Under the pieces are notes generated by a model, which did not search any database, was not told where the DNA came from, and worked only from the letters and a program-made list of their open reading frames with translations. A DNA stretch of 64,000 nucleotides from Algibacter pacificus (lineage in GTDB: Bacteria > Bacteroidota > Bacteroidia > Flavobacteriales > Flavobacteriaceae): NCBI RefSeq assembly GCF_008033385.1, contig NZ_VOGY01000004.1:310001-374000 (forward strand), written 5' to 3'. Shown here in pieces: positions 1 to 64,000 of this stretch; the first letter of the stretch is position 1; the number at the start of each line of letters is the position of its first letter. A program made the translations under genes and the position numbers.

Positions 1-531
1 CGCAAATGGCTTCATGAAAATTATAAAAATTATAAAGGAATACATTTAATATTTTATAAAGTTGAAAACAAAGAAGCTTCTATGCGTTGGGAAGATGCCG
101 TAAAAGTAGCGCTTTGCTATGGTTGGATAGATTCTACCGTAAAAAGTTTAGGAAACGGAAAGCGCCGACAATACTTTTCACCAAGAAACCCTAAAAGCGT
201 TTGGAGTGCACTTAATAAAACATATATTGAAACCCTTTTAAAGGAGAATTTAATGCATAATTCGGGGTTAAAAACCATAGAAATAGCTAAAAAAAATGGT
301 AGCTGGACGGCTCTGGATAATGTTGAAAAAGGCATTATTCCAGATGAATTACAACGCGCGTTTCATAAAAACCCTCAAGCTTTTGAAAACTATAATAATT
401 TTGCACCATCCTATAAAAAAGGGTATTTATACTGGTTAAACCAAGCCAAACGAGAAGCCACTATAAAAAAACGCATAACTGAAATTATTCAGTTATGCGC
501 TAATAATATTAAAAGTAGAGATACTAGATAG
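1..531 (+). CDS. YdeI/OmpD-associated family protein, 5'-truncated
   Basis: The frame is open from the first base of the window, so the 5' end lies outside it; an internal ATG at 82 is not the real start. The visible 176 residues contain the WEDAVKVALCYGWIDS segment followed by a basic GKRRQYFSPR stretch and a C-terminal half rich in Lys and Tyr, the pattern I associate with the YdeI/OmpD-associated (YdhG-like) family. No enzymatic activity is established for this family that I can apply here. The next gene is on the opposite strand only 14 bp away, so the two genes converge. Family call is fairly sure, function unknown. Confidence 0.75.
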   Translation, partial: RKWLHENYKNYKGIHLIFYKVENKEASMRWEDAVKVALCYGWIDSTVKSLGNGKRRQYFSPRNPKSVWSALNKTYIETLLKENLMHNSGLKTIEIAKKNGSWTALDNVEKGIIPDELQRAFHKNPQAFENYNNFAPSYKKGYLYWLNQAKREATIKKRITEIIQLCANNIKSRDTR

Positions 532-545
532 CCTTAGGCTTTATC

Positions 546-1826
546 TTAATAAAATAAATTAGACTCCATAGTTCGCTGGTTAATAGAACTAGTAAACACC
601 TGCAGCATGCGTTTTGCTATACCTGTCCAACCAAAATTACGTCGTGCAAAACGAGCACCTTCTACAGATAGTTCATTACGCATTTTAGGATACAATAAAG
701 GCATAGCCATCATAGCACCAAATTCAACAGGTCTATGCGGATCGGCAAACAAAGCCTGATTTCCAAAATCTATTAAATCGTACAATCCGCCATGCACAGT
801 AACAACACTTGGCGTACCACAGGCCATAGCTTCAATAGCTACCATACCAAAAGGTTCGTAACGCGATGGCATAACAAAAATATTAGCCGCACGGTATACA
901 TTGGCTAAATCTTCATCTGCTATATAATTTTTCCAGGTTATTTTATCTAAAACACCTAATTCTTTGGCTAGCTTTTTTAGACCAGCAACCCCTTTATCAT
1001 CTTGCTCAGACTGATCGCCACCAATGGCAGCCACTAATCGCGCTTCTGGACAAAGTTCAAAAACTGTTGGTAGCGCTCTAATAAGTAAATCGTACCCCTT
1101 ATTATGTGCCATTCTTCCTAAGGCTAAAATATCGGTAGGTTGTATATCATATTTAGCTCGAATTTTATCATTCTCTTTTGTTGGAACAGGGTAAAATCTG
1201 TTTTCATCAATTCCGGGAGGAATCATGGTGCAATTTCTAGAAAGCACATCATATTGCTGGGTTAATAAATCAACTTGCGGCAAAGTTGTTGCTACAATAT
1301 GATTACACATTTGATAAACAAAATATTCCTTTCTAATACGTTCTTTAAACCTATAGGTCTTTTCCATTTCCTTTTCATCCATATCGCTTCCCATACTGTG
1401 TTGTTTCCACCACCCTAAAGAATGCGGTGTATGTACGTGAGACACCCCTAGTTCTTCGGCTATTTTTTGTCCAGCCCAACCAGCATCCCAGTAATGAGAA
1501 TAAACAACATCATATTTTTTGTTATTCTTTTTTATTGCCGCCAAAGTATTGGTTACAAAAGCTTTAAGATGATCGTGCATATCCTCTTTTCTAATAAACT
1601 TTTTTCCTCCAAAAGGAATACGCCATACACTATAATTTTCGTGTACATGATCATATTCAGGTTGATTTTCAAACTGTCGTGTTACTAAATCGACACGTTT
1701 ACCTAATCTACTAAAACGTTCTGCTAACTCTAGAACATAAACGACTTGGCCGCCCGTATCTGGTTTACCTAATTCCGGATTGGCTGCTACATATCCATGT
1801 AAAGAGATCATTAAAATTGACTTCAT
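546..1826 (-). CDS. GT4 glycosyltransferase, sucrose-/mannosylfructose-phosphate synthase-like
   Basis: A GT-B fold retaining glycosyltransferase of 426 residues. The N-terminus (ISLHGYVAA, then PDTGGQVVYVLELA at residues 22-35) is the donor/acceptor loop typical of the sucrose-phosphate synthase and mannosylfructose-phosphate synthase (MfpsA) group, and the C-terminal domain has the E-x7-E motif EPFGMVAIE of GT4 enzymes. The family transfers glucose or mannose from a nucleotide sugar to fructose-6-phosphate. It lies 21 bp downstream of a HAD phosphatase of the matching type on the same strand, so the pair could make and dephosphorylate a sucrose-like disaccharide, probably a compatible solute. 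Whether the donor is UDP-glucose or GDP-mannose cannot be read from the sequence. Confidence 0.85.
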   Translation of the reverse strand: MKSILMISLHGYVAANPELGKPDTGGQVVYVLELAERFSRLGKRVDLVTRQFENQPEYDHVHENYSVWRIPFGGKKFIRKEDMHDHLKAFVTNTLAAIKKNNKKYDVVYSHYWDAGWAGQKIAEELGVSHVHTPHSLGWWKQHSMGSDMDEKEMEKTYRFKERIRKEYFVYQMCNHIVATTLPQVDLLTQQYDVLSRNCTMIPPGIDENRFYPVPTKENDKIRAKYDIQPTDILALGRMAHNKGYDLLIRALPTVFELCPEARLVAAIGGDQSEQDDKGVAGLKKLAKELGVLDKITWKNYIADEDLANVYRAANIFVMPSRYEPFGMVAIEAMACGTPSVVTVHGGLYDLIDFGNQALFADPHRPVEFGAMMAMPLLYPKMRNELSVEGARFARRNFGWTGIAKRMLQVFTSSINQRTMESNLFY

Positions 1827-1847
1827 AATTTTATCGTTTTTAGTTTA

Positions 1848-3935
1848 TTATTTCTTAATTATTTTTAAATCGTGACAAGCAGAAATGTATTGCGCTGCAG
1901 ACCATGCTTGATAGGCTTTTCCCATAGCTTTTCCCGATATACCATGTGCCCATTCATTAAACTCCCATTCTTCATTTAAACCTTCCTTATTAATTAATGC
2001 CAATTTATGCAACTCGGAAATGGCCATGTCTCTAAAACCAAGTTTCCCTATAAATTTAACCCAAAAACCACCTACAAAAGGCCAAATTCCGCCGTTATGA
2101 TAATGGTTTGGTAAATTCAATAAATTAACTGTGTAGTACGATTTCCAGTCGGGATCTCCGGGTGTTACCACAGGGTATACATTAGATACTGGAAAAGGGT
2201 CGTTAACCCCAACGCCCAACATAAATTTAAATGTTTGATGCGCCTTTTCCGAGTCTACAGTGCCAAATAAAAAAGCTAAAACGTTACCAAAAACATCACA
2301 ACGCCAACTAAAATCGAATGGTGTAGTTTGCTGAATTAAATAAGGCGTATCACCCAATGTAAACTGACGTTCGGCAAATGAAACCGATTGAAATAATTTT
2401 TGTTGTGTAGAAGGCCAAAAATTTTGCAATATTTCTTTCTTAATCACTTGAGACCAACGAATATATTCTCCTGCTTCATCATAATCACCAAGCATTTCAA
2501 GCATTCTACCAAAACACACATTAGAGCGGTACCAGAGAATTTCATCATACAAAATATTGTAACTTCCGCCAAATAAATCGGTCCAATCTCCTGCTTCGGG
2601 TATTTCTAATAAAGCATCATTATTACTATCATGAGCGCCAAGCCAACGCATGGTTTCTTTGATATCGGAAATGTATTTACGTAAAAACTTGATATCTTTA
2701 GTTACATTTACATATTCGTAAAAAGCAATAACTACCCAAATACCACTATCTATGGAGCAAATTCCCCCTACTCCCGAGTAATCGGGTTGTTTATCTTTTA
2801 AACGAACATTGGAAGGTATTTGTCCGTTTCTGGAACTATTCTCGATTAAGGTGACTAAAGTTTGCCTTTGACATTGATGAATTTCTTCATCATCCACTAA
2901 TGCTAAAGAGCCAATAACCGTAATAGCACCATCTCTTGCCCAAACGCTGTGATAATTTTCATCGGTTCCGTTAGTCACATTATCTTTAATAGAACAAGCC
3001 GAAAAACCAAGTGGTGTAATATTCTTTTTTAAAGCAATGATGGCTTTCTCATAACCTTCAAGTATGATATCTAATTTTTCTTTATCATCCTCAGATGCTA
3101 TACTAATTAATTCTTGCTGAATAATATAATCGTCTGTATGGTCTGTATTACTTTCAACTATGGCTTCTTCAGGTAACACCCCATAATATACTAAGCCTTC
3201 AATTACGCCATCACCATAATCCTTTTCGGCATGATAAATTTGTCTATATTTAGTATATTTATAAAGTTCTTCATGGGCATTAGCAACCACTATACCTTTG
3301 ATGTCCTCCATATCGAACATCGCAGAATCATTACCACTATCCCCTGCTACTAAGGCTTGCGAAGCGCTTAAATTGAGTTTTTTTAGTAGCCACTGTAAGG
3401 CATTACCCTTATTGGCCCATTTAGGAAGAATATCTAAATATTGTTCTTGCGAATACACTACATTAATATCCATATTGGCTTTAACAAAAATATTTTCAAT
3501 TTCTGAAATAACGGCATCGGAAGCATTGTGAAAATAATAACTGCGCTTATAGTCGTGTTGATATTTACTAGGTTGTTCGTTAATAGGTCCGTCAATATTT
3601 TGGATAATTTCTTCTACCAGTTCTAAATTCCAACCATCGTCTAAAACATCATTAAATTCTTTAACTACGCATTTTTTGTTATAGTCGTAAATATGAGTTC
3701 CTACGCCAGAAATAATATAATCGGGTTTTGGTAATGTTCCTTTTTGAATTAAGTTTATAACATCATCAACTAAACGTCCTGTATTATAAGCAAGAAGTGC
3801 TTTTTGTCCCGATTTATAAGTTTGCCATATTTTACGAAAGTTACTTTTATGTGTATTGAACTCTATAAGTGTGTTATCTATATCAAAAGACAGTAGCCTA
3901 ATATCATGCTGAATTTTATCTGTAGTACCTCCCAT
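1848..3935 (-). CDS. HAD-IIB sugar-phosphate phosphatase fused to a glycosidase-like (alpha/alpha)6 domain
   Basis: A 695-residue two-domain protein. Residues about 12-255 form a HAD-IIB phosphatase of the sucrose/mannosylfructose-phosphate phosphatase type: nucleophile motif FDIDNTL (Asp18, Asp20) and metal motif GDSGNDSAMF near residue 200. Residues about 275-690 look like an (alpha/alpha)6-barrel glycosidase (amylo-alpha-1,6-glucosidase or GH100-like), with VWARDGAI, PEAGDWTDLFGG and NHYHNGGIWPFVGGFW segments. The usual stand-alone phosphatase is about 250 residues, so this is a true fusion. It precedes the synthase-like glycosyltransferase in one transcription unit. Phosphatase assignment is solid; the barrel's substrate is unknown, and it may hydrolyse the product of the pathway or modify it. 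Confidence 0.82.
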   Translation of the reverse strand: MGGTTDKIQHDIRLLSFDIDNTLIEFNTHKSNFRKIWQTYKSGQKALLAYNTGRLVDDVINLIQKGTLPKPDYIISGVGTHIYDYNKKCVVKEFNDVLDDGWNLELVEEIIQNIDGPINEQPSKYQHDYKRSYYFHNASDAVISEIENIFVKANMDINVVYSQEQYLDILPKWANKGNALQWLLKKLNLSASQALVAGDSGNDSAMFDMEDIKGIVVANAHEELYKYTKYRQIYHAEKDYGDGVIEGLVYYGVLPEEAIVESNTDHTDDYIIQQELISIASEDDKEKLDIILEGYEKAIIALKKNITPLGFSACSIKDNVTNGTDENYHSVWARDGAITVIGSLALVDDEEIHQCQRQTLVTLIENSSRNGQIPSNVRLKDKQPDYSGVGGICSIDSGIWVVIAFYEYVNVTKDIKFLRKYISDIKETMRWLGAHDSNNDALLEIPEAGDWTDLFGGSYNILYDEILWYRSNVCFGRMLEMLGDYDEAGEYIRWSQVIKKEILQNFWPSTQQKLFQSVSFAERQFTLGDTPYLIQQTTPFDFSWRCDVFGNVLAFLFGTVDSEKAHQTFKFMLGVGVNDPFPVSNVYPVVTPGDPDWKSYYTVNLLNLPNHYHNGGIWPFVGGFWVKFIGKLGFRDMAISELHKLALINKEGLNEEWEFNEWAHGISGKAMGKAYQAWSAAQYISACHDLKIIKK

Positions 3936-4298
3936 AAAAATTTAAAAAATTTAGATTATTAGTGTTTTTAACTCGTTTTTTGTTTAAAATAGCTGTTTTT
4001 TGACGAAAAAACAAAGAAAACGTCTCAATTAAAAAAGTTTTCTAAATATATTATCTATTACGTAATTCGATAAGAAATCTAAAAAACAAGGCTATTTATT
4101 TTGCGCATTTGATAATACGGTTAAACCAAAAAGACTGTAAGAAAAATGCTTTCTTACAGTCTTTTTTTAATGTTTTTTTTATTTAGCTCAGTAACTTTTT
4201 TATAAAAAGATTACCTATAAAATTAAAATATACCAGCCCCAAACAAACTTGGTAATTCATATGTTATAAAGGCACAACAAAATTAATACATCACCCTC
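3936..4298. other. Intergenic region with promoter area and terminator
   Basis: AT-rich gap between the FNR-like gene and the HAD fusion gene, both read leftwards. The left part must hold the promoter of the HAD/glycosyltransferase unit, but I find no convincing TTG-N19-TAnnTTTG pair on that strand. The only clear element is the hairpin listed separately. I see no small ORF of interest. Confidence 0.5.
4130..4167 (-). terminator. Intrinsic terminator of the usp-fnr unit
   Basis: A perfect 14-bp stem (AAGACTGTAAGAAA paired with TTTCTTACAGTCTT) closes a 5-base loop. On the minus strand it is followed by five T residues, on the plus strand by seven, so it can work in both directions. It sits 130 bp past the stop of the FNR-like gene, which reads towards it. 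Confidence 0.85.
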
Positions 4299-4976
4299 CT
4301 ATTCAACCCTTTTTAATCCTGCCAAATCTTCAATTTTAATATACTTTCCTTTTGTAGAAATTAGATTTTCCTTTTTAAACTGAGAAATAATACGAATGGC
4401 AGACTCTGTTGCGGTACCCACAATATTAGCATAATCTTCGCGTGATAATAAAACGCTAAGGGTACCATCGGCATTAACGCCAAAACTATTTTGAAGATAA
4501 ATTAAAACATCGGCAAGCCTTTTTCTTACGGTTTTTTGAGCCATATTTACAATAATATTATCCGATTCTCTTAAATCTCTTGCCATCACTTTTAGCACAT
4601 CTAAAGAAAACTTAAGGTTATTTTCAAGATCTGCCATAATTTCATTTTTTGGAATAAAGCATACTTCCATATCACATAAGGCCACGGCCTGTAAATTGGA
4701 GCACTCGTCTGTTATTAGCGAACGTTGGCCTAGCAACTGGCCTTTTACAACCATTTTTACAATTTGATCTTTTCCGTTTTCACTGAGTTTGGATAATTTA
4801 CATATACCATTTTTAATGCAATATACCCCATTAATAACTTCACCTTCTTCAAAAATAACTTCGCCTTTTTTTATTTTTCTAGAGGTTTTACATTCCGAAA
4901 TACGCATTAACTCATCTTTAGATAAAGTCTTCATTGAATTAAATTGTTTAATTATACATTGTTCACATTTTCCCAT
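4299..4976 (-). CDS. Crp/Fnr-family transcription regulator, FNR-like
   Basis: A 225-residue cNMP-binding-fold regulator with a C-terminal HTH_Crp. Cysteines C4 and C7 (CEQC) align with FNR C20/C23, and C106 in MEVCFIP aligns with FNR C122. The position of FNR C29 is Asn13, so a canonical [4Fe-4S] ligand set is incomplete; C29 or C53/C59 might replace it. The recognition helix ATESAIR has Glu191 and Arg195, the pair that reads TGA in CRP/FNR, but lacks the FNR serine. It is 36 bp downstream of a universal stress protein gene and very likely cotranscribed from the ATGAY-N4-RTCAT promoter, so it is probably autoregulated. An oxygen or redox sensing role is inferred from cysteines and context. 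Confidence 0.88.
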   Translation of the reverse strand: MGKCEQCIIKQFNSMKTLSKDELMRISECKTSRKIKKGEVIFEEGEVINGVYCIKNGICKLSKLSENGKDQIVKMVVKGQLLGQRSLITDECSNLQAVALCDMEVCFIPKNEIMADLENNLKFSLDVLKVMARDLRESDNIIVNMAQKTVRKRLADVLIYLQNSFGVNADGTLSVLLSREDYANIVGTATESAIRIISQFKKENLISTKGKYIKIEDLAGLKRVE

Positions 4977-5012
4977 ACCGATTTGAGGTTTAATTCTATT
5001 TAAAATATCCTT

Positions 5013-5852
5013 TTAATGTAAAACTAGAAAAGGAACATCTGTATAATAACTTACTTTTGGAGTTGTAGGGTGAAATAAAATTTTCTGAAAATAGTTTAAA
5101 TTTTTTGCCAACATCGCAATTAAATTAATTTTATTTTTTTCAACAAAATCCTGCATGGCAATTTCAATATGATTATTAGTTAAGAAATGAAAACTATGCT
5201 CTTGGTTATTAAAATAATCATCTAGAAATTCTTTGTTCTTTTTTTGATCTTCATTTAAATCTGCCTTACTATTATTAATATGGAGTGCTCTTACTGCGGC
5301 GTGATTTTCTTCCACAATATCTGCCATGGGCTGCAAGGTTTCAGAATGATAAAAAAAAGAAAAATCTGTTGGAAAGGCTATTTCTTTTAGGTTTATATAT
5401 TTGGCATTTTCTGGAATAACTAAGGTGTTACATTTTACTTTTGTAATAACATTTCCTGTATTACTGCCAACAGCCAAATTATGGATATTAGACGCCCCTC
5501 TAGTCCCCATAACAATAAAATCTATTTTTTTTTGTTCCACATGTTTTCTAATAGAATTTATTAAAAAATTTTCATCTATAACAGGATAAAATTTATGGTT
5601 TTCATTAAAACAAGAACTCTTAATAATTCGTTCTATGGTGTCGTGTAATCTTTTTTTTGAAGTATTGCCTAAAACATTAGAAACTTCGGTTTCTCCTATA
5701 TTGGCCATTACTTCTGTATATTTTGGACTTACAGAAGTATCTATGTGCAGTATGTAAAAATTACAAGACGACTTACCGAAAAACTGGAGCGCATACTCTA
5801 TGGCATTCCATGCATTTTCAGAAAAATCGGTAGGTATTAAAATATTTTTCAT
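5013..5852 (-). CDS. Universal stress protein, tandem UspA domains
   Basis: A 279-residue protein starting MKNILIPTDFSENAWNAIEYAL, a standard UspA beginning. The first domain ends in the ATP-binding-type signature GTRGASNIHNLAVGSNTGNVI (about residues 117-137). The second domain (about 150-279) has the fold pattern but no intact G-x2-G-x9-G-(S/T) loop, so it is probably degenerate. It is the first gene of a unit with the FNR-like regulator and has an FNR-type site at its promoter. This matches the known linkage of Usp proteins with low-oxygen regulons, but no biochemical role is shown. Confidence 0.88.
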   Translation of the reverse strand: MKNILIPTDFSENAWNAIEYALQFFGKSSCNFYILHIDTSVSPKYTEVMANIGETEVSNVLGNTSKKRLHDTIERIIKSSCFNENHKFYPVIDENFLINSIRKHVEQKKIDFIVMGTRGASNIHNLAVGSNTGNVITKVKCNTLVIPENAKYINLKEIAFPTDFSFFYHSETLQPMADIVEENHAAVRALHINNSKADLNEDQKKNKEFLDDYFNNQEHSFHFLTNNHIEIAMQDFVEKNKINLIAMLAKNLNYFQKILFHPTTPKVSYYTDVPFLVLH

Positions 5853-5871
5853 GTTTGTTTACTTCTGAATA

Positions 5872-5915
5872 CAAAAGTAAACGCATGATATTTAAAGAAA
5901 TATGACCAAAATCAT
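5872..5915 (-). promoter_or_regulatory. FNR-type site plus -7 element of the usp-fnr unit
   Basis: Read on the minus strand: the palindrome ATGATTTTGGTCAT (5915-5902), then exactly 22 nt, then TACTTTTG (5879-5872), a perfect TAnnTTTG -7 element. Start codon follows 19 nt after the box. The palindrome centre falls near -41.5. The unit includes the FNR-like regulator gene, which suggests autoregulation. Confidence 0.8.
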
Positions 5916-5937
5916 AAATCTTCATTATCGCTATATT

Positions 5938-6987
5938 TTAATGCATATCCTGGAGTTTATTAAGGTCTAAAATTTTAATATTCCGACCTTCAATTTCAAT
6001 AAGTCCACTGTCTTTAAAACTGGATAAGGTTCTAATTAAGCTTTCGGTTGCTATTCCAGCAACACTAGCCAAATCGTTACGTGAAATTTTAATATTATCT
6101 TCTGGATTTCTATTGAGCTTTTCTGCAAATTTTAAGATGGTATTTGCTGTTCTTTTTTTAACCGAGCTATAGGCCATTTGCAATAAATGCTCTTTAACAT
6201 CGGTGAGGTTTTCTGTTAACAGCTGAATAAGCTCTAGAGTAACTTGATGATTGTTATTAAGCACTTCTTTAAGCGCACTTTTAGTTACTCCTATTAGAAC
6301 CGTTTCTTTTATAGCGGTTGTAGATTCTTGATATGCTGTATTTTGAAGAAATGATGTGTACCCAAATAAGTCGTCTTCTTTATATAATGCTGTTGTTAAA
6401 TCTTTTCCTTTTTCGTCAAATTTATGCGATTTTACTAAGCCTTTGGAAATTAAGTAAACATAATTAGAATTTTGTCCTTCTTCATAAATGGTTTCACCCT
6501 TACCGTATTTAGTAACTTCTCCATTATCATCAAAAAAATTTTTTAAATCGTTAAGTGTTCTAATTTCAGGTTCATTGGTACCACCTTTAGTTTTTTCTTC
6601 GTGCAAATCTTTTAAAATAGAAGCTTTTGCCAGCCTACTTTCTATAGCACTAATGAGTTCTCCTTCATCAAAAGGTTTTGTAATATAATCATCGGCTCCT
6701 AAATCCATGCCTTTTCTTACATCTTTACGCTCTGTTTTTGCCGATAAAAATATAAATGGAATATGTTTTGTAATTTCATTTTTAGATAAAGCTTCTAAAA
6801 CACCGTAACCATCAAGCTCAGGCATCATAATATCGCAAACAATAATGTTAGGTAAATACTTAATTGCCATTTGAACGCCAACCTCTCCGTTTGGAGCTGT
6901 TATCATATCATAATCAGACAATTCAAGTAATTCCGCTGTGTTTTCTCTTAAAACAACATCATCTTCTATCAATAATACTTTATTCAT
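5938..6987 (-). CDS. Response regulator: REC domain fused to a CRP-type sensor and HTH
   Basis: 349 residues in three parts. Residues 1-120 form a receiver with phospho-acceptor Asp52 in IIVCDIMMPELDG, acidic pair Glu8/Asp9/Asp10 and the KPF lysine. Residues about 145-260 form a cNMP-binding fold, and the C-terminus is an HTH_Crp. The recognition helix IATESLIR (Glu315, Arg319) nearly matches that of the neighbouring FNR-like protein. In effect it merges the roles of FixJ (receiver) and FixK (CRP-type activator). Its start overlaps the kinase stop by one base (TAATG), so the two are translationally coupled. It lacks the N-terminal Cys cluster of the FNR-like protein, so its signal is presumably phosphorylation. 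Confidence 0.9.
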   Translation of the reverse strand: MNKVLLIEDDVVLRENTAELLELSDYDMITAPNGEVGVQMAIKYLPNIIVCDIMMPELDGYGVLEALSKNEITKHIPFIFLSAKTERKDVRKGMDLGADDYITKPFDEGELISAIESRLAKASILKDLHEEKTKGGTNEPEIRTLNDLKNFFDDNGEVTKYGKGETIYEEGQNSNYVYLISKGLVKSHKFDEKGKDLTTALYKEDDLFGYTSFLQNTAYQESTTAIKETVLIGVTKSALKEVLNNNHQVTLELIQLLTENLTDVKEHLLQMAYSSVKKRTANTILKFAEKLNRNPEDNIKISRNDLASVAGIATESLIRTLSSFKDSGLIEIEGRNIKILDLNKLQDMH

Positions 6988-8228
6988 TATTCTACTTTAT
7001 TTTGCATTTTTATGGTAAATATACTTCCTTTATTTTCTTCACTTACAAAACTTATAGTTCCTCCTAAGTTTTCTAAATGGCTTTTAACAATATTTAATCC
7101 AATACCTGTTCCTTGCACTAATAGAGCATTCTCTGCCCTAAAATAACGGTTAAATATACTTTTTTGATCTTTAACAGGAATACCCATACCGTTATCTTTT
7201 ATACGAAAATAGGTATGCGTATTATCTTGTTTTACATGAATATCTACAATGGTGTTTTCAGAGGAATATTTTATAGCATTATTAACCAAATTCGATAAGG
7301 CTAATTCTAAAATTTTCTCATCTTGATATAATGAATAATCATCGATGTTTTCTGGATAATTAATTTTTTGCCCGTCTTTTAAAAGCATATTAGCATTGTA
7401 AACCACTTCATTAACTACTTTACTAACCTTAAAGGTAGTAAGTTTATAATTCATTTTTCCGGTTTCCAATTTTTCAATCGATAGAAAATCGTTTAAAATG
7501 TTATTTAAGTAATGTACTTTATCCGAAATAGTTCTTATATGCTTATCTCGCCGTTCCTGCTGTTCGGTTAATTTATATTTACTTAATAGCATAGATGATG
7601 TTAAAATACCACTTAACGGGGTTTTAAACTCATGCGAAACTAAAGACAAAAACTTCGTTTTCAATTCGTTAAGTTCTTTTTCTTTTTTAAGCGCATTACT
7701 AATTCTATTTTGTGCTTCAATACGTTTCTTTATTTCTTGGTCGCGTTGAAGATTTACTATTTTTAACTCTTCAACCATATTACTTAACTCGTTTGTTCGC
7801 TCCTTAACTTTTTGTTCTAACTCGGTATTTAATTCTAACAATTCCAGTTCTTGCCGTTTTCTTATTGTAATATCGATAACGAGCGTCATTATAAAACTTT
7901 CACCATTAATTTCTAAGGGGTTTAATCCAGCCTCTAAAGGAAATATGGTTCCGTCTTGACGTCTTCCGTACAAATCTCTACCACGCCCCATTTTTCGGCT
8001 TTCTTTATTTTTCATAAAACCATCAAAATGACTACCGTGATTTGCATGATAACTTTTTGGTATTAAAATATTGAGGTGCTGATTTAATAAACCTTCCTTA
8101 GTGTACCCAAACATACTTTCGGATGATTTATTTGTTGCCACAATTTTTTGATTCTTGTCTACAACAATAACACCTTCTGAAACAGCTTCAAAAAGTACGT
8201 TAAATACACGATCATTATTTTGGAACAT
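6987..8228 (-). CDS. FixL-like PAS sensor histidine kinase
   Basis: 413 residues: one PAS domain (about 10-130), a coiled coil, HisKA with H-box SLVSHEFKTPLSGIL, and HATPase with N-box NLVNNAIKYS and G-box GTGIGLNIVK. No membrane segment is visible, so it should be cytosolic. In the PAS domain PKSYHANHGSHFDGF aligns without gaps with the haem-binding helix of rhizobial FixL: His64 falls on the proximal haem His200 and Arg84 on the oxygen-responsive Arg220 of Bradyrhizobium FixL. This His is also common in PAS domains that do not bind haem, so oxygen sensing is plausible but unproven. It forms an operon with the REC-CRP regulator and is divergent from ccoI. Confidence 0.88.
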   Translation of the reverse strand: MFQNNDRVFNVLFEAVSEGVIVVDKNQKIVATNKSSESMFGYTKEGLLNQHLNILIPKSYHANHGSHFDGFMKNKESRKMGRGRDLYGRRQDGTIFPLEAGLNPLEINGESFIMTLVIDITIRKRQELELLELNTELEQKVKERTNELSNMVEELKIVNLQRDQEIKKRIEAQNRISNALKKEKELNELKTKFLSLVSHEFKTPLSGILTSSMLLSKYKLTEQQERRDKHIRTISDKVHYLNNILNDFLSIEKLETGKMNYKLTTFKVSKVVNEVVYNANMLLKDGQKINYPENIDDYSLYQDEKILELALSNLVNNAIKYSSENTIVDIHVKQDNTHTYFRIKDNGMGIPVKDQKSIFNRYFRAENALLVQGTGIGLNIVKSHLENLGGTISFVSEENKGSIFTIKMQNKVE

Positions 8229-8366
8229 TGAAAACCTATTTTAAAATTTTAATTTAAATACTAAATTCAGTAACAATTAAAAACAAAATTTCTCTAAATT
8301 GCTTATTTTTATACTGTTTACCTATAATAGATCTAAATTTTTGTTTTTTGTAAAAATAAATAAAAC

Positions 8367-8410
8367 ATGACAAATATCATATTTAAAAGACAGTTGATTT
8401 ATGATTTTTG
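8367..8410 (+). promoter_or_regulatory. FNR-type site plus -7 element of ccoI
   Basis: ATGACAAATATCAT (8367-8380), exactly 22 nt, then GATTTTTG (8403-8410), one mismatch from TAnnTTTG. The start codon of ccoI is 26 nt further on. There is no matching -7 element at the same distance on the other strand, so the site seems to serve ccoI only and not the divergent kinase gene. Confidence 0.75.
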
Positions 8411-8436
8411 TATGAGGTATAAATGAGCAAATTTAA

Positions 8437-10836
8437 ATGAGTAAAACCCCATGTTTTCACTGCGGTCTAGACGCATCTGAGGCTAATATTACGTATGATA
8501 ATAAATCGTTCTGCTGCAATGGTTGCAAAACTGTATACGAAATATTTTCTACAAACGATTTAACGTGTTACTACGATTTACAAGCCTCTGCCGGCGCTAA
8601 ACCTAGCGATATTGAAGGTAAATACAACTTTCTAGACAATCCTAAAATTGTTGAAAGCATCTTAGATTTTAATGATGAAAAAACGCAAATAGCAACCTTA
8701 TTTATTCCGCATATTCACTGTAGTTCTTGTATTTGGATTCTTGAAAATTTAAATAAATTAAATCCATCTATAAGTTCTTCTATTGTAAACTTCGGAAAAA
8801 AAACCGTACGAGTTACCTACAATAGCGAAACTATTTCTTTAAAACAATTAGTTAAACTTTTAAGCAGTATTGGATACGAACCATTTATAAGTTTAGACGA
8901 TTATAGTGTTGGGAAAAAGAATGTAGATCGCTCTCTAATTTACAAATTAGGCGTTGCTGGTTTTGCCTTTGGAAATGTGATGTTTTTATCCTTTCCGGAG
9001 TATTTCCAAGTTACCGGCTTTTGGATTGAAACCTACGCTCCACTTTTCAGATGGCTTATGTTTAGCTTTTCTCTTCCTGTTGTTTTTTACTCGGGACAAG
9101 ATTATTTAATATCCGCCTATAAAGGTTTACGCTCTAAAATTTTAAATATCGATGTTCCAATATCTTTAGGTATACTTGTTTTATTTGTAAGAAGTACTGC
9201 GGAAATTATCCTAAATCTTGGCACTGGTTTTTTCGATAGCTTAACGGGTCTAATCTTTTTTCTTTTACTTGGGAAATTTTTTCAGCAAAAAACATACAAT
9301 TACTTATCTTTTGAACGTGATTACAAATCGTATTTCCCTATAGGAATAACCAAATTACACCCCGATGGAACGGAAGAATCTGTTCAAATTTACGATATTG
9401 AAAAAGGCGATCGATTATTAATAAGAAATGAAGAATTAATACCTGTGGACTCTATTCTAATAAAAGGAAAAGCAAGAATAGACTACAGCTTTGTAACTGG
9501 TGAAGCCGAAGCTGTTTACAAACAATCTGGCGATAAGCTATTTGCCGGAGGAAAACAGTTAAAAGGAAGTATTGAAGTCGATGTTTTAAAAACTGTAGAA
9601 CAAAGTTATTTAACCCAGCTATGGAGCAACGATGTGTTTAATAAAAACAAAGAAGATCGTTTTACAACGCTTACCAATGCCATAAGTAAAAAATTTACCA
9701 TTGCGGTTTTAAGCATTGCTTTTCTAGCAACAGCGTATTGGCTATTTGTCGATTCATCAAAAGCATTAAATGTTTTTACAGCCGTTTTGATTATAGCTTG
9801 CCCTTGCGCCATTGCTCTGGCTGCGCCTTTTACTTTCGGTAATCTACTACGTATTTTTGGTAAATTAAAATTCTACGCAAAAAACGCATCAGTTATCGAG
9901 CAGCTAGCAGCTATTAACACCATTATTTTCGATAAAACAGGAACCATTACAGCCAATAAAGAAACCGCTATTACCTATGAAGGTTCTAACCTTTCCTCCG
10001 ATCAAGAGATTCTACTTAAAAGCACCTTACGAAATTCAAATCATCCTTTAAGTAGATCTTTATACAACCTTTTAAATAAACATGATATTGCCACTTTAGA
10101 TAACTACGAAGAACATACAGGTAAAGGAATTGAAGCCAAACGTAACCAAAATACCATAAAAATTGGCTCTGCTCCTTTTGTTGGCTACACCGCCGAAACG
10201 TCCACTTTAAACACCGCCGTTTACGTAAGCACCAATAGTGAATATAAAGGGCGATTTACTTTTTCTAATAAATACAGAAAAGGCTTGTCTAAACTATTTA
10301 ATAAATTAAAAAAACATTTTGATTTAGTTATTCTTTCTGGGGATAACGCTGGAGAAACAGAAAACTTAACCAAGTTATTGCCAGCAAAAACAAAGCTACT
10401 ATTTAACCAGAAACCAGAAGATAAACTAGAATATATAAAACACCACCAACAATCGGGAGCCAAAGTACTAATGATTGGTGATGGGCTTAATGATGCTGGC
10501 GCTTTAGCACAAAGTGATGTTGGTATTGCTATTTCCGAAAACGTCAACATATTTTCTCCAGCATGCGATGCTATTCTCGATGCGTCAAAATTCAATCATT
10601 TATACGATTTTATTAAAGCTTCAAAATCAGCCATAAAAATTATTAGATATAGTTTTTTATTATCCTTAATATATAACAGCATAGGATTATATTTTGCTGT
10701 TACAGGACAACTAGCCCCCGTAATAGCCGCTATATTAATGCCTTTAAGTTCTATTAGTATCGTACTATTTACTACGGTTAGCACTAATTTTGTAGGTAGA
10801 AAATTAAAAAAACAAAAAAAGTATTCATTGCAATAA
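8437..10836 (+). CDS. ccoI: P1B-type copper-transporting ATPase for cbb3 oxidase assembly
   Basis: 799 residues. The N-terminus carries a Cys-rich metal-binding segment (CFHCG then CCNGC, residues 6-30), followed by an HMA-like domain with HCSSC near residue 93, membrane helices, the ion-channel motif CPCAIA, the phosphorylation motif DKTGTIT and the hinge GDGLNDAGAL. The Cys-rich N-terminal extension is typical of the CcoI/FixI/CtpA group, which exports copper for insertion into cytochrome cbb3. It stands directly upstream of ccoS-ccoNO with its own FNR-type promoter. The copper assignment rests on CPC and the operon context. Confidence 0.93.
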   Translation: MSKTPCFHCGLDASEANITYDNKSFCCNGCKTVYEIFSTNDLTCYYDLQASAGAKPSDIEGKYNFLDNPKIVESILDFNDEKTQIATLFIPHIHCSSCIWILENLNKLNPSISSSIVNFGKKTVRVTYNSETISLKQLVKLLSSIGYEPFISLDDYSVGKKNVDRSLIYKLGVAGFAFGNVMFLSFPEYFQVTGFWIETYAPLFRWLMFSFSLPVVFYSGQDYLISAYKGLRSKILNIDVPISLGILVLFVRSTAEIILNLGTGFFDSLTGLIFFLLLGKFFQQKTYNYLSFERDYKSYFPIGITKLHPDGTEESVQIYDIEKGDRLLIRNEELIPVDSILIKGKARIDYSFVTGEAEAVYKQSGDKLFAGGKQLKGSIEVDVLKTVEQSYLTQLWSNDVFNKNKEDRFTTLTNAISKKFTIAVLSIAFLATAYWLFVDSSKALNVFTAVLIIACPCAIALAAPFTFGNLLRIFGKLKFYAKNASVIEQLAAINTIIFDKTGTITANKETAITYEGSNLSSDQEILLKSTLRNSNHPLSRSLYNLLNKHDIATLDNYEEHTGKGIEAKRNQNTIKIGSAPFVGYTAETSTLNTAVYVSTNSEYKGRFTFSNKYRKGLSKLFNKLKKHFDLVILSGDNAGETENLTKLLPAKTKLLFNQKPEDKLEYIKHHQQSGAKVLMIGDGLNDAGALAQSDVGIAISENVNIFSPACDAILDASKFNHLYDFIKASKSAIKIIRYSFLLSLIYNSIGLYFAVTGQLAPVIAAILMPLSSISIVLFTTVSTNFVGRKLKKQKKYSLQ

Positions 10837-10893
10837 AGTTATAAAAAAAACCTTGTTTTTAATAAATAAAAATTGACTTAAAATCTAAAAAAC

Positions 10894-10937
10894 ATGACGT
10901 TTGTCATGTTTTAGCCAAAAGCTTAAAAGTATTTTTG
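10894..10937 (+). promoter_or_regulatory. FNR-type site plus -7 element of ccoS-ccoNOQP
   Basis: ATGACGTTTGTCAT (10894-10907) sits inside a longer palindrome ACATGACGTTTGTCATGT. After exactly 22 nt comes TATTTTTG (10930-10937), a perfect TAnnTTTG. The ccoS start is 21 nt after the box. This is the strongest-looking of the five sites. Confidence 0.85.
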
Positions 10938-10958
10938 GCGCGTAACTTCAATTAAGGT

Positions 10959-11144
10959 ATGAGTGTTATATATATTTTACTAACTATTAGCATTATTGTT
11001 GCTATTGGTTTTTTTGTGGCGTTTATCGTTGCTGTTAGAAAAGGGCAGTTCGATGATAGCTACACGCCATCGGTTCGTGTTCTTTTTGAAGATGAACTAA
11101 TAAAAGAAAAAACTAAAAAAACAATTTTAACTAAAAAAGATTAA
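10959..11144 (+). CDS. ccoS: cbb3 oxidase maturation protein CcoS
   Basis: A 61-residue protein with one N-terminal membrane helix (IYILLTISIIVAIGFFVAFI) followed by RKGQFDD and a polar tail, the standard CcoS pattern. CcoS is needed for cofactor loading of the cbb3 oxidase together with the CcoI copper pump. It is the first gene of the structural operon and ends 10 bp before ccoNO. The tail is slightly longer and more lysine-rich than average. Confidence 0.93.
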   Translation: MSVIYILLTISIIVAIGFFVAFIVAVRKGQFDDSYTPSVRVLFEDELIKEKTKKTILTKKD

Positions 11145-11154
11145 TATTTAATTT

Positions 11155-13347
11155 ATGGAAATGCAACAATTTAAGTACGATAATAAAATCGTAACAAAAT
11201 TTATTTACGCCACTATTGTTTTTGGGGTTGTAGGTATGTCTGTAGGGTTACTACTTGCTTTTATGTTTTTATTCCCCAATTTAACCGATGGTATTCCTTG
11301 GTTAAGTTTTGGTCGTTTAAGACCATTACACACCAATGCTGTTATCTTTGCTTTTGTTGGTAACGCCATGTTTGCTGGTATTTATTACTCGCTACAACGG
11401 TTATTAAAAGCTAGAATGGCGAGCGACCTTTTAAGTAATATTAACTTTTGGGGTTGGCAGCTTATTATTGTTGCGGCTGCTATTACATTACCTTTAGGTT
11501 ATACTTCTACTAAAGAATATGCTGAACTAGAATGGCCAATAGATATTGCTATTACTATTGTTTGGGTTGTTTTTGGTATTAACATGATTTGGACGATATT
11601 AAAACGTAGACAACGTCATTTATATGTTGCTATCTGGTTTTACTTAGCCACATTTGTTACTGTTGCAGTTCTCCATATATTTAACAATTTAGAATTACCT
11701 GTAAGTGCTTTTAAAAGTTACTCTGTTTACGCTGGTGTTCAAGATGCACTTGTACAATGGTGGTATGGGCATAATGCTGTAGCCTTCTTTTTAACTACGC
11801 CCTACTTAGGACTTATGTATTACTTTGTTCCTAAAGCTGCAAACCGACCTGTATATTCTTACAGATTATCTATTGTACACTTTTGGTCTCTTATATTTAT
11901 TTATATCTGGGCAGGACCTCACCACTTGCTATATACCGCTTTACCAGAATGGGCACAAGCTTTAGGTACCACATTCTCAATCATGTTATTAATGCCATCT
12001 TGGGGAGGTATGATTAATGGTTTACTAACCCTTCGTGGTGCTTGGGATAAAGTTCGTATCGATCCTGTTTTAAAATTCATGGTTGTTGCTATTACAGGTT
12101 ATGGTATGGCAACCTTTGAAGGTCCAATGCTTTCTCTAAAAAGTGTAAACGCCGTAGCGCATTTTACCGATTGGATTATTGCACACGTACACGTTGGTGC
12201 TCTAGCTTGGAATGGATTCTTAGCTTTCGGTATGATTTACTATTTAGTGCCTCGTTTATTTAAAACAAAAATGTTCTCTTTAGGCTTAATGAACGCACAC
12301 TTCTGGATAGGAACTTTAGGCATCATTATGTATGCATTACCTTTATATGTTGCCGGATTTACACAATATTCTATGTGGCAACAATTTAACCCAGACGGCA
12401 CCTTAGTTTATGGAAATTTCTTAGAAACAGTTACAGAAATTATGCCTATGTACACAATGCGCGCAATTGGTGGTAGTTTATATATATCTGGTTTATTTAT
12501 CCTTGTTTACAATGTTATCATGACTATAAAACAAGGTAGTAAAGTAGAGGACGAATTAGCCGAAGCACCTGCACTTGAACGCGTTTCTAAAAGACGTACA
12601 GCAAACGAAGGGTGGCACACTTGGTTAGAGCGTAAACCTATTCAATTAACTATTTTAGCCACTATTGCTATTTTAATAGGAGGCATTGTTCAAATAGTTC
12701 CAACTATCATGGTAAAATCTAATATACCAACAATATCAAGTGTAAAACCCTATACACCATTAGAATTAGAAGGTCGAGATATTTACATCCGTGAAGGCTG
12801 TGTAAGTTGTCACACACAAATGGTTCGTCCATTTAGACATGAAGTTGAACGTTATGGCGAATACTCGAAAGCTGGAGAATTTGTTTACGACCATCCATTC
12901 CTTTGGGGTTCTAAACGTACAGGACCAGATTTACATAGAGTTGGTGCAAAATACTCCGACAACTGGCACTTTAACCATATGTATGATCCGCAAAGTACCT
13001 CATCGGGTTCAATTATGCCAAGATACCCATGGTTAATAACAGGTAAAAGTAGTGAGCTAGACAAATCTTTAACCGAAACAAAAATGGAAGCTATGGTTAC
13101 TTTAGGCGTTCCATATACGGAAGAAGATATTGCAAAAGCGCAAGAAAACATGCTAAAACAAGGTACCCAAATAGAAGAAAATTTACACCAAGATCCCGAT
13201 TTTGCAAAAACCTATGAAGCTGATAAAAAATATGCAGCTGAAAACGGTTTACCTTTTATAGAAATGAAAAACAGAGAGATTGTTGCCCTTATTGCATATT
13301 TACAGCGTTTAGGAACCGATATCCATGTTAAACCAGAACAAAAATAA
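11155..13347 (+). CDS. ccoNO: Cytochrome cbb3 oxidase subunits I and II fused (CcoN-CcoO)
   Basis: 730 residues. The first about 490 are CcoN: twelve predicted helices with haem/copper ligands in RPLHTNAV, WWYGHNAVAFF, GPHHLLYTALPEW and AHVHVGALAWNG. After a linker and one further helix follows CcoO with a single haem-c motif GCVSCHTQMVRPF and a likely Met ligand in GSIMPRYPW. In proteobacteria CcoN and CcoO are separate proteins; the fusion is the usual arrangement in Bacteroidota. This is the catalytic core of a high-affinity terminal oxidase of the inner membrane. It is cotranscribed with ccoS, ccoQ and ccoP. Confidence 0.97.
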   Translation: MEMQQFKYDNKIVTKFIYATIVFGVVGMSVGLLLAFMFLFPNLTDGIPWLSFGRLRPLHTNAVIFAFVGNAMFAGIYYSLQRLLKARMASDLLSNINFWGWQLIIVAAAITLPLGYTSTKEYAELEWPIDIAITIVWVVFGINMIWTILKRRQRHLYVAIWFYLATFVTVAVLHIFNNLELPVSAFKSYSVYAGVQDALVQWWYGHNAVAFFLTTPYLGLMYYFVPKAANRPVYSYRLSIVHFWSLIFIYIWAGPHHLLYTALPEWAQALGTTFSIMLLMPSWGGMINGLLTLRGAWDKVRIDPVLKFMVVAITGYGMATFEGPMLSLKSVNAVAHFTDWIIAHVHVGALAWNGFLAFGMIYYLVPRLFKTKMFSLGLMNAHFWIGTLGIIMYALPLYVAGFTQYSMWQQFNPDGTLVYGNFLETVTEIMPMYTMRAIGGSLYISGLFILVYNVIMTIKQGSKVEDELAEAPALERVSKRRTANEGWHTWLERKPIQLTILATIAILIGGIVQIVPTIMVKSNIPTISSVKPYTPLELEGRDIYIREGCVSCHTQMVRPFRHEVERYGEYSKAGEFVYDHPFLWGSKRTGPDLHRVGAKYSDNWHFNHMYDPQSTSSGSIMPRYPWLITGKSSELDKSLTETKMEAMVTLGVPYTEEDIAKAQENMLKQGTQIEENLHQDPDFAKTYEADKKYAAENGLPFIEMKNREIVALIAYLQRLGTDIHVKPEQK

Positions 13348-13368
13348 TAACAACAATATAAAAAAGTC

Positions 13369-13554
13369 ATGCTGAAATTTATAAAATACCACATGGAAAG
13401 TATTGACGGTATAGAAATATACCCAATAATATCTCTAGTTATATTCTTTACTTTTTTTGTGCTACTTTTTTGGTGGGTTATCACTGCAAAAAAAGACTAT
13501 ATTAAAAACGTAAGCAATCTACCTTTAGAAACTGAAAACGACGATACATTATGA
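13369..13554 (+). CDS. ccoQ: cbb3 oxidase small subunit CcoQ-like
   Basis: 61 residues with one strong membrane helix (ISLVIFFTFFVLLFWWVIT) and a charged C-terminal tail. Position between ccoNO and ccoP identifies it as CcoQ/FixQ, a stabilising subunit of the oxidase. An in-frame ATG at residue 9 (MESIDGIEIYP) is an alternative start. Its stop overlaps the ccoP start (ATGA), so the two are translationally coupled. Confidence 0.88.
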   Translation: MLKFIKYHMESIDGIEIYPIISLVIFFTFFVLLFWWVITAKKDYIKNVSNLPLETENDDTL

Positions 13555-14459
13555 GAAAACTAATTCCATCTTGGATACGAATTCCCGTAGCCTTTTTAAT
13601 CATCATGGCTATAACAGAATACTTTGTAGATTCTGGTGAAAAACCAGCTTTTATGGTATATACAGCCGTTCAATTATTTTTAATTTTAGTGCTTTTAATT
13701 TTAATAGCTATTGAAGCCGTTCTTGGCGCTTTAGAAACTATCATGCTTCAAAAATTAGATGAAGAAGCTAAAGCTCGTTTCTTAGCCGAACAAGAATTGG
13801 GTTATAAATTCACTTGGATAAAAGAAACCTACACCAAATTATTAGGCCAAAAACCTATTGAACAGGAAAGCGAAATAATTTTAGATCATAATTATGATGG
13901 CATAAAAGAGCTAGATAATAATTTACCACCATGGTGGGTATACGCCTTTTACATCTCTATTGTGTTCGCCGCTGTATATCTCTTAAAATATCAAGTATTT
14001 AACGGCCCCACCCAACTAGATGAATTAGAAACAGAAATAGCTGAAGCTAAAATAGCAATTGAAGAATACAAAAAAACAGCTAAAGATTTAGTAGATTTTA
14101 ATACCGTTACCCTATTAACCGATGCCGGCGATTTAAAAGCAGGTAAAACCATTTTTGAAACCAATTGCGTGGCCTGTCACATGGCAGATGGTGGCGGTGG
14201 AATTGGCCCTAACCTAACAGATAAATACTGGATTTTAGGCGGAGATATAAAACATGTGTTTAAAACTGTATCTGAAGGTGGACGCTCTGGAAAAGGAATG
14301 ATAGCTTGGAAAGCCCAACTCAAACCAGCTCAAATAGCACAAGTATCTAGTTATGTATTAAGCTTACAAGGCACTACACCAGCAAACCCGAAAGAACCAC
14401 AAGGTGATCTTTGGGAAGCAGAAGCTTCAGAAACTTCGGAAACGGCCCAAGTAAACTAA
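13551..14459 (+). CDS. ccoP: cbb3 oxidase subunit III CcoP, mono-haem form
   Basis: 302 residues: two N-terminal membrane helices, a Lys/Glu-rich segment, the conserved NNLPPWWVYAFYISIVFA helix typical of CcoP, then a single cytochrome c domain with NCVACHMADGGGGIGPNLTDKYW and Met ligand in GKGMIAW. Canonical CcoP has two CxxCH sites; only one is present here, as I recall for other Bacteroidota. It has two extra N-terminal helices compared with the single anchor of proteobacterial CcoP. It feeds electrons to CcoO/CcoN. Confidence 0.94.
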   Translation: MRKLIPSWIRIPVAFLIIMAITEYFVDSGEKPAFMVYTAVQLFLILVLLILIAIEAVLGALETIMLQKLDEEAKARFLAEQELGYKFTWIKETYTKLLGQKPIEQESEIILDHNYDGIKELDNNLPPWWVYAFYISIVFAAVYLLKYQVFNGPTQLDELETEIAEAKIAIEEYKKTAKDLVDFNTVTLLTDAGDLKAGKTIFETNCVACHMADGGGGIGPNLTDKYWILGGDIKHVFKTVSEGGRSGKGMIAWKAQLKPAQIAQVSSYVLSLQGTTPANPKEPQGDLWEAEASETSETAQVN

Positions 14460-14485
14460 AATTACAATAAAACTCACACATTCAA

Positions 14486-14567
14486 GACCTACAAAGTTTT
14501 ATTAACCTTATAGGTTTTACAATAACATTTTAAATAAACCTACAAGATTTTTTAAACCTCGCAGGTT
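14486..14567. repeat. Two tandem 31-bp imperfect palindromes
   Basis: Between ccoP and ccoG lie two related 31-bp units, 14486-14516 and 14537-14567, that start RACCTACAA and end AGGTT. They match at 23 of 31 positions by hand alignment, and each is itself an imperfect palindrome. This looks like a dispersed intergenic palindromic repeat of the kind frequent in flavobacterial genomes. The structure may slow exonucleases or modulate expression between ccoP and ccoG; that is inference. Confidence 0.65.
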
Positions 14568-14582
14568 ATAAATAAAAAAATT

Positions 14583-16007
14583 GTGGAAACACCAGAAAAC
14601 GAAGCATTTAGAGACTCCATTGGAACTGTTACAAAAGACGGTAAACGCGCTTGGGTTTTTCCTAAAAAACCCAGTGGTGTATTTTATAAATATCGTAAAT
14701 ATGTAAGTTACGGATTACTCGCCTTTTTACTATTAGCGCCATTTATAAAAATTAAGGGCAACCAGTTTCTAATGTTCAATGTACTAGAACGTCGTTTTAA
14801 TATTTTTGGTTTTCCGTTTTGGCCACAAGATTTTCATTTGTTTGTAATATCGATGATTATTGGTGTTGTATTCGTGGCTCTTTTTACCGTTGCATTTGGA
14901 CGTATTTTCTGCGGATGGATTTGTCCGCAAACCATTTTTATGGAAATGGTTTTTAGACGTATTGAATATTGGATTGAAGGCGACCGAGGTAAACAAATGC
15001 GTTTAGCAAAAATGCCTTGGAATGCTGAAAAAATAAGAAAGAAAACATTAAAAACTCTTATTTTCACCCTTATTTCCTTTATAATAGCGAATGTGTTTTT
15101 GGCTTATTTAATAGGAAGCGATACGTTGATAACTTATATAACAGATGGGCCTGCAGCTCATTTAAGTACGTTAATATCCTTAACCATATTTACAGCAGTT
15201 TTCTACTTTATTTTTGCTTGGTTTAGAGAGCAGGTTTGTATTATAGCTTGTCCTTACGGAAGATTACAAGGTGTACTTTTAGACACAAAAACCATTGTTG
15301 TGGCCTACGACCATAAACGTGGAGAGGCTGAAAATGGCAGGAAAAAATTCAGAAAAAATGAAGATCGCCAAGCTCTAGGACATGGCGATTGTATAGACTG
15401 TATGCAATGTGTAAACGTTTGTCCGACTGGTATAGATATTAGAAATGGTACGCAATTAGAATGTGTAAATTGTACAGCTTGTATTGATGAGTGCGATAAT
15501 ATTATGGAAAGTATTAACCTTCCTAAAGGATTAATTCGTTACGCGAGTGAGGAAAATATTGAGAAGAAAACGCCTTTTAAACTTACCGCCCGAATGAAGG
15601 GGTATACGGCAGTATTGGCTATTTTAATAGGACTACTAACGGGTATGTTATTTTTAAGAAATGATGTAGAAGCTACTATTTTAAGGTTGCCAGGTCAACT
15701 TTATGAACATAAAGATAATAACATTATTAGTAACGTGTTTACCTATAAATTGGTTAACAAAACAACAGAAGATATTAACGATGTTAGTTTTAAACTGATG
15801 TCTCACAAAGGAGAATTGAAATTAGTGGCAACGCATGATCATTTTGTGGTACCAAGACAGGAAATTGCAAAGGGTACCTTATTTGTAGAAATAAATAACT
15901 CGGCTTTAACTGGTGATAGAAATAAAATTAGAATTGGGGTTTACTCTGGCGATAAATTAATTGAAACGACAACGGCTAACTTTTTAGGGCCACGAAGTTT
16001 TAAATAA
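14583..16007 (+). CDS. ccoG: cbb3 oxidase accessory ferredoxin-like protein CcoG (FixG/RdxA)
   Basis: 474 residues with membrane helices near 40-60, 85-110, 160-180, 195-215 and 340-360, the redox motif FCGWICPQTIFMEMVFR, and two [4Fe-4S] sites CIDCMQCVNVCPTG and CVNCTACIDECD. A C-terminal Ig-like domain follows. CcoG reduces copper for cbb3 assembly in other bacteria. The start is a GTG; the first in-frame ATG is far too deep. It follows ccoP after 123 bp that contain palindromic repeats. Confidence 0.93.
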   Translation: METPENEAFRDSIGTVTKDGKRAWVFPKKPSGVFYKYRKYVSYGLLAFLLLAPFIKIKGNQFLMFNVLERRFNIFGFPFWPQDFHLFVISMIIGVVFVALFTVAFGRIFCGWICPQTIFMEMVFRRIEYWIEGDRGKQMRLAKMPWNAEKIRKKTLKTLIFTLISFIIANVFLAYLIGSDTLITYITDGPAAHLSTLISLTIFTAVFYFIFAWFREQVCIIACPYGRLQGVLLDTKTIVVAYDHKRGEAENGRKKFRKNEDRQALGHGDCIDCMQCVNVCPTGIDIRNGTQLECVNCTACIDECDNIMESINLPKGLIRYASEENIEKKTPFKLTARMKGYTAVLAILIGLLTGMLFLRNDVEATILRLPGQLYEHKDNNIISNVFTYKLVNKTTEDINDVSFKLMSHKGELKLVATHDHFVVPRQEIAKGTLFVEINNSALTGDRNKIRIGVYSGDKLIETTTANFLGPRSFK

Positions 16008-16031
16008 AGTAATAACTATATTATTGAACAA

Positions 16032-16133
16032 GGTCTTGGCTGGTGCGTGCATTAGGGATTGAACGGCCTGTTTGAGCTCCCCGACCAAAGGAAGGGAGCG
16101 AGTAGTGAAAGCCCGACCCGTAGGGTAATGACC
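16032..16133 (+). other. GC-rich structured intergenic element, possible RNA
   Basis: A 102-bp island of about 58% GC (hand count) in an otherwise AT-rich genome, placed between ccoG and fixH with no ORF. Nested complementarity: GGTC (16032-16035) with GACC (16130-16133), ATTA (16051-16054) with TAAT (16126-16129), GGG (16055-16057) with CCC (16117-16119), GGC (16065-16067) with GCC (16111-16113), and the hairpin GCTCCC (16076-16081) with GGGAGC (16094-16099). It reads like a compact folded RNA or a mobile palindromic element. Strand is assumed from the operon direction. I recall similar GC-rich elements in other flavobacterial genomes but cannot verify this. Confidence 0.5.
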
Positions 16134-16208
16134 AAAAGAAGTAGGCTTTAAAATAGTCTACCGTTTGCAATCTTCGAGATTGTGTAAAATGAATAAAAAA
16201 AATGTGTT

Positions 16209-16658
16209 ATGAAATTTAATTGGGGAACAGGAATTGTTTTGGCATTTATTGCTTTTATTGCCTTTATTATGTACTTTGTTATTACAATGTTTTCTAGTGA
16301 TAGGTTTAAAAACGACTTAGTTACAGAGGATTATTATGGCGAAGAATTGCTGTACCAAAAGGATATTAACAAGCTTAAAACTGCTGATAAACTAGCTGAA
16401 AATGTTTCTTATTTACGTACCAATGCGGGATTAAAAATTGTTTTCCCAAAGGGTATTGATTATACAAAAATTACAGGAAAAATGTTCCTATATAGACCAT
16501 CTAACAAACAACTAGACTTTGAAACTTCTTTAAGTTCATTGTCTGATTCCTATTTGCTCATACCTGACAAACGTTTGGTAGATGGTCGTTGGAACATTAA
16601 AATAGATTGGCAATATAAGGGAAATTCTTATTTATTTAAAGAATCTATACTTTATTAA
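16209..16658 (+). CDS. fixH: FixH family protein
   Basis: 149 residues: one N-terminal membrane helix (GIVLAFIAFIAFIMYFVIT), the conserved DLVTEDYYGEELLYQKDI segment of the FixH family, then a beta-rich periplasmic domain. FixH/CcoH is an assembly factor of the cbb3 oxidase. It lies between ccoG and the SafE-like gene, one base before the latter, in the same direction, so it belongs to the cco gene set. Confidence 0.9.
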   Translation: MKFNWGTGIVLAFIAFIAFIMYFVITMFSSDRFKNDLVTEDYYGEELLYQKDINKLKTADKLAENVSYLRTNAGLKIVFPKGIDYTKITGKMFLYRPSNKQLDFETSLSSLSDSYLLIPDKRLVDGRWNIKIDWQYKGNSYLFKESILY

Positions 16659-16659
16659 C

Positions 16660-17361
16660 ATGCTTTTTTCTGCATTTATACTTGGTTTGTTAGGTAGTTT
16701 TCACTGTGTGGGCATGTGTGGCCCTATTGCTTTTATGCTCCCTGTGGATCGAAATAATGCGCTAAAAAAAGGACTACAAATTACTGTTTACCACTTTGGA
16801 AGATTGCTTGCTTACAGTATTATTGGGTTGGTTTTTGGATTAATTGGTAAGAGTTTATACTTGTTTGGTTTCCAACAGCAACTCTCTATTTTTATTGGAA
16901 TATTAATGATTTTGGTGGTTTTAATTCCGCAGAAAATATTTAATAAATATAATTTCTCGAAATCTATATACCGCCTTATTTCGAAAGTTAAATCGGCTCT
17001 AGGTTCTGCTATGAAGAAAAAAACCATGGATACCTTTTTAACCATTGGTTTTTTAAATGGTTTTTTACCTTGTGGTTTAGTTTATATGGCTGTTTTTGCT
17101 GCTATTGCAAGCGGAAATGCTTTAAATGGTAGTTTGTATATGGCTGTTTTTGGTTTGGGGACTATACCCTTAATGACAACTGCTATTTATTTTTCGCAGT
17201 TTTTAAAAGGAGCTGCCCGACAAAAAATACAGAAAATAATTCCTATTTTTATTATAGTTATTGGAGCACTTTTTATTCTTCGAGGTTTAGGATTAGGCAT
17301 TCCGTACATATCACCCGCACCTGTTTACGATGCCGTTTCGGCTGGCATGGAATGTCACTAA
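16660..17361 (+). CDS. SafE/TauE-type (DsbD_2-like) membrane protein of the cbb3 cluster
   Basis: 233 residues with about six membrane helices. The first helix contains GSFHCVGMCGP, and a second conserved segment reads GFLNGFLPCGLVYMA; this Cys pair pattern marks the sulfite exporter TauE/SafE or DsbD_2 family often found next to ccoG-fixH. A role in metal or thiol transfer for oxidase assembly is inferred from context; it is not a demonstrated sulfite exporter. Starts one base after the fixH stop. Confidence 0.85.
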   Translation: MLFSAFILGLLGSFHCVGMCGPIAFMLPVDRNNALKKGLQITVYHFGRLLAYSIIGLVFGLIGKSLYLFGFQQQLSIFIGILMILVVLIPQKIFNKYNFSKSIYRLISKVKSALGSAMKKKTMDTFLTIGFLNGFLPCGLVYMAVFAAIASGNALNGSLYMAVFGLGTIPLMTTAIYFSQFLKGAARQKIQKIIPIFIIVIGALFILRGLGLGIPYISPAPVYDAVSAGMECH

Positions 17362-17400
17362 AATTTATATTTACTAAAAAAACAATCTCTGTTTAAAAAT

Positions 17401-17442
17401 ATAATTTCGCCACAGTGATTTTAAAAAGTATGACGAAATTAT
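17401..17442. terminator. Hairpin at the convergent end of the cco cluster
   Basis: ATAATTTCG (17401-17409) pairs perfectly with CGAAATTAT (17434-17442) across a 24-base loop. It lies between the converging SafE-like and universal stress protein genes, where a terminator is expected. There is no clean T tract after the stem, so termination is only probable. Confidence 0.35.
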
Positions 17443-17472
17443 ATTCATTGTATGACAACAAAAAAATTTAAA

Positions 17473-18306
17473 TTACATTTTTATGGTTAACACGGGTAAG
17501 TTGGCATGATTTACAACATCTTCGCCAACACTACCTTGAAAAAAATGGGCTAATCCCGTTCTTCCGTGGGTTGGCATCACGATTAAATCGGCTCCATATT
17601 GGGTAGAGAAATTTAAAATACCTTCGTCTATCGTATAATCGGAAATAAAATGCATGTCCTCCATTCGGCTTAAACTTTTTTCCGCTTTTGTAAAAAAGTT
17701 AGCCGCCATTTCTTCTAACTCTACAGTACTTTTAAAGTTTTCGTTTGGTAAATTAACATGCACAATATATATTTTAGACACAATTTCTTCAAACATTTTA
17801 CGTGTGTTTAAGTAGGGTTGTATGGATTCTTCAGTTAAATCACAGGCCAATACAATAACATCAAAATTAATATCTACTTCACTATTTTTTACGACTAGAA
17901 CAGGAATTTCGGCGTTCCGAACCACACGCTCCGTATTAGACCCTACAAACATTTCTTGTATGCCATTGGTACCGTGAGAGCCCATAATGATAATATCTGC
18001 ATTATGTGCCTTTGCTACATCATTAACTTCGCTAAAGACTTTAAAATGCTTAATTATTGGGGTTATTTTTAAATCTTTTAAGTAAGGTTTATCTAGAAAA
18101 GCTTCGAACTTTTGCTCGGCCAACTTCATAAAGTAGATTACTTGCTGTCCTAATAACTCGTCGGTAGCATTAAGCGCCACGGTAGCCATTTCAAGCATAT
18201 GTAATACCAGTACTTCGGCGTTATGTTTTTTTGCTAATTTTGCTGCTGTTTTTAAAGCATATTCTGAGTGTTCTGAAAAATCGATAGGTACAAGAATGGT
18301 ATTCAT
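17473..18306 (-). CDS. Universal stress protein, tandem UspA domains
   Basis: 277 residues starting MNTILVPIDFSEHSEYALKTA. Two intact UspA domains: GSHGTNGIQEMFVGSNTERVV in the first and PTHGRTGLAHFFQGSVGEDVV in the second, both fitting the G-x2-G-x9-G-(S/T) nucleotide-binding pattern. It follows hemN by 75 bp on the same strand and I see no separate promoter, so it is probably cotranscribed with hemN from the FNR-type promoter. This parallels the first usp gene in the window. Confidence 0.9.
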   Translation of the reverse strand: MNTILVPIDFSEHSEYALKTAAKLAKKHNAEVLVLHMLEMATVALNATDELLGQQVIYFMKLAEQKFEAFLDKPYLKDLKITPIIKHFKVFSEVNDVAKAHNADIIIMGSHGTNGIQEMFVGSNTERVVRNAEIPVLVVKNSEVDINFDVIVLACDLTEESIQPYLNTRKMFEEIVSKIYIVHVNLPNENFKSTVELEEMAANFFTKAEKSLSRMEDMHFISDYTIDEGILNFSTQYGADLIVMPTHGRTGLAHFFQGSVGEDVVNHANLPVLTIKM

Positions 18307-18381
18307 TTTTATTGTTTTTTGTTATTGTTAATACTAATAAATTTAAACATACAAGATGGTTAAAATATTTTCACACTAGGC

Positions 18382-19755
18382 TTAAACCGTCATGGAGAAC
18401 AGTTGTGCACCGGGTTGTTTACGTTGTAATAAAACATCGAAAGCCATACATATATTTCGAACAAAGGGTTGTCCTTTTTCGGTAACTTCAATACTATTCT
18501 GTTTTATTTTAACCAAACCGTCTTGCTTCATTTCCTTTAATTGTGCTAAAGCCGCTGGCAACTCAGGAAAGTAAAGTTGCTCACTAGACCAACTGGTTTT
18601 AAAACGACACATTAAATTTAGAATATGTTTTCTAATTATCAAATCTTCCTCGTTTAAAATATGCCCTCTATAAACAGGTATAATATGATCGTTTAATAAA
18701 TTATAATAACTCTCTAAACCTTTTACGTTTTGCGCAAACCCATACCAGCTATCACTTATTGACGACACGCCTAAACCAATCATAGCTTGCGTTTTAGAAG
18801 CCGTATACCCCATAAAATTACGGTGTAAGTTTCCATTTTCCATAGATTGAAATAAACTATCGGTTTTTAAGGCGAAGTGATCCATTCCTATTTCATGATA
18901 GCCTACTTCGGCTAATATTTTTTTACCTAATTCATACTGCTTTCTTTTTAATTTTGGAGTTGGTAAATCTTCATCATTAAAACCACGTTGCCCATTTCCT
19001 TTTATCCACGGCACATGCGCGTAACTGTAAAAAGCCAATCGATCTGGTAAAAGTGCTTTTGTTTTTAAAATAGTAGATTCTACATGTTCTATAGTTTGAA
19101 ATGGTAAACCGAAAATAATATCGTGACCTACGGATGTATACCCTATTTCCCTAGCCATTTCGGTCGCTCGTTTTACGTTTTCGAAGGGTTGAATTCGGTG
19201 AATGGCTTTTTGAACCGTTTCATTATAATCTTGCACACCGTAACTTACCCGTCTAAAACCAACATCAAAAAGCGCTTGCAAATGTTCACGCGTGGTATTA
19301 TTAGGGTGTCCCTCGAAACTAAACTCGTAATTATTGGCTAAAACCGATTGGTTTAAAATACCATTAATTAATAGTTTTAAATGCTCTGGACTAAAAAAGG
19401 TTGGCGTACCACCTCCAAGATGTAATTCTTTAATAATTGGCTTTTCATCCAATAATTCTAAATATAAATCCCACTCTTTTAAAACAGCATTTATATATGG
19501 AGATTCCACGCTGTGTTGCTTAGTAATGCGTTTGTTACAACCGCAAAAAGTGCATAAACTTTCGCAAAAAGGAAGGTGAATATAAAGACTAATCCCTTCT
19601 TTGGAATTACTTTCTTTAAACGATTTTACTAATGTTTGCTTCCATTTATGCAATGAAAACGTCTCATTATTCCAATACGGAACCGTAGGATAACTCGTGT
19701 ATCGAGGTCCGGAAACATTATATTTATCGACTAATGAATTGTGCATATCTAACAT
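18382..19755 (-). CDS. hemN: Oxygen-independent coproporphyrinogen III oxidase
   Basis: 457-residue radical SAM enzyme with the cluster motif HLPFCESLCTFCGCNK (the CxxxCxxC plus the extra Cys of HemN), the GGGTPTFFSPEHL loop and a C-terminal HemN domain. It converts coproporphyrinogen III to protoporphyrinogen IX without oxygen, using SAM, in the cytosol. The first ATG lies only 8 nt after the end of the -7 box, so the transcript would be almost leaderless; an in-frame ATG three codons later (MHNSL) is an alternative start with a leader of about 10-13 nt. An FNR-type site upstream fits induction at low oxygen, when the cbb3 oxidase also needs haem. Confidence 0.95.
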   Translation of the reverse strand: MLDMHNSLVDKYNVSGPRYTSYPTVPYWNNETFSLHKWKQTLVKSFKESNSKEGISLYIHLPFCESLCTFCGCNKRITKQHSVESPYINAVLKEWDLYLELLDEKPIIKELHLGGGTPTFFSPEHLKLLINGILNQSVLANNYEFSFEGHPNNTTREHLQALFDVGFRRVSYGVQDYNETVQKAIHRIQPFENVKRATEMAREIGYTSVGHDIIFGLPFQTIEHVESTILKTKALLPDRLAFYSYAHVPWIKGNGQRGFNDEDLPTPKLKRKQYELGKKILAEVGYHEIGMDHFALKTDSLFQSMENGNLHRNFMGYTASKTQAMIGLGVSSISDSWYGFAQNVKGLESYYNLLNDHIIPVYRGHILNEEDLIIRKHILNLMCRFKTSWSSEQLYFPELPAALAQLKEMKQDGLVKIKQNSIEVTEKGQPFVRNICMAFDVLLQRKQPGAQLFSMTV

Positions 19756-19763
19756 TTAATATT

Positions 19764-19807
19764 CAAAACTATAGGAATCCAATCGTTAAATATATGATAT
19801 ATATCAT
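19764..19807 (-). promoter_or_regulatory. FNR-type site plus -7 element of hemN
   Basis: On the minus strand: ATGATATATATCAT (19807-19794), exactly 22 nt, then TAGTTTTG (19771-19764), a perfect TAnnTTTG. The same palindrome sits about 9 bp upstream of the -33 element of the divergent YceI gene but at a distance that does not fit class II activation there. Confidence 0.8.
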
Positions 19808-19815
19808 ACCAAATC

Positions 19816-19846
19816 TTGCAAGGCTCTGAATATTGCCTTAACTTTC
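19816..19846 (+). promoter_or_regulatory. Promoter of the YceI-sigma-antisigma unit
   Basis: TTG (19816-19818), 20 nt, then TAACTTTC (19839-19846), a good match to the Bacteroidota TTG / TAnnTTTG pair. It implies that a TTG-initiated reading from 19816 is not translated and supports the ATG at 19870 as the real start. Confidence 0.6.
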
Positions 19847-19869
19847 GACTAAATAAAAAAACTAAAAAA

Positions 19870-20499
19870 ATGAAAAAAATAAGTATTCTTCTATTTGTAC
19901 TAGCTATAAGCTTAGCGGCTTGCAAAAACGAAAAAAAAGAAAGTAAAACAGAAGCAACTCCAGAAGCTGCAACCGCTGTAAAATATGTAGTAAAACCACA
20001 AGGAACCTCGGTAAAATGGACCGCTTATAAAACCACAGAGAAATTACCAGTTGGTGGCGAATTTAAAATTTTAAAATTCGAAAACAAAACAGGTGCAACT
20101 CCAGAAGAAGCCTTAAACAATTTAAGCTTTTCTATCCCGGTTAGTAGTGTATTTACTAATGATGCCACCAACACCAGAGACGCAAAAATTAGAGCGTCCT
20201 TTTTTGGAGCTATGCTTGACACCGAATTTTTAAAAGGCACCATTAAATATAATAATGGGTCATATTCTGCTGCAATTACCATGAATGGTGTTACTAGCGA
20301 TTTACCTTTAGACGTAAAAATTACTGAAGAAAGACGTGTAGTTATGACGGGAGTTATGAATTTAAAAGACTGGAACGCCCTTGGTGCTTTAGAATCGCTA
20401 AACAAAGTATGTTTCGATTTACATAAAGGATCAGATGGCGTTAGCAAAACATGGGAAGATGTTGCTATAGAAGTTAAAACTTTTTTACGCGAAAACTAA
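19870..20499 (+). CDS. YceI family lipoprotein
   Basis: 209 residues from the ATG. It begins with a lipoprotein signal (MKKISILLFVLAISLAAC) followed by a Lys/Glu-rich linker and a YceI domain of about 170 residues (VKWTAYKTTEKLPVGGEFK, later GVTSDLPLDVKI). YceI proteins are lipocalin-like and bind isoprenoid-type ligands; lipid anchoring here would place it at a membrane facing the periplasm. It is 33 bp upstream of an ECF sigma factor gene and probably in one transcript with it and the anti-sigma factor. Substrate unknown. Confidence 0.9.
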   Translation: MKKISILLFVLAISLAACKNEKKESKTEATPEAATAVKYVVKPQGTSVKWTAYKTTEKLPVGGEFKILKFENKTGATPEEALNNLSFSIPVSSVFTNDATNTRDAKIRASFFGAMLDTEFLKGTIKYNNGSYSAAITMNGVTSDLPLDVKITEERRVVMTGVMNLKDWNALGALESLNKVCFDLHKGSDGVSKTWEDVAIEVKTFLREN

Positions 20500-20532
20500 A
20501 CAACAAAATACCTTTAACTTTTAAAAGCCTGC

Positions 20533-21063
20533 ATGAATCTAGATATTCTAGTCGAAAAATTTAAACAAAAAGACGAAAAGGCTTTTGAAACCTTATACGC
20601 CATGTATAGCGAAAGCATGCATGGCGTTATTTTTAACATTGTTAGAAATAATGATATTGCCGAAGAAGTGATGCAAGATGTTTTTATAAAAGCATGGCAT
20701 AAATCGGACACTTACTCAAGTCAAAAAGGCCGTTTCTTTACATGGATTTTAAACATTGCGCGTAATGCAGCAATCGATAAAACCCGCTCTAAAAACTTTA
20801 AGAAAACCAAACAAAACCTTGATGCCTCTTTTTTCGTAGATATAATTGAAGGCCATGATAGCTTAGATGATAAAACAGATGCTATTGGTATAAAAGGCTA
20901 TGTAAATAAATTGGCTAAAAAATGTATTGAAGTCATAGAGCTACTTTACTTTAAAGGTTATACCCAAACAGAAGCATCCGAAACCCTTAATATGCCTTTA
21001 GGCACTATCAAAACAAGAAATAGAAACTGTATAAAAGAACTTAGGAACATGGTTTTAAATTAA
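20533..21063 (+). CDS. ECF sigma factor, SigK-like
   Basis: 176 residues with sigma-70 region 2 (FNIVRNNDIAEEVMQDVFIKAWHKSDTY, residues about 35-62; then GRFFTWILNIARNAAIDKTR) and region 4 (IELLYFKGYTQTEASETLNMPLGTIKTR). It directs RNA polymerase to a small stress regulon. The RskA-like protein encoded 58 bp downstream is its probable membrane anti-sigma factor. The target promoters cannot be deduced with certainty; the DUF4331 gene set nearby is a candidate regulon by position. Confidence 0.92.
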   Translation: MNLDILVEKFKQKDEKAFETLYAMYSESMHGVIFNIVRNNDIAEEVMQDVFIKAWHKSDTYSSQKGRFFTWILNIARNAAIDKTRSKNFKKTKQNLDASFFVDIIEGHDSLDDKTDAIGIKGYVNKLAKKCIEVIELLYFKGYTQTEASETLNMPLGTIKTRNRNCIKELRNMVLN

Positions 21064-21121
21064 AGCCCTGTTCCTAATTAAAACAAAGAAGTTAAAACTG
21101 AAGTATTATTTTTAAATTAAA

Positions 21122-21919
21122 ATGGATATTAACGCATACATAGCATCTGGAATTTTAGAGCTTTACGTCGCTGGTTCGCTTTCTGAAAAGGAAAACCAAG
21201 AGGTCTATGCGCTTATGCAAAAACACCCCGAAATATTACAAGAAGTTTTAGAAATTGAAGCCGCCGTAATTAAACTTACCGCTGCTACAGCGCCTAAAAA
21301 CAAAAACCTGATATTAAATAATATAAAAAAAGCTTTAGGTTTTAAAGGAAATAACGATACTAAAGTGATTTCAATCACTAAATTCAACTGGATTACTTAT
21401 ACCGGTTGGGCGGCATCTGTTGTTTTGGCTGCTGGATTACTTTGGACCATAAACCAAAACAAAACCTTACAATCCCATATTAAAGTCGCTCAAGTAAAAG
21501 AAGCCTTATTAGAAACTCAAATTGCTAATTCTAAAAATAGTTTAGAAGAAGCACAAACGCTAGTTTCCGTTTTACGAGACGATGCCATTACCAAAATACC
21601 TTTAACGGGTCAAGGAAATTTTGCAGACACTTATGCCAAGGTTTATTGGGATAAAAAAGAGCAACGTATATTTTTAGATGCTCAAGGTTTACCAGAACCT
21701 CCAGAAGGAAAAGTATACCAAGTTTGGTCTTTAAAACTGAGTCCGCTAACCCCTACCAGCTTAGGAACTATCGATGATTTTGCTACAGATGCTAACAAAA
21801 TATTCGAAATTGCAAACGCCAACCAAAGTGAAGCTTTCGGTATAACGCTAGAACCTGCGGGTGGTAGCGAAACCCCAACTATGGAGTTCCTTTATACGCT
21901 TGGTGTTGCTTCTAGCTAA
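21122..21919 (+). CDS. Anti-sigma-K factor RskA-like protein
   Basis: 265 residues: an N-terminal cytosolic anti-sigma region (IASGILELYVAGSLSEKENQEV), one membrane helix (WITYTGWAASVVLAAGLLWTI, about residues 90-110), a coiled-coil segment and a periplasmic RskA domain (YAKVYWDKKEQRIFLDAQ, PPEGKVYQVWSL). It should hold the preceding ECF sigma factor at the inner membrane until signalled. The zinc-type HxxxCxxC motif of many anti-sigma factors is absent, as usual for RskA types. Confidence 0.9.
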   Translation: MDINAYIASGILELYVAGSLSEKENQEVYALMQKHPEILQEVLEIEAAVIKLTAATAPKNKNLILNNIKKALGFKGNNDTKVISITKFNWITYTGWAASVVLAAGLLWTINQNKTLQSHIKVAQVKEALLETQIANSKNSLEEAQTLVSVLRDDAITKIPLTGQGNFADTYAKVYWDKKEQRIFLDAQGLPEPPEGKVYQVWSLKLSPLTPTSLGTIDDFATDANKIFEIANANQSEAFGITLEPAGGSETPTMEFLYTLGVASS

Positions 21920-22046
21920 TTCATTAAAACAAAGTATTTACTTAATTTTTATTCCTCCTATGACTAGGAAAAGGGACAGATATATTCTATTCTTTTCATC
22001 TTTAATTTATAAACATCTCACTGAATCCAGAATATCTCGGCAAAAA

Positions 22047-22082
22047 AAAACACCCGATTATATTTCTACAATCAAGTGTTTT
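22047..22082. terminator. Bidirectional terminator between anti-sigma and TonB receptor genes
   Basis: AAAACAC (22047-22053) pairs with GTGTTTT (22076-22082), and GATT (22056-22059) with AATC (22070-22073) inside it. A long A run lies on the left and T residues on the right, so it can end transcripts from both converging genes. Confidence 0.75.
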
Positions 22083-22169
22083 ACCTAAAAAACCAACAAA
22101 ATCAATCACTAAATTCCTGGTTCTATCTTTATCCGTTTTAAATATTAATACATCTAAAACGGCTTTTAA

Positions 22170-24407
22170 TTAAAACTTATAACGAATAGACACTTTACTT
22201 GAAAAAGGTGTCCCCGGTGTAAAGTGAATTTCCTCAACAGCGGCTGTTTCATTTTGTAAACGCGACGTTGTTGCAAATTGGGTTTCATTCCATTCGGTAT
22301 CAAAAATATTTTCTATCGACAGACCAAAAGTTAATTTATTGATGGTATAATTCACATTAAAATCACTCACAAAATAGCCGTGAGCTACAATACTATTATC
22401 TTCATTTGCTGGTCTATCATCAATATATCTAAACCGAAGTCCTCCAGAAAAACCTTTAAATTTATTAACAGTAAGTCCACCGGTTAAAGTAAAATCTGGC
22501 GCTAATGGAATATAATCCTCACCAGCGGCTTCTTCAATACTTCTCGCTTTTGTAAATGTTGCATCAGAATTAAAAAACAACCAATCGTTAATTTGGTATC
22601 TAAAACCAAAATCGGCTCCATAACGTCTGGTTCTACCACTGGGTTCCACTATACCTGCATCTCCCACATAAACAAATTCTTGTTCTAAAAACAAATACCA
22701 TAAAGCAGAATTAACCACTAATTTTGGTGTGGGTTTCCATATATTTCCTAAGTCTACCCCATAGGCTTTGGGTAGCACATTTTCATTGGCATTACTAACC
22801 ACCACTCTGGTATCATTAGAGTGAAAACCAATTCCCGATTTTAAATACAATTGAAGATTATCCTTCGCTTCATAAAAGAAATTTAGTTTAGGAAGTAAAA
22901 TGGTTTTATCTTCGGCTAACGAAGTATAGGTTGGTTGTAACTTATCGTTGTACATAAATTTAAAATGCTCTAAACGTAACGCTGGAGCAATGGTTAACTT
23001 TTCAAACTCAAACTCTGCATTTACAAAGATATTAGCATTTGTTTGGTTAATATCTCCTAGTTTCACCTGCTCTATGGTCGTTGTTCTGTTTAATGTTTTA
23101 GATAGCTCGGTATCATTTGCAACATCATTTCTTAACCCCACTCCTGCACTTAATTTTAAAGGGGTATTCCCTAAATATGTATCGTGAATAAGTGTACTAT
23201 TAAATCCAAAAATATCACGATCTTCAACTTGTTTAATTTGATCGCCATTTATAGGGTCTTCTAAAAAGAATGTAAAATTAGAGAATAATTCGAACGCTGT
23301 ATGCGTGTAAAACATATTCGTTTTTAACCTGGTATCCTCATTAATGTATTTGCTGTATTCTACATTTAAATTAGTACGTTGGGTATTCCCGCCCTCAGTA
23401 TCATCAATAGCGCCAAATCTAGAAATGTTACCGTTATCAACTTCACGTTGCGGAATTTGTCCAGACGCATCCCATCGGCTTGTAAAATGAGAAACCGTTA
23501 AACTTAATTTATTATTTAAAGGTGAAATATGCGTGTATTTACCAAATAAATTTAATCTATTAAAATTTTGAGGAGACTCAAAAGGGCCATCGTTTTCCAT
23601 ATATTCCAATGCCACATAAGCATTTTCATTTTTAGAATCGCCTAATAAATCGAACATCCCTAAAGTTCGTAACGCATTAAATTGCCCAATAGACACCGAT
23701 ATTTCACTATCCTTAATATAATCTTTAGTAGAGAAATCTACATAACCAGCCGTATTAAAATCACCTTTATCAGCATAATAACTTCCTTTACCAAAATCTA
23801 TTTTATCAACGGTTTCGGCTATTAAAAAGTGTAAATCACTATACCCTTGTCCGTGTGCATGCGATACCATATTTACCGGCATACCATCTACAGAAATGGC
23901 CACATCGGTACCGTGATCCACATCAAAACCTCTTAAAAAAAGTTGTTCGGCTTTACCTCCACCTGCATGCTGACCAATAATTAAGCCTGGTACTTTTCGT
24001 AACACTTCTTGAGACGAATTTACCGGAGCAATATTTAAATCTAATCTAGACATCGTGCTAAGCGCATTTACTTGCTCATTGAGGTGTAATTCTTCTAACT
24101 GAAATATTTTTTCGTGGAGTTTAATTTTTAATCCATCAGAAAAAGCAGCATTATTTAAAATTAAAACTTCATTCTTATAACCTAAAAGTCCTACTCTTAG
24201 GGAATCTCCTAATTTATTTCCTTCTAAAACAAATACACCATTTGCAGAAGAATGCGCATGTGTTTCAGAACTTATATTATAAATATAAGCAGCTTCTAAA
24301 GGCTGATTATTTTCATCAAACACCTCTCCTTTAACACGTTGGGAGTAGCCTAAATTTATACAAAACACGACGAGAAATACTAAAGTATAATTACTCAAAT
24401 TCATCAA
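22170..24407 (-). CDS. TonB-dependent outer-membrane receptor
   Basis: 745 residues: signal peptide ending near residue 22 (LVFLVVFCINLGYS), a carboxypeptidase-like regulatory domain (VKGEVFDENNQPLEAAYIY), a plug domain (SSQEVLRKVPGLIIGQHAGGG, then FLRGFDVDHGTDVAISVDG) and a 22-strand-type barrel ending SKVSIRYKF with a C-terminal aromatic. No SusD partner is present; instead a TPR lipoprotein gene precedes it by 7 bp. His-rich stretches (ETHAHSSA, SHAHGQGYSDLH) hint at a metal-related ligand, but that is only a suggestion. Substrate unknown. Confidence 0.92.
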   Translation of the reverse strand: MMNLSNYTLVFLVVFCINLGYSQRVKGEVFDENNQPLEAAYIYNISSETHAHSSANGVFVLEGNKLGDSLRVGLLGYKNEVLILNNAAFSDGLKIKLHEKIFQLEELHLNEQVNALSTMSRLDLNIAPVNSSQEVLRKVPGLIIGQHAGGGKAEQLFLRGFDVDHGTDVAISVDGMPVNMVSHAHGQGYSDLHFLIAETVDKIDFGKGSYYADKGDFNTAGYVDFSTKDYIKDSEISVSIGQFNALRTLGMFDLLGDSKNENAYVALEYMENDGPFESPQNFNRLNLFGKYTHISPLNNKLSLTVSHFTSRWDASGQIPQREVDNGNISRFGAIDDTEGGNTQRTNLNVEYSKYINEDTRLKTNMFYTHTAFELFSNFTFFLEDPINGDQIKQVEDRDIFGFNSTLIHDTYLGNTPLKLSAGVGLRNDVANDTELSKTLNRTTTIEQVKLGDINQTNANIFVNAEFEFEKLTIAPALRLEHFKFMYNDKLQPTYTSLAEDKTILLPKLNFFYEAKDNLQLYLKSGIGFHSNDTRVVVSNANENVLPKAYGVDLGNIWKPTPKLVVNSALWYLFLEQEFVYVGDAGIVEPSGRTRRYGADFGFRYQINDWLFFNSDATFTKARSIEEAAGEDYIPLAPDFTLTGGLTVNKFKGFSGGLRFRYIDDRPANEDNSIVAHGYFVSDFNVNYTINKLTFGLSIENIFDTEWNETQFATTSRLQNETAAVEEIHFTPGTPFSSKVSIRYKF

Positions 24408-24414
24408 AATTAGT

Positions 24415-25716
24415 TTAAATATTATTAATTTTTAAAGCCATTATTGGACCAAGTTCAAAAATACTACTATCTAGTTCTTTTCTTACTTTTTCACATTTTT
24501 TTAACTTTTTGTTTACCTTATATATTTCAGCTAAATGATACAATACATCAGGTTCCGAAGTTTTTCCAACAACATGCTCCTCCATAATAGACATCGCCTT
24601 TTTGTACTTACCTAAATTAAAATAAGACCAAGCCAGTAAATCGTAGGATTGTGGTGTTGGCCGGTTAGTAATTTCGGTTAATGCTATTTCTAAAGCCTTA
24701 GCTTTATTCTCATCATCTTCAGCAAATAAAAGTACATTATATTTATTGTACATATCGCCATATAGCGTGTTACTTACGGCTTTTTTATACAAAGCTAATT
24801 GCTCATGCTTCATTTTATCATCTTTTAAATATTCAGCAATTTCTGCTTGTAACAAATAATAATCTGGAGATTGATGCGCTTTTACAGCATAATCTAAAAT
24901 ACGTAAGGCTTCTTCTGGATTTTTTTCATAAGAATATACAATCCATGCAATCCCTTTTTTGGAATAAGCATCTTGCGGATCAATTTCTAAGGCTTTTAAA
25001 TAAAGGTTATATGAGTCTTCTATATTTCCAGCATGCCCATAATAATCAGCTAGATTAGTATATACCCATTTTTTGGTTGCGGGTATATTCGTGCTTTCTG
25101 CCATTGTTTTTGCACGTTCCATATATTTGATGGCTGCATCTAAATCGCCACGATGATCCGACCATTTTGAGAGACGAATTAAATAATCGAAATCCGAAAA
25201 ATCTTTAAATGTATCTAAATACGCTTTAGCGGTATCAAAACCTCCAATTTCTAAATGCACATCGAATAACATTTTTTGTGTACTTTTTAAATGTTCTCCA
25301 ATATCCTCTGCTTTTTTAAGTAACTCTAAAGCTTCTTTGAATTTATGTTGCGATATATAATTTCTAGCTAATGCCCGTAAATATCCAGAGTTCATGTAGT
25401 TTACTGCCCGGTTAGCTTTTAGTAAATTTTCCTCGGCTTCTTTTAAAGATTCTATTTTACCAGTTACCTCAAAAATTTGAGATTGTGACGCTGAAACTTT
25501 GACTAAAAAAGGAAATTGATTTGGTGTTTTTTCTAATTTTTCTTTCCAAAATTTTAAATCTTCTAGTGCTAATTCTAAGTTTTTATTATCTCCAACTTCT
25601 AAAAAAGCATTGTAATCTTTTGGGGCTGTTATTTTAATATCTTGATTATTGCAGCTGACAAATAAAGAGGCCAACAATACAAAAACCAATGGATTAATTA
25701 TTTTAGTGATTTTCAT
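24415..25716 (-). CDS. TPR-repeat lipoprotein
   Basis: 433 residues with a lipoprotein signal (FVLLASLFVSC) and about eight tetratricopeptide-type helical repeats across the rest, for example YTNLADYYGHAGNIEDSYNLYLKALEIDPQDAYSKKG. TPR domains bind other proteins. The TonB receptor gene follows 7 bp downstream, so this protein may act as its periplasmic or surface partner. A strong terminator sits just upstream, so expression of this pair must depend on read-through or a promoter hidden in that short gap. Confidence 0.85.
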   Translation of the reverse strand: MKITKIINPLVFVLLASLFVSCNNQDIKITAPKDYNAFLEVGDNKNLELALEDLKFWKEKLEKTPNQFPFLVKVSASQSQIFEVTGKIESLKEAEENLLKANRAVNYMNSGYLRALARNYISQHKFKEALELLKKAEDIGEHLKSTQKMLFDVHLEIGGFDTAKAYLDTFKDFSDFDYLIRLSKWSDHRGDLDAAIKYMERAKTMAESTNIPATKKWVYTNLADYYGHAGNIEDSYNLYLKALEIDPQDAYSKKGIAWIVYSYEKNPEEALRILDYAVKAHQSPDYYLLQAEIAEYLKDDKMKHEQLALYKKAVSNTLYGDMYNKYNVLLFAEDDENKAKALEIALTEITNRPTPQSYDLLAWSYFNLGKYKKAMSIMEEHVVGKTSEPDVLYHLAEIYKVNKKLKKCEKVRKELDSSIFELGPIMALKINNI

Positions 25717-25750
25717 GATTTTGATTTTTTTAGGTGTTGTTTTTAATTTG

Positions 25751-25792
25751 AAAAAAAAGAGGTTGTTTTTTAAGAAGCATTAAACAACCTCT
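25751..25792 (-). terminator. Strong intrinsic terminator after the DUF4331 pair
   Basis: On the minus strand AGAGGTTGTTT and AAACAACCTCT form a perfect 11-bp stem with a 13-base loop followed by eight T residues. It starts about 10 bp after the stop of the upstream lipoprotein gene, and only 34 bp separate it from the TPR gene start. Confidence 0.88.
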
Positions 25793-25802
25793 AGATTAGC
25801 TT

Positions 25803-26360
25803 CTACCAAGGAGAGGCTAGATATGGAAATGAGGACAAAAAATCTTTATCGTTTGCACTTACATTATCATTAGATAGTTGGGGGTTTTCAGAAAAATCTT
25901 CACCGCCAAAAATTAACAATAACTCAACAGTAATAACATCATCTGCTAAAGCGCGTCCGGTTAAAACATTGGTACCATCGTAAAATGTAGTGATACCGTC
26001 TAAGGATACATTTAAAACATCGGTTGCTAATAAACCCGTAAATGTTGCTGCATCAAGCATGAGTGCATTTTTATCATCCGCATTAGCATAAGCAGGACTC
26101 AACGCTTCTAAATTAGTTTGAAACATAGATTGAAATGCAGCATTTTGTTCGGAAGGAATGGTAACATTAAAGGCATCTTTACTTGCGCTTGATACAAATA
26201 CCGTATTAACAGCAGGCCTTCCCATTTGATCTTGTTGCCTATATGTTCCCGAAAAATCAGGTTGATTTTCCATCATTGTATTATTATCGTCGTCTGTAGA
26301 GCAATTAAACACTAGACATGATAATGCAAATACGACACTTATTCTTTTTATAGTTTTCAT
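25803..26360 (-). CDS. DUF4331-related lipoprotein
   Basis: 185 residues: lipoprotein signal (VVFALSCLVFNC) and acidic linker STDDDNN, then a domain whose C-terminal end (LTGRALADDVITVELLLIFGG ... DNVSANDKDFLSSFPYLASPW) matches the end of DUF4331 proteins. It looks like only the C-terminal part of that family, while the gene 25 bp upstream carries the N-terminal hallmark. The two may form one functional unit at the membrane. Function unknown. Confidence 0.75.
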   Translation of the reverse strand: MKTIKRISVVFALSCLVFNCSTDDDNNTMMENQPDFSGTYRQQDQMGRPAVNTVFVSSASKDAFNVTIPSEQNAAFQSMFQTNLEALSPAYANADDKNALMLDAATFTGLLATDVLNVSLDGITTFYDGTNVLTGRALADDVITVELLLIFGGEDFSENPQLSNDNVSANDKDFLSSFPYLASPW

Positions 26361-26385
26361 AATTATAATTTTAAATTGTTAGTTA

Positions 26386-27039
26386 TTATTTCTTTTTAGA
26401 TTCTACCCAAGTATTAATAGTTCCAGAGCCACCAATCATACTTTTTGGAACTTCTACTACAATAGACATCACGTTAGTTCCCGCAAACGTATCGGCTCCT
26501 GGATCGTTAAAACCGTTTGCTGTACCTCCAATAATGGCAGAATATTGAGCAAAATCCATAAAAAACGGATCGTCTCTTGGTCCTGCAAAAAAGGTCATAC
26601 CCATAGTATTCGTTTCGGTTACTGCCGCTTCCCCATAAGCGGTGATATCGACCCAACCTGTATTAACTGCTGTGGTTGCAATGGTACTGTTTAGCCCTGT
26701 TTGCGATGGCGCAACGGGACCAAAAAAGTACATTTTCCCATCTCTCGGAATAGCTTGAATAACTAAGTCTTCAACATTATCACCATTGGTATCAATATTA
26801 ATTTCTACCAATACACTTTCGTCAAAGACCGCATCGGCAGAAGCACTTGGACTAATTAAACCTTGCACATTAGCAACAAACACAAGGTTATTTGTGTTTT
26901 CACCTTGAAAGGCATAAAAATCTGTAATATCACTTGAGCCACCTTGTACTGCTGGCGCATCAATATGATCTGCCGCTACAATGAAGAAGCTAGCAGCAGC
27001 CACTACCCCAATTCCTAATACTTTTTTTAGATTTTTCAT
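26386..27039 (-). CDS. DUF4331 family secreted protein
   Basis: 217 residues from the chosen ATG, which gives a clean Sec signal (MKNLKKVLGIGVVAAASFFIVAA) directly before DHIDAPAVQGGSSDITDFYAF, the N-terminal hallmark of DUF4331. An upstream ATG at 27075 would place 12 polar residues before the signal and is less likely. The protein is shorter than typical DUF4331 members, and the missing C-terminal part resembles the next gene in the unit. Secreted or periplasmic; function unknown. Confidence 0.82.
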   Translation of the reverse strand: MKNLKKVLGIGVVAAASFFIVAADHIDAPAVQGGSSDITDFYAFQGENTNNLVFVANVQGLISPSASADAVFDESVLVEINIDTNGDNVEDLVIQAIPRDGKMYFFGPVAPSQTGLNSTIATTAVNTGWVDITAYGEAAVTETNTMGMTFFAGPRDDPFFMDFAQYSAIIGGTANGFNDPGADTFAGTNVMSIVVEVPKSMIGGSGTINTWVESKKK

Positions 27040-27130
27040 AATTTTTGAAATTTTGTTAATTTTTAAATTCACCATACCTACGAAGAAATAAACAGGTCGG
27101 TTTTGTTAAAACTATGTTAAATCAAAAAAC

Positions 27131-27162
27131 TTGTTTATTATTAGATATAAAATTTATCTTTA
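27131..27162 (+). promoter_or_regulatory. Promoter of the LETM1/TerB-like gene
   Basis: TTG (27131-27133), 21 nt, then TATCTTTA (27155-27162), seven of eight with TAnnTTTG at its defined positions apart from the last base. The gene starts 24 nt later. Confidence 0.45.
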
Positions 27163-27186
27163 CTCCATATTAAAAATTAATAGAGA

Positions 27187-28359
27187 ATGAACCCATCGGC
27201 TTCTGGTTGGATAAATAAATTGCTAATAGATGTTAGTAAAAATGATGTTCTATTTAATTTAAAAAAAGACTGGTTTTACAAATCTTTAAGAGATTCTGGT
27301 TTTATATATGGAAGTAATTTAACGGTTGTTGAACATGCTTTTAACCATAAAAACCTAACTGAAGATGAGTTATGTAAAACAAATTTATGCTTAGCATTTT
27401 TATATACCCATAAAAAATCGGGCTCTAAAGTTGACTTTGTTGATAGTGTAATTGGGTTTTATTCTGCTATTAAGGAATTAAAAAGTTCTTTCTTTCAAAA
27501 CCTATTAGGTGAAAAAAAATCGAGCGAACAACTTGAAAAAATAATTAATAGGCGGGTACAAATAGATGCCAATGTTTTAACAAAAAACTTTAATTATTTT
27601 ATTATAAATGCACTGCTTTATATTGATGTTTTAGCCTACCAAACATATTTATTAGAAAACGGTATTTCAATTTCATATTTAAAAAACTTAGAAGCTGCTA
27701 TTACCTCTATTTCTTTAGAAGTACTTAATGCAAAAACCACCAAGAACAAATATGACGAAAGTTTAATTAAATTATTTGAATCTTCGTTACGCTACCAAAA
27801 CAACCAACTTATTGATTACGCTCAGGCTATAGCTATGGTAAAAACCTCTAAAGAAGCCTATTATATTTTAGATATTGCTTGTATGGCCTCGTGGACCGAC
27901 GCTATAATAGATGATAAAGAATATCAATTTCTTGTAAAATTAGGTCGCGATTTAAAACTTAATAACGAGCGTATTGCACAATCCATTAAAACGGTTAACA
28001 CGTTTTACACAACCAACAAAGATAATATTGCGCTTTTAAGTTCTAAAAACATTGTACATAGTTTTTATAACAATTCTAGCAAAATGGTACACAAACTTAT
28101 TACTAGAAATAGTAAGCGGTTGTATCGAGAATTAAAAGACAGTAAAGAGCTTATGATTCTACTAACACAATCTACCATAAGAGATTTAACGAAAGAGGAA
28201 CAAAAAAAAGTTCAAGATCAATTATTAGACATTTTTAAATCGATTCCTAGCTTAGCTATTTTTTTACTGCCCGGAGGTGCTATATTGCTGCCTTTAGTAA
28301 TTAAATTTATCCCCAAATTATTACCCTCGGCATTTGATGAGAATAGAATAAAAAAATAG
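27187..28359 (+). CDS. LETM1-/TerB-like domain protein
   Basis: 390 residues, largely helical and without a signal peptide. A middle segment (ACMASWTDAIIDDKEYQFLVKLGRDLKL, about residues 232-260) resembles the acidic TerB fold, and the C-terminus (IPSLAIFLLPGGAILLPLVIKFIPKLLPSAF) matches the ribosome-binding helix of LETM1-related proteins. Similar proteins occur singly in many Bacteroidota. A link to cation or membrane homeostasis is only suggested by the LETM1 name. It is a single-gene unit closed by a terminator. Confidence 0.72.
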   Translation: MNPSASGWINKLLIDVSKNDVLFNLKKDWFYKSLRDSGFIYGSNLTVVEHAFNHKNLTEDELCKTNLCLAFLYTHKKSGSKVDFVDSVIGFYSAIKELKSSFFQNLLGEKKSSEQLEKIINRRVQIDANVLTKNFNYFIINALLYIDVLAYQTYLLENGISISYLKNLEAAITSISLEVLNAKTTKNKYDESLIKLFESSLRYQNNQLIDYAQAIAMVKTSKEAYYILDIACMASWTDAIIDDKEYQFLVKLGRDLKLNNERIAQSIKTVNTFYTTNKDNIALLSSKNIVHSFYNNSSKMVHKLITRNSKRLYRELKDSKELMILLTQSTIRDLTKEEQKKVQDQLLDIFKSIPSLAIFLLPGGAILLPLVIKFIPKLLPSAFDENRIKK

Positions 28360-28495
28360 ATCCACATTCTTATTTAATTGTAATGACCTATAATACAATT
28401 AAAGGTACTGCAAAATATTTAAAAGTCTCCACTTCTATTATTTACAAAAGTACTAGCTAATCTTAGTTAAAAGTAAATTTAGTAATACTGAAAAA

Positions 28496-28530
28496 CAAAA
28501 AAACTCCAAGCTATAGCTTAGAGTTTTTAT
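28496..28530. terminator. Convergent bidirectional terminator
   Basis: AAAACTC (28500-28506) pairs with GAGTTTT (28521-28527), and the middle AAGCTATAGCTT is self-complementary. A residues precede it and T residues follow it. It separates the LETM1-like gene from manA, which converge here. Confidence 0.8.
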
Positions 28531-28622
28531 TACCTCTATTAAATAAATAAGGAAGCATATGTGCCAAGGTTATTATGTAACGAGATCTAAATAAGCTGTT
28601 TTTTAAAGTTTATATTAAGTTA

Positions 28623-29594
28623 TTATAGATAAATTTCTAATAAATCGGCTTGTGAAGCACTTAGTTTAACAGCCTCTATACTCGCTGGCAATAATAATGT
28701 TTCTCCTATGTTTAATGTGTAAATTTTTCCAGAATACGTGATTTCCAAATTTCCGTCAACGCACATATAAATAACGAAAGAGTCTAAATTAGAATAATCT
28801 TTTTCCAACTCATTTTCAACCTTGATAAAATTGGTTTTAAAATATGGTGAATGCACCAACTTATTAGCTGTATTCACTTTAGTTTCATAAGGTGTTTTAA
28901 ACGCGCTATGGTAAGTAAAATCTATGGCATCTAAAGCTAGATCATTATGTAATTCACGCTCTTTACCTGTTGTTGCATCTACTCTATTATAGTCGTATAT
29001 ACGGTAAGTAACGTCGGAAGTTTGCTGAATTTCGGCCAATAAAACACCAGAACCTATAGCATGAATTCGCCCTGTAGGAATATAAAAAGTATCCCCTTTT
29101 GCTACTGTTTCATGATGCATAACATTTAAAATGGTATCTTCTTCTAAATGTTTTTGGTATTCCTCCTTATTAATTTCTGTTTCAAAACCAACAATAAGTT
29201 CTGCATCTTTATCGGCTTGCATTACATACCACATTTCGTTTTTCCCAAAGGAATTATGACGTGTCTTAGCCAGCTCATTACTTGGGTGTACTTGTATGGA
29301 TAACGGCGTTTTGGCATCTATAAATTTAATAAGTAACGGAAAATCCTCACCAAAAGCACTATAAACAGCTTCGCCAACAAATGCGCCTTTAAAACTACTA
29401 ATCAATTGTTTTAGAGTTTGCCCTTTAAGTTCACCATTTAACACCTGAGTTTCATCGCCTTTTACGTCCGAAATTTCCCAAGATTCACCAATACTATTTT
29501 CACTATAATCTTTATTGAGTTGTGTTTTTAATTTTTCACCACCCCATAATCTGTATTTGTATAGTGGCTCGAATTTTAAAGGATAAAGTTTCAT
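28623..29594 (-). CDS. manA: Mannose-6-phosphate isomerase, class I
   Basis: 323 residues from MKLYPLKFEPLYKYRLWGG, the usual start of this family; an upstream ATG at 29636 would overlap the LacI gene and add an unconserved tail. The zinc site includes QVHPSNELA near residue 97, and GRIHAIGSGVLLAEIQQTSD is the conserved cupin core. It interconverts mannose-6-phosphate and fructose-6-phosphate, which supplies GDP-mannose for the gmd/fcl and AlgD-like steps encoded further on. It follows the LacI-type gene, with the start 16 bp past its stop. Confidence 0.92.
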   Translation of the reverse strand: MKLYPLKFEPLYKYRLWGGEKLKTQLNKDYSENSIGESWEISDVKGDETQVLNGELKGQTLKQLISSFKGAFVGEAVYSAFGEDFPLLIKFIDAKTPLSIQVHPSNELAKTRHNSFGKNEMWYVMQADKDAELIVGFETEINKEEYQKHLEEDTILNVMHHETVAKGDTFYIPTGRIHAIGSGVLLAEIQQTSDVTYRIYDYNRVDATTGKERELHNDLALDAIDFTYHSAFKTPYETKVNTANKLVHSPYFKTNFIKVENELEKDYSNLDSFVIYMCVDGNLEITYSGKIYTLNIGETLLLPASIEAVKLSASQADLLEIYL

Positions 29595-29610
29595 TTGATT
29601 TGATTTTAAT

Positions 29611-30627
29611 TTATTTTTTGGATGAATTTCGTTCAATTAAATGTGCATCTATTAATATGGTATGTTCTGGTTGAGCCCAATCTTTACTTACTATATGCTT
29701 CAAAACTAATTGAGTGGCTACTTTTCCAATCTCAAATCCAGATTGGTCAATAGTGGTAAGTGAAGGTTCTATAATTTCCGAAACGGGTTCGTTACTAAAA
29801 CCAACAAAAGCTATAGTTTCTGGTATTTTTATATGCTGCTCTTTTACATATTTCATAGCACCGATAGCGGATAAATCGTTTGCTGCAAATACACCATCAA
29901 TAGGAATATTTTTAGTTAATAATTTTTGCATGCTAATATAACCATCTTGCTCCATAAGTCGAGAACTATTAACATATTCTTCGTAATAAATAATACCATA
30001 TTGCTTTAATGCCGCTTTATATCCCTCAAATCTGTTTTTATAAATTTCTAATTCTTGTGGTCCTGATAAATGCACTATATGTTTACAACCTTGCAAAATT
30101 AAATGTTCAGTAGCATCAAAACCGCCTTTAAAATCATCAATGAGCACATTACTAAATCCTGAAATATCGCAATGTCTGTCAAAAAAAATAACTGGTATTC
30201 TACTATTTTTTAAGTTTTCTAAATGGTCGTAATTCAAGGTTTCCATTGAAACCGAAATTAATAAGCCATCTACCCTGTTTGCAACTAAACCGTCTACTAT
30301 TTTTTTTTCACGCTCCAACTGTTCTAACGACTGGCAGATAATAACATTATATCCCGCTAAATACGCGGTTTCTTCAATACCTTGTATAGCCGAAGAAAAA
30401 AAATGACGAGATATCCTAGGCACCACAACCCCTATAGTGTTTGTAATATTTTTACGCAAATTAGACGCCAACATATTACGCTGATAGCCTAATTCTTGTG
30501 CCTTAGATAAAACCCTAACTTTTGTGGCTTTTGTTACTCTAGGACTATCATTTAAGGCTCGAGATACCGTAGAACTATCTATCCTTAAAGCCTTTGCAAT
30601 ATCGTGTATAGTAGGTTTATTACTCAA
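29611..30627 (-). CDS. LacI-family transcription regulator
   Basis: 338 residues: HTH at the N-terminus (IHDIAKALRIDSSTVSRALNDSP), hinge helix ASNLRKNITNTIGVVVPR, and a periplasmic-binding-like effector domain. It is divergent from kduI and a central-CG palindrome overlaps the kduI promoter, so it probably represses the uronate genes and releases on a pathway sugar. It may also regulate itself and manA, which follows on the same strand. Effector not predictable. Confidence 0.92.
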   Translation of the reverse strand: MSNKPTIHDIAKALRIDSSTVSRALNDSPRVTKATKVRVLSKAQELGYQRNMLASNLRKNITNTIGVVVPRISRHFFSSAIQGIEETAYLAGYNVIICQSLEQLEREKKIVDGLVANRVDGLLISVSMETLNYDHLENLKNSRIPVIFFDRHCDISGFSNVLIDDFKGGFDATEHLILQGCKHIVHLSGPQELEIYKNRFEGYKAALKQYGIIYYEEYVNSSRLMEQDGYISMQKLLTKNIPIDGVFAANDLSAIGAMKYVKEQHIKIPETIAFVGFSNEPVSEIIEPSLTTIDQSGFEIGKVATQLVLKHIVSKDWAQPEHTILIDAHLIERNSSKK

Positions 30628-30678
30628 TAGTGATTAATTGAAAAAAATGCGTTTAGTACTCACAAATATAACAAAATC

Positions 30679-30714
30679 CAATCGATTGTATTTCGATTAA
30701 ATTTATTATATTTA
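30679..30714 (+). promoter_or_regulatory. kduI promoter with overlapping LacI-type operator
   Basis: CAATCGATTG (30679-30688) is a perfect 10-bp palindrome with the central CG typical of LacI-family operators. Its right end supplies the TTG (30686-30688) of a TTG-N18-TATATTTA (30707-30714) promoter for kduI. A repressor bound here would cover the -33 element. Only this one clear operator is visible in the 129-bp divergent gap. Confidence 0.65.
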
Positions 30715-30756
30715 CGTCATAAAAACATTGCAAATTTTATTTAAAAACTAGATATC

Positions 30757-31599
30757 ATGAAAACCAATTATGAAGTACGCTATGCAGCATCACCACAGGA
30801 TGTAAAATCGTATGATACTACAAGATTAAGAGATGAATTTTTAATTGATAATTTAATGTCTCCAGACGAAGTTAATTTAGTGTATTCTCATTACGACAGA
30901 TTTATTTCTGGTAGTGCAGTTCCGGTAAACGAAGCCTTAACACTTGAATCTATAGACCCTTTAAAAGCAGATTATTTTCTTGAACGTCGGGAATTAGGAA
31001 TCATTAATATTGGTGGATCGGGCACGGTAACGGTTGATGGCCAATTATTCCATTTAGATAATCGCGAAGCTTTATATGTTGGTCGTGGAAATAAAGAAAT
31101 TGTTTTTACTAGTGCATCTAGTGACGCTCCCGCTTTATTTTATTTAAACTCTACGCCTGCTCATAAAGAGTATCCAAACAAAAAAATTGGAATTAACGAT
31201 GTTGAAGTTGTGGAGTTAGGAGCGCCAGAAACCGCAAATGCAAGAACGCTTAGAAAATACATAGTAAACAGCGTTGTCGATGTTTGCCAATTACAAATGG
31301 GAATGACCGAATTAAAAACAGGTTCTGTTTGGAACACCATGCCAGCTCACGTACACGATAGAAGGATGGAAGTTTACTTCTATTTTGATGTACCAAAAGA
31401 CCAATCTGTGTGTCACTTTATGGGGCAACCTGAAGAAACACGTCATATTTGGATGCAAAATAACCAAGCTGTTATTTCACCCGCATGGTCTATACATTCA
31501 GGTTCTGGAACAAGCAACTACACTTTTATTTGGGGCATGGCCGGTGAAAACTTAGATTATGGCGATATGGATCATTGCAAAATAACCGAATTAAAATAA
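30757..31599 (+). CDS. kduI: 5-dehydro-4-deoxy-D-glucuronate isomerase
   Basis: 280 residues, full length for KduI. The zinc-binding cupin core is visible as MPAHVHDRRMEVYFYFD (about residues 197-213). KduI isomerises 5-keto-4-deoxyuronate, the product of uronate lyases acting on pectin, ulvan or glycosaminoglycans, to 2,5-diketo-3-deoxygluconate. kduD follows immediately, then a DUF4861 lipoprotein. No lyase gene lies in the window, so the parent polysaccharide cannot be named. Regulation by the divergent LacI protein is likely. Confidence 0.96.
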   Translation: MKTNYEVRYAASPQDVKSYDTTRLRDEFLIDNLMSPDEVNLVYSHYDRFISGSAVPVNEALTLESIDPLKADYFLERRELGIINIGGSGTVTVDGQLFHLDNREALYVGRGNKEIVFTSASSDAPALFYLNSTPAHKEYPNKKIGINDVEVVELGAPETANARTLRKYIVNSVVDVCQLQMGMTELKTGSVWNTMPAHVHDRRMEVYFYFDVPKDQSVCHFMGQPEETRHIWMQNNQAVISPAWSIHSGSGTSNYTFIWGMAGENLDYGDMDHCKITELK

Positions 31600-31604
31600 T
31601 AAAA

Positions 31605-32399
31605 ATGTCAATAAACTTATTTAATTTAACAGGAAAAGTAGCCCTTATTACAGGGGGTACTCATGGTTTAGGACAAGCCATGGCTGAAGGTTTAGGTAAC
31701 GCTGGTGCTACTTTAGTTATCAACGGGGCATCATCTCAAGACAAACTAGACACGGCCGTAGAACACTATAAATCTCTTGGCATTAAAGCTTCTGGATATC
31801 TTTTTGATGTTACAGACGAAGCTCAAGTTATAAAAAATATTGCCGCAATTGAAAAAGAAGTTGGCAATATTGATATTCTAGTAAACAACGCTGGGATTAT
31901 TAAAAGAACACCTCTTGAAGATATGGAGGTTGAAGATTTTGAAGCTGTAATAAAAGTAGATTTAGTAAGCCCGTTCATTATGTCTAAGCACGTTGTAAAA
32001 GGCATGATAAAACGTAAAGAAGGTAAAATAATCAACATCTGCTCAATGATGAGTGAACTTGGCCGAAACACTGTTGGCGCTTACGCGGCGGCAAAAGGAG
32101 GCTTAAAAATGTTAACTCAAAACATGGCAACAGAGTGGGCTAAACACAATATTCAAACTAATGGTATTGGTCCTGGATATTTTGCAACCACGCAAACGGC
32201 TCCAATTCGTGTAGATGGCCATCCTTTTAACGATTTTATCATTAACAGAACACCTGCTGCACGTTGGGGAAACCCAGAAGATTTGCAAGGCGCAGCTATA
32301 TTCTTAAGTTCAAAAGCTAGTGATTTTGTTAATGGGCAAGTGGTTTATGTAGATGGTGGCATTCTTGCAACTATAGGTAAACCTTCTAATGAAGATTAA
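31605..32399 (+). CDS. kduD: 2-dehydro-3-deoxy-D-gluconate 5-dehydrogenase
   Basis: 264-residue short-chain dehydrogenase with the cofactor loop TGGTHGLGQAMAEG, NNAG and the catalytic YAAAK. It reduces 2,5-diketo-3-deoxygluconate to KDG with NAD(P)H, the step after KduI. The start at MSINLFNLTGKVALIT gives a 5-bp gap to kduI; an upstream ATG inside kduI is not plausible. The order kduI-kduD-DUF4861 suggests one transcript. Confidence 0.95.
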   Translation: MSINLFNLTGKVALITGGTHGLGQAMAEGLGNAGATLVINGASSQDKLDTAVEHYKSLGIKASGYLFDVTDEAQVIKNIAAIEKEVGNIDILVNNAGIIKRTPLEDMEVEDFEAVIKVDLVSPFIMSKHVVKGMIKRKEGKIINICSMMSELGRNTVGAYAAAKGGLKMLTQNMATEWAKHNIQTNGIGPGYFATTQTAPIRVDGHPFNDFIINRTPAARWGNPEDLQGAAIFLSSKASDFVNGQVVYVDGGILATIGKPSNED

Positions 32400-32411
32400 T
32401 TTAATTAAAAT

Positions 32412-33590
32412 ATGATGCATAGAAACAAATTCTTAGTTGGTATACTTTGCGCTGCTATTCTTTCTTCTTGTAATCAAAAAGAAAACACTAAAGCTATTGT
32501 TGTAAAAAACACTTTAGATTTTGAAAAAACTTTTGAAACAGTAGAGTTAACCAGTGCTTTTTTAAACGTAACCGACCTAAACACCGTTGGTATTCGCGAT
32601 ACTGAAAACGATGCTTTACAAGTAACGCAAACCGTAGATATTGATGGAGATGGCACGATGGATGAAATTTTATTTCAACCTAAAATTGCTGCAAATTCTG
32701 AAAAGATATACGAAATTGTAACCATTACGGAAGCCGAAAAACCAAAAGCTAAAGACCTTTGCTATTCACGCTTTGTACCAGAACGTACAGACGATTATAC
32801 TTGGGAAAACAATAGAGTTGCTTTTCGTGTTTACGGACCTGTAGCACAAAAAATGATTGAAGATGGCACACCTGGCGGCACACTCTCTAGTGGTGTTGAT
32901 GCTTGGTTAAAAAAAGTAGAATATCCAATTATTAATAATTGGTACAAAAAGAATGCTATTAAACGTGGGGCATATCATGAAGATTCTCCAGAAGGCCGTG
33001 ATAATTTCCATGTAGGTGTTAGTAGAGGTGTTGGTGGTATTGCTGTAAAATCGGACACATCATATTATACCTCTAAAAACTACACCAAATGGAGAACCAT
33101 TACCACTGGCCCTCTTAGAACTAGTTTTTATTTAGAATACGCCAATTGGAATGCTAATGGAAAAACGATTAAAGAATCAAAAGTTATTAGCTTAGATTTA
33201 GGAAGTAATTTCTCTAAATTCACCACCCATATTGAAGGTACAGACACTATTTCTGCTGGTTTAACCTTACATGAAAAAGACGGTAAAGTTAACGGCAACC
33301 AAGCACATGGCTGGTTAAGCTACTGGCAACCTCATTTTGAAACAGAATTAGGTACTGCTATTATAGCTCCAAAAGGCACTTTTTTGGGTTTTGAAACATA
33401 CGACACAAACCAAAAAGATTTAAGTAACGCGTATGCACATTTAAAAGTGACAAACAACGAAGTGGTTTATTATTCTGGTTTTGCTTGGAGTGAAAGTAAA
33501 CAATTTAAAAACCAACAAGAATGGGAATCTTATTTAGATAAGTTTTCAAAACAAATAAATACACCTTTAGAAGTCACTTTGAAGGAGTAA
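32412..33590 (+). CDS. DUF4861 family lipoprotein
   Basis: 392 residues with a lipoprotein signal (LVGILCAAILSSC). The body (DIDGDGTMDEILFQP, RFVPERTDDYTWENNRVAFRVYGP, GRGVGG-type loops and YHEDSPEGRDNFHVG) fits the DUF4861 family, which is frequent in uronate-polysaccharide utilisation loci of Bacteroidota. It may be an exported enzyme acting on uronate oligosaccharides, but no activity is established that I know. Third gene of the kdu unit, closed by a long hairpin. Confidence 0.85.
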   Translation: MMHRNKFLVGILCAAILSSCNQKENTKAIVVKNTLDFEKTFETVELTSAFLNVTDLNTVGIRDTENDALQVTQTVDIDGDGTMDEILFQPKIAANSEKIYEIVTITEAEKPKAKDLCYSRFVPERTDDYTWENNRVAFRVYGPVAQKMIEDGTPGGTLSSGVDAWLKKVEYPIINNWYKKNAIKRGAYHEDSPEGRDNFHVGVSRGVGGIAVKSDTSYYTSKNYTKWRTITTGPLRTSFYLEYANWNANGKTIKESKVISLDLGSNFSKFTTHIEGTDTISAGLTLHEKDGKVNGNQAHGWLSYWQPHFETELGTAIIAPKGTFLGFETYDTNQKDLSNAYAHLKVTNNEVVYYSGFAWSESKQFKNQQEWESYLDKFSKQINTPLEVTLKE

Positions 33591-33615
33591 TTTTTCCTCC
33601 AAAGTTTTTATATTT

Positions 33616-33671
33616 AAAAAAAAGTGATTATTTTTTCTTTTAAAATAAAGAAAAAATAATCACTTTTTTTT
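33616..33671 (+). terminator. Long hairpin terminator of the kdu operon
   Basis: A 25-bp perfect inverted repeat (33616-33640 with 33647-33671) with a 6-base loop, ending in eight T residues. The core is AAGTGATTATTTTTTC. The flanking A tract makes it potentially bidirectional. Confidence 0.9.
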
Positions 33672-33835
33672 GCTTAAATATGGTGTGTATTTTTATAAAA
33701 AATAATTAGCCATTAGGGTATCCTGTTTTACTAATTAACTTAACAAATTTTATTGTTTTTTTTTAAAGTTTCAACCTAAAAAAGAGTTATCTTAAACCTC
33801 ATCTTCCTTTTTCCAAATAATCTTCATTTAAAAAT

Positions 33836-33843
33836 TAAATTTG
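33836..33843 (+). promoter_or_regulatory. -7 element upstream of the KdpD-like kinase
   Basis: TAAATTTG is a perfect TAnnTTTG, 9 nt before the TTG start codon of the kinase. No TTG stands at the -33 distance. With a start point about 5 nt later the transcript would have almost no leader. Confidence 0.4.
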
Positions 33844-33852
33844 TAATAAAAA

Positions 33853-34935
33853 TTGGATTTACTAAAAACTAGAAAATACAGCAAAAAAAAACAATCCTTA
33901 ATAAGTATTTTAACCATAATAATAAGTGCATTCTTGTGCTTTTTATTAGTAGATTATATAGGGTATAGAGCTGTACCCCTCATTCTTCTATTAATTGTTT
34001 CTGTTAATGCGGTTTTATTTGATATTTTACCAGTAATGCTCTCTGCTTTATTAAGTGCTTTAATATGGAATTTTTTCTTTATTCCCCCCATTTTTAACCT
34101 CTATGTTGGCACACCAGAAGACGGACTTATGTTTTTAATGTATTTTGTAATAGCCTTAATAAACACTGTTTTTACCTATAAAATTAGGGAAATAGAACAA
34201 AAAGAAAGAGACCAAGAAGAAAAAGCCAAAGCTATAAAATTATACAACACATTACTTAGCTCACTCTCACATGAACTAAGAACGCCAATATCAACGATTA
34301 TTGGAGCCATTGATACTATTAAAGATCATAAAACAACACTTTCTGAAAATAATAAAAATGAACTTTATTCTGAAATTGAAATTGCTAGTTTTAGATTAAA
34401 TAGACAGGTAGAAAATTTATTAAGCATGAGCCGGCTAGAAGCAGGCTTTATTCAACCCAAAAAAGATTGGTGTGATTTAAATGAGCTTACTTTTACAGTT
34501 ATTAGGAACATTAAAGACGAAACCATTCCACATAAAATTGAATTCAATCCAAATGAACATTTACCTTTAGTTAAATTAGATAGTGGACTAATAGAGCAAA
34601 TTATTTATAACATTATTCACAATGCAACCCAATATACGCCAAAACATTCTACAATAATAATTAAATTAAGTCGCAGCGAAACGGCATGTAATATTGAAAT
34701 TTCCGATAACGGAAAAGGATTCCCAAAAAATGAAATAAATTTTGTTTTTGACAAATTTTACCGCGTAAATAACACCTCGACAGGAGGAACAGGCCTAGGG
34801 CTATCCATTGTTAAAGGTTTTTCTGAATCAATGAACGGAACTGTTAGTTTAGAAAATTTACCGCAAGGTGGCGCAAAATTCAGCATTAAAATTCCTTGCG
34901 ACTTTTCAAAAAACACTAACTTTGAATATGAATAA
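33853..34935 (+). CDS. KdpD-like sensor histidine kinase lacking the N-terminal KdpD/Usp domains
   Basis: 360 residues: four N-terminal membrane helices of the DUF4118 type found in KdpD, then HisKA with SSLSHELRTPIS and HATPase with NIIHNATQYTPK and GTGLGLSIVKGF. Classical KdpD is about 890 residues; the cytosolic KdpD and Usp sensor part is absent. The start must be TTG, because the first in-frame ATG is near residue 61, inside the second helix. It overlaps the regulator gene by 8 bp. Senses K+ or turgor by analogy only. Confidence 0.85.
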   Translation: MDLLKTRKYSKKKQSLISILTIIISAFLCFLLVDYIGYRAVPLILLLIVSVNAVLFDILPVMLSALLSALIWNFFFIPPIFNLYVGTPEDGLMFLMYFVIALINTVFTYKIREIEQKERDQEEKAKAIKLYNTLLSSLSHELRTPISTIIGAIDTIKDHKTTLSENNKNELYSEIEIASFRLNRQVENLLSMSRLEAGFIQPKKDWCDLNELTFTVIRNIKDETIPHKIEFNPNEHLPLVKLDSGLIEQIIYNIIHNATQYTPKHSTIIIKLSRSETACNIEISDNGKGFPKNEINFVFDKFYRVNNTSTGGTGLGLSIVKGFSESMNGTVSLENLPQGGAKFSIKIPCDFSKNTNFEYE

Positions 34936-35605
34936 GGCTGAAATACTCATTATAGATGATGAACCCCAAATTAGAAAATTACTTCAAATAAATTTAGAAA
35001 GTAATAACTATAAAGTAATTCAAGCAAGTACAGGTAAAGAAGGCTTAGCTTTATCTGCAAATCATTTACCCAACTTAATTTTACTAGACATTGGCTTACC
35101 AGATAAAAACGGGCAACAGGTATTAACAGAATTAAGAGAATGGTATAATAACCCTATTATTATACTCTCTGTACAGGATAACGAAACGGATATTGTTACA
35201 GCACTAGACCATGGTGCAACCGATTATTTAACAAAACCATTTAGAACAGGAGAGTTACTAGCTAGGATACGCTCTGCAATTCGACGAAGCCAAAATACGA
35301 AAAACATAACCAGCATTATTTGCGGAGATATTGAAATTAATTTGGTTACACGCCAAGTGAAAAAAAATTCTGAAACCATTAAACTCACTTCAACAGAATA
35401 TAACTTATTAGCTTTATTTGCTAAAAACGAAGGAAAGGTTTTAACTCATCAATTTATTCTCAAAGAAATTTGGGGCTATAGCTACCAAAATGAAACACAA
35501 TACTTAAGAGTATTTGTAGGCAACCTGCGAAAAAAATTAGAAATTAACCCAAATAATCCGCAACATTTTATAACAGAAAGTGGTGTAGGCTATCGCTTTC
35601 AATAA
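34928..35605 (+). CDS. KdpE-like response regulator, OmpR family
   Basis: 225 residues: receiver with IIDDEPQIR, phospho-Asp in LILLDIGLPDKNG, and KPF lysine, then a winged helix (LTSTEYNLLALFAKNEGKVLTHQFILKEIWG ... ESGVGYRF). The start overlaps the kinase stop, so both are coupled. An upstream ATG at 34868 lies within the kinase domain and is rejected. Direct repeats of KdpE type follow 1-20 bp after its stop, in front of the potassium transporter genes, which suggests the target. Confidence 0.9.
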   Translation: MNKAEILIIDDEPQIRKLLQINLESNNYKVIQASTGKEGLALSANHLPNLILLDIGLPDKNGQQVLTELREWYNNPIIILSVQDNETDIVTALDHGATDYLTKPFRTGELLARIRSAIRRSQNTKNITSIICGDIEINLVTRQVKKNSETIKLTSTEYNLLALFAKNEGKVLTHQFILKEIWGYSYQNETQYLRVFVGNLRKKLEINPNNPQHFITESGVGYRFQ

Positions 35606-35674
35606 TCTTTATAAAATCTTTATACAAAACTACTAAACCTTAATTTTTTACTTATACCATTCACCAGATCTTTG
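35605..35674 (+). promoter_or_regulatory. KdpE-type direct repeat and promoter of the potassium transporter unit
   Basis: ATCTTTATA occurs at 35605-35613 and again at 35616-35624, an 11-bp period as expected for OmpR-family dimers; E. coli KdpE reads TTTATA-N5-TTTACA. A -7-like box GATCTTTG stands at 35667-35674, so the repeat centre lies about 64 nt upstream of the probable start point. No clear -33 TTG. Confidence 0.5.
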
Positions 35675-35694
35675 TAGTATAAAAATATTACAAA

Positions 35695-35832
35695 ATGAAA
35701 TGGGATTTTTTCTATGATGAAACTGAAGGTAATGCCAACAGTACTATTAAAGATTGCTATAAGGATATCCAGCTTGTTACAACACCAACAATACTAGTTC
35801 TTTTAGTGACTACTATTTACTATCTACATTAA
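35695..35832 (+). CDS. Small single-helix membrane protein, 45 residues
   Basis: An ATG-to-stop ORF (MKWDFFYDETEGNANSTIKD...) with a polar N-terminal half, a cysteine, and one C-terminal hydrophobic helix (PTILVLLVTTIYYL). It stands between the KdpE-like gene and the TrkH-type transporter, 30 bp upstream of the latter and 20 bp after a -7 box. It could be a small accessory subunit of the transporter, comparable in size and place to KdpF, but I do not recognise a family. Confidence 0.5.
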   Translation: MKWDFFYDETEGNANSTIKDCYKDIQLVTTPTILVLLVTTIYYLH

Positions 35833-35862
35833 ATTTTTACATTTCTAAAATTTAATTTAAAA

Positions 35863-37257
35863 ATGAAAAAAATCAACAAATTACCTATTAGTAACAACAA
35901 CAAAAATAAGCAGAGTAAATGGGGGCAAATTAGAAAACAATACCGTAAATTTCAAATAACTCTATCGCCACAACAAAACTTATTGTATGGTTTTTTATGC
36001 TACATTTTAATAGGTTGGCTCTTGCTATGCTTACCTTTTACACATAAGCAAACAGCTACAGTTCTGGATAACTTATTTATAGCAACATCGGCAGTTTCAA
36101 CAACAGGCTTAGTGCCTGTAAGTATCTTTGATACCTATAACGGGTTAGGCCAACTTATAATCATGTTACTTTTCCAAATTGGTGGTATTGGATACATGAC
36201 GTTCACTTCATTTGTATTACTATCCAAAAAAAGCCCGCTAACACATTGGCATCAGCGCGTTTTAAATGCGGAATTTTCAATGCCCAAGGGTTTTGAAATA
36301 AAAGACTTTTTAAGATCTGTAATTATATTCACAATAATAATTGAAACTTGCGGTGCTTTATGCTTTTACATAGGATTTACGCAAGCAGGTGTTGAACACA
36401 ATTTCGCTATTTGGAGCAGCATTTTTCATAGTGTATCGGCTTTTTGCACGGCAGGATTTGGTCTATATAATGACAGTTTTGAGCAGTTTACCAACAATGC
36501 CTTTATAAATACTACAATTTCAGTTTTAGCAATCTGTGGATCATTAGGTTTTATTGTTGTTACCGACTTGTGGAATAGAGTTTCTGGTAAAACTAAAGCT
36601 GTTACATACACTACTAAAGTAATATTTGGAATTATTACGAGTTTACTTACTATAGGCACTTTTATGATTTATTTTTTTGAGCCATCATTAAATTCCTTTG
36701 GAGAAAACAAACTAATGGTTTCATTTTTTCAATCTATGAGTGCACTAACAACTGTTGGAATTAATACAGTTCCTCTAGGTAATTTCTCTTTAGCTGTTAT
36801 GCTTATTGTAATTTTTCTTATGTATGTAGGTGCTTCTCCCTCTGGAACGGGAGGAGGCATGAAATCTACTACGCTAACTGCAATAATAGCTATTATCTGG
36901 AATAGAATTAGAAACAATAAATCAGCTACTTTTTTCGGGAAAGTAATTCCTCCCGAAAGGCTTTATGTGGCAACGTCAATCTTTATCCTTTATACTACTG
37001 TACTTTTTATCGCTACCTTTCTTTTGGCTTTAACAGAAAATTTTTCGCTTAATCAAATACTTTTTGAAACAACCTCGGCTATTGGAACAGTAGGCCTAAG
37101 CACGGGTATAACAGGAAGCTTATCTTCTTTAGGAAAAATAATTTTAATTATCACCATGTTCATTGGACGACTAGGGGTTTTAACTTTTGGCTTAGCCATA
37201 CTTTCGAGAAGAAAGGTCAATAACACAAAAGCTAAAACATGTGATTTAGCCATTTAA
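35863..37257 (+). CDS. TrkH/KtrB-type potassium transporter
   Basis: 464 residues with eight or more membrane helices and four pore-loop repeats, visible as STTGLVPV, HSVSAFCTAGFGLY, SALTTVGINTVP and SAIGTVGLSTGI; the glycine in each is part of the K+ filter. It imports potassium (or potassium with sodium). The cytosolic nucleotide-binding partner KtrA/TrkA is not encoded nearby. The KdpDE-like pair directly upstream probably controls it, although there is no kdpABC here. Confidence 0.92.
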   Translation: MKKINKLPISNNNKNKQSKWGQIRKQYRKFQITLSPQQNLLYGFLCYILIGWLLLCLPFTHKQTATVLDNLFIATSAVSTTGLVPVSIFDTYNGLGQLIIMLLFQIGGIGYMTFTSFVLLSKKSPLTHWHQRVLNAEFSMPKGFEIKDFLRSVIIFTIIIETCGALCFYIGFTQAGVEHNFAIWSSIFHSVSAFCTAGFGLYNDSFEQFTNNAFINTTISVLAICGSLGFIVVTDLWNRVSGKTKAVTYTTKVIFGIITSLLTIGTFMIYFFEPSLNSFGENKLMVSFFQSMSALTTVGINTVPLGNFSLAVMLIVIFLMYVGASPSGTGGGMKSTTLTAIIAIIWNRIRNNKSATFFGKVIPPERLYVATSIFILYTTVLFIATFLLALTENFSLNQILFETTSAIGTVGLSTGITGSLSSLGKIILIITMFIGRLGVLTFGLAILSRRKVNNTKAKTCDLAI

Positions 37258-37399
37258 AGAAATTTAGAGCTCTTTTAAACTTTTACTAAAACAAGCACCT
37301 GTATAAAAAACATATATTTACATCTTTTTATATAGGTACTTATAAGGTTATAGCACAGATAAAAACTGTTATAAAACTAAATGATACACTTTTTACTCG

Positions 37400-38401
37400 T
37401 TATATTTTTAAAGACCTAAACAAAGTTTTTAATTGCGGACTTGACGGTCTTGGAGCATCGGCATCTACCACCTTTCCTTGTGGATCAATTAAAATAAATC
37501 TTGGTATGCCTGTAACCTTATAAGCGGTTACAAAAGATCTATCTTTTTTCGCAAATAACTGCACACCAGCAAGTTTTTTTTCTGCAATCATATTTTTCCA
37601 TTTGGTATGAGCATTTTCATTATCTATAGAAATACTTACAAACTCAATATTTTTACCGTGATAATCTTTTTCAATTGCTTTTAAAAATGGTATTTCTGCT
37701 AAACAAGGCGCACACCAAGTTGCCCAAAGATCTATATAAATATATTTTCCTTTTAAATCATCTAAGGACGTGCTGCCACCATTATAATTTTCATAATCTA
37801 TAAATTTTGGAGAATCCTTCCCGTTTAAAGCCAATAAAACCCGCTTTTTTCCATACATGCTTTGCAGTTCTTTTTCTAAACTTATCACATCATTTTCTTC
37901 GCTAGTAATAAATGAAGGCTCCAAACCCTTAGTGTTTTTTAATAAGTCTTTAAAAATTCGACTACTTGCTTTTAATTTATCATTAAAAGCAGTTTCGTCC
38001 AGTTTAAACATGGCATCAATATCAAAAACCTCTTCTAATAGCAACGCTTTTTTAGCTAAATAATTACTAGCCTCAGCGCCTTTCCCATCAAAATCTATAG
38101 TTTCATCAAAAGCTTTAGTGTCTAAATTCATATTTATATCAAACCCATTTTTTAAATATAAACGCGCTTGCTCTGCACCATCATATAAAAGAAAAACCCC
38201 AGGCTCAACCTTTAAGGTATCGGAAAAAGTGCCATCGGGATTCACTTTAATCACTTTTGAAAGTTTCCGATTTCTCACCACTAAAGAATCGGAGTTTTTA
38301 TTTGTAATAGTCCCTGAAAAGGTTACAAAATTTTTCGATGTTTCTTGCTTGCAAGATGTAAACACCAGTAATGCGGATACTAAATAAATAAAATGCTTCA
38401 T
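37400..38401 (-). CDS. TlpA-type thioredoxin lipoprotein
   Basis: 333 residues: lipoprotein signal (YLVSALLVFTSC), an N-terminal DUF4369-like beta region, a helical middle and a C-terminal thioredoxin domain with the active site WATWCAPC and a cis-proline in TGIPRF. It should reduce periplasmic disulfides, for example on apocytochromes c. It lies 3 bp downstream of dsbD, which could supply its electrons. The cbb3 haem-c subunits earlier in the window are possible clients. Confidence 0.9.
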   Translation of the reverse strand: MKHFIYLVSALLVFTSCKQETSKNFVTFSGTITNKNSDSLVVRNRKLSKVIKVNPDGTFSDTLKVEPGVFLLYDGAEQARLYLKNGFDINMNLDTKAFDETIDFDGKGAEASNYLAKKALLLEEVFDIDAMFKLDETAFNDKLKASSRIFKDLLKNTKGLEPSFITSEENDVISLEKELQSMYGKKRVLLALNGKDSPKFIDYENYNGGSTSLDDLKGKYIYIDLWATWCAPCLAEIPFLKAIEKDYHGKNIEFVSISIDNENAHTKWKNMIAEKKLAGVQLFAKKDRSFVTAYKVTGIPRFILIDPQGKVVDADAPRPSSPQLKTLFRSLKI

Positions 38402-38404
38402 TTG

Positions 38405-40363
38405 TTATTTTTTAAATTTTGAAATTCCTTCTTGTAACCAATGACGATAGGCATCGACATCTGGTGTATAACTTACCGGATCTAATAAATTATTTTCATT
38501 ATGATCCATTAACACATAAAATGGTTGGGTATTCGCTTTGTATTTTATCGTTTGAAGTTCGCTCCACTTCTGACCGATATACTTTAATTTTTTACCCGGT
38601 TTTAATTTAGAATCGACCACCTCTCCAGCCTCCAATGGGCGTTTATCATCCACATAAAGCGATATTAACACCACATCATTCTTTAAAATATTGAGTACTT
38701 CGGGTTCTGGCCACACGTTTTGTTCCATTTTTCGGCAGTTAACACAGGCCCAACCCGTAAAATCTAACATCACTGGTTTGCCGACTTTTTTAGCGTAAGC
38801 CAAACCGGTATCATAATCGTTAAACGCCAAAATATCGTGAGGCGCTAATACATGAGCCCCTTCGGGTATAACGGCATGGGCACTGGCTACGCCACCTCCT
38901 AATTTTGTAAATCCAACCCCATAAGGCGATTCGCTATAATATTGCGGTGGTGGGAATGCGCTAATTAAATTTAATGGTGCGCCCCAAAGTCCAGGAATCA
39001 TATAAATAGTGAAAGTTAAAACTACCAAACCTAAACCTAATCGCCCCACTGAAATGTGTGGTAACGGCGAATCATGAGGTAACTGAATTTTCCCAAAAAG
39101 ATATAAAGCTAAAGTTCCAAAAACAGCAATCCAAATAGCGATAAATACTTCGCGTTCCAATAAATGACTTTGCATTACTAAATCGGCTTGCGATAAAAAT
39201 TTAAAAGCTAAAGCCAATTCTAAAAATCCTAAAACCACTTTTACTGTATTTAACCAGCCCCCCGATTTTGGTAACGAATTTAACCACCCCGGAAAAGCCG
39301 CAAATAAAGCAAAAGGCAAGGCTATAGCGAATGAAAACCCTAACATCCCAATAATGGGCGCCAAACCGCCTTTGGATGCCGCTTCCACCAACAAGGTTCC
39401 TACAATAGGCCCTGTACAAGAAAATGATACAATAGCTAAAGCCAAGGCCATAAAAAAGATGCCGATAAGTCCACCGCGATCGGCTTGAGAATCGACTTTA
39501 TTCGCCCAAGAATTTGGCAGCATAATTTCGAAAGCCCCTAAAAATGAGGTTGCAAAAATAACCAGTAATAAGAAGAAAACAATATTAAACCAGACATTTG
39601 TAGCGAGTGCATTTAAGGCATCGGCTCCAAATATTCCCGTTACCGCAGTACCTAAAAGCACATAAATAACAATGATACAAATACCATAAATAATGGCGTT
39701 TTTAATACCAACGGCTTTATTTTTACTTTGTTTGGTAAAGAAACTCACCGTCATAGGAATCATAGGAAAAACGCAAGGCGTTAATAAGGCCGCAAAACCA
39801 GATAAAAAGGCGATAAAAAAGATGCCCCACAGTCCTTTTTTAGAACTAGACTCGGTAGCATTGACTGCCGTATCTTGTACTTTTTCTGAGGTTACCGCAA
39901 CGGCACTATCATGAGCTGCTGAAATTTTAAAACTTAAATCCACTTCCGTAGGTGGTAAACAACGCGAATCATCGCAGACCATAAATTCTACAAAGGCGTT
40001 AATGGAGGAAACGCCTTCTGTAAGTCTTACTTTTTGTTTAAAGGTCGCCGATTTTTCGAAGAATTTAATGCGCATCCCGAAAACAGGATCGTCAATGGTG
40101 TGTCCGGCTTCTTCCGAAGTATTCCCCACTATTTTAAACAGACCTTCACTATCATCATAAGTAAAAGTGGTTGGTATAGGGCCATCTTCAGGGACTGTTT
40201 GCGAATACAAATGCCAGCCCGACTCTATATTGGCTTTAGAAATTAATAAATAATCGGTATCCGATAATTTTTCTACAGATGTTTCCCAAGTTACCGGATC
40301 TAAAACTTGAGCTTGGCTTAATAAACCAAATAACAGTGTAAAAAACAAAAATATATGCTTCAT
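38405..40363 (-). CDS. dsbD: Thiol:disulfide interchange protein DsbD
   Basis: 652 residues with signal peptide, N-terminal DsbD-alpha domain (with the Cys pair in [15 protein letters not shown]), eight-helix membrane domain with [15 protein letters not shown] and SCTGPIVG cysteines, and a C-terminal thioredoxin domain with [12 protein letters not shown]. It carries electrons from cytosolic thioredoxin across the inner membrane. It is followed at once by the TlpA-type gene, so both form a reductive pathway for exported proteins. Confidence 0.95.
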
Positions 40364-40976
40364 GTTTTCTAATTAATGATAATGTTCACTACAGTCTCTA
40401 AATTTGATATTACTTTCAAAAAAAAAGTTATATTAAACATTTATTTTAATTTGCTTTCCATAGTAAAAAAAGGCACCTAGTAAAAAAACTTACTCCTAAA
40501 CACTAGGTTAAAACTAAGGTATTTTACCTTCTTCTTTTGATGAATTCTGCTTAATTTTCAATTAAAAATTGAGGTCATACTTTTCTTCTTAACACCACAT
40601 TAAATTGAAAAATATAGCAAGTATACTATATAGAGTAAAGAATAAGCAAATACCCCTAATAAAATTATGTTAAAACTTTATATTGAAGATATAGCTATAG
40701 TATTACAATTTTATTTCAACCTGAAATTTACAATATTTTAAAAGAAAAACAACAGCCTCCAACAATGAACATTTTTAATTTATAAAAGACTAAACCTTAA
40801 GACACCATAGGTGTTCTTGTTTAGTTAACAAACGAAACATGCACCAGATGAAATTGAAAAAAATGATGGATGTCAATAAATCATATCAATTATTTTATTG
40901 AAATGATTAAAGTCATATAAATTTAGCCTAAAGAATGCCAACTTTGCATTATCAATCAGACGAAAATTTTATAAAA
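40364..40976. other. 613-bp divergent intergenic region
   Basis: Separates dsbD from the efflux operon. Apart from the FNR-type promoter at its right end it shows only AT-rich sequence and a weak hairpin, ACCTAGT (40475-40481) with ACTAGGT (40502-40508). I see no supported small gene. Confidence 0.5.
40903..40946 (+). promoter_or_regulatory. FNR-type site plus -7 element of the TolC efflux operon
   Basis: ATGATTAAAGTCAT (40903-40916), exactly 22 nt, then CAACTTTG (40939-40946), one mismatch from TAnnTTTG. Because the -7 box overlaps an ATG at 40935, translation must start downstream; the ATG at 40977 gives a leader of about 25 nt. Confidence 0.7.
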
Positions 40977-42452
40977 ATGAACGATCGGGTTAACACAAAA
41001 AAGGACAAATTATTCATAAAATTAGTTGTTCTAGCCTTAGTTGTGCATACTATTTATGTACCAGCACAAGCACAAAACCTAAGCCTCTCGGAAGCCCTAG
41101 AAATAAGCTATTTCAACAACAACAAAATAAAACAATACCACGAGCGCGTAGAACAAAAAATTTACGAAGACCAAGCAGCCAAAGGCAACTTTTTACCGTC
41201 TATAAATCTATTGGGTGGCTATACCTACCTTAGTAAAAACATCCAAGTGAACAGCTCTCAAATCTCAAGTTCTTTAGATGAATTAGGCGGTAAATACGGT
41301 GCTGCATTTGTAACCGCTTATGGCGATCAAATAGGACTTTCGGGGGTTAGTGCCGAAAGTGTTTTCAGTACGCTAACCAGTGTTTTAGGACAATTTCCAT
41401 CCTATCCCAATATGGAAATCGACAACCAAAAATTCCCCACCGCCGCATTAGTAGCGACCCAGCCCATATTTACTGGTGGAAAAATAATAGCTGCTAAAAA
41501 ATATGCTAAAGCCGAATTGAACGCCGCAACTATAGAACTCACTCAAGTAAAAGACGACATTGCCAACGAACTTATTGAACGGTACTTAAACTTGGTTCTT
41601 ATAAAACAAGTGGTAAAAACCCGTGAAGACGTTTATAACGGCATGCTAAAACACCAAGAACAAGCCAAACGAGCAATTCAATTAGAAATTCTCCCCAAAC
41701 ACGTGCTATTACGAGCACAGGTTGCGGTGGCCAATGCCCAAAAAGATCTAAATAACGACAAAAACAAAGAAGCTTTAGCCCTTATGGCGCTGCGTACCAC
41801 CATGAATGTACAAGACACCGTAGCCTTTAAAGTTATGGATAGCCTAACTTACAAACCCCTTGACTTAGATTTTGAAGCCTTGTTAAATACCGCTTATGAT
41901 AAACAACCGGTTTTAGGTTTAATTAACCAAAAAGAAGCCATGGCCAAACAAGCTCTGGCTTTAGAAAAATCTAAATTCATGCCCAATATAGCCGCATTTG
42001 GTAGTTATAATATGATGCGTGACGAGCTTTCCATTATTCCTCCTAAATTTATTGTGGGTGTGCAAGCTCAAATAAACCTCTTTAATGGCTTTAAAGATTT
42101 CAATCAGTTGAAATCAAAAAAACACTTAAAAAAAGAAGTTCAAAAAGCTAAGGAATATGCATTACAGCAAATTCATTTATTGGTGCAATCCAACTATATA
42201 AATGCTATCAACCAACAAAAACTTTATAACAGCCTTTCGGCCACCGTGGCTTTGGCTAAAGAAAATTTACGAATAAATACCAGACGATTTGAAGAAGGCC
42301 TTGGAAAATCTATCGATGTGATAGATGCCTCACTTCTTTATGAAAAATCGAAAATAGAGCAATTAGCCGCCTTAAACGATTACTACCAATCTATTGCGAA
42401 ACTCTATGCCTCCATTGGAGAACCCGAAAAAATAATCCCTTTGATCAATTAA
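40977..42452 (+). CDS. TolC-family outer-membrane efflux protein
   Basis: 491 residues from the ATG chosen by promoter position. Signal region (KLVVLALVVHTIYVPAQAQ) followed by a TolC fold: LSLSEALEISYFNNNKIKQY, long helical coiled coils, and the second repeat ending RRFEEGLGKSIDVIDASLLYEKSK. It forms the outer-membrane channel for the membrane-fusion protein and ABC-2 permeases encoded next. The upstream ATG at 40935 would overlap the -7 element and is rejected. Confidence 0.92.
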   Translation: MNDRVNTKKDKLFIKLVVLALVVHTIYVPAQAQNLSLSEALEISYFNNNKIKQYHERVEQKIYEDQAAKGNFLPSINLLGGYTYLSKNIQVNSSQISSSLDELGGKYGAAFVTAYGDQIGLSGVSAESVFSTLTSVLGQFPSYPNMEIDNQKFPTAALVATQPIFTGGKIIAAKKYAKAELNAATIELTQVKDDIANELIERYLNLVLIKQVVKTREDVYNGMLKHQEQAKRAIQLEILPKHVLLRAQVAVANAQKDLNNDKNKEALALMALRTTMNVQDTVAFKVMDSLTYKPLDLDFEALLNTAYDKQPVLGLINQKEAMAKQALALEKSKFMPNIAAFGSYNMMRDELSIIPPKFIVGVQAQINLFNGFKDFNQLKSKKHLKKEVQKAKEYALQQIHLLVQSNYINAINQQKLYNSLSATVALAKENLRINTRRFEEGLGKSIDVIDASLLYEKSKIEQLAALNDYYQSIAKLYASIGEPEKIIPLIN

Positions 42453-42460
42453 TAAGCCTC

Positions 42461-43438
42461 ATGATGAAAAAAGTATATATAACCCTAGTCATCCCTATAT
42501 TACTCATTGTTTTTGCTATTGTTTTCTTTTTTATTAAAGCCAACACCGAAGCACAAATTGTTTATTCCGGTATGCTAGAAACCACCGAAATTAATGTCGC
42601 CTCCGAAATTTCGGGGCGCGTGCATACGCTACTTGTAGAAAAAGGCAGCGCGGTAAAAGCAGGTCAACTATTAGCCACCTTGGAGCCCGATATTTTAAAC
42701 GCCAAAAAAGGACAGGCACAAGGGATGGTTAACGCCGCAAAATCCTTGTTCAATAAAGCGGAATACGGCGCTAGGAAAGAAGAAATAAACGCACTTCAAA
42801 ACCAATATCAAATGGCTAAAAGTCAGTTTGATTTTGCTGAAAAAACATACAAACGTTTTCAATCCCTTTACGCCGATAGTATTATTTCTAAACAAGAAAT
42901 GGACGAAGTTCAGTTTAAATACGACGCTGCTAAAGAACAAATGCAGGCAGCCAAATCGGTTTGGGAAATGGCTAAAAAAGGCACCAGAAAAGAAGATCTT
43001 AGCGCAGCTTATGGCAGTTACGAAAGCGCTCAAAGTGCTTATCAAGAAGTAGAAGCTTTTTATGATGAACTTCAAATTGTCGCCCCAAAAGCCGGAATTA
43101 TCAGTAATCAAATTGCCGAAGCTGGAGAAGTAATGGCGGCGGGTTATCCTATTGTTACTATACAAATTCCAGAAGATATCTATGCCATTATGAATATTCG
43201 AGAAGATCAGCTTTCCGAATTTAAAATGGGTCAAATCTATAAAGCCAAAGTGCCTGGCTTAAACCAGGACAGTGTAGAATTTCAAGTGACTTACATCGCA
43301 CCCATGGCCGATTTTGCCACTTGGGTTCCCATTAAAGCCAAAGGCGAATACGAACTCAAAACCTTTGAAATTCATTTAAAACCTCTGGATCGTATTTCAG
43401 AATTAAGACCCGGAATGTCTATTCAAATTTACAAATAA
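42461..43438 (+). CDS. HlyD-family membrane-fusion protein
   Basis: 325 residues: one N-terminal membrane helix (TLVIPILLIVFAIVFFFI), a biotinyl-lipoyl-like domain (ASEISGRVHTLLVEKGSAVKAGQLLATLE), a long coiled-coil hairpin (about residues 85-200) and a beta-barrel end. It links the inner-membrane permeases to the TolC channel. The coiled coil has two similar halves (KKGTRKEDLSAAYGSY echoes KAEYGARKEEINALQN). Gap to the next gene is 4 bp. Confidence 0.93.
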   Translation: MMKKVYITLVIPILLIVFAIVFFFIKANTEAQIVYSGMLETTEINVASEISGRVHTLLVEKGSAVKAGQLLATLEPDILNAKKGQAQGMVNAAKSLFNKAEYGARKEEINALQNQYQMAKSQFDFAEKTYKRFQSLYADSIISKQEMDEVQFKYDAAKEQMQAAKSVWEMAKKGTRKEDLSAAYGSYESAQSAYQEVEAFYDELQIVAPKAGIISNQIAEAGEVMAAGYPIVTIQIPEDIYAIMNIREDQLSEFKMGQIYKAKVPGLNQDSVEFQVTYIAPMADFATWVPIKAKGEYELKTFEIHLKPLDRISELRPGMSIQIYK

Positions 43439-43442
43439 AACC

Positions 43443-44630
43443 ATGTTAAACCACTGGGGAACATATCGGGTTTTTAAACGAGAACTGTGGCGATTAGCGC
43501 AACAAAAATCGATACGAAACCTTTTTATCATCATGCCATTAGTCACGTTTTCCTTGCTAGGTGCAATCTACTACAAAGGCGCATTACGCGAAATCCCAAT
43601 TGCTGTTTACGATAACGACAACAGCACGTTAAGCAGAATCTATATCCGGTCTTTAGAAGCCTCATCGACCTTTAAAGTCTCTCATTATCTCACATCGGAA
43701 GACGTTATAGAACAAGCCTTTGTAAAACATCATGTGGAAGGAATCTTTTACATTCCAAAAGATTTTCATAAAAACGTTTTAAAAAAAACACCGACAAGCA
43801 TACAAGTATATACCAACTCGACTAACATTGTGTTTGGTAATTTAATCTATCGATCGGCCGTACAAATCACCCAATTAGTAAGCGCTTCGGTGCTGGTAAA
43901 ACGTATGGCACCTTTAGGCATAAACCCCAGTAAACTGGCAGGCACCATACTTCCTATTCCTGTAAACACCCGCGCCATAGGCAATCCACAATACAATTAC
44001 AGTTATTATTTAATCCCAGGCTTGTCTATCGTACTCTTACAAATGATTGTGTTTATGGCAGCCTCCAGAGCTTTTAATAATGAGTGGAGCCAAAACAGCT
44101 ATCACAGCTTAGTTGCGGCATCCAAAGGTCGTATATCGACCATGATTTTCGGGAAGTATGTAGCCTTATCCGTGTATAGTTTTGGCCTCTGTGGCTTTGT
44201 TTTAGCCATCCTGTTTCCGGTATTTCATATTCCTATTTATGGGCATATCGGTTCCTTAGCGCTCTTATTATTTTTACTTATTAGCGCCAATATTTTTCTT
44301 GGTTTCGGTGTATCGCTACTCTTTAAAAAAGAAGTCATCGCCCTCGATCTCGCTATTATTTACAATTCACCAGCCTTTGTATTTAGTGGGTTTACCTTTC
44401 CTATTTGGGCCATGCCTTGGTTTAACGCGCAGTACGCCAATATGATACCTTTTACCCACTTTTTAACAGGCTTTCTTAAAATTTATCAGCTGGACACACC
44501 CATCCATTTTATATGGCCCGAAGTTTGGAAATTACTCGTTTTTGTAGGCTTCGCTTTTATATTGATTATAGCCGGAATAACCCTAAACAGAACCCTTATG
44601 TTTCCTGTTGAAAAAAAACCTGCGTTATGA
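43443..44630 (+). CDS. ABC-2 type permease, YhhJ-like
   Basis: 395 residues: one N-terminal helix (LFIIMPLVTFSLLGAIYY), a large extracytoplasmic domain (about 45-175) and five or six C-terminal helices with the ABC-2 pattern (PAFVFSGFTFPIWAMPWFNA). It is a half-transporter of the YhhJ/YbhR type that pairs with the next gene; their stops and starts overlap as ATGA. Exported substrate unknown. Confidence 0.9.
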   Translation: MLNHWGTYRVFKRELWRLAQQKSIRNLFIIMPLVTFSLLGAIYYKGALREIPIAVYDNDNSTLSRIYIRSLEASSTFKVSHYLTSEDVIEQAFVKHHVEGIFYIPKDFHKNVLKKTPTSIQVYTNSTNIVFGNLIYRSAVQITQLVSASVLVKRMAPLGINPSKLAGTILPIPVNTRAIGNPQYNYSYYLIPGLSIVLLQMIVFMAASRAFNNEWSQNSYHSLVAASKGRISTMIFGKYVALSVYSFGLCGFVLAILFPVFHIPIYGHIGSLALLLFLLISANIFLGFGVSLLFKKEVIALDLAIIYNSPAFVFSGFTFPIWAMPWFNAQYANMIPFTHFLTGFLKIYQLDTPIHFIWPEVWKLLVFVGFAFILIIAGITLNRTLMFPVEKKPAL

Positions 44631-45832
44631 ATCTAAAAATAATATGGCAATTAATACAAAAAGAAGCCCTTTTAGTCTTAAATGACAAAAGTATCTTTCT
44701 GGTATTATTTGCTGCGCCCATTTTTTACTTTTTTTTAATGGGATCTACCTATGTTAAAAAGGATGAAGAAAACGTTAGTGTGGGGGTGGTCGATTTAGAT
44801 CACAGTCAAAGTAGTCGGGCCTTTTTAAATAAACTGAATGCCACTCAAAAAGTCAACCTCAGCCATACCTATACCAATGCCTTAGAAGCAAAAAATGGAT
44901 TATCACGTTTTGACGTCCAAGGCTATATAAACATCCCAAACGGTTTTGAAAAAAAACTACGAAGTAAAGCTCCTTCACCTATTGGCTTGGTACTAAACAA
45001 CACACGCTTTTTACCGTCCAATGATATTAATAAAGCCGTGAACCTGGTGGCTTTAGATTACGCCCAAGACTCTCGAAAAGCCTTTTTTAAATCTAAAAAC
45101 ATCGCTCCGGAATTGGCAGAAGACTACGCCGACCCGGTATCCATAGCCGTCCATGCGGTATATAATGCCAATAATAATTACGGCGACTTTTTATTACCCT
45201 TTATACTCTTTTTAATTCTGCACCAAATGCTTTTTATTGGTTTAGCAGAAAGTGCGGCATCCGATCATGAACAAAAAGCTATAAAACGGGATTTTCAAAC
45301 CAGTAAACACAACGTGCTCAATTATATCATCGGAAAAACAAGCCTCTATTTTATCCTATTTATGGCTTATATTTTGTTAGTCTTTTTAGTGGTTTTCCCC
45401 ATTTTAGACTTACCGATACAGGGCAATTTATTCCAACTTATTGGCGTAACCACCCTATTTTTAACAGCCACCATACTTTACAGTTGGTTTTTTGCCTCTT
45501 TTTTTACGTCGCAACTTCGAGCCATGGAAGTGGTCGCCCTAACCTCCTACCCTATTTTTTTAATTACAGGCATCACCTGGCCTATAAATCAAATGCCGTT
45601 GTTTGTGCAGTATATTGCTAACCTTATTCCGTTAAAACCCTTTTTTGTTATTCTGAAAAAATTGGCACTAATGGGTACCGAGACATCGTTTTTTTATACA
45701 GATATCATCCAGCTTTTCGGCTTACTTTTAGGCGCTTATCTTCTCGTGTATTTTAGATGCCGTTATTTACAAAAAACCATCGCCGACGATACAGCAAAAC
45801 CAGTACCCATACTAGAAAACAGCCCTAATTAA
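44627..45832 (+). CDS. ABC-2 type permease, second subunit
   Basis: 401 residues with the same layout as the preceding permease: first helix IFLVLFAAPIFYFFLMGS, periplasmic domain, then helices ending in the YPIFLITGITWPINQMP motif. Probably forms a heterodimer with its neighbour. No ATP-binding subunit is encoded in this operon or nearby. Its last four bases overlap the end of the convergent DUF3575 gene. Confidence 0.9.
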   Translation: MNLKIIWQLIQKEALLVLNDKSIFLVLFAAPIFYFFLMGSTYVKKDEENVSVGVVDLDHSQSSRAFLNKLNATQKVNLSHTYTNALEAKNGLSRFDVQGYINIPNGFEKKLRSKAPSPIGLVLNNTRFLPSNDINKAVNLVALDYAQDSRKAFFKSKNIAPELAEDYADPVSIAVHAVYNANNNYGDFLLPFILFLILHQMLFIGLAESAASDHEQKAIKRDFQTSKHNVLNYIIGKTSLYFILFMAYILLVFLVVFPILDLPIQGNLFQLIGVTTLFLTATILYSWFFASFFTSQLRAMEVVALTSYPIFLITGITWPINQMPLFVQYIANLIPLKPFFVILKKLALMGTETSFFYTDIIQLFGLLLGAYLLVYFRCRYLQKTIADDTAKPVPILENSPN

Positions 45833-46398
45833 TTCAGTTTATACGATAGCATAAGTCCACCGCGATAGGGAAACCACTCGCCACTTTTATTATATTTAAT
45901 AGCGCCATCACCGCGATCACCCGTTTCCCTATTATAACCCTTATAAAAACCCTGATGCATACCTCCACCAAGAAAAAAATCGAGATTAACCCGATGGCTT
46001 ATTTTTTTTTGAAACCCAATAGTAGCTCCCAAGGTATACCCAACCCCCTTTTGATAAGCACTATTTTTTCTAAAAAACTTAGATAACTTAAAGGTCGTCC
46101 CTCCAAGGTGAGCACCTGCATACCATCCTTGAAAACGTTGCTTAAAATAATACCGATACTCAGGAGTAATTATTAAAAACTTTAAAGGCGATCGATTAAT
46201 AGATTCCCAAAACGAAGCTATTGCATCTATCTGAAATGTCGATTTCGCCCCCAAACTTGTTTCCACACCAAAATGCGGCATTCCAATTAAAAGCGTTGCC
46301 GCATTTCCTTTAATATAGGTTTCTTTATTATTCTGGGCATATCCCATTATAGTTCCTAAGCTCAATAAAATGACAAAAACACCAACACGATAATTCAT
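45829..46398 (-). CDS. DUF3575-like outer-membrane beta-barrel protein
   Basis: 189 residues from MNYRVGVFVILL, which gives a clear signal peptide ending GYAQ; ATGs further upstream add a polar tail. The mature part is beta-rich with alternating aromatic residues (PEYRYYFKQRFQGWYAGAHLGG, GYTLGATIGFQ, LDFFLGGGMHQGFY) and ends GLMLSYKLN, as in DUF3575 barrel proteins. Surface or outer-membrane location expected. Its 3' end overlaps the efflux permease gene by four bases. Confidence 0.8.
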   Translation of the reverse strand: MNYRVGVFVILLSLGTIMGYAQNNKETYIKGNAATLLIGMPHFGVETSLGAKSTFQIDAIASFWESINRSPLKFLIITPEYRYYFKQRFQGWYAGAHLGGTTFKLSKFFRKNSAYQKGVGYTLGATIGFQKKISHRVNLDFFLGGGMHQGFYKGYNRETGDRGDGAIKYNKSGEWFPYRGGLMLSYKLN

Positions 46399-47184
46399 AA
46401 GCATCTTTTTAATATTTATTTTAAAAAATACAAATCTAACATTTTTTCCTACGCGACACTTCAAAAGATAAAACCAATAAAAAAACCGATATATCTATCA
46501 TGTACTATTTTATTGTCATAAAATTCTTCCATAAACCAACCTGCAGTGCTTCCCGATTAAAGTATTTTAAAATACAGATACCCTTACATCTCCATAAATT
46601 AAACAACCATTTACATCCACTATAATCGATAAAACACCTAATTAGTTCGATAAGTCAATTTTTAATAATTTATTCTTACAAATTTTAAGAATAATCTAAA
46701 AAAGAATTTTTTTTTAGTTTTATTCAAAAAAACCTTTACTTTCGCAATGTTAAAAACAACTAGATTAATAGCTAAAACATAATTTAATAATTGAAATTAA
46801 CATCAAATTTTTAAACCCCTAATTTAAAAACTTGAATTATAACAAATCAATTATTGAATTATTAAAATCTTGATTGCTAGTCTGTGTTTAGATAGCTCTT
46901 GTAAAAAAGAGTTCCCTTGCGCATTTTGGCATCATGATATGTAATATAACATTCAAATAAACTGTATGCAGTTTATTACCATACCTTTTAAAAGGTCAAA
47001 AAAGTGTATGTATGGTGTTTGTATTATAACCAAGGCCTAGAAGTTTTATTAGTATGCATAGCATACTAAAATTTTAGTTTTATTAACAACAGATGATAAA
47101 CCAACCAACCAATCACAGGGATAATTATATAAAATTCCTGTTCATTTTATCCTCTTACGAGGCGATAATTTAATCTATCAAAAA
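46399..47184 (+). promoter_or_regulatory. Promoter region and hairpin-rich leader of the polysaccharide locus
   Basis: A gap of nearly 800 bp without a gene. A hairpin TTATTCTTA/TAAGAATAA (46670-46694) precedes a possible promoter TACTTTCG (46737-46744). The following roughly 440-nt leader holds four more hairpins: AGCTCTT/AAGAGTT (46894-46913), AATAAACTG/CAGTTTATT (46956-46977, 9 bp), ACCATAC/GTATGGT (46978-47016) enclosing CCTTTTAAAAGG, and TTAGTATGC/GCATACTAA (47049-47069, 9 bp). Long structured leaders in front of UpxY-type NusG paralogs are known from Bacteroides capsule loci, where they are targets of antitermination. No invertible-promoter repeats were seen. Confidence 0.6.
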
Positions 47185-47649
47185 ATGGACTGGAACGTTA
47201 TATATGTAAAATCCCGAACGGAAAAGAAAGTAGAAGCGGCCTTACTAAAACTAGGGATAAAAGCTTACTGCCCCCTTGTTACCGAAACCCACCAGTGGTC
47301 GGATCGAAAAAAAAAGGTGCAAGTTCCTATTCTCAAATCTTATGTTTTTGTTCAACCCAGCGCAAAGGAACTTGATATGGTTTTTCAAGTACCTCATGTG
47401 GTGCAATATTTATTTTGGCTTGGTAAACGTGCCGTGGTTAAAGATCACGAAATTACAACAATGCAAAACTGGTTAAGTACATCTACCAACATACAACCGT
47501 TAGTAGAAACGCTACAACCAGGCGATCATATAACTATAAAAACAGGTCCTTTTAAAGGTAAAAAAGGATGTGTTAAAGAACTAGGAAAAAATAGAATCCA
47601 AATTTTACTTTTGGATTTAGATATAAAAATTACTTTAGACCGGAATTAA
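47185..47649 (+). CDS. UpxY-like NusG-family transcription antiterminator
   Basis: 154 residues: an NGN domain (WNVIYVKSRTEKKVEAALLKLGIKAYCP, PILKSYVFVQ) and a KOW domain at about 108-150 (PGDHITIKTGPFKGKKGCVKELGKNRI). This is the size and layout of specialised NusG paralogs such as UpxY, LoaP and RfaH, which keep RNA polymerase going through long polysaccharide operons. It is the first gene of the locus, between a structured leader and a terminator that overlaps its stop codon. Function assigned from domain order and position. Confidence 0.9.
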   Translation: MDWNVIYVKSRTEKKVEAALLKLGIKAYCPLVTETHQWSDRKKKVQVPILKSYVFVQPSAKELDMVFQVPHVVQYLFWLGKRAVVKDHEITTMQNWLSTSTNIQPLVETLQPGDHITIKTGPFKGKKGCVKELGKNRIQILLLDLDIKITLDRN

Positions 47650-47672
47650 CCCGTTTAAAGTAATTTTTTTTT
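47629..47672 (+). terminator. Intrinsic terminator overlapping the end of the NusG paralog gene
   Basis: ATTACTTTA (47629-47637) inside the coding end pairs with TAAAGTAAT (47656-47664), and a run of nine T residues follows. The inner part (GAC...GT) can extend the stem. It separates the regulator from the polysaccharide genes, so downstream transcription needs read-through or a new promoter. Confidence 0.8.
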
Positions 47673-47695
47673 ACCTCTTACTGAACTCAAAATGG

Positions 47696-47742
47696 GACTC
47701 AGGAGGCGAAGCCGTGCAAAGCGGGCAGTATTTACGTAAATA
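47696..47742 (+). promoter_or_regulatory. GC-rich element with ops-like core, between terminator and gmd
   Basis: A GC-rich stretch in an AT-rich gap contains GGCGAAGCCGTG (47705-47716), which matches 8 of 12 positions of the E. coli ops element GGCGGTAGCGTG and can form a small GGC-GAA-GCC hairpin. A perfect 14-bp palindrome TATTTACGTAAATA follows at 47729-47742. As ops is the loading site of RfaH, this may be where the NusG paralog acts. Inference only. Confidence 0.4.
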
Positions 47743-47767
47743 ACTAGCCGAACAATAAAAAGTAAAA

Positions 47768-48886
47768 ATGATACAAAAAGTAGCATTTATCACTGGGGTC
47801 ACCGGACAGGATGGCGGATATTTAAGCGAATTCTTATTAAAAAAAGGATACATCGTCCATGGTTTAAAACGACGATCATCTTTATTCAATACTGATAGAA
47901 TCGATCATTTATACCAAGACCCACATGTAGAAGAACGTAATTTTATTTTACATTACGGTGATATGACGGATAGTACTAACATAATCCGACTAATTCAAGA
48001 AATTCAACCGGATGAAATTTACAACTTAGCCGCTATGAGTCATGTGCATGTATCCTTTGAAGTTCCAGAGTACACAGCTAATGCCGATGGCGTTGGTACA
48101 CTTAGAATTCTTGATGCTGTAAGATTATTAGGTTTAGAAAAGAAAACAAGAATTTATCAAGCCTCAACCTCCGAGCTATACGGTAAAGTACAAGAAGTAC
48201 CACAATCGGAAACTACTCCATTTTACCCACGCTCGCCATACGCTGTTGCCAAAATGTACGCCTATTGGATTACGGTAAACTACAGAGAGGCTTACGGCAT
48301 GTTTGCCTGTAATGGTATTTTATTTAATCATGAATCTCCTATTCGAGGCGAAACTTTTGTAACCCGTAAAATTACTAGAGCCACCTCTAGAATAGCCTTA
48401 GGTTTACAAGATAAACTCTATTTAGGAAACTTGGATGCTAAACGGGATTGGGGGCATGCCAAAGATTATGTACGCATGATGTGGATGATTCTTCAAGCCG
48501 AAGAAGCAGAAGATTGGGTAATTGCTACCGGAAAAACCACTACCGTTAGAGATTTTGTAAAATTAAGTTTTGCCGAGGTTGGCATTACTCTAGAATTTAA
48601 AGGTGAAGGCGTTAACGAAAAAGCATACATTAAATCCTGCGATAATGAAAACTATCAATTAGAAATTGGTAAAGAAGTTTTATCTGTAGATCCAAAATAT
48701 TTCCGACCAACCGAAGTGGAATTATTTATTGGAGATGCTAGCAAAGCCAATAAAAAATTAGGTTGGGAGTGCCAATACGAACTTTCAGATTTAGTTAAAG
48801 ACATGATGCAAAGCGACTTACACGTTATGCAAAAAGATTGCTATTTAAAAGAAGGTAATTACCAAACCTTAAATTATTATGAATAG
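47768..48886 (+). CDS. gmd: GDP-mannose 4,6-dehydratase
   Basis: 372 residues, full length. Extended SDR fold with the cofactor motif [16 protein letters not shown] and catalytic [10 protein letters not shown], plus conserved [17 protein letters not shown] and [17 protein letters not shown]. It converts GDP-mannose to GDP-4-keto-6-deoxymannose in the cytosol. fcl overlaps its stop, so the pair makes GDP-L-fucose for the polysaccharide. Codon use is richer in GCC/ACC than the cassette further downstream. Confidence 0.97.
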
Positions 48887-49838
48887 TATGGATAAACAAG
48901 CCAAAATATACATTGCTGGCCATAGAGGCATGGTAGGCTCTGCGGTTTGGCGTGCCCTCGAAGCTGCGGGTTACACCAACCTTATTGGGCAAACCAGTGC
49001 GACACTCGATTTACGTAACCAAGCTGCCGTACAAGCCTTTATAGAAAGCACAAAGCCAGACGTAATTATAGATGCCGCTGCCAAAGTCGGGGGTATTTTA
49101 GCCAATAGTCAACATCAATTTGAGTTTTTACTAGAGAACATGCAAATTCAAAATAACCTGATCGATGCGGCTCACAAACAAAACGTGTCTAAGTTTATTT
49201 TTTTAGGAAGCTCTTGTATTTACCCTAAACTAGCTACGCAACCTTTAAAAGAAGATTATTTACTTACAGGCCCCTTAGAACCTACTAACGATGGTTACGC
49301 CATTGCCAAAATTTCGGGTGTACGTTTATGTAAAGCCATACGCGACCAGTATCAAAAAGATTTTGTTAGCCTAATGCCTACTAATTTATATGGTCCTTTT
49401 GATAATTTCGATTTAAAATCATCGCATGTATTACCCGCTATGATTCGTAAATTTCATGAGGCTAAACTTAATAACAATGCCACCGTAACCCTTTGGGGTA
49501 GCGGTGCGCCTATGCGAGAATTTTTACATGTAGACGATATGGCCAAAGCCGTTGTTTTTGCTTTAGAAAATAGCCTGCCAGAACATTTATATAACGTTGG
49601 TACCGGTACCGATGTTACTATTAAACATTTAGCCGAAACCGTACAAACCATTGTAGGACACACTGGCGATATTGTTTGGGATGCTACCAAACCCGATGGT
49701 ACACCTAGAAAACTTATGGATGTCTCAAAAATGAAGGCTATAGGTTGGCAAGCTACCACACCTCTAGCTCAAGGTATTCAAGATACTTACAATTGGTTTC
49801 TTTTAAACCACGACTCGTATAAAACAATCAAACTATAA
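48879..49838 (+). CDS. fcl: GDP-L-fucose synthase
   Basis: 319 residues: cofactor loop [37 protein letters not shown] and catalytic YAIAK, as in GDP-fucose synthase. It epimerises and reduces the Gmd product to GDP-L-fucose. The first ATG overlaps the gmd stop by 8 bp; a second ATG three codons later ([11 protein letters not shown]) would avoid the overlap and may be the real one. It precedes ugd by 24 bp. Confidence 0.96.
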
Positions 49839-49862
49839 CTCCTTTCTATTATACCAATAACT

Positions 49863-51293
49863 ATGACAGATACCGCCACTTCATCAACCTTAAAAACAAA
49901 AAAAATAACATCTATTTGCTGTATTGGCGCCGGTTATGTAGGCGGGCCCACTATGGCGGTCATGGCTCAAAAAAACCCAGATATTAAAGTCACCGTGGTC
50001 GATTTAAACCAACAGCGTATTGCCGATTGGAATGCTAGTGATTTATCGAAGTTACCCATTTTTGAACCTGGACTAGACCAAGTGGTGGCCGAAGCCCGAG
50101 GTCGGAATCTATTTTTCTCTACAAATGTAGAGGATGCCATTGACGAAGCTGATATGATTTTTATCTCGGTAAACACCCCTACTAAAACTTACGGAAAAGG
50201 AAAGGGTATGGCAGCCGATTTAAAATATATCGAATTATGTGCCCGCCAAATTGCTAAAGTGGCCACCACCGATAAAATTGTAGTTGAAAAATCCACCCTA
50301 CCCGTTAAAACAGCGCAGGCTATAAAATCAATTTTAAACCATACCGGAAACGGGGTAAAATTTCAAATCTTATCCAATCCGGAATTTTTAGCAGAAGGTA
50401 CGGCCATGACCGATTTGGCAAATCCAGACCGGGTGTTAATAGGTGGCGATCAAACCGAGGAAGGCCTACAAGCCATTCAGGCTTTAGTAGATGTCTATGC
50501 CACTTGGGTGCCGCAAGCACACATTTTAACCACCAATATATGGTCGTCCGAGTTATCTAAACTCGTAGCCAACGCCTTTTTAGCACAGCGCGTTTCCTCT
50601 ATCAATGCCATCTCCGAGCTTTGCGAAGTTACGGAAGCCAATGTTGAAGAAGTGGCTAAAGCTATTGGTATGGATTCCCGTATTGGGCCTAAATTTTTAA
50701 AATCCTCTGTAGGCTTTGGAGGCTCTTGCTTTCAAAAAGATATTTTAAACCTGGTTTATATTTCTAAATCTTTAGGGTTAACACAAGTTGCCGATTACTG
50801 GGAACAGGTGATTATTATGAATAACCACCAACGCACCCGCTTTGCCAACAATATCGTATCTACACTTTATAATACCGTATCGGGTAAAAAAATAGCCTTT
50901 TTAGGTTGGGCCTTTAAAAAAGATACCAACGATACCCGTGAATCTGCCGCTATTTATGTGGCCGATAAATTGATTGACGAGCAAGCCAACATCAGCGTTT
51001 ACGATCCTAAAGTTCCGGCTGCTAAAATGCAAGCGGATTTAAATTATTTAAATACCAGAACGGAAGCCGAAAACGCCAATTACCTGGAAACAGAAACCGA
51101 CCCCTATAAAGCTATCGAAGGTGCTCACGCCATTGCGGTACTGACCGAATGGGACGAATTTAAATCCTACGACTGGCAACAAATCTACGATAGCATGAGT
51201 AAACCTGCTTTTGTTTTTGATGGACGTAATGTTTTGGATGCGGCAGCCATGAAAAGTATTGGCTTTCAGTTTAAAGGAATTGGGAAAGATTAG
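49863..51293 (+). CDS. ugd: UDP-glucose 6-dehydrogenase, eukaryote-like long form
   Basis: 476 residues with the NAD motif [25 protein letters not shown], catalytic Cys in [12 protein letters not shown] and the C-terminal [17 protein letters not shown] domain. The long form with [19 protein letters not shown] resembles animal and plant UGDH more than the short bacterial KfiD type. It makes UDP-glucuronate. It is the last gene of the higher-GC block; AT-rich gene debris, including pieces of another nucleotide-sugar dehydrogenase, follows directly. Confidence 0.95.
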
Positions 51294-51331
51294 AATAAGT
51301 TAATAAATCATTTTGATATGATTTATAAAAA

Positions 51332-51773
51332 AGCAACAAAGTATTGTGTTTGGACAATTACTTTACGGGAGCTAAAAAAAGCGAAGTATTAAAGATTTTG
51401 AAAAATAAGCGTGTCTTTTTTACAAATAATTTAGAAGAAACTAATTTCGATGTAGAAATTGTTTTTATTTAAGTAACTACGTCTATGATAGATAGATGTT
51501 CTGCTGATTTGCAGTATTTATTTACGATAGCAAAACTGATTTGGGAAACCATTAAAAAAAATGATTGTAGTAGGCAGATCTAAAGTTCCAATTGGTAACG
51601 CAGATAAAATAGAAACAAAAATACAGGATACTTTTGACGCTTATGGGATAGCTATTAAATTTGATAAGGTATTTAACCCAGAGTTTTTAAAAGAAGGAGT
51701 ATCTCTCTACGGTTTTATGAAATCAAACTGTGTGGTAATTGGTACAGATAACGAGTATGTTAAAAAAAACTAG
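51332..51773 (+). pseudogene. Remnants of a sugar-nucleotide epimerase and a UDP-glucose dehydrogenase
   Basis: Read in frame from 51332 the translation is KSNKVLCLDNYFTGAKKS, the N-terminal nucleotide-binding signature of UDP-glucuronate decarboxylase/epimerase proteins. It runs straight into LKNKRVFFTNNLEET...VEIVFI, a stop at 51470, then CSADLQYLFTIAKLIWETIKK, all typical of UDP-glucose dehydrogenases. The reading then shifts frame at an A run near 51555 to IVVGRSKVPIGNADKI...FNPEFLKEG...VVIGTD, ending at 51773. The catalytic Cys region is missing. So two nucleotide-sugar genes have been fused by deletion and broken by a stop and a frameshift. Confidence 0.8.
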
Positions 51774-52003
51774 AATTAACGAATATTCTTACATCAAATT
51801 TAGAATTGTTTGTGGAAACAAAAAATGAAAATAAGGTGTTTGTTGAAATACAATTTAATTCAAGATTTAAAGAACAAAATAAATATCTTTCAACCTTTAA
51901 TAATCGTGTTGTTTTTGCAGAGGGATTCCTATTAAATCAAAGGAGCGGTTACTTTAAGAGATGTACGAAGATAAAATTTAATTTTATAAATACAATATTT
52001 TAG
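51774..52003 (+). other. Degenerate spacer before wzx
   Basis: AT-rich sequence with a short open frame (51806-52003, residues such as ETKNENKVFVEIQFNSRF) that I do not recognise and that runs up to the wzx start. It may be more debris from the same rearrangement. No promoter element is clear. Confidence 0.4.
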
Positions 52004-53476
52004 ATGGCATCATATAGGTCAATAATGAAATCCAGTGGATTAATTGGTTTAGTTCAAGTTTTTCGACTTTTTTTTGCGTTATTACGCAATAAAGTAGTAG
52101 CAATTTTGCTGGGTACTGGTGGTTATGGTATTTGGGGGTTGTATCAAGCATATATAGAAATGATATCTTCGTTTTCCACCCTAGGAATTGGACAAAGTGG
52201 AGTTAGGGAAATAGCTGCGAATAAAGGAGATCATAAGTTGCAACTAACTTTAATATATATTATTAGAGTATCATTATTAATTATATCGTCTATTATATCA
52301 GTAGTTTGTATAATATTTTCTAAAACTATTAGCAAATCCCTGTTTAATACAGAAGACTATTACCTGGGTGTTATTGTTGTTTCTATCGTGATAATTTTTA
52401 ATTCCCTTTCAAACGGTCAGAAAGCAATATTGAATGGGTTAAGGGAAATTAAATATTTAGCTATTAGTCAAATATATGGAGCTGTATTAGGCTCTTTAAT
52501 CACTATTGTGTTAATCTATTTTTTTGGCTTACAGGGGATTCCATGGGGTTTGTTTGTAGTTGGCTTACTTTCTGTACTTTTTACATGGTACTATTTACAT
52601 AAATTAAAATTAGAAATAGTTAAGCCAGATATTACAGTTTACAAAACAGAATTTAAAAAACTTATAAAAACAGGTTTAGGATATAGTGGAGCAGCAATTA
52701 TATCTACTGTCACTGTTTATTTGTCAAGAATTTATTTAAACGATGCTTTTGATTTAAGTGCAGTTGGCATCTATCAGGCAAGTTGGACTATTTCAAATAT
52801 GTACATAGGAATTATTTTAACTGCAATGGGAATTGATTTTATGCCAAGAATTATGGAGTTTATTGATGATGATAAAAAAATAAATTCTTTAGTTAATGAA
52901 CAAATGGAATTAGGAGTTTTAATTGCTAGCGTAGGAGTTGTAGCGGTTTTAGCCTTTTCCTCTTTAATTCTTAACTTGTTATATTCTGAAGACTTTGTTA
53001 TAGGGAGAGAAATTATTAAATGGCAAGTTCTAGGGGTGGGTTTAAGAGTCTTAGGATTTCCTTTTAGTCATGTTTTGATGGCTAAGAATAAACCTTTAAT
53101 TTATGTAATAATACAAGCAATTCATTTTGGTTCAGATTATTTACTTTTAATCTTTTTTTCTAGCCATTTTGGCTTTGATGGCTTAGGTGTAAATTATTTT
53201 GTTGCTTATATTTTATATTTAACATTATCTTGGTTTTTGTGTTATAAATTAATTGCTTTTAAACCAAGTAAATTATTGTATAGGATAATGTTTTACACAT
53301 TTATATTTATATTAATAACTTGGTTGGGTACAACTTATTTACAACGCTACTACTCAATTGGATTTGGCTGTATTATGCTTATATGCACATTATTTTGGGT
53401 TAACTATAGTTTGAATCATTATATGGGCATTAATTTTATTCAATTTTTAAAAAGTAAAATAAAAAAGAGAACATAA
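52004..53476 (+). CDS. wzx: Polysaccharide repeat-unit flippase, Wzx-like
   Basis: 490 residues with about 12-14 membrane helices and the N-terminal pattern of O-antigen translocases (SSGLIGLVQVFRLFFALLRNKVVAILLGTGGYGIWGLYQAY). It flips undecaprenyl-linked repeat units across the inner membrane. First intact gene of the AT-rich cassette; base composition drops clearly here against ugd. wzy follows two genes on. Confidence 0.9.
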   Translation: MASYRSIMKSSGLIGLVQVFRLFFALLRNKVVAILLGTGGYGIWGLYQAYIEMISSFSTLGIGQSGVREIAANKGDHKLQLTLIYIIRVSLLIISSIISVVCIIFSKTISKSLFNTEDYYLGVIVVSIVIIFNSLSNGQKAILNGLREIKYLAISQIYGAVLGSLITIVLIYFFGLQGIPWGLFVVGLLSVLFTWYYLHKLKLEIVKPDITVYKTEFKKLIKTGLGYSGAAIISTVTVYLSRIYLNDAFDLSAVGIYQASWTISNMYIGIILTAMGIDFMPRIMEFIDDDKKINSLVNEQMELGVLIASVGVVAVLAFSSLILNLLYSEDFVIGREIIKWQVLGVGLRVLGFPFSHVLMAKNKPLIYVIIQAIHFGSDYLLLIFFSSHFGFDGLGVNYFVAYILYLTLSWFLCYKLIAFKPSKLLYRIMFYTFIFILITWLGTTYLQRYYSIGFGCIMLICTLFWVNYSLNHYMGINFIQFLKSKIKKRT

Positions 53477-53489
53477 AACATCTACATTC

Positions 53490-54503
53490 ATGAATACAAG
53501 GAAGTTGAAAAAACATTTGCCAGCTAGTGTAATTAGTTTTTTAAAAAAAATACAGAGTATTAAACTGTTAAAACAATTAAAAGTATCCTATAATTATGAT
53601 CTTAAACGTTATTCAAAGCATTCGGACACGTTGAAGACTGATTCTTCATCAAAATTAATCGGTAAAATAATTAGAAGATATCATGTGATAGAGAAGGGTT
53701 TAACGATGCCAGATACTAGATTAGGATTTGGTAAAGATAGATTAATCAAACTAATAGAAAATTGTATTGACTATGTTGAAAAATATGGAACAGAAGATAT
53801 TCAAATTAAACATGCGATTAGTGTGATTTTAGAGTATGAATTTTTTCATAGAGCTATGAATTTTCAATTAGATGATAATTTAATTTATGAAATTAATAGA
53901 GTCAAGAATTTAGAAGTTACTTCAAATATTAGTGAACAAAGAAAGGAAAGTAAGGATAGTTATTTCAAGTATACAAATAGTTCATTTAAAGAATTTGCTT
54001 TATCTAGATCAAGTATACGTAATTTTACGGAAGAGGAGGTTTCTTTAGATGTTATTAAGAATGCTTTAGAGTTAGCCCAATCAGCTCCCTCAGCCTGTAA
54101 TAGGCAGTGTTGGAGAACCTATGTGTTTACGAATAAAAACAAAATGAATGAAATTCTTAAGGTTCAAGGGGGGAATAGAGGTTTTGGGCATTTAGCTAAT
54201 AAATTAATTGTTATTGCTTCTGATATGTCAATGTTTACGAATGGTGATGAAAGAAATCAGGTGTATGTAGATGGTGGAATTTATGCAATGAATCTATTAT
54301 ACGCTCTGCATTACAATAATTTAGCCGCATGCATTTTAAATTGTAGTAATTCTGTAGAAAAAGATCTTAAATTAAGACAAATGTGTCAAATTAAGGATTC
54401 CGAAGTTTTTGTAGCTATGATTATATGTGGTCATCCACCTGAAAATTTTAAAATAGCTGTATCAGAAAGATATGCCCTAGAAGTTACCAATACCATAAAT
54501 TAA
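53490..54503 (+). CDS. Nitroreductase-family protein of a polysaccharide locus
   Basis: 337 residues. The C-terminal about 190 residues form an FMN nitroreductase domain (SRSSIRNFTEEEVSLDVIKNALELAQSAPSACNRQ, then YVDGGIYAMNLLYALHYNNL); the N-terminal about 150 are helical and basic without a known domain. Proteins of this length occur in polysaccharide loci next to pyruvyltransferase-type genes, as here. A redox modification of a sugar or lipid carrier is possible, but no substrate is known. Confidence 0.82.
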   Translation: MNTRKLKKHLPASVISFLKKIQSIKLLKQLKVSYNYDLKRYSKHSDTLKTDSSSKLIGKIIRRYHVIEKGLTMPDTRLGFGKDRLIKLIENCIDYVEKYGTEDIQIKHAISVILEYEFFHRAMNFQLDDNLIYEINRVKNLEVTSNISEQRKESKDSYFKYTNSSFKEFALSRSSIRNFTEEEVSLDVIKNALELAQSAPSACNRQCWRTYVFTNKNKMNEILKVQGGNRGFGHLANKLIVIASDMSMFTNGDERNQVYVDGGIYAMNLLYALHYNNLAACILNCSNSVEKDLKLRQMCQIKDSEVFVAMIICGHPPENFKIAVSERYALEVTNTIN

Positions 54504-54530
54504 TATTTTAATAATTACAATTTGGGGATA

Positions 54531-55766
54531 ATGAACGTGAATGCAAATAGAGTTGTAAAATTAAATAAAGTTCTGATAATATTTTTAATATTACAAGTTC
54601 ATATGTTTAGTTTCAGGTTTATTCCTAGTTTTTATCTGAAATTATTGTCTTTAGTTATAACGTGTTTGTTATTACCTATAGCTATTAGAACAACAAAAAT
54701 TAAGTTTAATTTTTCTGGCTATGTAATTGGAGTTTTTGTTATGTTGCTATTAAATATGTTAGTCTGTAATATATATAGTGGACAATCATTTGCTCTATAT
54801 ATTTCTGGAACTGAATTTATAAATATAGTTGGATTGTTAACGTATTTTGTAGTTCCTTTTTTTACAATAAATATAAATAGTATTGAAAAGAGCTTGATGT
54901 TTGTAGCAAAAATATTCTGTATCATTTACATAGTGCAATATTATTTAGTGCCATATGGAATTAAATTATTCATTAAAGAGGATTATGAGGTTTTACATGC
55001 TTCTTTAGCTCGTTTTCGACTAGCTGGTCAAGGTTTTGCATCCTTATTGATTTTTTATAGTTTAAATAAATTTCAATTAGATAAAAATAAAATGAGATTG
55101 GTGCATTTATTTCTTGGTTTACTCGTTTTAATTTTATTGAATTTCAGGACTCAAATACTGCTAACTATAATGATTATATTTTGGATGCTATATTCATTTA
55201 AACCTAGTTTTGGTAAATATATCAGAATGACATTTGGACTGGTAATTATTGCTGTTTTTTTGCTAAAAATTCCTTTGATACAGACAAAGATAGATCAAAT
55301 GCTAGAAAGACAAGAAACAGGTCAAACGTTAGATAATGACGATTATGTTAGGAATAGAGCCTTTTTCTATTACACATTCGTGCTACCTACCTCGACAACG
55401 GAAAGTGTGTTTGGTTTAGGATTACCGAATGAAAGGGGTAAATACGGACAAAAAATTAGAAACATAAAACTAAAAGGGTTAATATGGGCAGATTTAGGTT
55501 TGTACGGCTTTGCTCTAATGGCTGGATTTCCTGCTGTAGTTTTGATGCTCTTATATTCTTACAAAGCAATTCGTTCAAAGATTCCCTATCAATATACATA
55601 TATAAAAATGTGGTTTTTGTTTTTAATAGTGGGATCGTTATTATCAAGAGAGTTCTATAGAGAAGGAGCGTTTGCTATTCAAGGAGTTGTTTTATTTTTA
55701 ATAGATATAATTTTAATAAGAGAAAAATATGAAAATCGGAATATTAACATTTCATTGCGTAAATAA
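54531..55766 (+). CDS. wzy: O-antigen/polysaccharide polymerase, Wzy-like
   Basis: 411 residues with about 10-11 membrane helices, a central LNFRTQILLTIMIIFWML segment and a periplasmic loop with DDYVRNRAFFYYTFVLPTS typical of Wzy-type polymerases. These proteins have little sequence conservation, so the call rests on topology and place in the locus. A TTG nine bases upstream is an alternative start. The 3' end overlaps the following gene by 38 bp. Confidence 0.8.
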   Translation: MNVNANRVVKLNKVLIIFLILQVHMFSFRFIPSFYLKLLSLVITCLLLPIAIRTTKIKFNFSGYVIGVFVMLLLNMLVCNIYSGQSFALYISGTEFINIVGLLTYFVVPFFTININSIEKSLMFVAKIFCIIYIVQYYLVPYGIKLFIKEDYEVLHASLARFRLAGQGFASLLIFYSLNKFQLDKNKMRLVHLFLGLLVLILLNFRTQILLTIMIIFWMLYSFKPSFGKYIRMTFGLVIIAVFLLKIPLIQTKIDQMLERQETGQTLDNDDYVRNRAFFYYTFVLPTSTTESVFGLGLPNERGKYGQKIRNIKLKGLIWADLGLYGFALMAGFPAVVLMLLYSYKAIRSKIPYQYTYIKMWFLFLIVGSLLSREFYREGAFAIQGVVLFLIDIILIREKYENRNINISLRK

Positions 55767-56796
55767 TTACGGTGCCATTCTACAGGCCTATGCTTTATCA
55801 AACCACATTAGACAAATGGGACATCATATTAGTTTTGTCGATTACCGTCCTTCCTATTTGGTTGATAAATATATTCCTTTTTCAAAAGAAAGAATGAAGA
55901 ATTCTGGCAATCATAAGTTTACTTTTCTGGTTAAGGAAATGATTAAATTTAGGGGCGTAAAGAAAAAGAATAATTTATTTTCAATATTTAGAGATGCCAA
56001 GTTTGAGTTAACAAAAGTCTCGGATGCTGCTGATTTAGATTTTGTAGTTTTGGGCAGTGATCAGATATGGAATACCAAATTAACTAATGGAGTAGATGAA
56101 TATTTTTTTGGTGGATTTGTAAAGGGGCCAAAATATATATCTTATGCTGCCAGTATGGAAGCTAAAATTAAAGAGAATGAAAAAGAGATTATAAGGGATA
56201 AATTAAAAGGACTATCCAATATAGCGGTGCGCGAGGAATCTTTGGCTAGATTAATTAAAGAGCGATATGAGATTAATACCTCCGTAGTGGTTGATCCGGT
56301 TTTTCTTTTAGATAAAGATACTTGGGCCAATTTTTCTAAAAGTTATAATGTAAAACAACCTTATGTTTTTGTCTATTATTTCAGCCTTACCGATGATGTG
56401 TTAGCTAATATTAAAAATTTTGCAAAACAAAGGAATTTAAAAGTTGTATTAACTTCCGTAACTCTTCTAATGAGAGAAGAAGCAGTGAATGATGTCTCTC
56501 CAGAGCAATTTGTTTGGTTGGTTGCGAATGCAGATTTTGTATTTACTAATTCGTTTCATGGGACATCTTTTTCATTGTTAATGGAAACTCCTTTTGTGAG
56601 TGTAAAAAAAATAAATAGTAAGAATGAAAGGATATCAAATATTCTTACAAAGGCAAATCAGATTTCTAGATTAGTTGGGAAAGAAGATTTAGACAAATTA
56701 GATTATAATAACTTAATGAGTAAACCTTTGATAGATGGCACAGAACTAAGTGAAAATATTAGAAGTTCTAAAGATTATTTAACTCAATCATTTTAG
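55729..56796 (+). CDS. Polysaccharide pyruvyl transferase family protein
   Basis: 355 residues starting MKIGILTFHCVNNYGAILQA, the conserved start of the polysaccharide pyruvyl transferase family, with VLGSDQIWNTKLTNGVDEYFF and NSFHGTSFSLLMETPFV further on. It adds a pyruvate ketal to a sugar of the glycan from phosphoenolpyruvate. The conserved start lies inside the wzy frame, so the 38-bp overlap is real and suggests translational coupling. Confidence 0.9.
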   Translation: MKIGILTFHCVNNYGAILQAYALSNHIRQMGHHISFVDYRPSYLVDKYIPFSKERMKNSGNHKFTFLVKEMIKFRGVKKKNNLFSIFRDAKFELTKVSDAADLDFVVLGSDQIWNTKLTNGVDEYFFGGFVKGPKYISYAASMEAKIKENEKEIIRDKLKGLSNIAVREESLARLIKERYEINTSVVVDPVFLLDKDTWANFSKSYNVKQPYVFVYYFSLTDDVLANIKNFAKQRNLKVVLTSVTLLMREEAVNDVSPEQFVWLVANADFVFTNSFHGTSFSLLMETPFVSVKKINSKNERISNILTKANQISRLVGKEDLDKLDYNNLMSKPLIDGTELSENIRSSKDYLTQSF

Positions 56797-56804
56797 ATTA
56801 AATT

Positions 56805-57755
56805 ATGAGGTATCCAATAATTAAAATATATAATTTTTTTTATTCCAAAAATGCATTTAATCAATATAAAAAAACTAATAAAATTATATGGTTTATTTGC
56901 AATATTGGTTTTAGATTATGTGAAATAGCATTTTATTATTGCATAAAGCTTAGTTATTATTTATCTAAACCTTTTAATTTTAATGACAGTAATTCAGAAA
57001 TAATAGTCTCTCTAACTTCCTTCCCTGAAAGAATTAATGATTTATGGATTACTGTAGATTCAATAATGAGGCAAAGTTACCTTCCTAAACGAGTAATTTT
57101 ATATTTATCCATAGACCAGTTTCCAAAAGGTTTAAATTCTCTACCTAAAAGTTTATTGAGGTATCGTGAATATGGTTTGGATATAGAGTTTAAAGAAGAT
57201 GATTTAAAGCCTCATAAAAAATACTTTTATGCAATGCAAGATTATCCCAAAGATTTACTCGTTACTATTGATGATGATTTGTATTATCAAAGGAATGCTT
57301 TAAGTAGTTTAATTAATATCCATAAGAAATATCCAGAAGCTGTTTGTGCTAATGTTGTACGAGTAATAGACTTTAATTCGGAAGGAGAGATTTTACCATA
57401 TAGTGAATGGACTTCTAAGTTTTCATTAGAAGATTGTCCTTCTCATAAGATATTAGCAGTAGGCGGAGGAGGGGTTTTATATCCTATATCCTTATTTAAA
57501 GAGCGATCTATGTTTGATGTTAATTTAATTAAAGAAAACGCCCTTTATACGGATGACTTATGGTTGAAAGCTTACGAATTACTTAACGATATTTCAGTGG
57601 CTACAGCGGAGTATAAACATCTTTATATAGAAATTTTTGGCTCTCAAACTATATCTTTAAAGTCTAAAAATGTAAATAAAAAGATAGGTAATAATGACAA
57701 GGTATGGTCAAGGTTAAATGACTTATTTGAAATAAATAATTTATTACAAAAATAA
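56805..57755 (+). CDS. Glycosyltransferase, GT-A type
   Basis: 316 residues. An N-terminal hydrophobic stretch (about 25-50) may anchor it. The catalytic part shows IIVSLTSFPERINDLWITVDSIMRQSYLPKRVILYLS and the metal-binding TIDDDLYYQRNAL, similar to GT2/GT32-like enzymes of polysaccharide loci, followed by GGGGVLYP and NALYTDDLWLKAYEL. Donor and acceptor unknown. Confidence 0.85.
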   Translation: MRYPIIKIYNFFYSKNAFNQYKKTNKIIWFICNIGFRLCEIAFYYCIKLSYYLSKPFNFNDSNSEIIVSLTSFPERINDLWITVDSIMRQSYLPKRVILYLSIDQFPKGLNSLPKSLLRYREYGLDIEFKEDDLKPHKKYFYAMQDYPKDLLVTIDDDLYYQRNALSSLINIHKKYPEAVCANVVRVIDFNSEGEILPYSEWTSKFSLEDCPSHKILAVGGGGVLYPISLFKERSMFDVNLIKENALYTDDLWLKAYELLNDISVATAEYKHLYIEIFGSQTISLKSKNVNKKIGNNDKVWSRLNDLFEINNLLQK

Positions 57756-57785
57756 AAGATATATTTTCTATTAAACATAAATACA

Positions 57786-58790
57786 ATGAATAAAAATAAA
57801 GGAATCTTTATAGCTTGGATAAAATTTCAAAGGAGAGCATTCTCAATGCAACCGTTTTTTGATTTTGATCTAAATTTTATAAATACTAATATCAAAAAGA
57901 AGAAATTAAAAATCCTTGATTATTTAATTAAAGCCATTAAAACAGTAAAAACACTTTGCTTCAATAAAGATAAGGTGATATGGATTCAATTGCCCCCAAC
58001 ACCATTATTAACTATTTTATTGATTTATAAAAAGATTTATAAAAATAAAATAATAATAGCTGATTGTCATAATGGTTTATTTAATAAAAAATGGGAGAAA
58101 TACTTGAATAAAGCAAAAAGTTTAAATAAAGTCGATTTAATTATAACCCACAATCATGTTATTAGAGATTTGGCAATAGAAATTGGTGTTGATTCTAATA
58201 AGTTATTTGTATTAGAAACTAAACCAGCTTATAAAAACTTAAAAAATGTTGAAAACTATATTTCTAAATATAATTCCCCTTGGATTTTAATGCCTTGCGG
58301 TTTTGCTGAAGATGAACCTATGTCTGTAGTATTTGAAGCAGCTAGACTAATACCAGAAGTAACTTTTGTTATTTCTGGAAATAAAAATAGAGCTGAAGGT
58401 ATACATGATTTAACCAAAGCCCCGAGTAATATAAATTTCACAGGTTATTTAACTACAGAGGAATATGAAGGGCTTTTTTCTAGCGCTGATGCAGTTTTAG
58501 GTTTAACAACAGAGCATCACGTACAATTAAGTGTCGCTAATGAGGCTACAGGTTTTGAAAAACCAATGATACTATCTGACACAAAATTATTACGAGAGCT
58601 TTTTAATAAGGGGGCAGTATATGTAGAAACATTAGATTCAAAATCCATGTCTTCTGGAATAAAAGAAGCTATTAGAAACAAAATAGAATTAGGTAAAGAA
58701 GTAAAAATCTTAAAAGAAGAGCGTAACCAAAAATGGGAAAATCAGGCTCTAACAATAAAAAAAGAAATTAATAAATTAATTGTAAAATAA
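57786..58790 (+). CDS. Glycosyltransferase, GT-B type (GT4-like)
   Basis: 334 residues without a membrane segment. The second half has a Rossmann-type donor domain (PWILMPCGFAEDEPMSVVFEAARLIPEVTFVISGN ... NINFTGYLTTEEYEGLFSSADAVLGLTT) as in GT4 enzymes; the C-terminal E-x7-E motif is weak (NEATGFEKPMILSD). It lies in the cassette between another transferase and a nucleotide-sugar dehydrogenase. Linkage unknown. Confidence 0.82.
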   Translation: MNKNKGIFIAWIKFQRRAFSMQPFFDFDLNFINTNIKKKKLKILDYLIKAIKTVKTLCFNKDKVIWIQLPPTPLLTILLIYKKIYKNKIIIADCHNGLFNKKWEKYLNKAKSLNKVDLIITHNHVIRDLAIEIGVDSNKLFVLETKPAYKNLKNVENYISKYNSPWILMPCGFAEDEPMSVVFEAARLIPEVTFVISGNKNRAEGIHDLTKAPSNINFTGYLTTEEYEGLFSSADAVLGLTTEHHVQLSVANEATGFEKPMILSDTKLLRELFNKGAVYVETLDSKSMSSGIKEAIRNKIELGKEVKILKEERNQKWENQALTIKKEINKLIVK

Positions 58791-58797
58791 AAGTTAT

Positions 58798-60105
58798 ATG
58801 AAAATTAGTATTTTCGGTTTAGGTTATGTTGGTTGTGTAAGTATTGGTTGTTTAGCAAAAAACGGTAATCAAGTTATTGGTGTAGACGTTAGTGAAACTA
58901 AAGTTGGTCAAATAAATAAAGGGCAAGCTACAATTATAGAAAAAGATATAGATGTAATAATTAAGGAACAAAGAGACTTAGGAAATATTTCAGCAACAAC
59001 TGATGTAAACCAAGCTGTATCTAATACAGAAATAAGTATCGTTGCTGTAGGAACTCCTAGTAGTACAAAAGGTCATCTTAATTTAAAATATATATTTAAG
59101 GTAGCTGAAAATATTGGACTTGCATTACAAACTAAAGACAGTTTCCATACTATAGCAATTAGATCTACAATTATGCCTGGAACATGTGATAAATTTGCAT
59201 CTATAGTTGAAGAAACATCAGGTAAAAAAAGAAATGTAGATTTTGCTATTGTTGATAACCCTGAATTCTTGAGAGAAGGTACAGCTGTTGATGATTACTA
59301 TAATCCTCCTTTAACTTTAATAGGATCTGATAATAAAGATGCTGCAAATAAAATAGCAAGATTATATGACATGTTGCCTGGGGAAATTATTATAACAGAT
59401 TTAAGAGTTGCAGAAATTATGAAGTATATTAATAATACGTTTCATGCTCTTAAAATATCATTTGCAAATGAAGTTGGTAATATATGTAAAGAATTAAGTA
59501 TCAATTCTCATGAAGTAATGAATATTTTTTGTAAGGATAAACAATTGAATATTTCACCATATTATTTTAAACCAGGTTTTTCTTATGGAGGGTCTTGTTT
59601 GCCTAAAGATTTAAAAGGGCTCCAAACTTTAGCTCATGATTTATATTTAGAAGTTCCAGTTATTGATAGTATTAATAAAACTAACAATATACAAATAGAT
59701 AGAGCAATTAAGTTAATTTATAAGCATTGGAATAAGAAATTAGGTTTCTTAGGTTTAAGCTTTAAAGCTGGAACAGATGATTTAAGAAATAGTCCTGCTG
59801 TAGCTGTTATTGAAGCATTACTTGGTAAAGGGTGTGATATAGGGGTTTATGATGAAAATATAAACGTATCTTTATTAATAGGTACAAATAAAGAGTTTAT
59901 AAATGCTAAAATACCACATTTATCTAATTTACTAATTCAAGACGCTGATAAACTTGTTTCTGATTCAGAAGTTATTATTGTAAATACTAAAGAAAAAGAA
60001 TTTTCTAATTTATTAAAAGATGCTTCTGATAAGATAATAATAGATTTTGTCAATTTAGATGAAGAAATAAAGAAATTCCCTAATTATATAGGAATAAATT
60101 GGTAA
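58798..60105 (+). CDS. Nucleotide-sugar dehydrogenase, GDP-mannose 6-dehydrogenase (AlgD)-like
   Basis: 435 residues: NAD motif FGLGYVGCVSIGCLAKNG, DNPEFLREGTAVDDYYNPP, catalytic Cys in KPGFSYGGSCLPKDLKGL and the C-terminal LGLSFKAGTDDLRNSPA. The GYVGCVS and GFSYGGSCLPKD wording is closer to AlgD than to UDP-glucose dehydrogenase, so it may make GDP-mannuronate. It is AT-rich like the rest of the cassette and distinct from ugd at 49863. Substrate should be checked. Confidence 0.85.
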   Translation: MKISIFGLGYVGCVSIGCLAKNGNQVIGVDVSETKVGQINKGQATIIEKDIDVIIKEQRDLGNISATTDVNQAVSNTEISIVAVGTPSSTKGHLNLKYIFKVAENIGLALQTKDSFHTIAIRSTIMPGTCDKFASIVEETSGKKRNVDFAIVDNPEFLREGTAVDDYYNPPLTLIGSDNKDAANKIARLYDMLPGEIIITDLRVAEIMKYINNTFHALKISFANEVGNICKELSINSHEVMNIFCKDKQLNISPYYFKPGFSYGGSCLPKDLKGLQTLAHDLYLEVPVIDSINKTNNIQIDRAIKLIYKHWNKKLGFLGLSFKAGTDDLRNSPAVAVIEALLGKGCDIGVYDENINVSLLIGTNKEFINAKIPHLSNLLIQDADKLVSDSEVIIVNTKEKEFSNLLKDASDKIIIDFVNLDEEIKKFPNYIGINW

Positions 60106-60115
60106 TCTAATTTTT

Positions 60116-60667
60116 ATGAAAACTAAAAAAAAATCTTTAAAACTTCAAGTTAGATATCTATTAGTTGCCGTTATAAATTTAGTATATAATTTTATACCTT
60201 TTTTTTTAAGAAATTTATTTTTAAAGTTTATTAAAATAAAAGTAGGGAAAAAAACTTACATTCATAGAGGAGTTCGTTTTTTTCATATTGGTAAAATTAA
60301 GATAGGTAATAATTCAACAATAAATTTTAATTGTTTTTTAGATAATAGAGTTGGTATAGAAATAGGGAACAATGTTGGTATTGCTCATTGCACTAAAATA
60401 TATTCACTCGGTCATGATATTGATGATCCTGAATTTAAAGCTTTTGGAAAGGAAGTTGTAATAGAAGATAACGTTTTCATTTTTTCAAATTGTTTAATTA
60501 TGCCTGGTGTAACCATAGGTGAAGGAGCAATAGTTTTAACAGGTGCAGTTGTAACAAAAAATGTTTTGCCTTTTACCGTAGTAGGCGGAAGTCCAGCAAA
60601 AAAAATTAGAATGAGAAGTAATGAAATTAAATATAAAAGAGACCATGGATATTGGTTTGCTTCTTAA
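60116..60667 (+). CDS. Hexapeptide-repeat acyltransferase
   Basis: 183 residues: an N-terminal basic/hydrophobic part and a left-handed beta-helix of hexapeptide repeats (IGKIKIGNNSTINFNCFLDNRVGIEIGNNVGIAH ... VIEDNVFIFSNCLIMPGVTIGEGAIVLTGAVVTKN) with catalytic His in YSLGHDIDDP. Such enzymes O-acetylate sugars of surface glycans. Ends 13 bp before the next gene. Confidence 0.88.
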   Translation: MKTKKKSLKLQVRYLLVAVINLVYNFIPFFLRNLFLKFIKIKVGKKTYIHRGVRFFHIGKIKIGNNSTINFNCFLDNRVGIEIGNNVGIAHCTKIYSLGHDIDDPEFKAFGKEVVIEDNVFIFSNCLIMPGVTIGEGAIVLTGAVVTKNVLPFTVVGGSPAKKIRMRSNEIKYKRDHGYWFAS

Positions 60668-60680
60668 TAATCTTAAAATT

Positions 60681-61127
60681 ATGAAAAAAGTATTAGCCGT
60701 AGCATCTGTTGGAGGACACTGGATACAATTGACAAGATTACAACCTGCCTTTGAAGATATGGATTTGACTTTTATGACTACAAAACAATCTTTTAAAGAG
60801 ATGGTTCCAAATTATAAATTTCATGTTATTAATGATGCTAATCGAAATAACAAAATAAAACTAGTTAAAGTTTTTTTTGATATTTTTATTAAAATTGTTA
60901 AAATAAAACCGGATATAATCATTACTACTGGAGCCGCACCAGGATTAATGGCAATTATTGCGGGAAAACTTATTGGAGTTAAAACTATTTGGATAGACAG
61001 TATTGCAAATGTTGAAGAATTATCTATGAGCGGAAAAATTGCTTCCAAAATAGCCAATCGGGTTTATACCCAATGGGAAGATCTGTCAAATGATAAAATA
61101 ATTTTTAAAGGTAATATAATAGGATGA
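60681..61127 (+). CDS. PssD/Cps14F-like glycosyltransferase subunit (Alg14-like)
   Basis: 148 residues beginning MKKVLAVASVGGHWIQLTRLQPAF, the standard Alg14/PssD start with the GGH motif, then IITTGAAPGLMAIIAGKLIGVKTIWIDSIANV. It is the acceptor-binding, membrane-associated half of a split GT28 enzyme whose donor-binding half is the next gene. An upstream ATG at 60621 lies within the acyltransferase frame and is rejected. Stop overlaps the next start (ATGA). Confidence 0.9.
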   Translation: MKKVLAVASVGGHWIQLTRLQPAFEDMDLTFMTTKQSFKEMVPNYKFHVINDANRNNKIKLVKVFFDIFIKIVKIKPDIIITTGAAPGLMAIIAGKLIGVKTIWIDSIANVEELSMSGKIASKIANRVYTQWEDLSNDKIIFKGNIIG

Positions 61128-61609
61128 TTTTTGTAACTATAGGAACTCAAGAGCCTTTTGATAGGTTAATCAAATTAGTTGATGAATTAGCTAAAGATTA
61201 TAACCATGAAATTATAGCACAGGTTTTTAATTCTAATTATAAATCTGAAAATTTAACTATTATTGACTTTGTTAACCCCAAAGAGTATGAAAACTTATTT
61301 AAAAAAGCTGATTTAATTATTAGTCATGCAGGTATGGGATCAATAATATCTGCATTATCTATAAGTAAACCAATCATTGTAATGCCAAGAAAAGCAAGTT
61401 TAGGAGAACATAGGAATGAACATCAGCTAGCAACAGCAAAAAAAATGGGTGCAATAGAAGGTGTCTATGTTGTAAATGGCAAAGAAGATTTAAAGGCGAA
61501 TATGGATTTTCTCTTAGAAAATAAAAATGAAAAAGTTTTTAAATTCTCTAATATGGCCTCTCAAAGTCTATTAGCTTCAATAAAAAACTACATAAATAGT
61601 TTAAATTAA
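61124..61609 (+). CDS. PssE/Cps14G-like glycosyltransferase subunit (Alg13-like)
   Basis: 161 residues starting MIFVTIGTQEPFDRLIKLVDELA, with ADLIISHAGMGSIISALSISKPIIVMPRKASLGEHRNEHQ, the nucleotide-sugar-binding region of GT28/Alg13 proteins. It pairs with the preceding PssD-like protein and is translationally coupled to it. Last intact gene of the AT-rich cassette. Confidence 0.9.
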   Translation: MIFVTIGTQEPFDRLIKLVDELAKDYNHEIIAQVFNSNYKSENLTIIDFVNPKEYENLFKKADLIISHAGMGSIISALSISKPIIVMPRKASLGEHRNEHQLATAKKMGAIEGVYVVNGKEDLKANMDFLLENKNEKVFKFSNMASQSLLASIKNYINSLN

Positions 61610-61692
61610 TATAATTTTTTACGTTAATTGTTTTTATTTTTTTTGTTCATGTACTCTCAAAAAGATGAATTTTTATAAAGTAAATATTTTGG

Positions 61693-61999
61693 ATGTATTT
61701 AATGGAATTGGCTCATCTTCAAAAAATAAAGAGTGTTAAAACCCAATCTTTAAATCTAATTATAAAGAAAGTTAATGAAATAATTAAAGATGATTCAGAA
61801 TCCTTATTTGATGAATCAGGTTTATGTAGATTATTATATTTCAAAAAAAAAAAGAATATCATATTTAATTGCATTGACAAGGGCAGAATGTTTAACGAAC
61901 AATAATAAATATGTGCCTGTAATAAAAGATATAATTAATGTAAATTATGACTTTATTATAAGACATGAACTTATAAATATATGGAAAAGAAATTTGTAA
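61693..61999 (+). pseudogene. Broken small ORF with A11 tract at the right edge of the cassette
   Basis: Two overlapping frames join at a run of 11 A residues (61843-61853). The first reads ...DESGLCRLLYFKKK and the second continues RISYLIALTRAECLTNNNKYVPVIKDI...IIRHELINIWKRN, so a one-base change in the run would give one protein of about 100 residues. I do not recognise a family. It could be a decayed gene, a phase-variable gene or a sequencing error. The rest of the 61610-62140 gap is AT-rich and without clear signals. Confidence 0.4.
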
Positions 62000-62140
62000 T
62001 CGAAAATAACTATATATGGAAATTTTTACTTTTACCTTTCTCAAATAATGCCTAAATTCGCAGGTATTTTGTCTATACACTCTTGCTAAAACCTAAAAAA
62101 ATAAACAACATACGCAACAGAACTAATGACTTATATGACT

Positions 62141-62908
62141 ATGAAACAGATATTCCCCACCCTACTTATAACGGTTAGCGTATTACTACTTTTTAACAGT
62201 TGCGCCCCGGCTAAAAACATTCAATACTTTAATACCCCAGAGGATCAAGTTTTAAAGAATGTCGCAGCGGCCTTTGAAGCCACCATACAAAGTGGCGATT
62301 TATTATTTATTAACGTGTCCGCCATTAATGCAGAAGCCACTATACCCTTTAACCTCTACGAAACCCCTGTATTTCAAAATTACGTAGGGAATACAAAGCC
62401 CATTTCTTATTTAGTGGACGATGATGGCTATATCAATTTCCCGGTATTAGGACCTCTACACGTAGCAGGATTGACCACAAAACAATTGGTTCAAAAACTA
62501 GAAACCGATTTAATAGAATATATTAACAACCCCACCATCAACATCCGTTTTGCTAACTTTAGAGTCTCGGTGTTGGGCGAAGTGGCCAGACCGGGCAGCT
62601 TTAAAGTGACTAACGAGCGCATTTCTATTATTGAAGCCATCGCATTGGCCGGAGATTTAACCATTTATGGCCAACGTACCCATGTGTTGTTGATTCGTGT
62701 CGAAAACGGCGAAAAAGTATTTATCCCTATCGATTTAACTAAAAAAGACCTCTTTAATTCGCCCTATTACAATTTAAAACAAAACGATATTATCTACATC
62801 GCCCCAAATAAAACCCGAGTAAACGCCGCTGCCGTAGGCCCTAATACCAGTGTCATCATTTCTTCGGCCTCTTTATTGATTACTCTTTTAGCCCTAATTT
62901 TAAAGTAA
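62141..62908 (+). CDS. wza: Polysaccharide export lipoprotein, Wza-like
   Basis: 255 residues from MKQIFPTLLITVSVLLLFNSC, a lipoprotein signal; two ATGs up to 15 bases upstream are alternatives. A Poly_export domain follows (IQSGDLLFINVSAINAEATIPFN, YLVDDDGYINFPVLGPLHVAGLTTKQL) and one SLBB domain (FRVSVLGEVARPGSFKVTNERISIIEAIALAGDL). It ends in a hydrophobic helix (SVIISSASLLITLLALIL), so it may span the outer membrane. It forms the export channel with Wzc, encoded next. GC content is again as high as in gmd-ugd. Confidence 0.93.
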   Translation: MKQIFPTLLITVSVLLLFNSCAPAKNIQYFNTPEDQVLKNVAAAFEATIQSGDLLFINVSAINAEATIPFNLYETPVFQNYVGNTKPISYLVDDDGYINFPVLGPLHVAGLTTKQLVQKLETDLIEYINNPTINIRFANFRVSVLGEVARPGSFKVTNERISIIEAIALAGDLTIYGQRTHVLLIRVENGEKVFIPIDLTKKDLFNSPYYNLKQNDIIYIAPNKTRVNAAAVGPNTSVIISSASLLITLLALILK

Positions 62909-62916
62909 AAAGTAAC

Positions 62917-64000
62917 ATGAGTATGCAAGACAAAGAACAGTTTCAAAATTACATGTTAACTGAGGACGACAACATCAATATTCGTCAAGAAACAGAAAAA
63001 TACCTCATCTATTGGAAATGGTTTGCCTTAGGCCTAGTTTTAGCCTGTATAGCTGCTTTTCTCTATATACGTTATACTCCTAACTCCTACGAAGTGGCTA
63101 CAACCATTTTAATCGATGATGAGTCTAGTGGCGGATTGCCTTCTGAATTAGAAGCTTTTAAAGAATTAGGGTTGGGTGGCAATAAAAAAAACATAGAAAA
63201 CGAAATGGGCATTTTAAAATCCCTTAGTTTAATAACCCGAGTCGTAGAACAATTAGAGCTTAATATTTCGTATTTTAAAAAGGGACAAGTACGGGATGTT
63301 GAAATTTATAAGGAACAGCTCCCTTTTAAGGCCTCTTTTTTTATTAAGGACTCCACCTTTTTTGAGCAAGATTCCTTATTAACAATTAAGCTACTTTCGG
63401 ATACTACCTTTGAGCTCGCCTATAAAGAAGGAATAGAAGGTGTTTCACATAACTATGGAGAAATGGCTAGCATCCCTTTTGGAGAACTCATGATCACCCC
63501 AATGGAACTCAAGCCAACTGATCTAAATACCGAATATTTACTCCAAATTGAACCTCTAAAATTGGTAGCAAATCGTTATAAAGAGGATATTAGCGTCGAT
63601 TTGTTATTCGAAGAATCAACTATACTTGAACTCAAATTAACGAGTCATGTCAAACTAAAAGCCCAACGTATTTTAGACGAACTCGTCCGTCAATACAACA
63701 AGGATGCTATTGAATACAAAAGTTTAATTGGGAATAATACGGATACTTTTATTAATGAGCGTTTAAAACTTATCGAAAAAGATTTAGAACAGATTGATAA
63801 AACCGCCGAAACCTTTAAAACCGATAATAGCTTAACTGATATTCCCTTGGAAGCCTCTATGGTTTTAGAGAGCAACGCCGTAGTAGAAAAACAAATAATA
63901 GATTTAAACACACAATTAAAACTGATTAATTATGTGACGGCTCACCTAGATGCCGACTCCAATAATTTAATTCCAGAAAATTTAGGGATTAACGCGCCTG
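62917..64000 (+). CDS. wzc: Polysaccharide co-polymerase/tyrosine kinase, Wzc-like, 3'-truncated
   Basis: The frame is open from ATG 62917 to the end of the window (361 codons). It shows a first membrane helix (WFALGLVLACIAAFLYIRY, residues about 33-51), a Wzz domain (NSYEVATTILIDDESSGGLPSELEAF), a periplasmic coiled coil (INERLKLIEKDLEQIDKTAETFK) and the FKTDNSLTDIPLEA segment usual in this family. The C-terminal kinase domain would lie outside the window. It controls chain length and export with Wza, 8 bp upstream. Confidence 0.92.
   Translation, partial: MSMQDKEQFQNYMLTEDDNINIRQETEKYLIYWKWFALGLVLACIAAFLYIRYTPNSYEVATTILIDDESSGGLPSELEAFKELGLGGNKKNIENEMGILKSLSLITRVVEQLELNISYFKKGQVRDVEIYKEQLPFKASFFIKDSTFFEQDSLLTIKLLSDTTFELAYKEGIEGVSHNYGEMASIPFGELMITPMELKPTDLNTEYLLQIEPLKLVANRYKEDISVDLLFEESTILELKLTSHVKLKAQRILDELVRQYNKDAIEYKSLIGNNTDTFINERLKLIEKDLEQIDKTAETFKTDNSLTDIPLEASMVLESNAVVEKQIIDLNTQLKLINYVTAHLDADSNNLIPENLGINAP

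Follow-up and report, generated by a model that had tools for sequence, protein, structure and literature searches.

How can a bacterium keep two CRP-type regulators whose recognition helices look alike, and do the two share one operator? The question is raised by a 64,000-nt stretch of DNA from Algibacter pacificus (Flavobacteriaceae; GCF_008033385.1, NZ_VOGY01000004.1, positions 310,001-374,000), here called the window. It encodes an FNR-like protein (Fnr) and a response regulator with a CRP-type output (REC-CRP). An earlier note had proposed that both read the same sites, and the helices on which it relied were found as described (E191, I194 and R195 in Fnr; E315, I318 and R319 in REC-CRP). 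The answer that we favor, at a probability of roughly two in three, is an oxygen-control module of the Flavobacteriaceae, in which Fnr and kinase-phosphorylated REC-CRP would act on one dyad and thereby control the same low-oxygen genes.

Operator sites in the window and the genome

The five ATGAY-N4-RTCAT sites claimed for the window are real (Table 1). The pattern ATGAYNNNNRTCAT is observed five times where 0.15 occurrences are expected, and five were reached in 0 of 100 shuffles. All five sites are intergenic according to the ORF calls of this analysis. TTGAYNNNNRTCAA has no occurrence in the 64-kb window, and TTGAYN4RTCAA has none either; the window operator falls outside the definition of the FNR box, TTGAT-N4-ATCAA.

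Table 1. Regulators, operators and neighboring genes, in window positions
Feature	Position	Strand	Basis or remark
Fnr, CRP/FNR-type regulator, 225 aa	4299..4976	-	Pfam cNMP_binding + HTH_Crp_2
ATESAIR, recognition-helix start of Fnr, residues 189-195	4392..4412	-	sequence; AlphaFold model helix 190-202
usp, universal stress protein gene	5013..5852	-	Pfam Usp
Operator ATGACCAAAATCAT	5902..5915		49 bp upstream of usp-fnr
REC-CRP response regulator, 349 aa	5938..6987	-	Pfam
ATESLIR, recognition helix of REC-CRP, residues 313-319	6031..6051	-	sequence
Histidine kinase, PAS-HisKA-HATPase	6987..8228	-	Pfam
FixL-like PAS domain of the kinase	7854..8228	-	sequence and fold matches to FixL
Operator ATGACAAATATCAT	8367..8380		between kinase-recCRP operon and divergent ccoI-like ATPase gene
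Gene for a copper P-type ATPase, by eye ccoI-like	8437-10836		divergent from kinase-recCRP operon
Operator ATGACGTTTGTCAT	10894..10907		before a small ORF, ccoS-like by eye, and ccoNO; position conserved in relatives
ccoNO	11155-13347		follows operator 10894..10907, as does the ccoS-like ORF
hemN	18382-19755	-	
Operator ATGATATATATCAT	19794..19807		38 bp before hemN; precedes a plus-strand gene too
Operator ATGATTAAAGTCAT	40903..40916		18 bp upstream of the outer-membrane efflux-like gene
Outer-membrane efflux-like gene	start 40935		

The usp gene probably heads an operon that also contains fnr (same strand, 36-bp gap). Each regulator's own promoter has the site in most loci examined: 22 of 30 fnr loci have a perfect site nearby, and ATGAYN4RTCA[TG] precedes the kinase in 53 of the 78 named loci. 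Among the kinase loci of genomes with REC-CRP only, 7/11 have a site that deviates by no more than one base. The operator between the kinase-recCRP operon and the ATPase gene is likewise present in most relatives examined.

Genome-wide, the pattern was counted 33 times against 26 for the reversed control, which is not striking by itself and makes a weak proof of a regulon when taken alone. By rough ORF calls, 16 of these 33 sites are intergenic (11 of the 28 outside the window and the five within it), while about 3.5 would be expected from the window's intergenic fraction of 10.5% (p = 4e-8). Upon removal of three marginal sites (L050, L051 and L054), 13/33 are left as intergenic (p = 1.4e-5, or 6e-4 when 15% of the genome is assumed to be intergenic). 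Judged by eye on their translations, the genes next to the sites include usp, pta, an Fe-type alcohol dehydrogenase gene, mdh, pckA, hpf and hemN.

Two regulators and a kinase with a FixL-type PAS domain

Fnr combines the CRP/FNR fold with a sensor domain and a Crp-type HTH (Pfam), and its top structural matches are CRP/FNR-family chains. The best NCBIfam model is Fnr PRK11161 (95.8 bits, below the cut-off of 228). Among structure chains, the first sequence match is 2gau from P. gingivalis (2e-27), followed by the A. fischeri FNR structures (1.5e-23 to 1.3e-22). The fold of Fnr resembles that of FNR (5e44: Z 23.4, rmsd 2.8 over 220 residues), with cAMP-binding CRPs (Z 24.0 to 26.1) scoring above the FNR range (Z 22.2 to 23.9).

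In canonical E. coli FNR the cluster is held by cysteines 20, 23, 29 and 122. Four cysteines of Fnr are invariant among 30 aligned orthologues, namely Cys4, Cys7, Cys53 and Cys106. Three of these (Cys4, Cys7 and Cys106) align with canonical ligands, so that the CxxC near the N-terminus and the cysteine at the Cys122 position are shared with E. coli and A. fischeri FNR, as are the Glu and Arg of the helix. The third N-terminal ligand position, however, is occupied by Asn, and the fourth invariant cysteine is Cys53 instead. Two further differences are the Ile in place of Ser212 and the outer base of the operator, which is rarely T. Judged by its sequence, Fnr is not a canonical FNR; it may work like one and is probably an iron-sulphur cluster carrier.

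REC-CRP consists of a receiver (residues 4-116), a cNMP-type domain (160-246) and a Crp HTH (279-347; all Pfam). The CDIMMP motif makes Asp52 the likely phospho-acceptor. FixJ is built of a receiver and a LuxR-type HTH output, and FixK is a stand-alone CRP/FNR protein without a Cys cluster that is switched on by FixJ. REC-CRP corresponds to neither: its output is a cNMP-type domain with HTH_Crp_2, and its CRP part, matched by the NCBIfam FixK model below the cut-off (77.7 vs 300 bits), is fused to the receiver. The residue three positions after the helix Glu is Ile in all 80 named relatives (a pattern found 78; L304 and L311 were read by eye). The E-x-x-I-R helix is not unique to Fnr and REC-CRP, as it also occurs in the protein L092.

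The kinase gene overlaps that of REC-CRP by one base and adjoins it in 78 of 80 relatives, the remaining two being cut by a contig end. The kinase is thus the likely partner of REC-CRP. The 13 best sequence matches of its PAS domain are all haem PAS chains (FixL, 1.4e-14 to 2.4e-13; DosP, 5e-10 to 2e-8), and a LOV domain follows only at 6e-5. In the alignment, His64 falls on the haem-binding proximal His of FixL and is invariant in 78/78 relatives. Arg84 aligns with the distal Arg of FixL, Arg220 in B. japonicum numbering, and is kept in 71 of the 78. From these matches, the PAS domain likely binds haem. This is likely rather than proven, since the position of FixL Arg206 is taken by Gly, Arg84 is lost in 7/78 relatives and LOV domains come close behind FixL, the top match, in the fold search.

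The same points could be explained by a PAS domain without haem that senses redox potential, a flavin or a metabolite, in which case the inputs of the two regulators would differ. Orphan PAS structures are, together with LOV domains, near the kinase PAS in fold score, and the missing Arg206 would fit as well. However, the haem-type character of the best 13 sequence matches, the conservation of the proximal His and distal Arg, and the location of operator sites before cbb3 genes and hemN speak against this explanation, which we regard as unlikely. With a FixL-type PAS in the kinase beside REC-CRP, both inputs are probably oxygen. The earlier note had let a redox input and a phosphorylation input converge on the same promoters. 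The convergence is well supported by the natural swaps described below, but the contrast between the inputs probably falls away, as the phosphorylation input would be oxygen as well.

Exchange of the regulators between genomes

Thresholded searches (E 1e-40 for Fnr, 1e-90 for REC-CRP) divided 249 genomes of the family into 61 with both proteins, 96 with Fnr only, 45 with REC-CRP only and 47 with neither, whereby at least two genomes classed as Fnr-only (G087 and G133) contain a more distant REC-CRP. The comparison covers ccoN, hemN and the self-regulation set. Within the band from -380 to -200 of ccoN, the core TGAY-N4-RTCA was found in 43/45 Fnr-only rows, 37/41 rows with both proteins and 40/42 REC-CRP-only rows (one of the 42, G340, is probably a foreign contig). 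In one-protein genomes of either kind, the core lies about equally far upstream of ccoN. Outside the band, it occurs once in 22.7 kb of REC-CRP-only upstream regions. The core also precedes hemN in 20 of 23 REC-CRP-only genomes, and Fnr-only genomes without any REC-CRP at E 1e-40 have the full ATGAY-N4-RTCAT at ccoN in 8/8 cases. In a related family, 4 of 5 ccoN rows are without the site.

On the CcoN tree, the presence of Fnr changes at least 19 times, and supported branches require 12 or more changes of the REC-CRP-only label. The ccoN gene itself is present in 38/40 Fnr-only genomes, 40/40 with both proteins, 41/45 REC-CRP-only and 1/35 with neither (35 of the 47 were covered, and many are small or drafty); it is absent from all ten 'neither' genomes of 3.0 Mb or more. 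Comparative genomics therefore supports the predicted shared operator, with the core kept at ccoN and hemN after swaps, and by these sequences Fnr and REC-CRP seem to replace each other in evolution on the same sites. The full symmetric ATGAY-N4-RTCAT is commoner at ccoN with Fnr (31/45 Fnr-only, 26/41 both) than without it (10/42 REC-CRP-only), and the sequence preferences of the two proteins may thus differ a little.

Such a difference could go further: in any one cell, only one of the two might bind these sites, with the overlap of sites due to descent and the targets split by spacer or outer base where both proteins occur. By plain counts, this is what the ccoN sites suggest. G/C in the 4-base spacer was found in 0/46 Fnr-only, 3/37 both and 14/40 REC-CRP-only sites (Fisher 7.6e-6), a difference that persists after allowing for local GC (p = 5e-5; the 40 include the doubtful G340), and a left outer C is commoner without Fnr (26/40 vs 20/83). 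When independent pairs were compared along the CcoN tree, however, in a test of low power, the contrast becomes 2.0 pairs one way vs 0.2 the other for the spacer (median p 0.5) and 1.5 vs 1.4 for the outer C (median p 1). As the differences fall away on the tree, neither feature is claimed as a mark of control by REC-CRP alone, and a split of targets is considered improbable.

A still smaller chance is given to another CRP/FNR-type protein as the true reader of the sites. A third protein with an E-x-x-I-R helix (L092, TTEEQVIR) is indeed encoded in the same genome, and more distant CRP-type proteins with RVETVIR helices (L133 and L134), which might be readers there, exist in the REC-CRP-only genomes G039 and G072. 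Nevertheless, relatives close to L092 (E below 1e-80) turned up in only 5/45 REC-CRP-only and 2/35 'neither' genomes, and ccoN is absent from the two latter. No such relative was found in G039 or G102. Even so, G039 has a perfect site at ccoN and a near-consensus one at hemN, and the kinase operon of G102 is preceded by a perfect site. The third paralogue is not supported as reader on these grounds, and the shared operator of Fnr and REC-CRP stays the preferred reading.

The earlier note had also explained the outer A of the sites, in place of the T in FNR sites, by the Ile that replaces Ser212. Its premise agrees with a Pseudomonas putida study, where Glu209, Ser212 and Arg213 are the major contacts of E. 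coli FNR (PMC4505428). The one-residue code is not supported by natural variants: the same Ile occurs with an outer A, C or G (mostly A or C at ccoN sites), and Ser-type REC-CRPs lie amid intergenic sites with an outer T in 1/60 positions, beyond which no TTGAY sites were found near them. In the same study, P. putida PP_3287, with Cys for Ser, was still able to bind TTGATCTAGATCAA in preliminary shift assays (PMC4505428), and for CprK the outer pairs are reported to be conserved mainly through indirect readout (PMC2610375). These cases run counter to the simple idea that a single residue sets the operator choice of CRP/FNR proteins.

A possible oxygen-control module and its known counterparts

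In the proposed mechanism, the FixL-type haem kinase would phosphorylate REC-CRP, while Fnr would likely carry an oxygen-labile Fe-S cluster. Both would bind the dyad [A/C]TGAY-N4-RTCAT and activate the same core of genes, consisting of the cbb3 oxidase, its copper pump, hemN and their own operons. The kinase and REC-CRP would thereby form a two-protein version of FixL, FixJ and FixK, with the latter two fused. Most likely, the haem kinase would respond when oxygen becomes mildly limiting and Fnr only near anoxia, like Rhizobium hFixL and FnrN.

The closest counterpart is FixLJ-FixK with FnrN in Alphaproteobacteria. One dyad, TTGAT-N4-ATCAA, is there fed by a haem PAS kinase together with an Fe-S protein of the CRP/FNR type; it precedes cbb3, other respiratory genes and the regulators' own genes; lineages keep one or both systems, and Caulobacterales have FixLJ-FixK in place of FnrN (PMC4999443, PMC7888657). 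The combination of a haem-type PAS kinase with an FNR-like protein, the single operator and the retention of one or both systems would be alike. In the flavobacterial host, however, receiver and CRP/FNR output are part of one polypeptide, the operator is [A/C]TGAY-N4-RTCAT and the cysteine set of Fnr is different.

In the Rhizobium hFixL-FxkR-FixKf system, the same papers report a FixL-type kinase that uses a non-FixJ response regulator and operates alongside FnrN, with the higher oxygen threshold of the two (PMC4999443, PMC7888657). The use of a non-FixJ regulator is shared, but FxkR activates a separate fixK via a K-box, whereas REC-CRP, going by the sites, itself seems to bind the respiratory operator. 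In P. putida, ANR, PP_3233 and PP_3287 share one operator and differ in oxygen sensitivity (PMC4505428). Several CRP/FNR proteins per operator are thus in common, but the P. putida trio are all Fe-S FNR proteins and include no response regulator.

A bolder version of the model, to which we give slightly less than even odds, would have two interchangeable oxygen sensors on a family-wide operator: a two-protein short circuit from FixL to a fused FixJ and FixK for mild limitation, and Fnr with a new cluster ligand set (Cys4, Cys7, Cys53 and Cys106) for near-anoxia, with many gains or losses of each over sites that themselves persisted. Among the open-access literature matches listed, neither this operator nor a REC-CRP fusion paired with a FixL-type kinase is shown for Bacteroidota, and oxygen control in this phylum is hardly described. 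The analysis yields one candidate for the operator and one for the oxygen sensor, two regulators and, in a mostly marine family, a swap experiment done by nature. Because this swap extends across the family, it can be asked directly how a regulon survives the replacement of its regulator.

Candidate operators around the regulator genes

It is roughly two-thirds probable that the FNR-like protein Fnr and the receiver-CRP fusion REC-CRP share the operators of low-oxygen genes. Both proteins, the residues of their recognition helices (ATESAIR and ATESLIR) and the five sites ATGAY-N4-RTCAT described in the earlier note were confirmed in the sequence. All five window sites are intergenic; by chance the window would contain 0.15 sites. 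In the whole genome (4.17 Mb) the pattern occurs 33 times and its reversed control 26 times, so the bare count is weak proof. Rough ORF calling places 16 of the 33 in intergenic DNA, where about 3.5 would be expected; three of the 16 are marginal, and the 13 that remain without them still give p 1.4e-5. Site neighbours that fit low oxygen, named by eye from translations, include universal stress proteins, phosphotransacetylase, iron alcohol dehydrogenase, malate dehydrogenase, PEP carboxykinase, a hibernation factor and hemN; a TonB-like protein, an ArsR-type regulator and a porin-like protein show no obvious fit.

Features of the window and their relation to the operators
Feature	Position	Strand	Remark
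Glycosyltransferase gene adjoining a fusion of HAD-type phosphatase and glycoside-hydrolase-like domain (by eye)	546-3935		perhaps a sugar-osmolyte pathway
Fnr	4299-4976	minus	
usp-fnr (probable operon)		minus	preceded by a site
REC-CRP	5938-6987	minus	
Histidine kinase	6987-8228	minus	likely partner of REC-CRP
kinase-recCRP operon		minus	shares one site with the divergent ccoI-like gene
ccoI-like copper ATPase gene		plus	divergent from the same site
ccoS-like small ORF and ccoNO			preceded by a further site
Second core, TGATGGATGTCA at 40864, 40 bp ahead of the core of the 40903 site	40864-40916		upstream of an outer-membrane efflux-like gene

Since sites precede both usp-fnr and kinase-recCRP, the operator ahead of each regulator is one to which both proteins may bind. 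For Fnr the best 30 of 61 loci were compared: a perfect site lies at -47 to -152 (in the host genome, ahead of usp) in 22, six have a one-mismatch site and two have none near the gene. ATGAYN4RTCA[TG] lies ahead of the kinase in 53 of the 78 named kinase loci. Where REC-CRP occurs without Fnr, 7 of 11 loci have a site with no more than one mismatch ahead of the kinase (G072, G102, G258, G381, G333, G187, G336); the short flank examined contained no such site in the other four (G039, G268, G185, G272). Five Fnr relatives of another family, f5 (L397-L401), start without the CxxC motif and keep the helix TATESAIR; their site starts between 6 and 19 bp upstream of the frame's first Met.

Exchange of regulators across the family

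Across 249 genomes drawn evenly from the family, REC-CRP was called in 106 (E <= 1e-90) and Fnr in 157 (E <= 1e-40). By these threshold calls, in which absence means below the E cut-off, 96 genomes are Fnr-only, 61 carry both, 45 are REC-CRP-only and 47 carry neither. The ccoNO search covered 40, 40, 45 and 35 of these, respectively, and the genes were present in 38, 40, 41 and 1. Many of the genomes with neither regulator are small or incomplete, yet the ten of at least 3.0 Mb likewise lack ccoNO.

Upstream of ccoN, the core TGAY-N4-RTCA was sought from -380 to -200 in rows with enough sequence, including earlier rows and G072 of the order-wide draw. It is present in 43 of 45 Fnr-only, 37 of 41 both and 40 of 42 REC-CRP-only rows, and in 3/3 rows where Fnr accompanies a divergent REC-CRP (G087 and G133, counted as Fnr-only, also carry a divergent REC-CRP). 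Outside the band, the REC-CRP-only upstream regions hold a single core in 22.7 kb. The REC-CRP-only row G340 is probably foreign, because its upstream GC is 64% and its oxidase is 51% identical; without it the count is 39/41. Ten rows of other families (L119-L128) were excluded from these counts, and the exact core occurs there in 3/5 rows of f2 and f7 and 1/5 of f5. The hemN gene was found in 23 of 30 REC-CRP-only genomes searched, with a core within 300 bp in 20 of the 23 (19 at -54 to -77) against a background of 6 in 28.8 kb.

The full symmetric site is present at ccoN in 31/45 Fnr-only, 26/41 both and 10/42 REC-CRP-only rows, and in 8/8 Fnr-only genomes without any REC-CRP even at 1e-40. 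Because it is rarer without Fnr, the sharing of operators is held slightly less firmly.

Another CRP-type protein is a less likely reader of these sites. The host genome has eight HTH_Crp_2 matches (two under the family cut-off), and E-x-x-I-R occurs in three of them: Fnr, REC-CRP and L092 (G000:C2:334945-335157). L092 has CxxC-x4-C near its start and a TTEEQVIR helix. Close L092 relatives (E < 1e-80) were found in only 5/45 REC-CRP-only genomes and 2/35 with neither regulator; more distant RVETVIR proteins (L133 in G039, L134 in G072) are the remaining candidate readers.

On a FastTree of 131 CcoN proteins, a gene tree on which gain and loss are indistinguishable, the minimum number of changes in Fnr presence is 19, and supported branches require the REC-CRP-only label to change 12 times or more. 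Given these changes and a core kept across classes, the sites have apparently persisted through many regulator replacements.

Recognition helix, outer base and spacer

It had been proposed that Ile in place of FNR Ser212 explains an outer A for T. Natural variants do not support this code: the same helix occurs with A, C or G, and T appears once in 60 around Ser-type proteins. In the ccoN comparison the helix E-S/T-x-I-R is nearly constant, and the left outer base is A 32, C 9, G 2 (Fnr-only), A 26, C 11 (both) or C 26, A 10, T 3, G 1 (REC-CRP-only). In the five f5 relatives, whose helix reads TATESAIR, this base is G (3) or C (2). Two studies likewise indicate that this helix position is not decisive for the outer base in CRP/FNR proteins (PMC4505428; PMC2610375). 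The REC-CRP-only ccoN sites are asymmetric, with C at the gene-distal half-site in 26/40 and T, read as A on the opposite strand, following the gene-proximal one in 38/40.

Five REC-CRPs with an E-T-V-S-R helix (L206-L210) lie beside FixL-like kinases amid Hsp20, universal stress and BON-domain genes, with a PEP-synthase-like gene in two (all by eye); the setting resembles that of a distinct regulon for low oxygen or dormancy. Their surroundings hold 30 intergenic cores in 16.0 kb against 8 in 83.5 kb coding, with outer bases A 31, G 19, C 9, T 1 and six pairs spaced 22 bp. As the same genomes also carry an Ile-type Fnr, it is from position that we infer that these sites belong to the Ser-type REC-CRP.

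G or C occurs in the ccoN spacer in 0/46 Fnr-only (3 divergent rows included), 3/37 both and 14/40 REC-CRP-only rows. This hints that Fnr may need an A/T spacer, and stays a hint because the difference is not significant on independent pairs of the CcoN tree.

Probable oxygen input and a proposed two-step response

The kinase has the domains PAS-HisKA-HATPase. The closest solved structures to its PAS domain are FixL haem domains, then DosP, with a LOV domain far below. In the FixL alignment, His64 corresponds to the haem-binding His and Arg84 to the distal Arg; FixL Arg206 is not conserved. The kinase adjoins REC-CRP in 78 of the best 80 named relatives of 558 found (Algibacter, Confluentibacter, Polaribacter, Kordia, Winogradskyella, Aquimarina and others), the remaining two ending at a contig edge; the His is conserved in 78/78 of these kinases and the Arg in 71/78. 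With an AlphaFold model built on 26 sequences (mean pLDDT 83.6), Foldseek placed FixL at ranks 1 to 8 and LOV domains close behind. From alignment and model, we take the input to be oxygen, the haem being only predicted.

Exactly four cysteines (4, 7, 53, 106) are invariant in 30 aligned Fnr orthologues of several families, and the third canonical FNR ligand position is Asn. The Fnr model (mean pLDDT 87.7) best matches P. gingivalis 2gau (Z 27.1, rmsd 1.6 over 214), followed by cAMP-binding CRPs (Z 24.0 to 26.1) and A. fischeri FNR (Z 22.2 to 23.9); by sequence, 2gau ranks first and FNR second. Judged by its residues, Fnr is predicted to carry a cluster in which Cys53 may be the fourth ligand, replacing the canonical third.

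The nearest precedent is the alphaproteobacterial FnrN/FixK, described as a pair on one motif with taxon-specific replacement (PMC4999443). Unlike it, the Algibacter module has a fused FixJ/FixK role, another operator and other Fnr cysteines. Among the open-access matches listed, no description of this kinase/REC-CRP/Fnr system was found; the available text of a wastewater MAG study, which ties Flavobacteriales CRP/FNR homologues to carbon sensing, contains none either (PMC8510549).

With falling oxygen, the haem kinase would probably lose its oxygen and phosphorylate REC-CRP, whose dimers would then occupy the operators and increase expression of cbb3, hemN, the copper pump and the REC-CRP operon itself. 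Nearer anoxia, Fnr would probably retain its cluster, bind the same operators and take over. By analogy with Rhizobium leguminosarum, the source of the two-threshold idea (PMC7888657), the organism would probably respond at two oxygen thresholds, with REC-CRP acting first and Fnr second.
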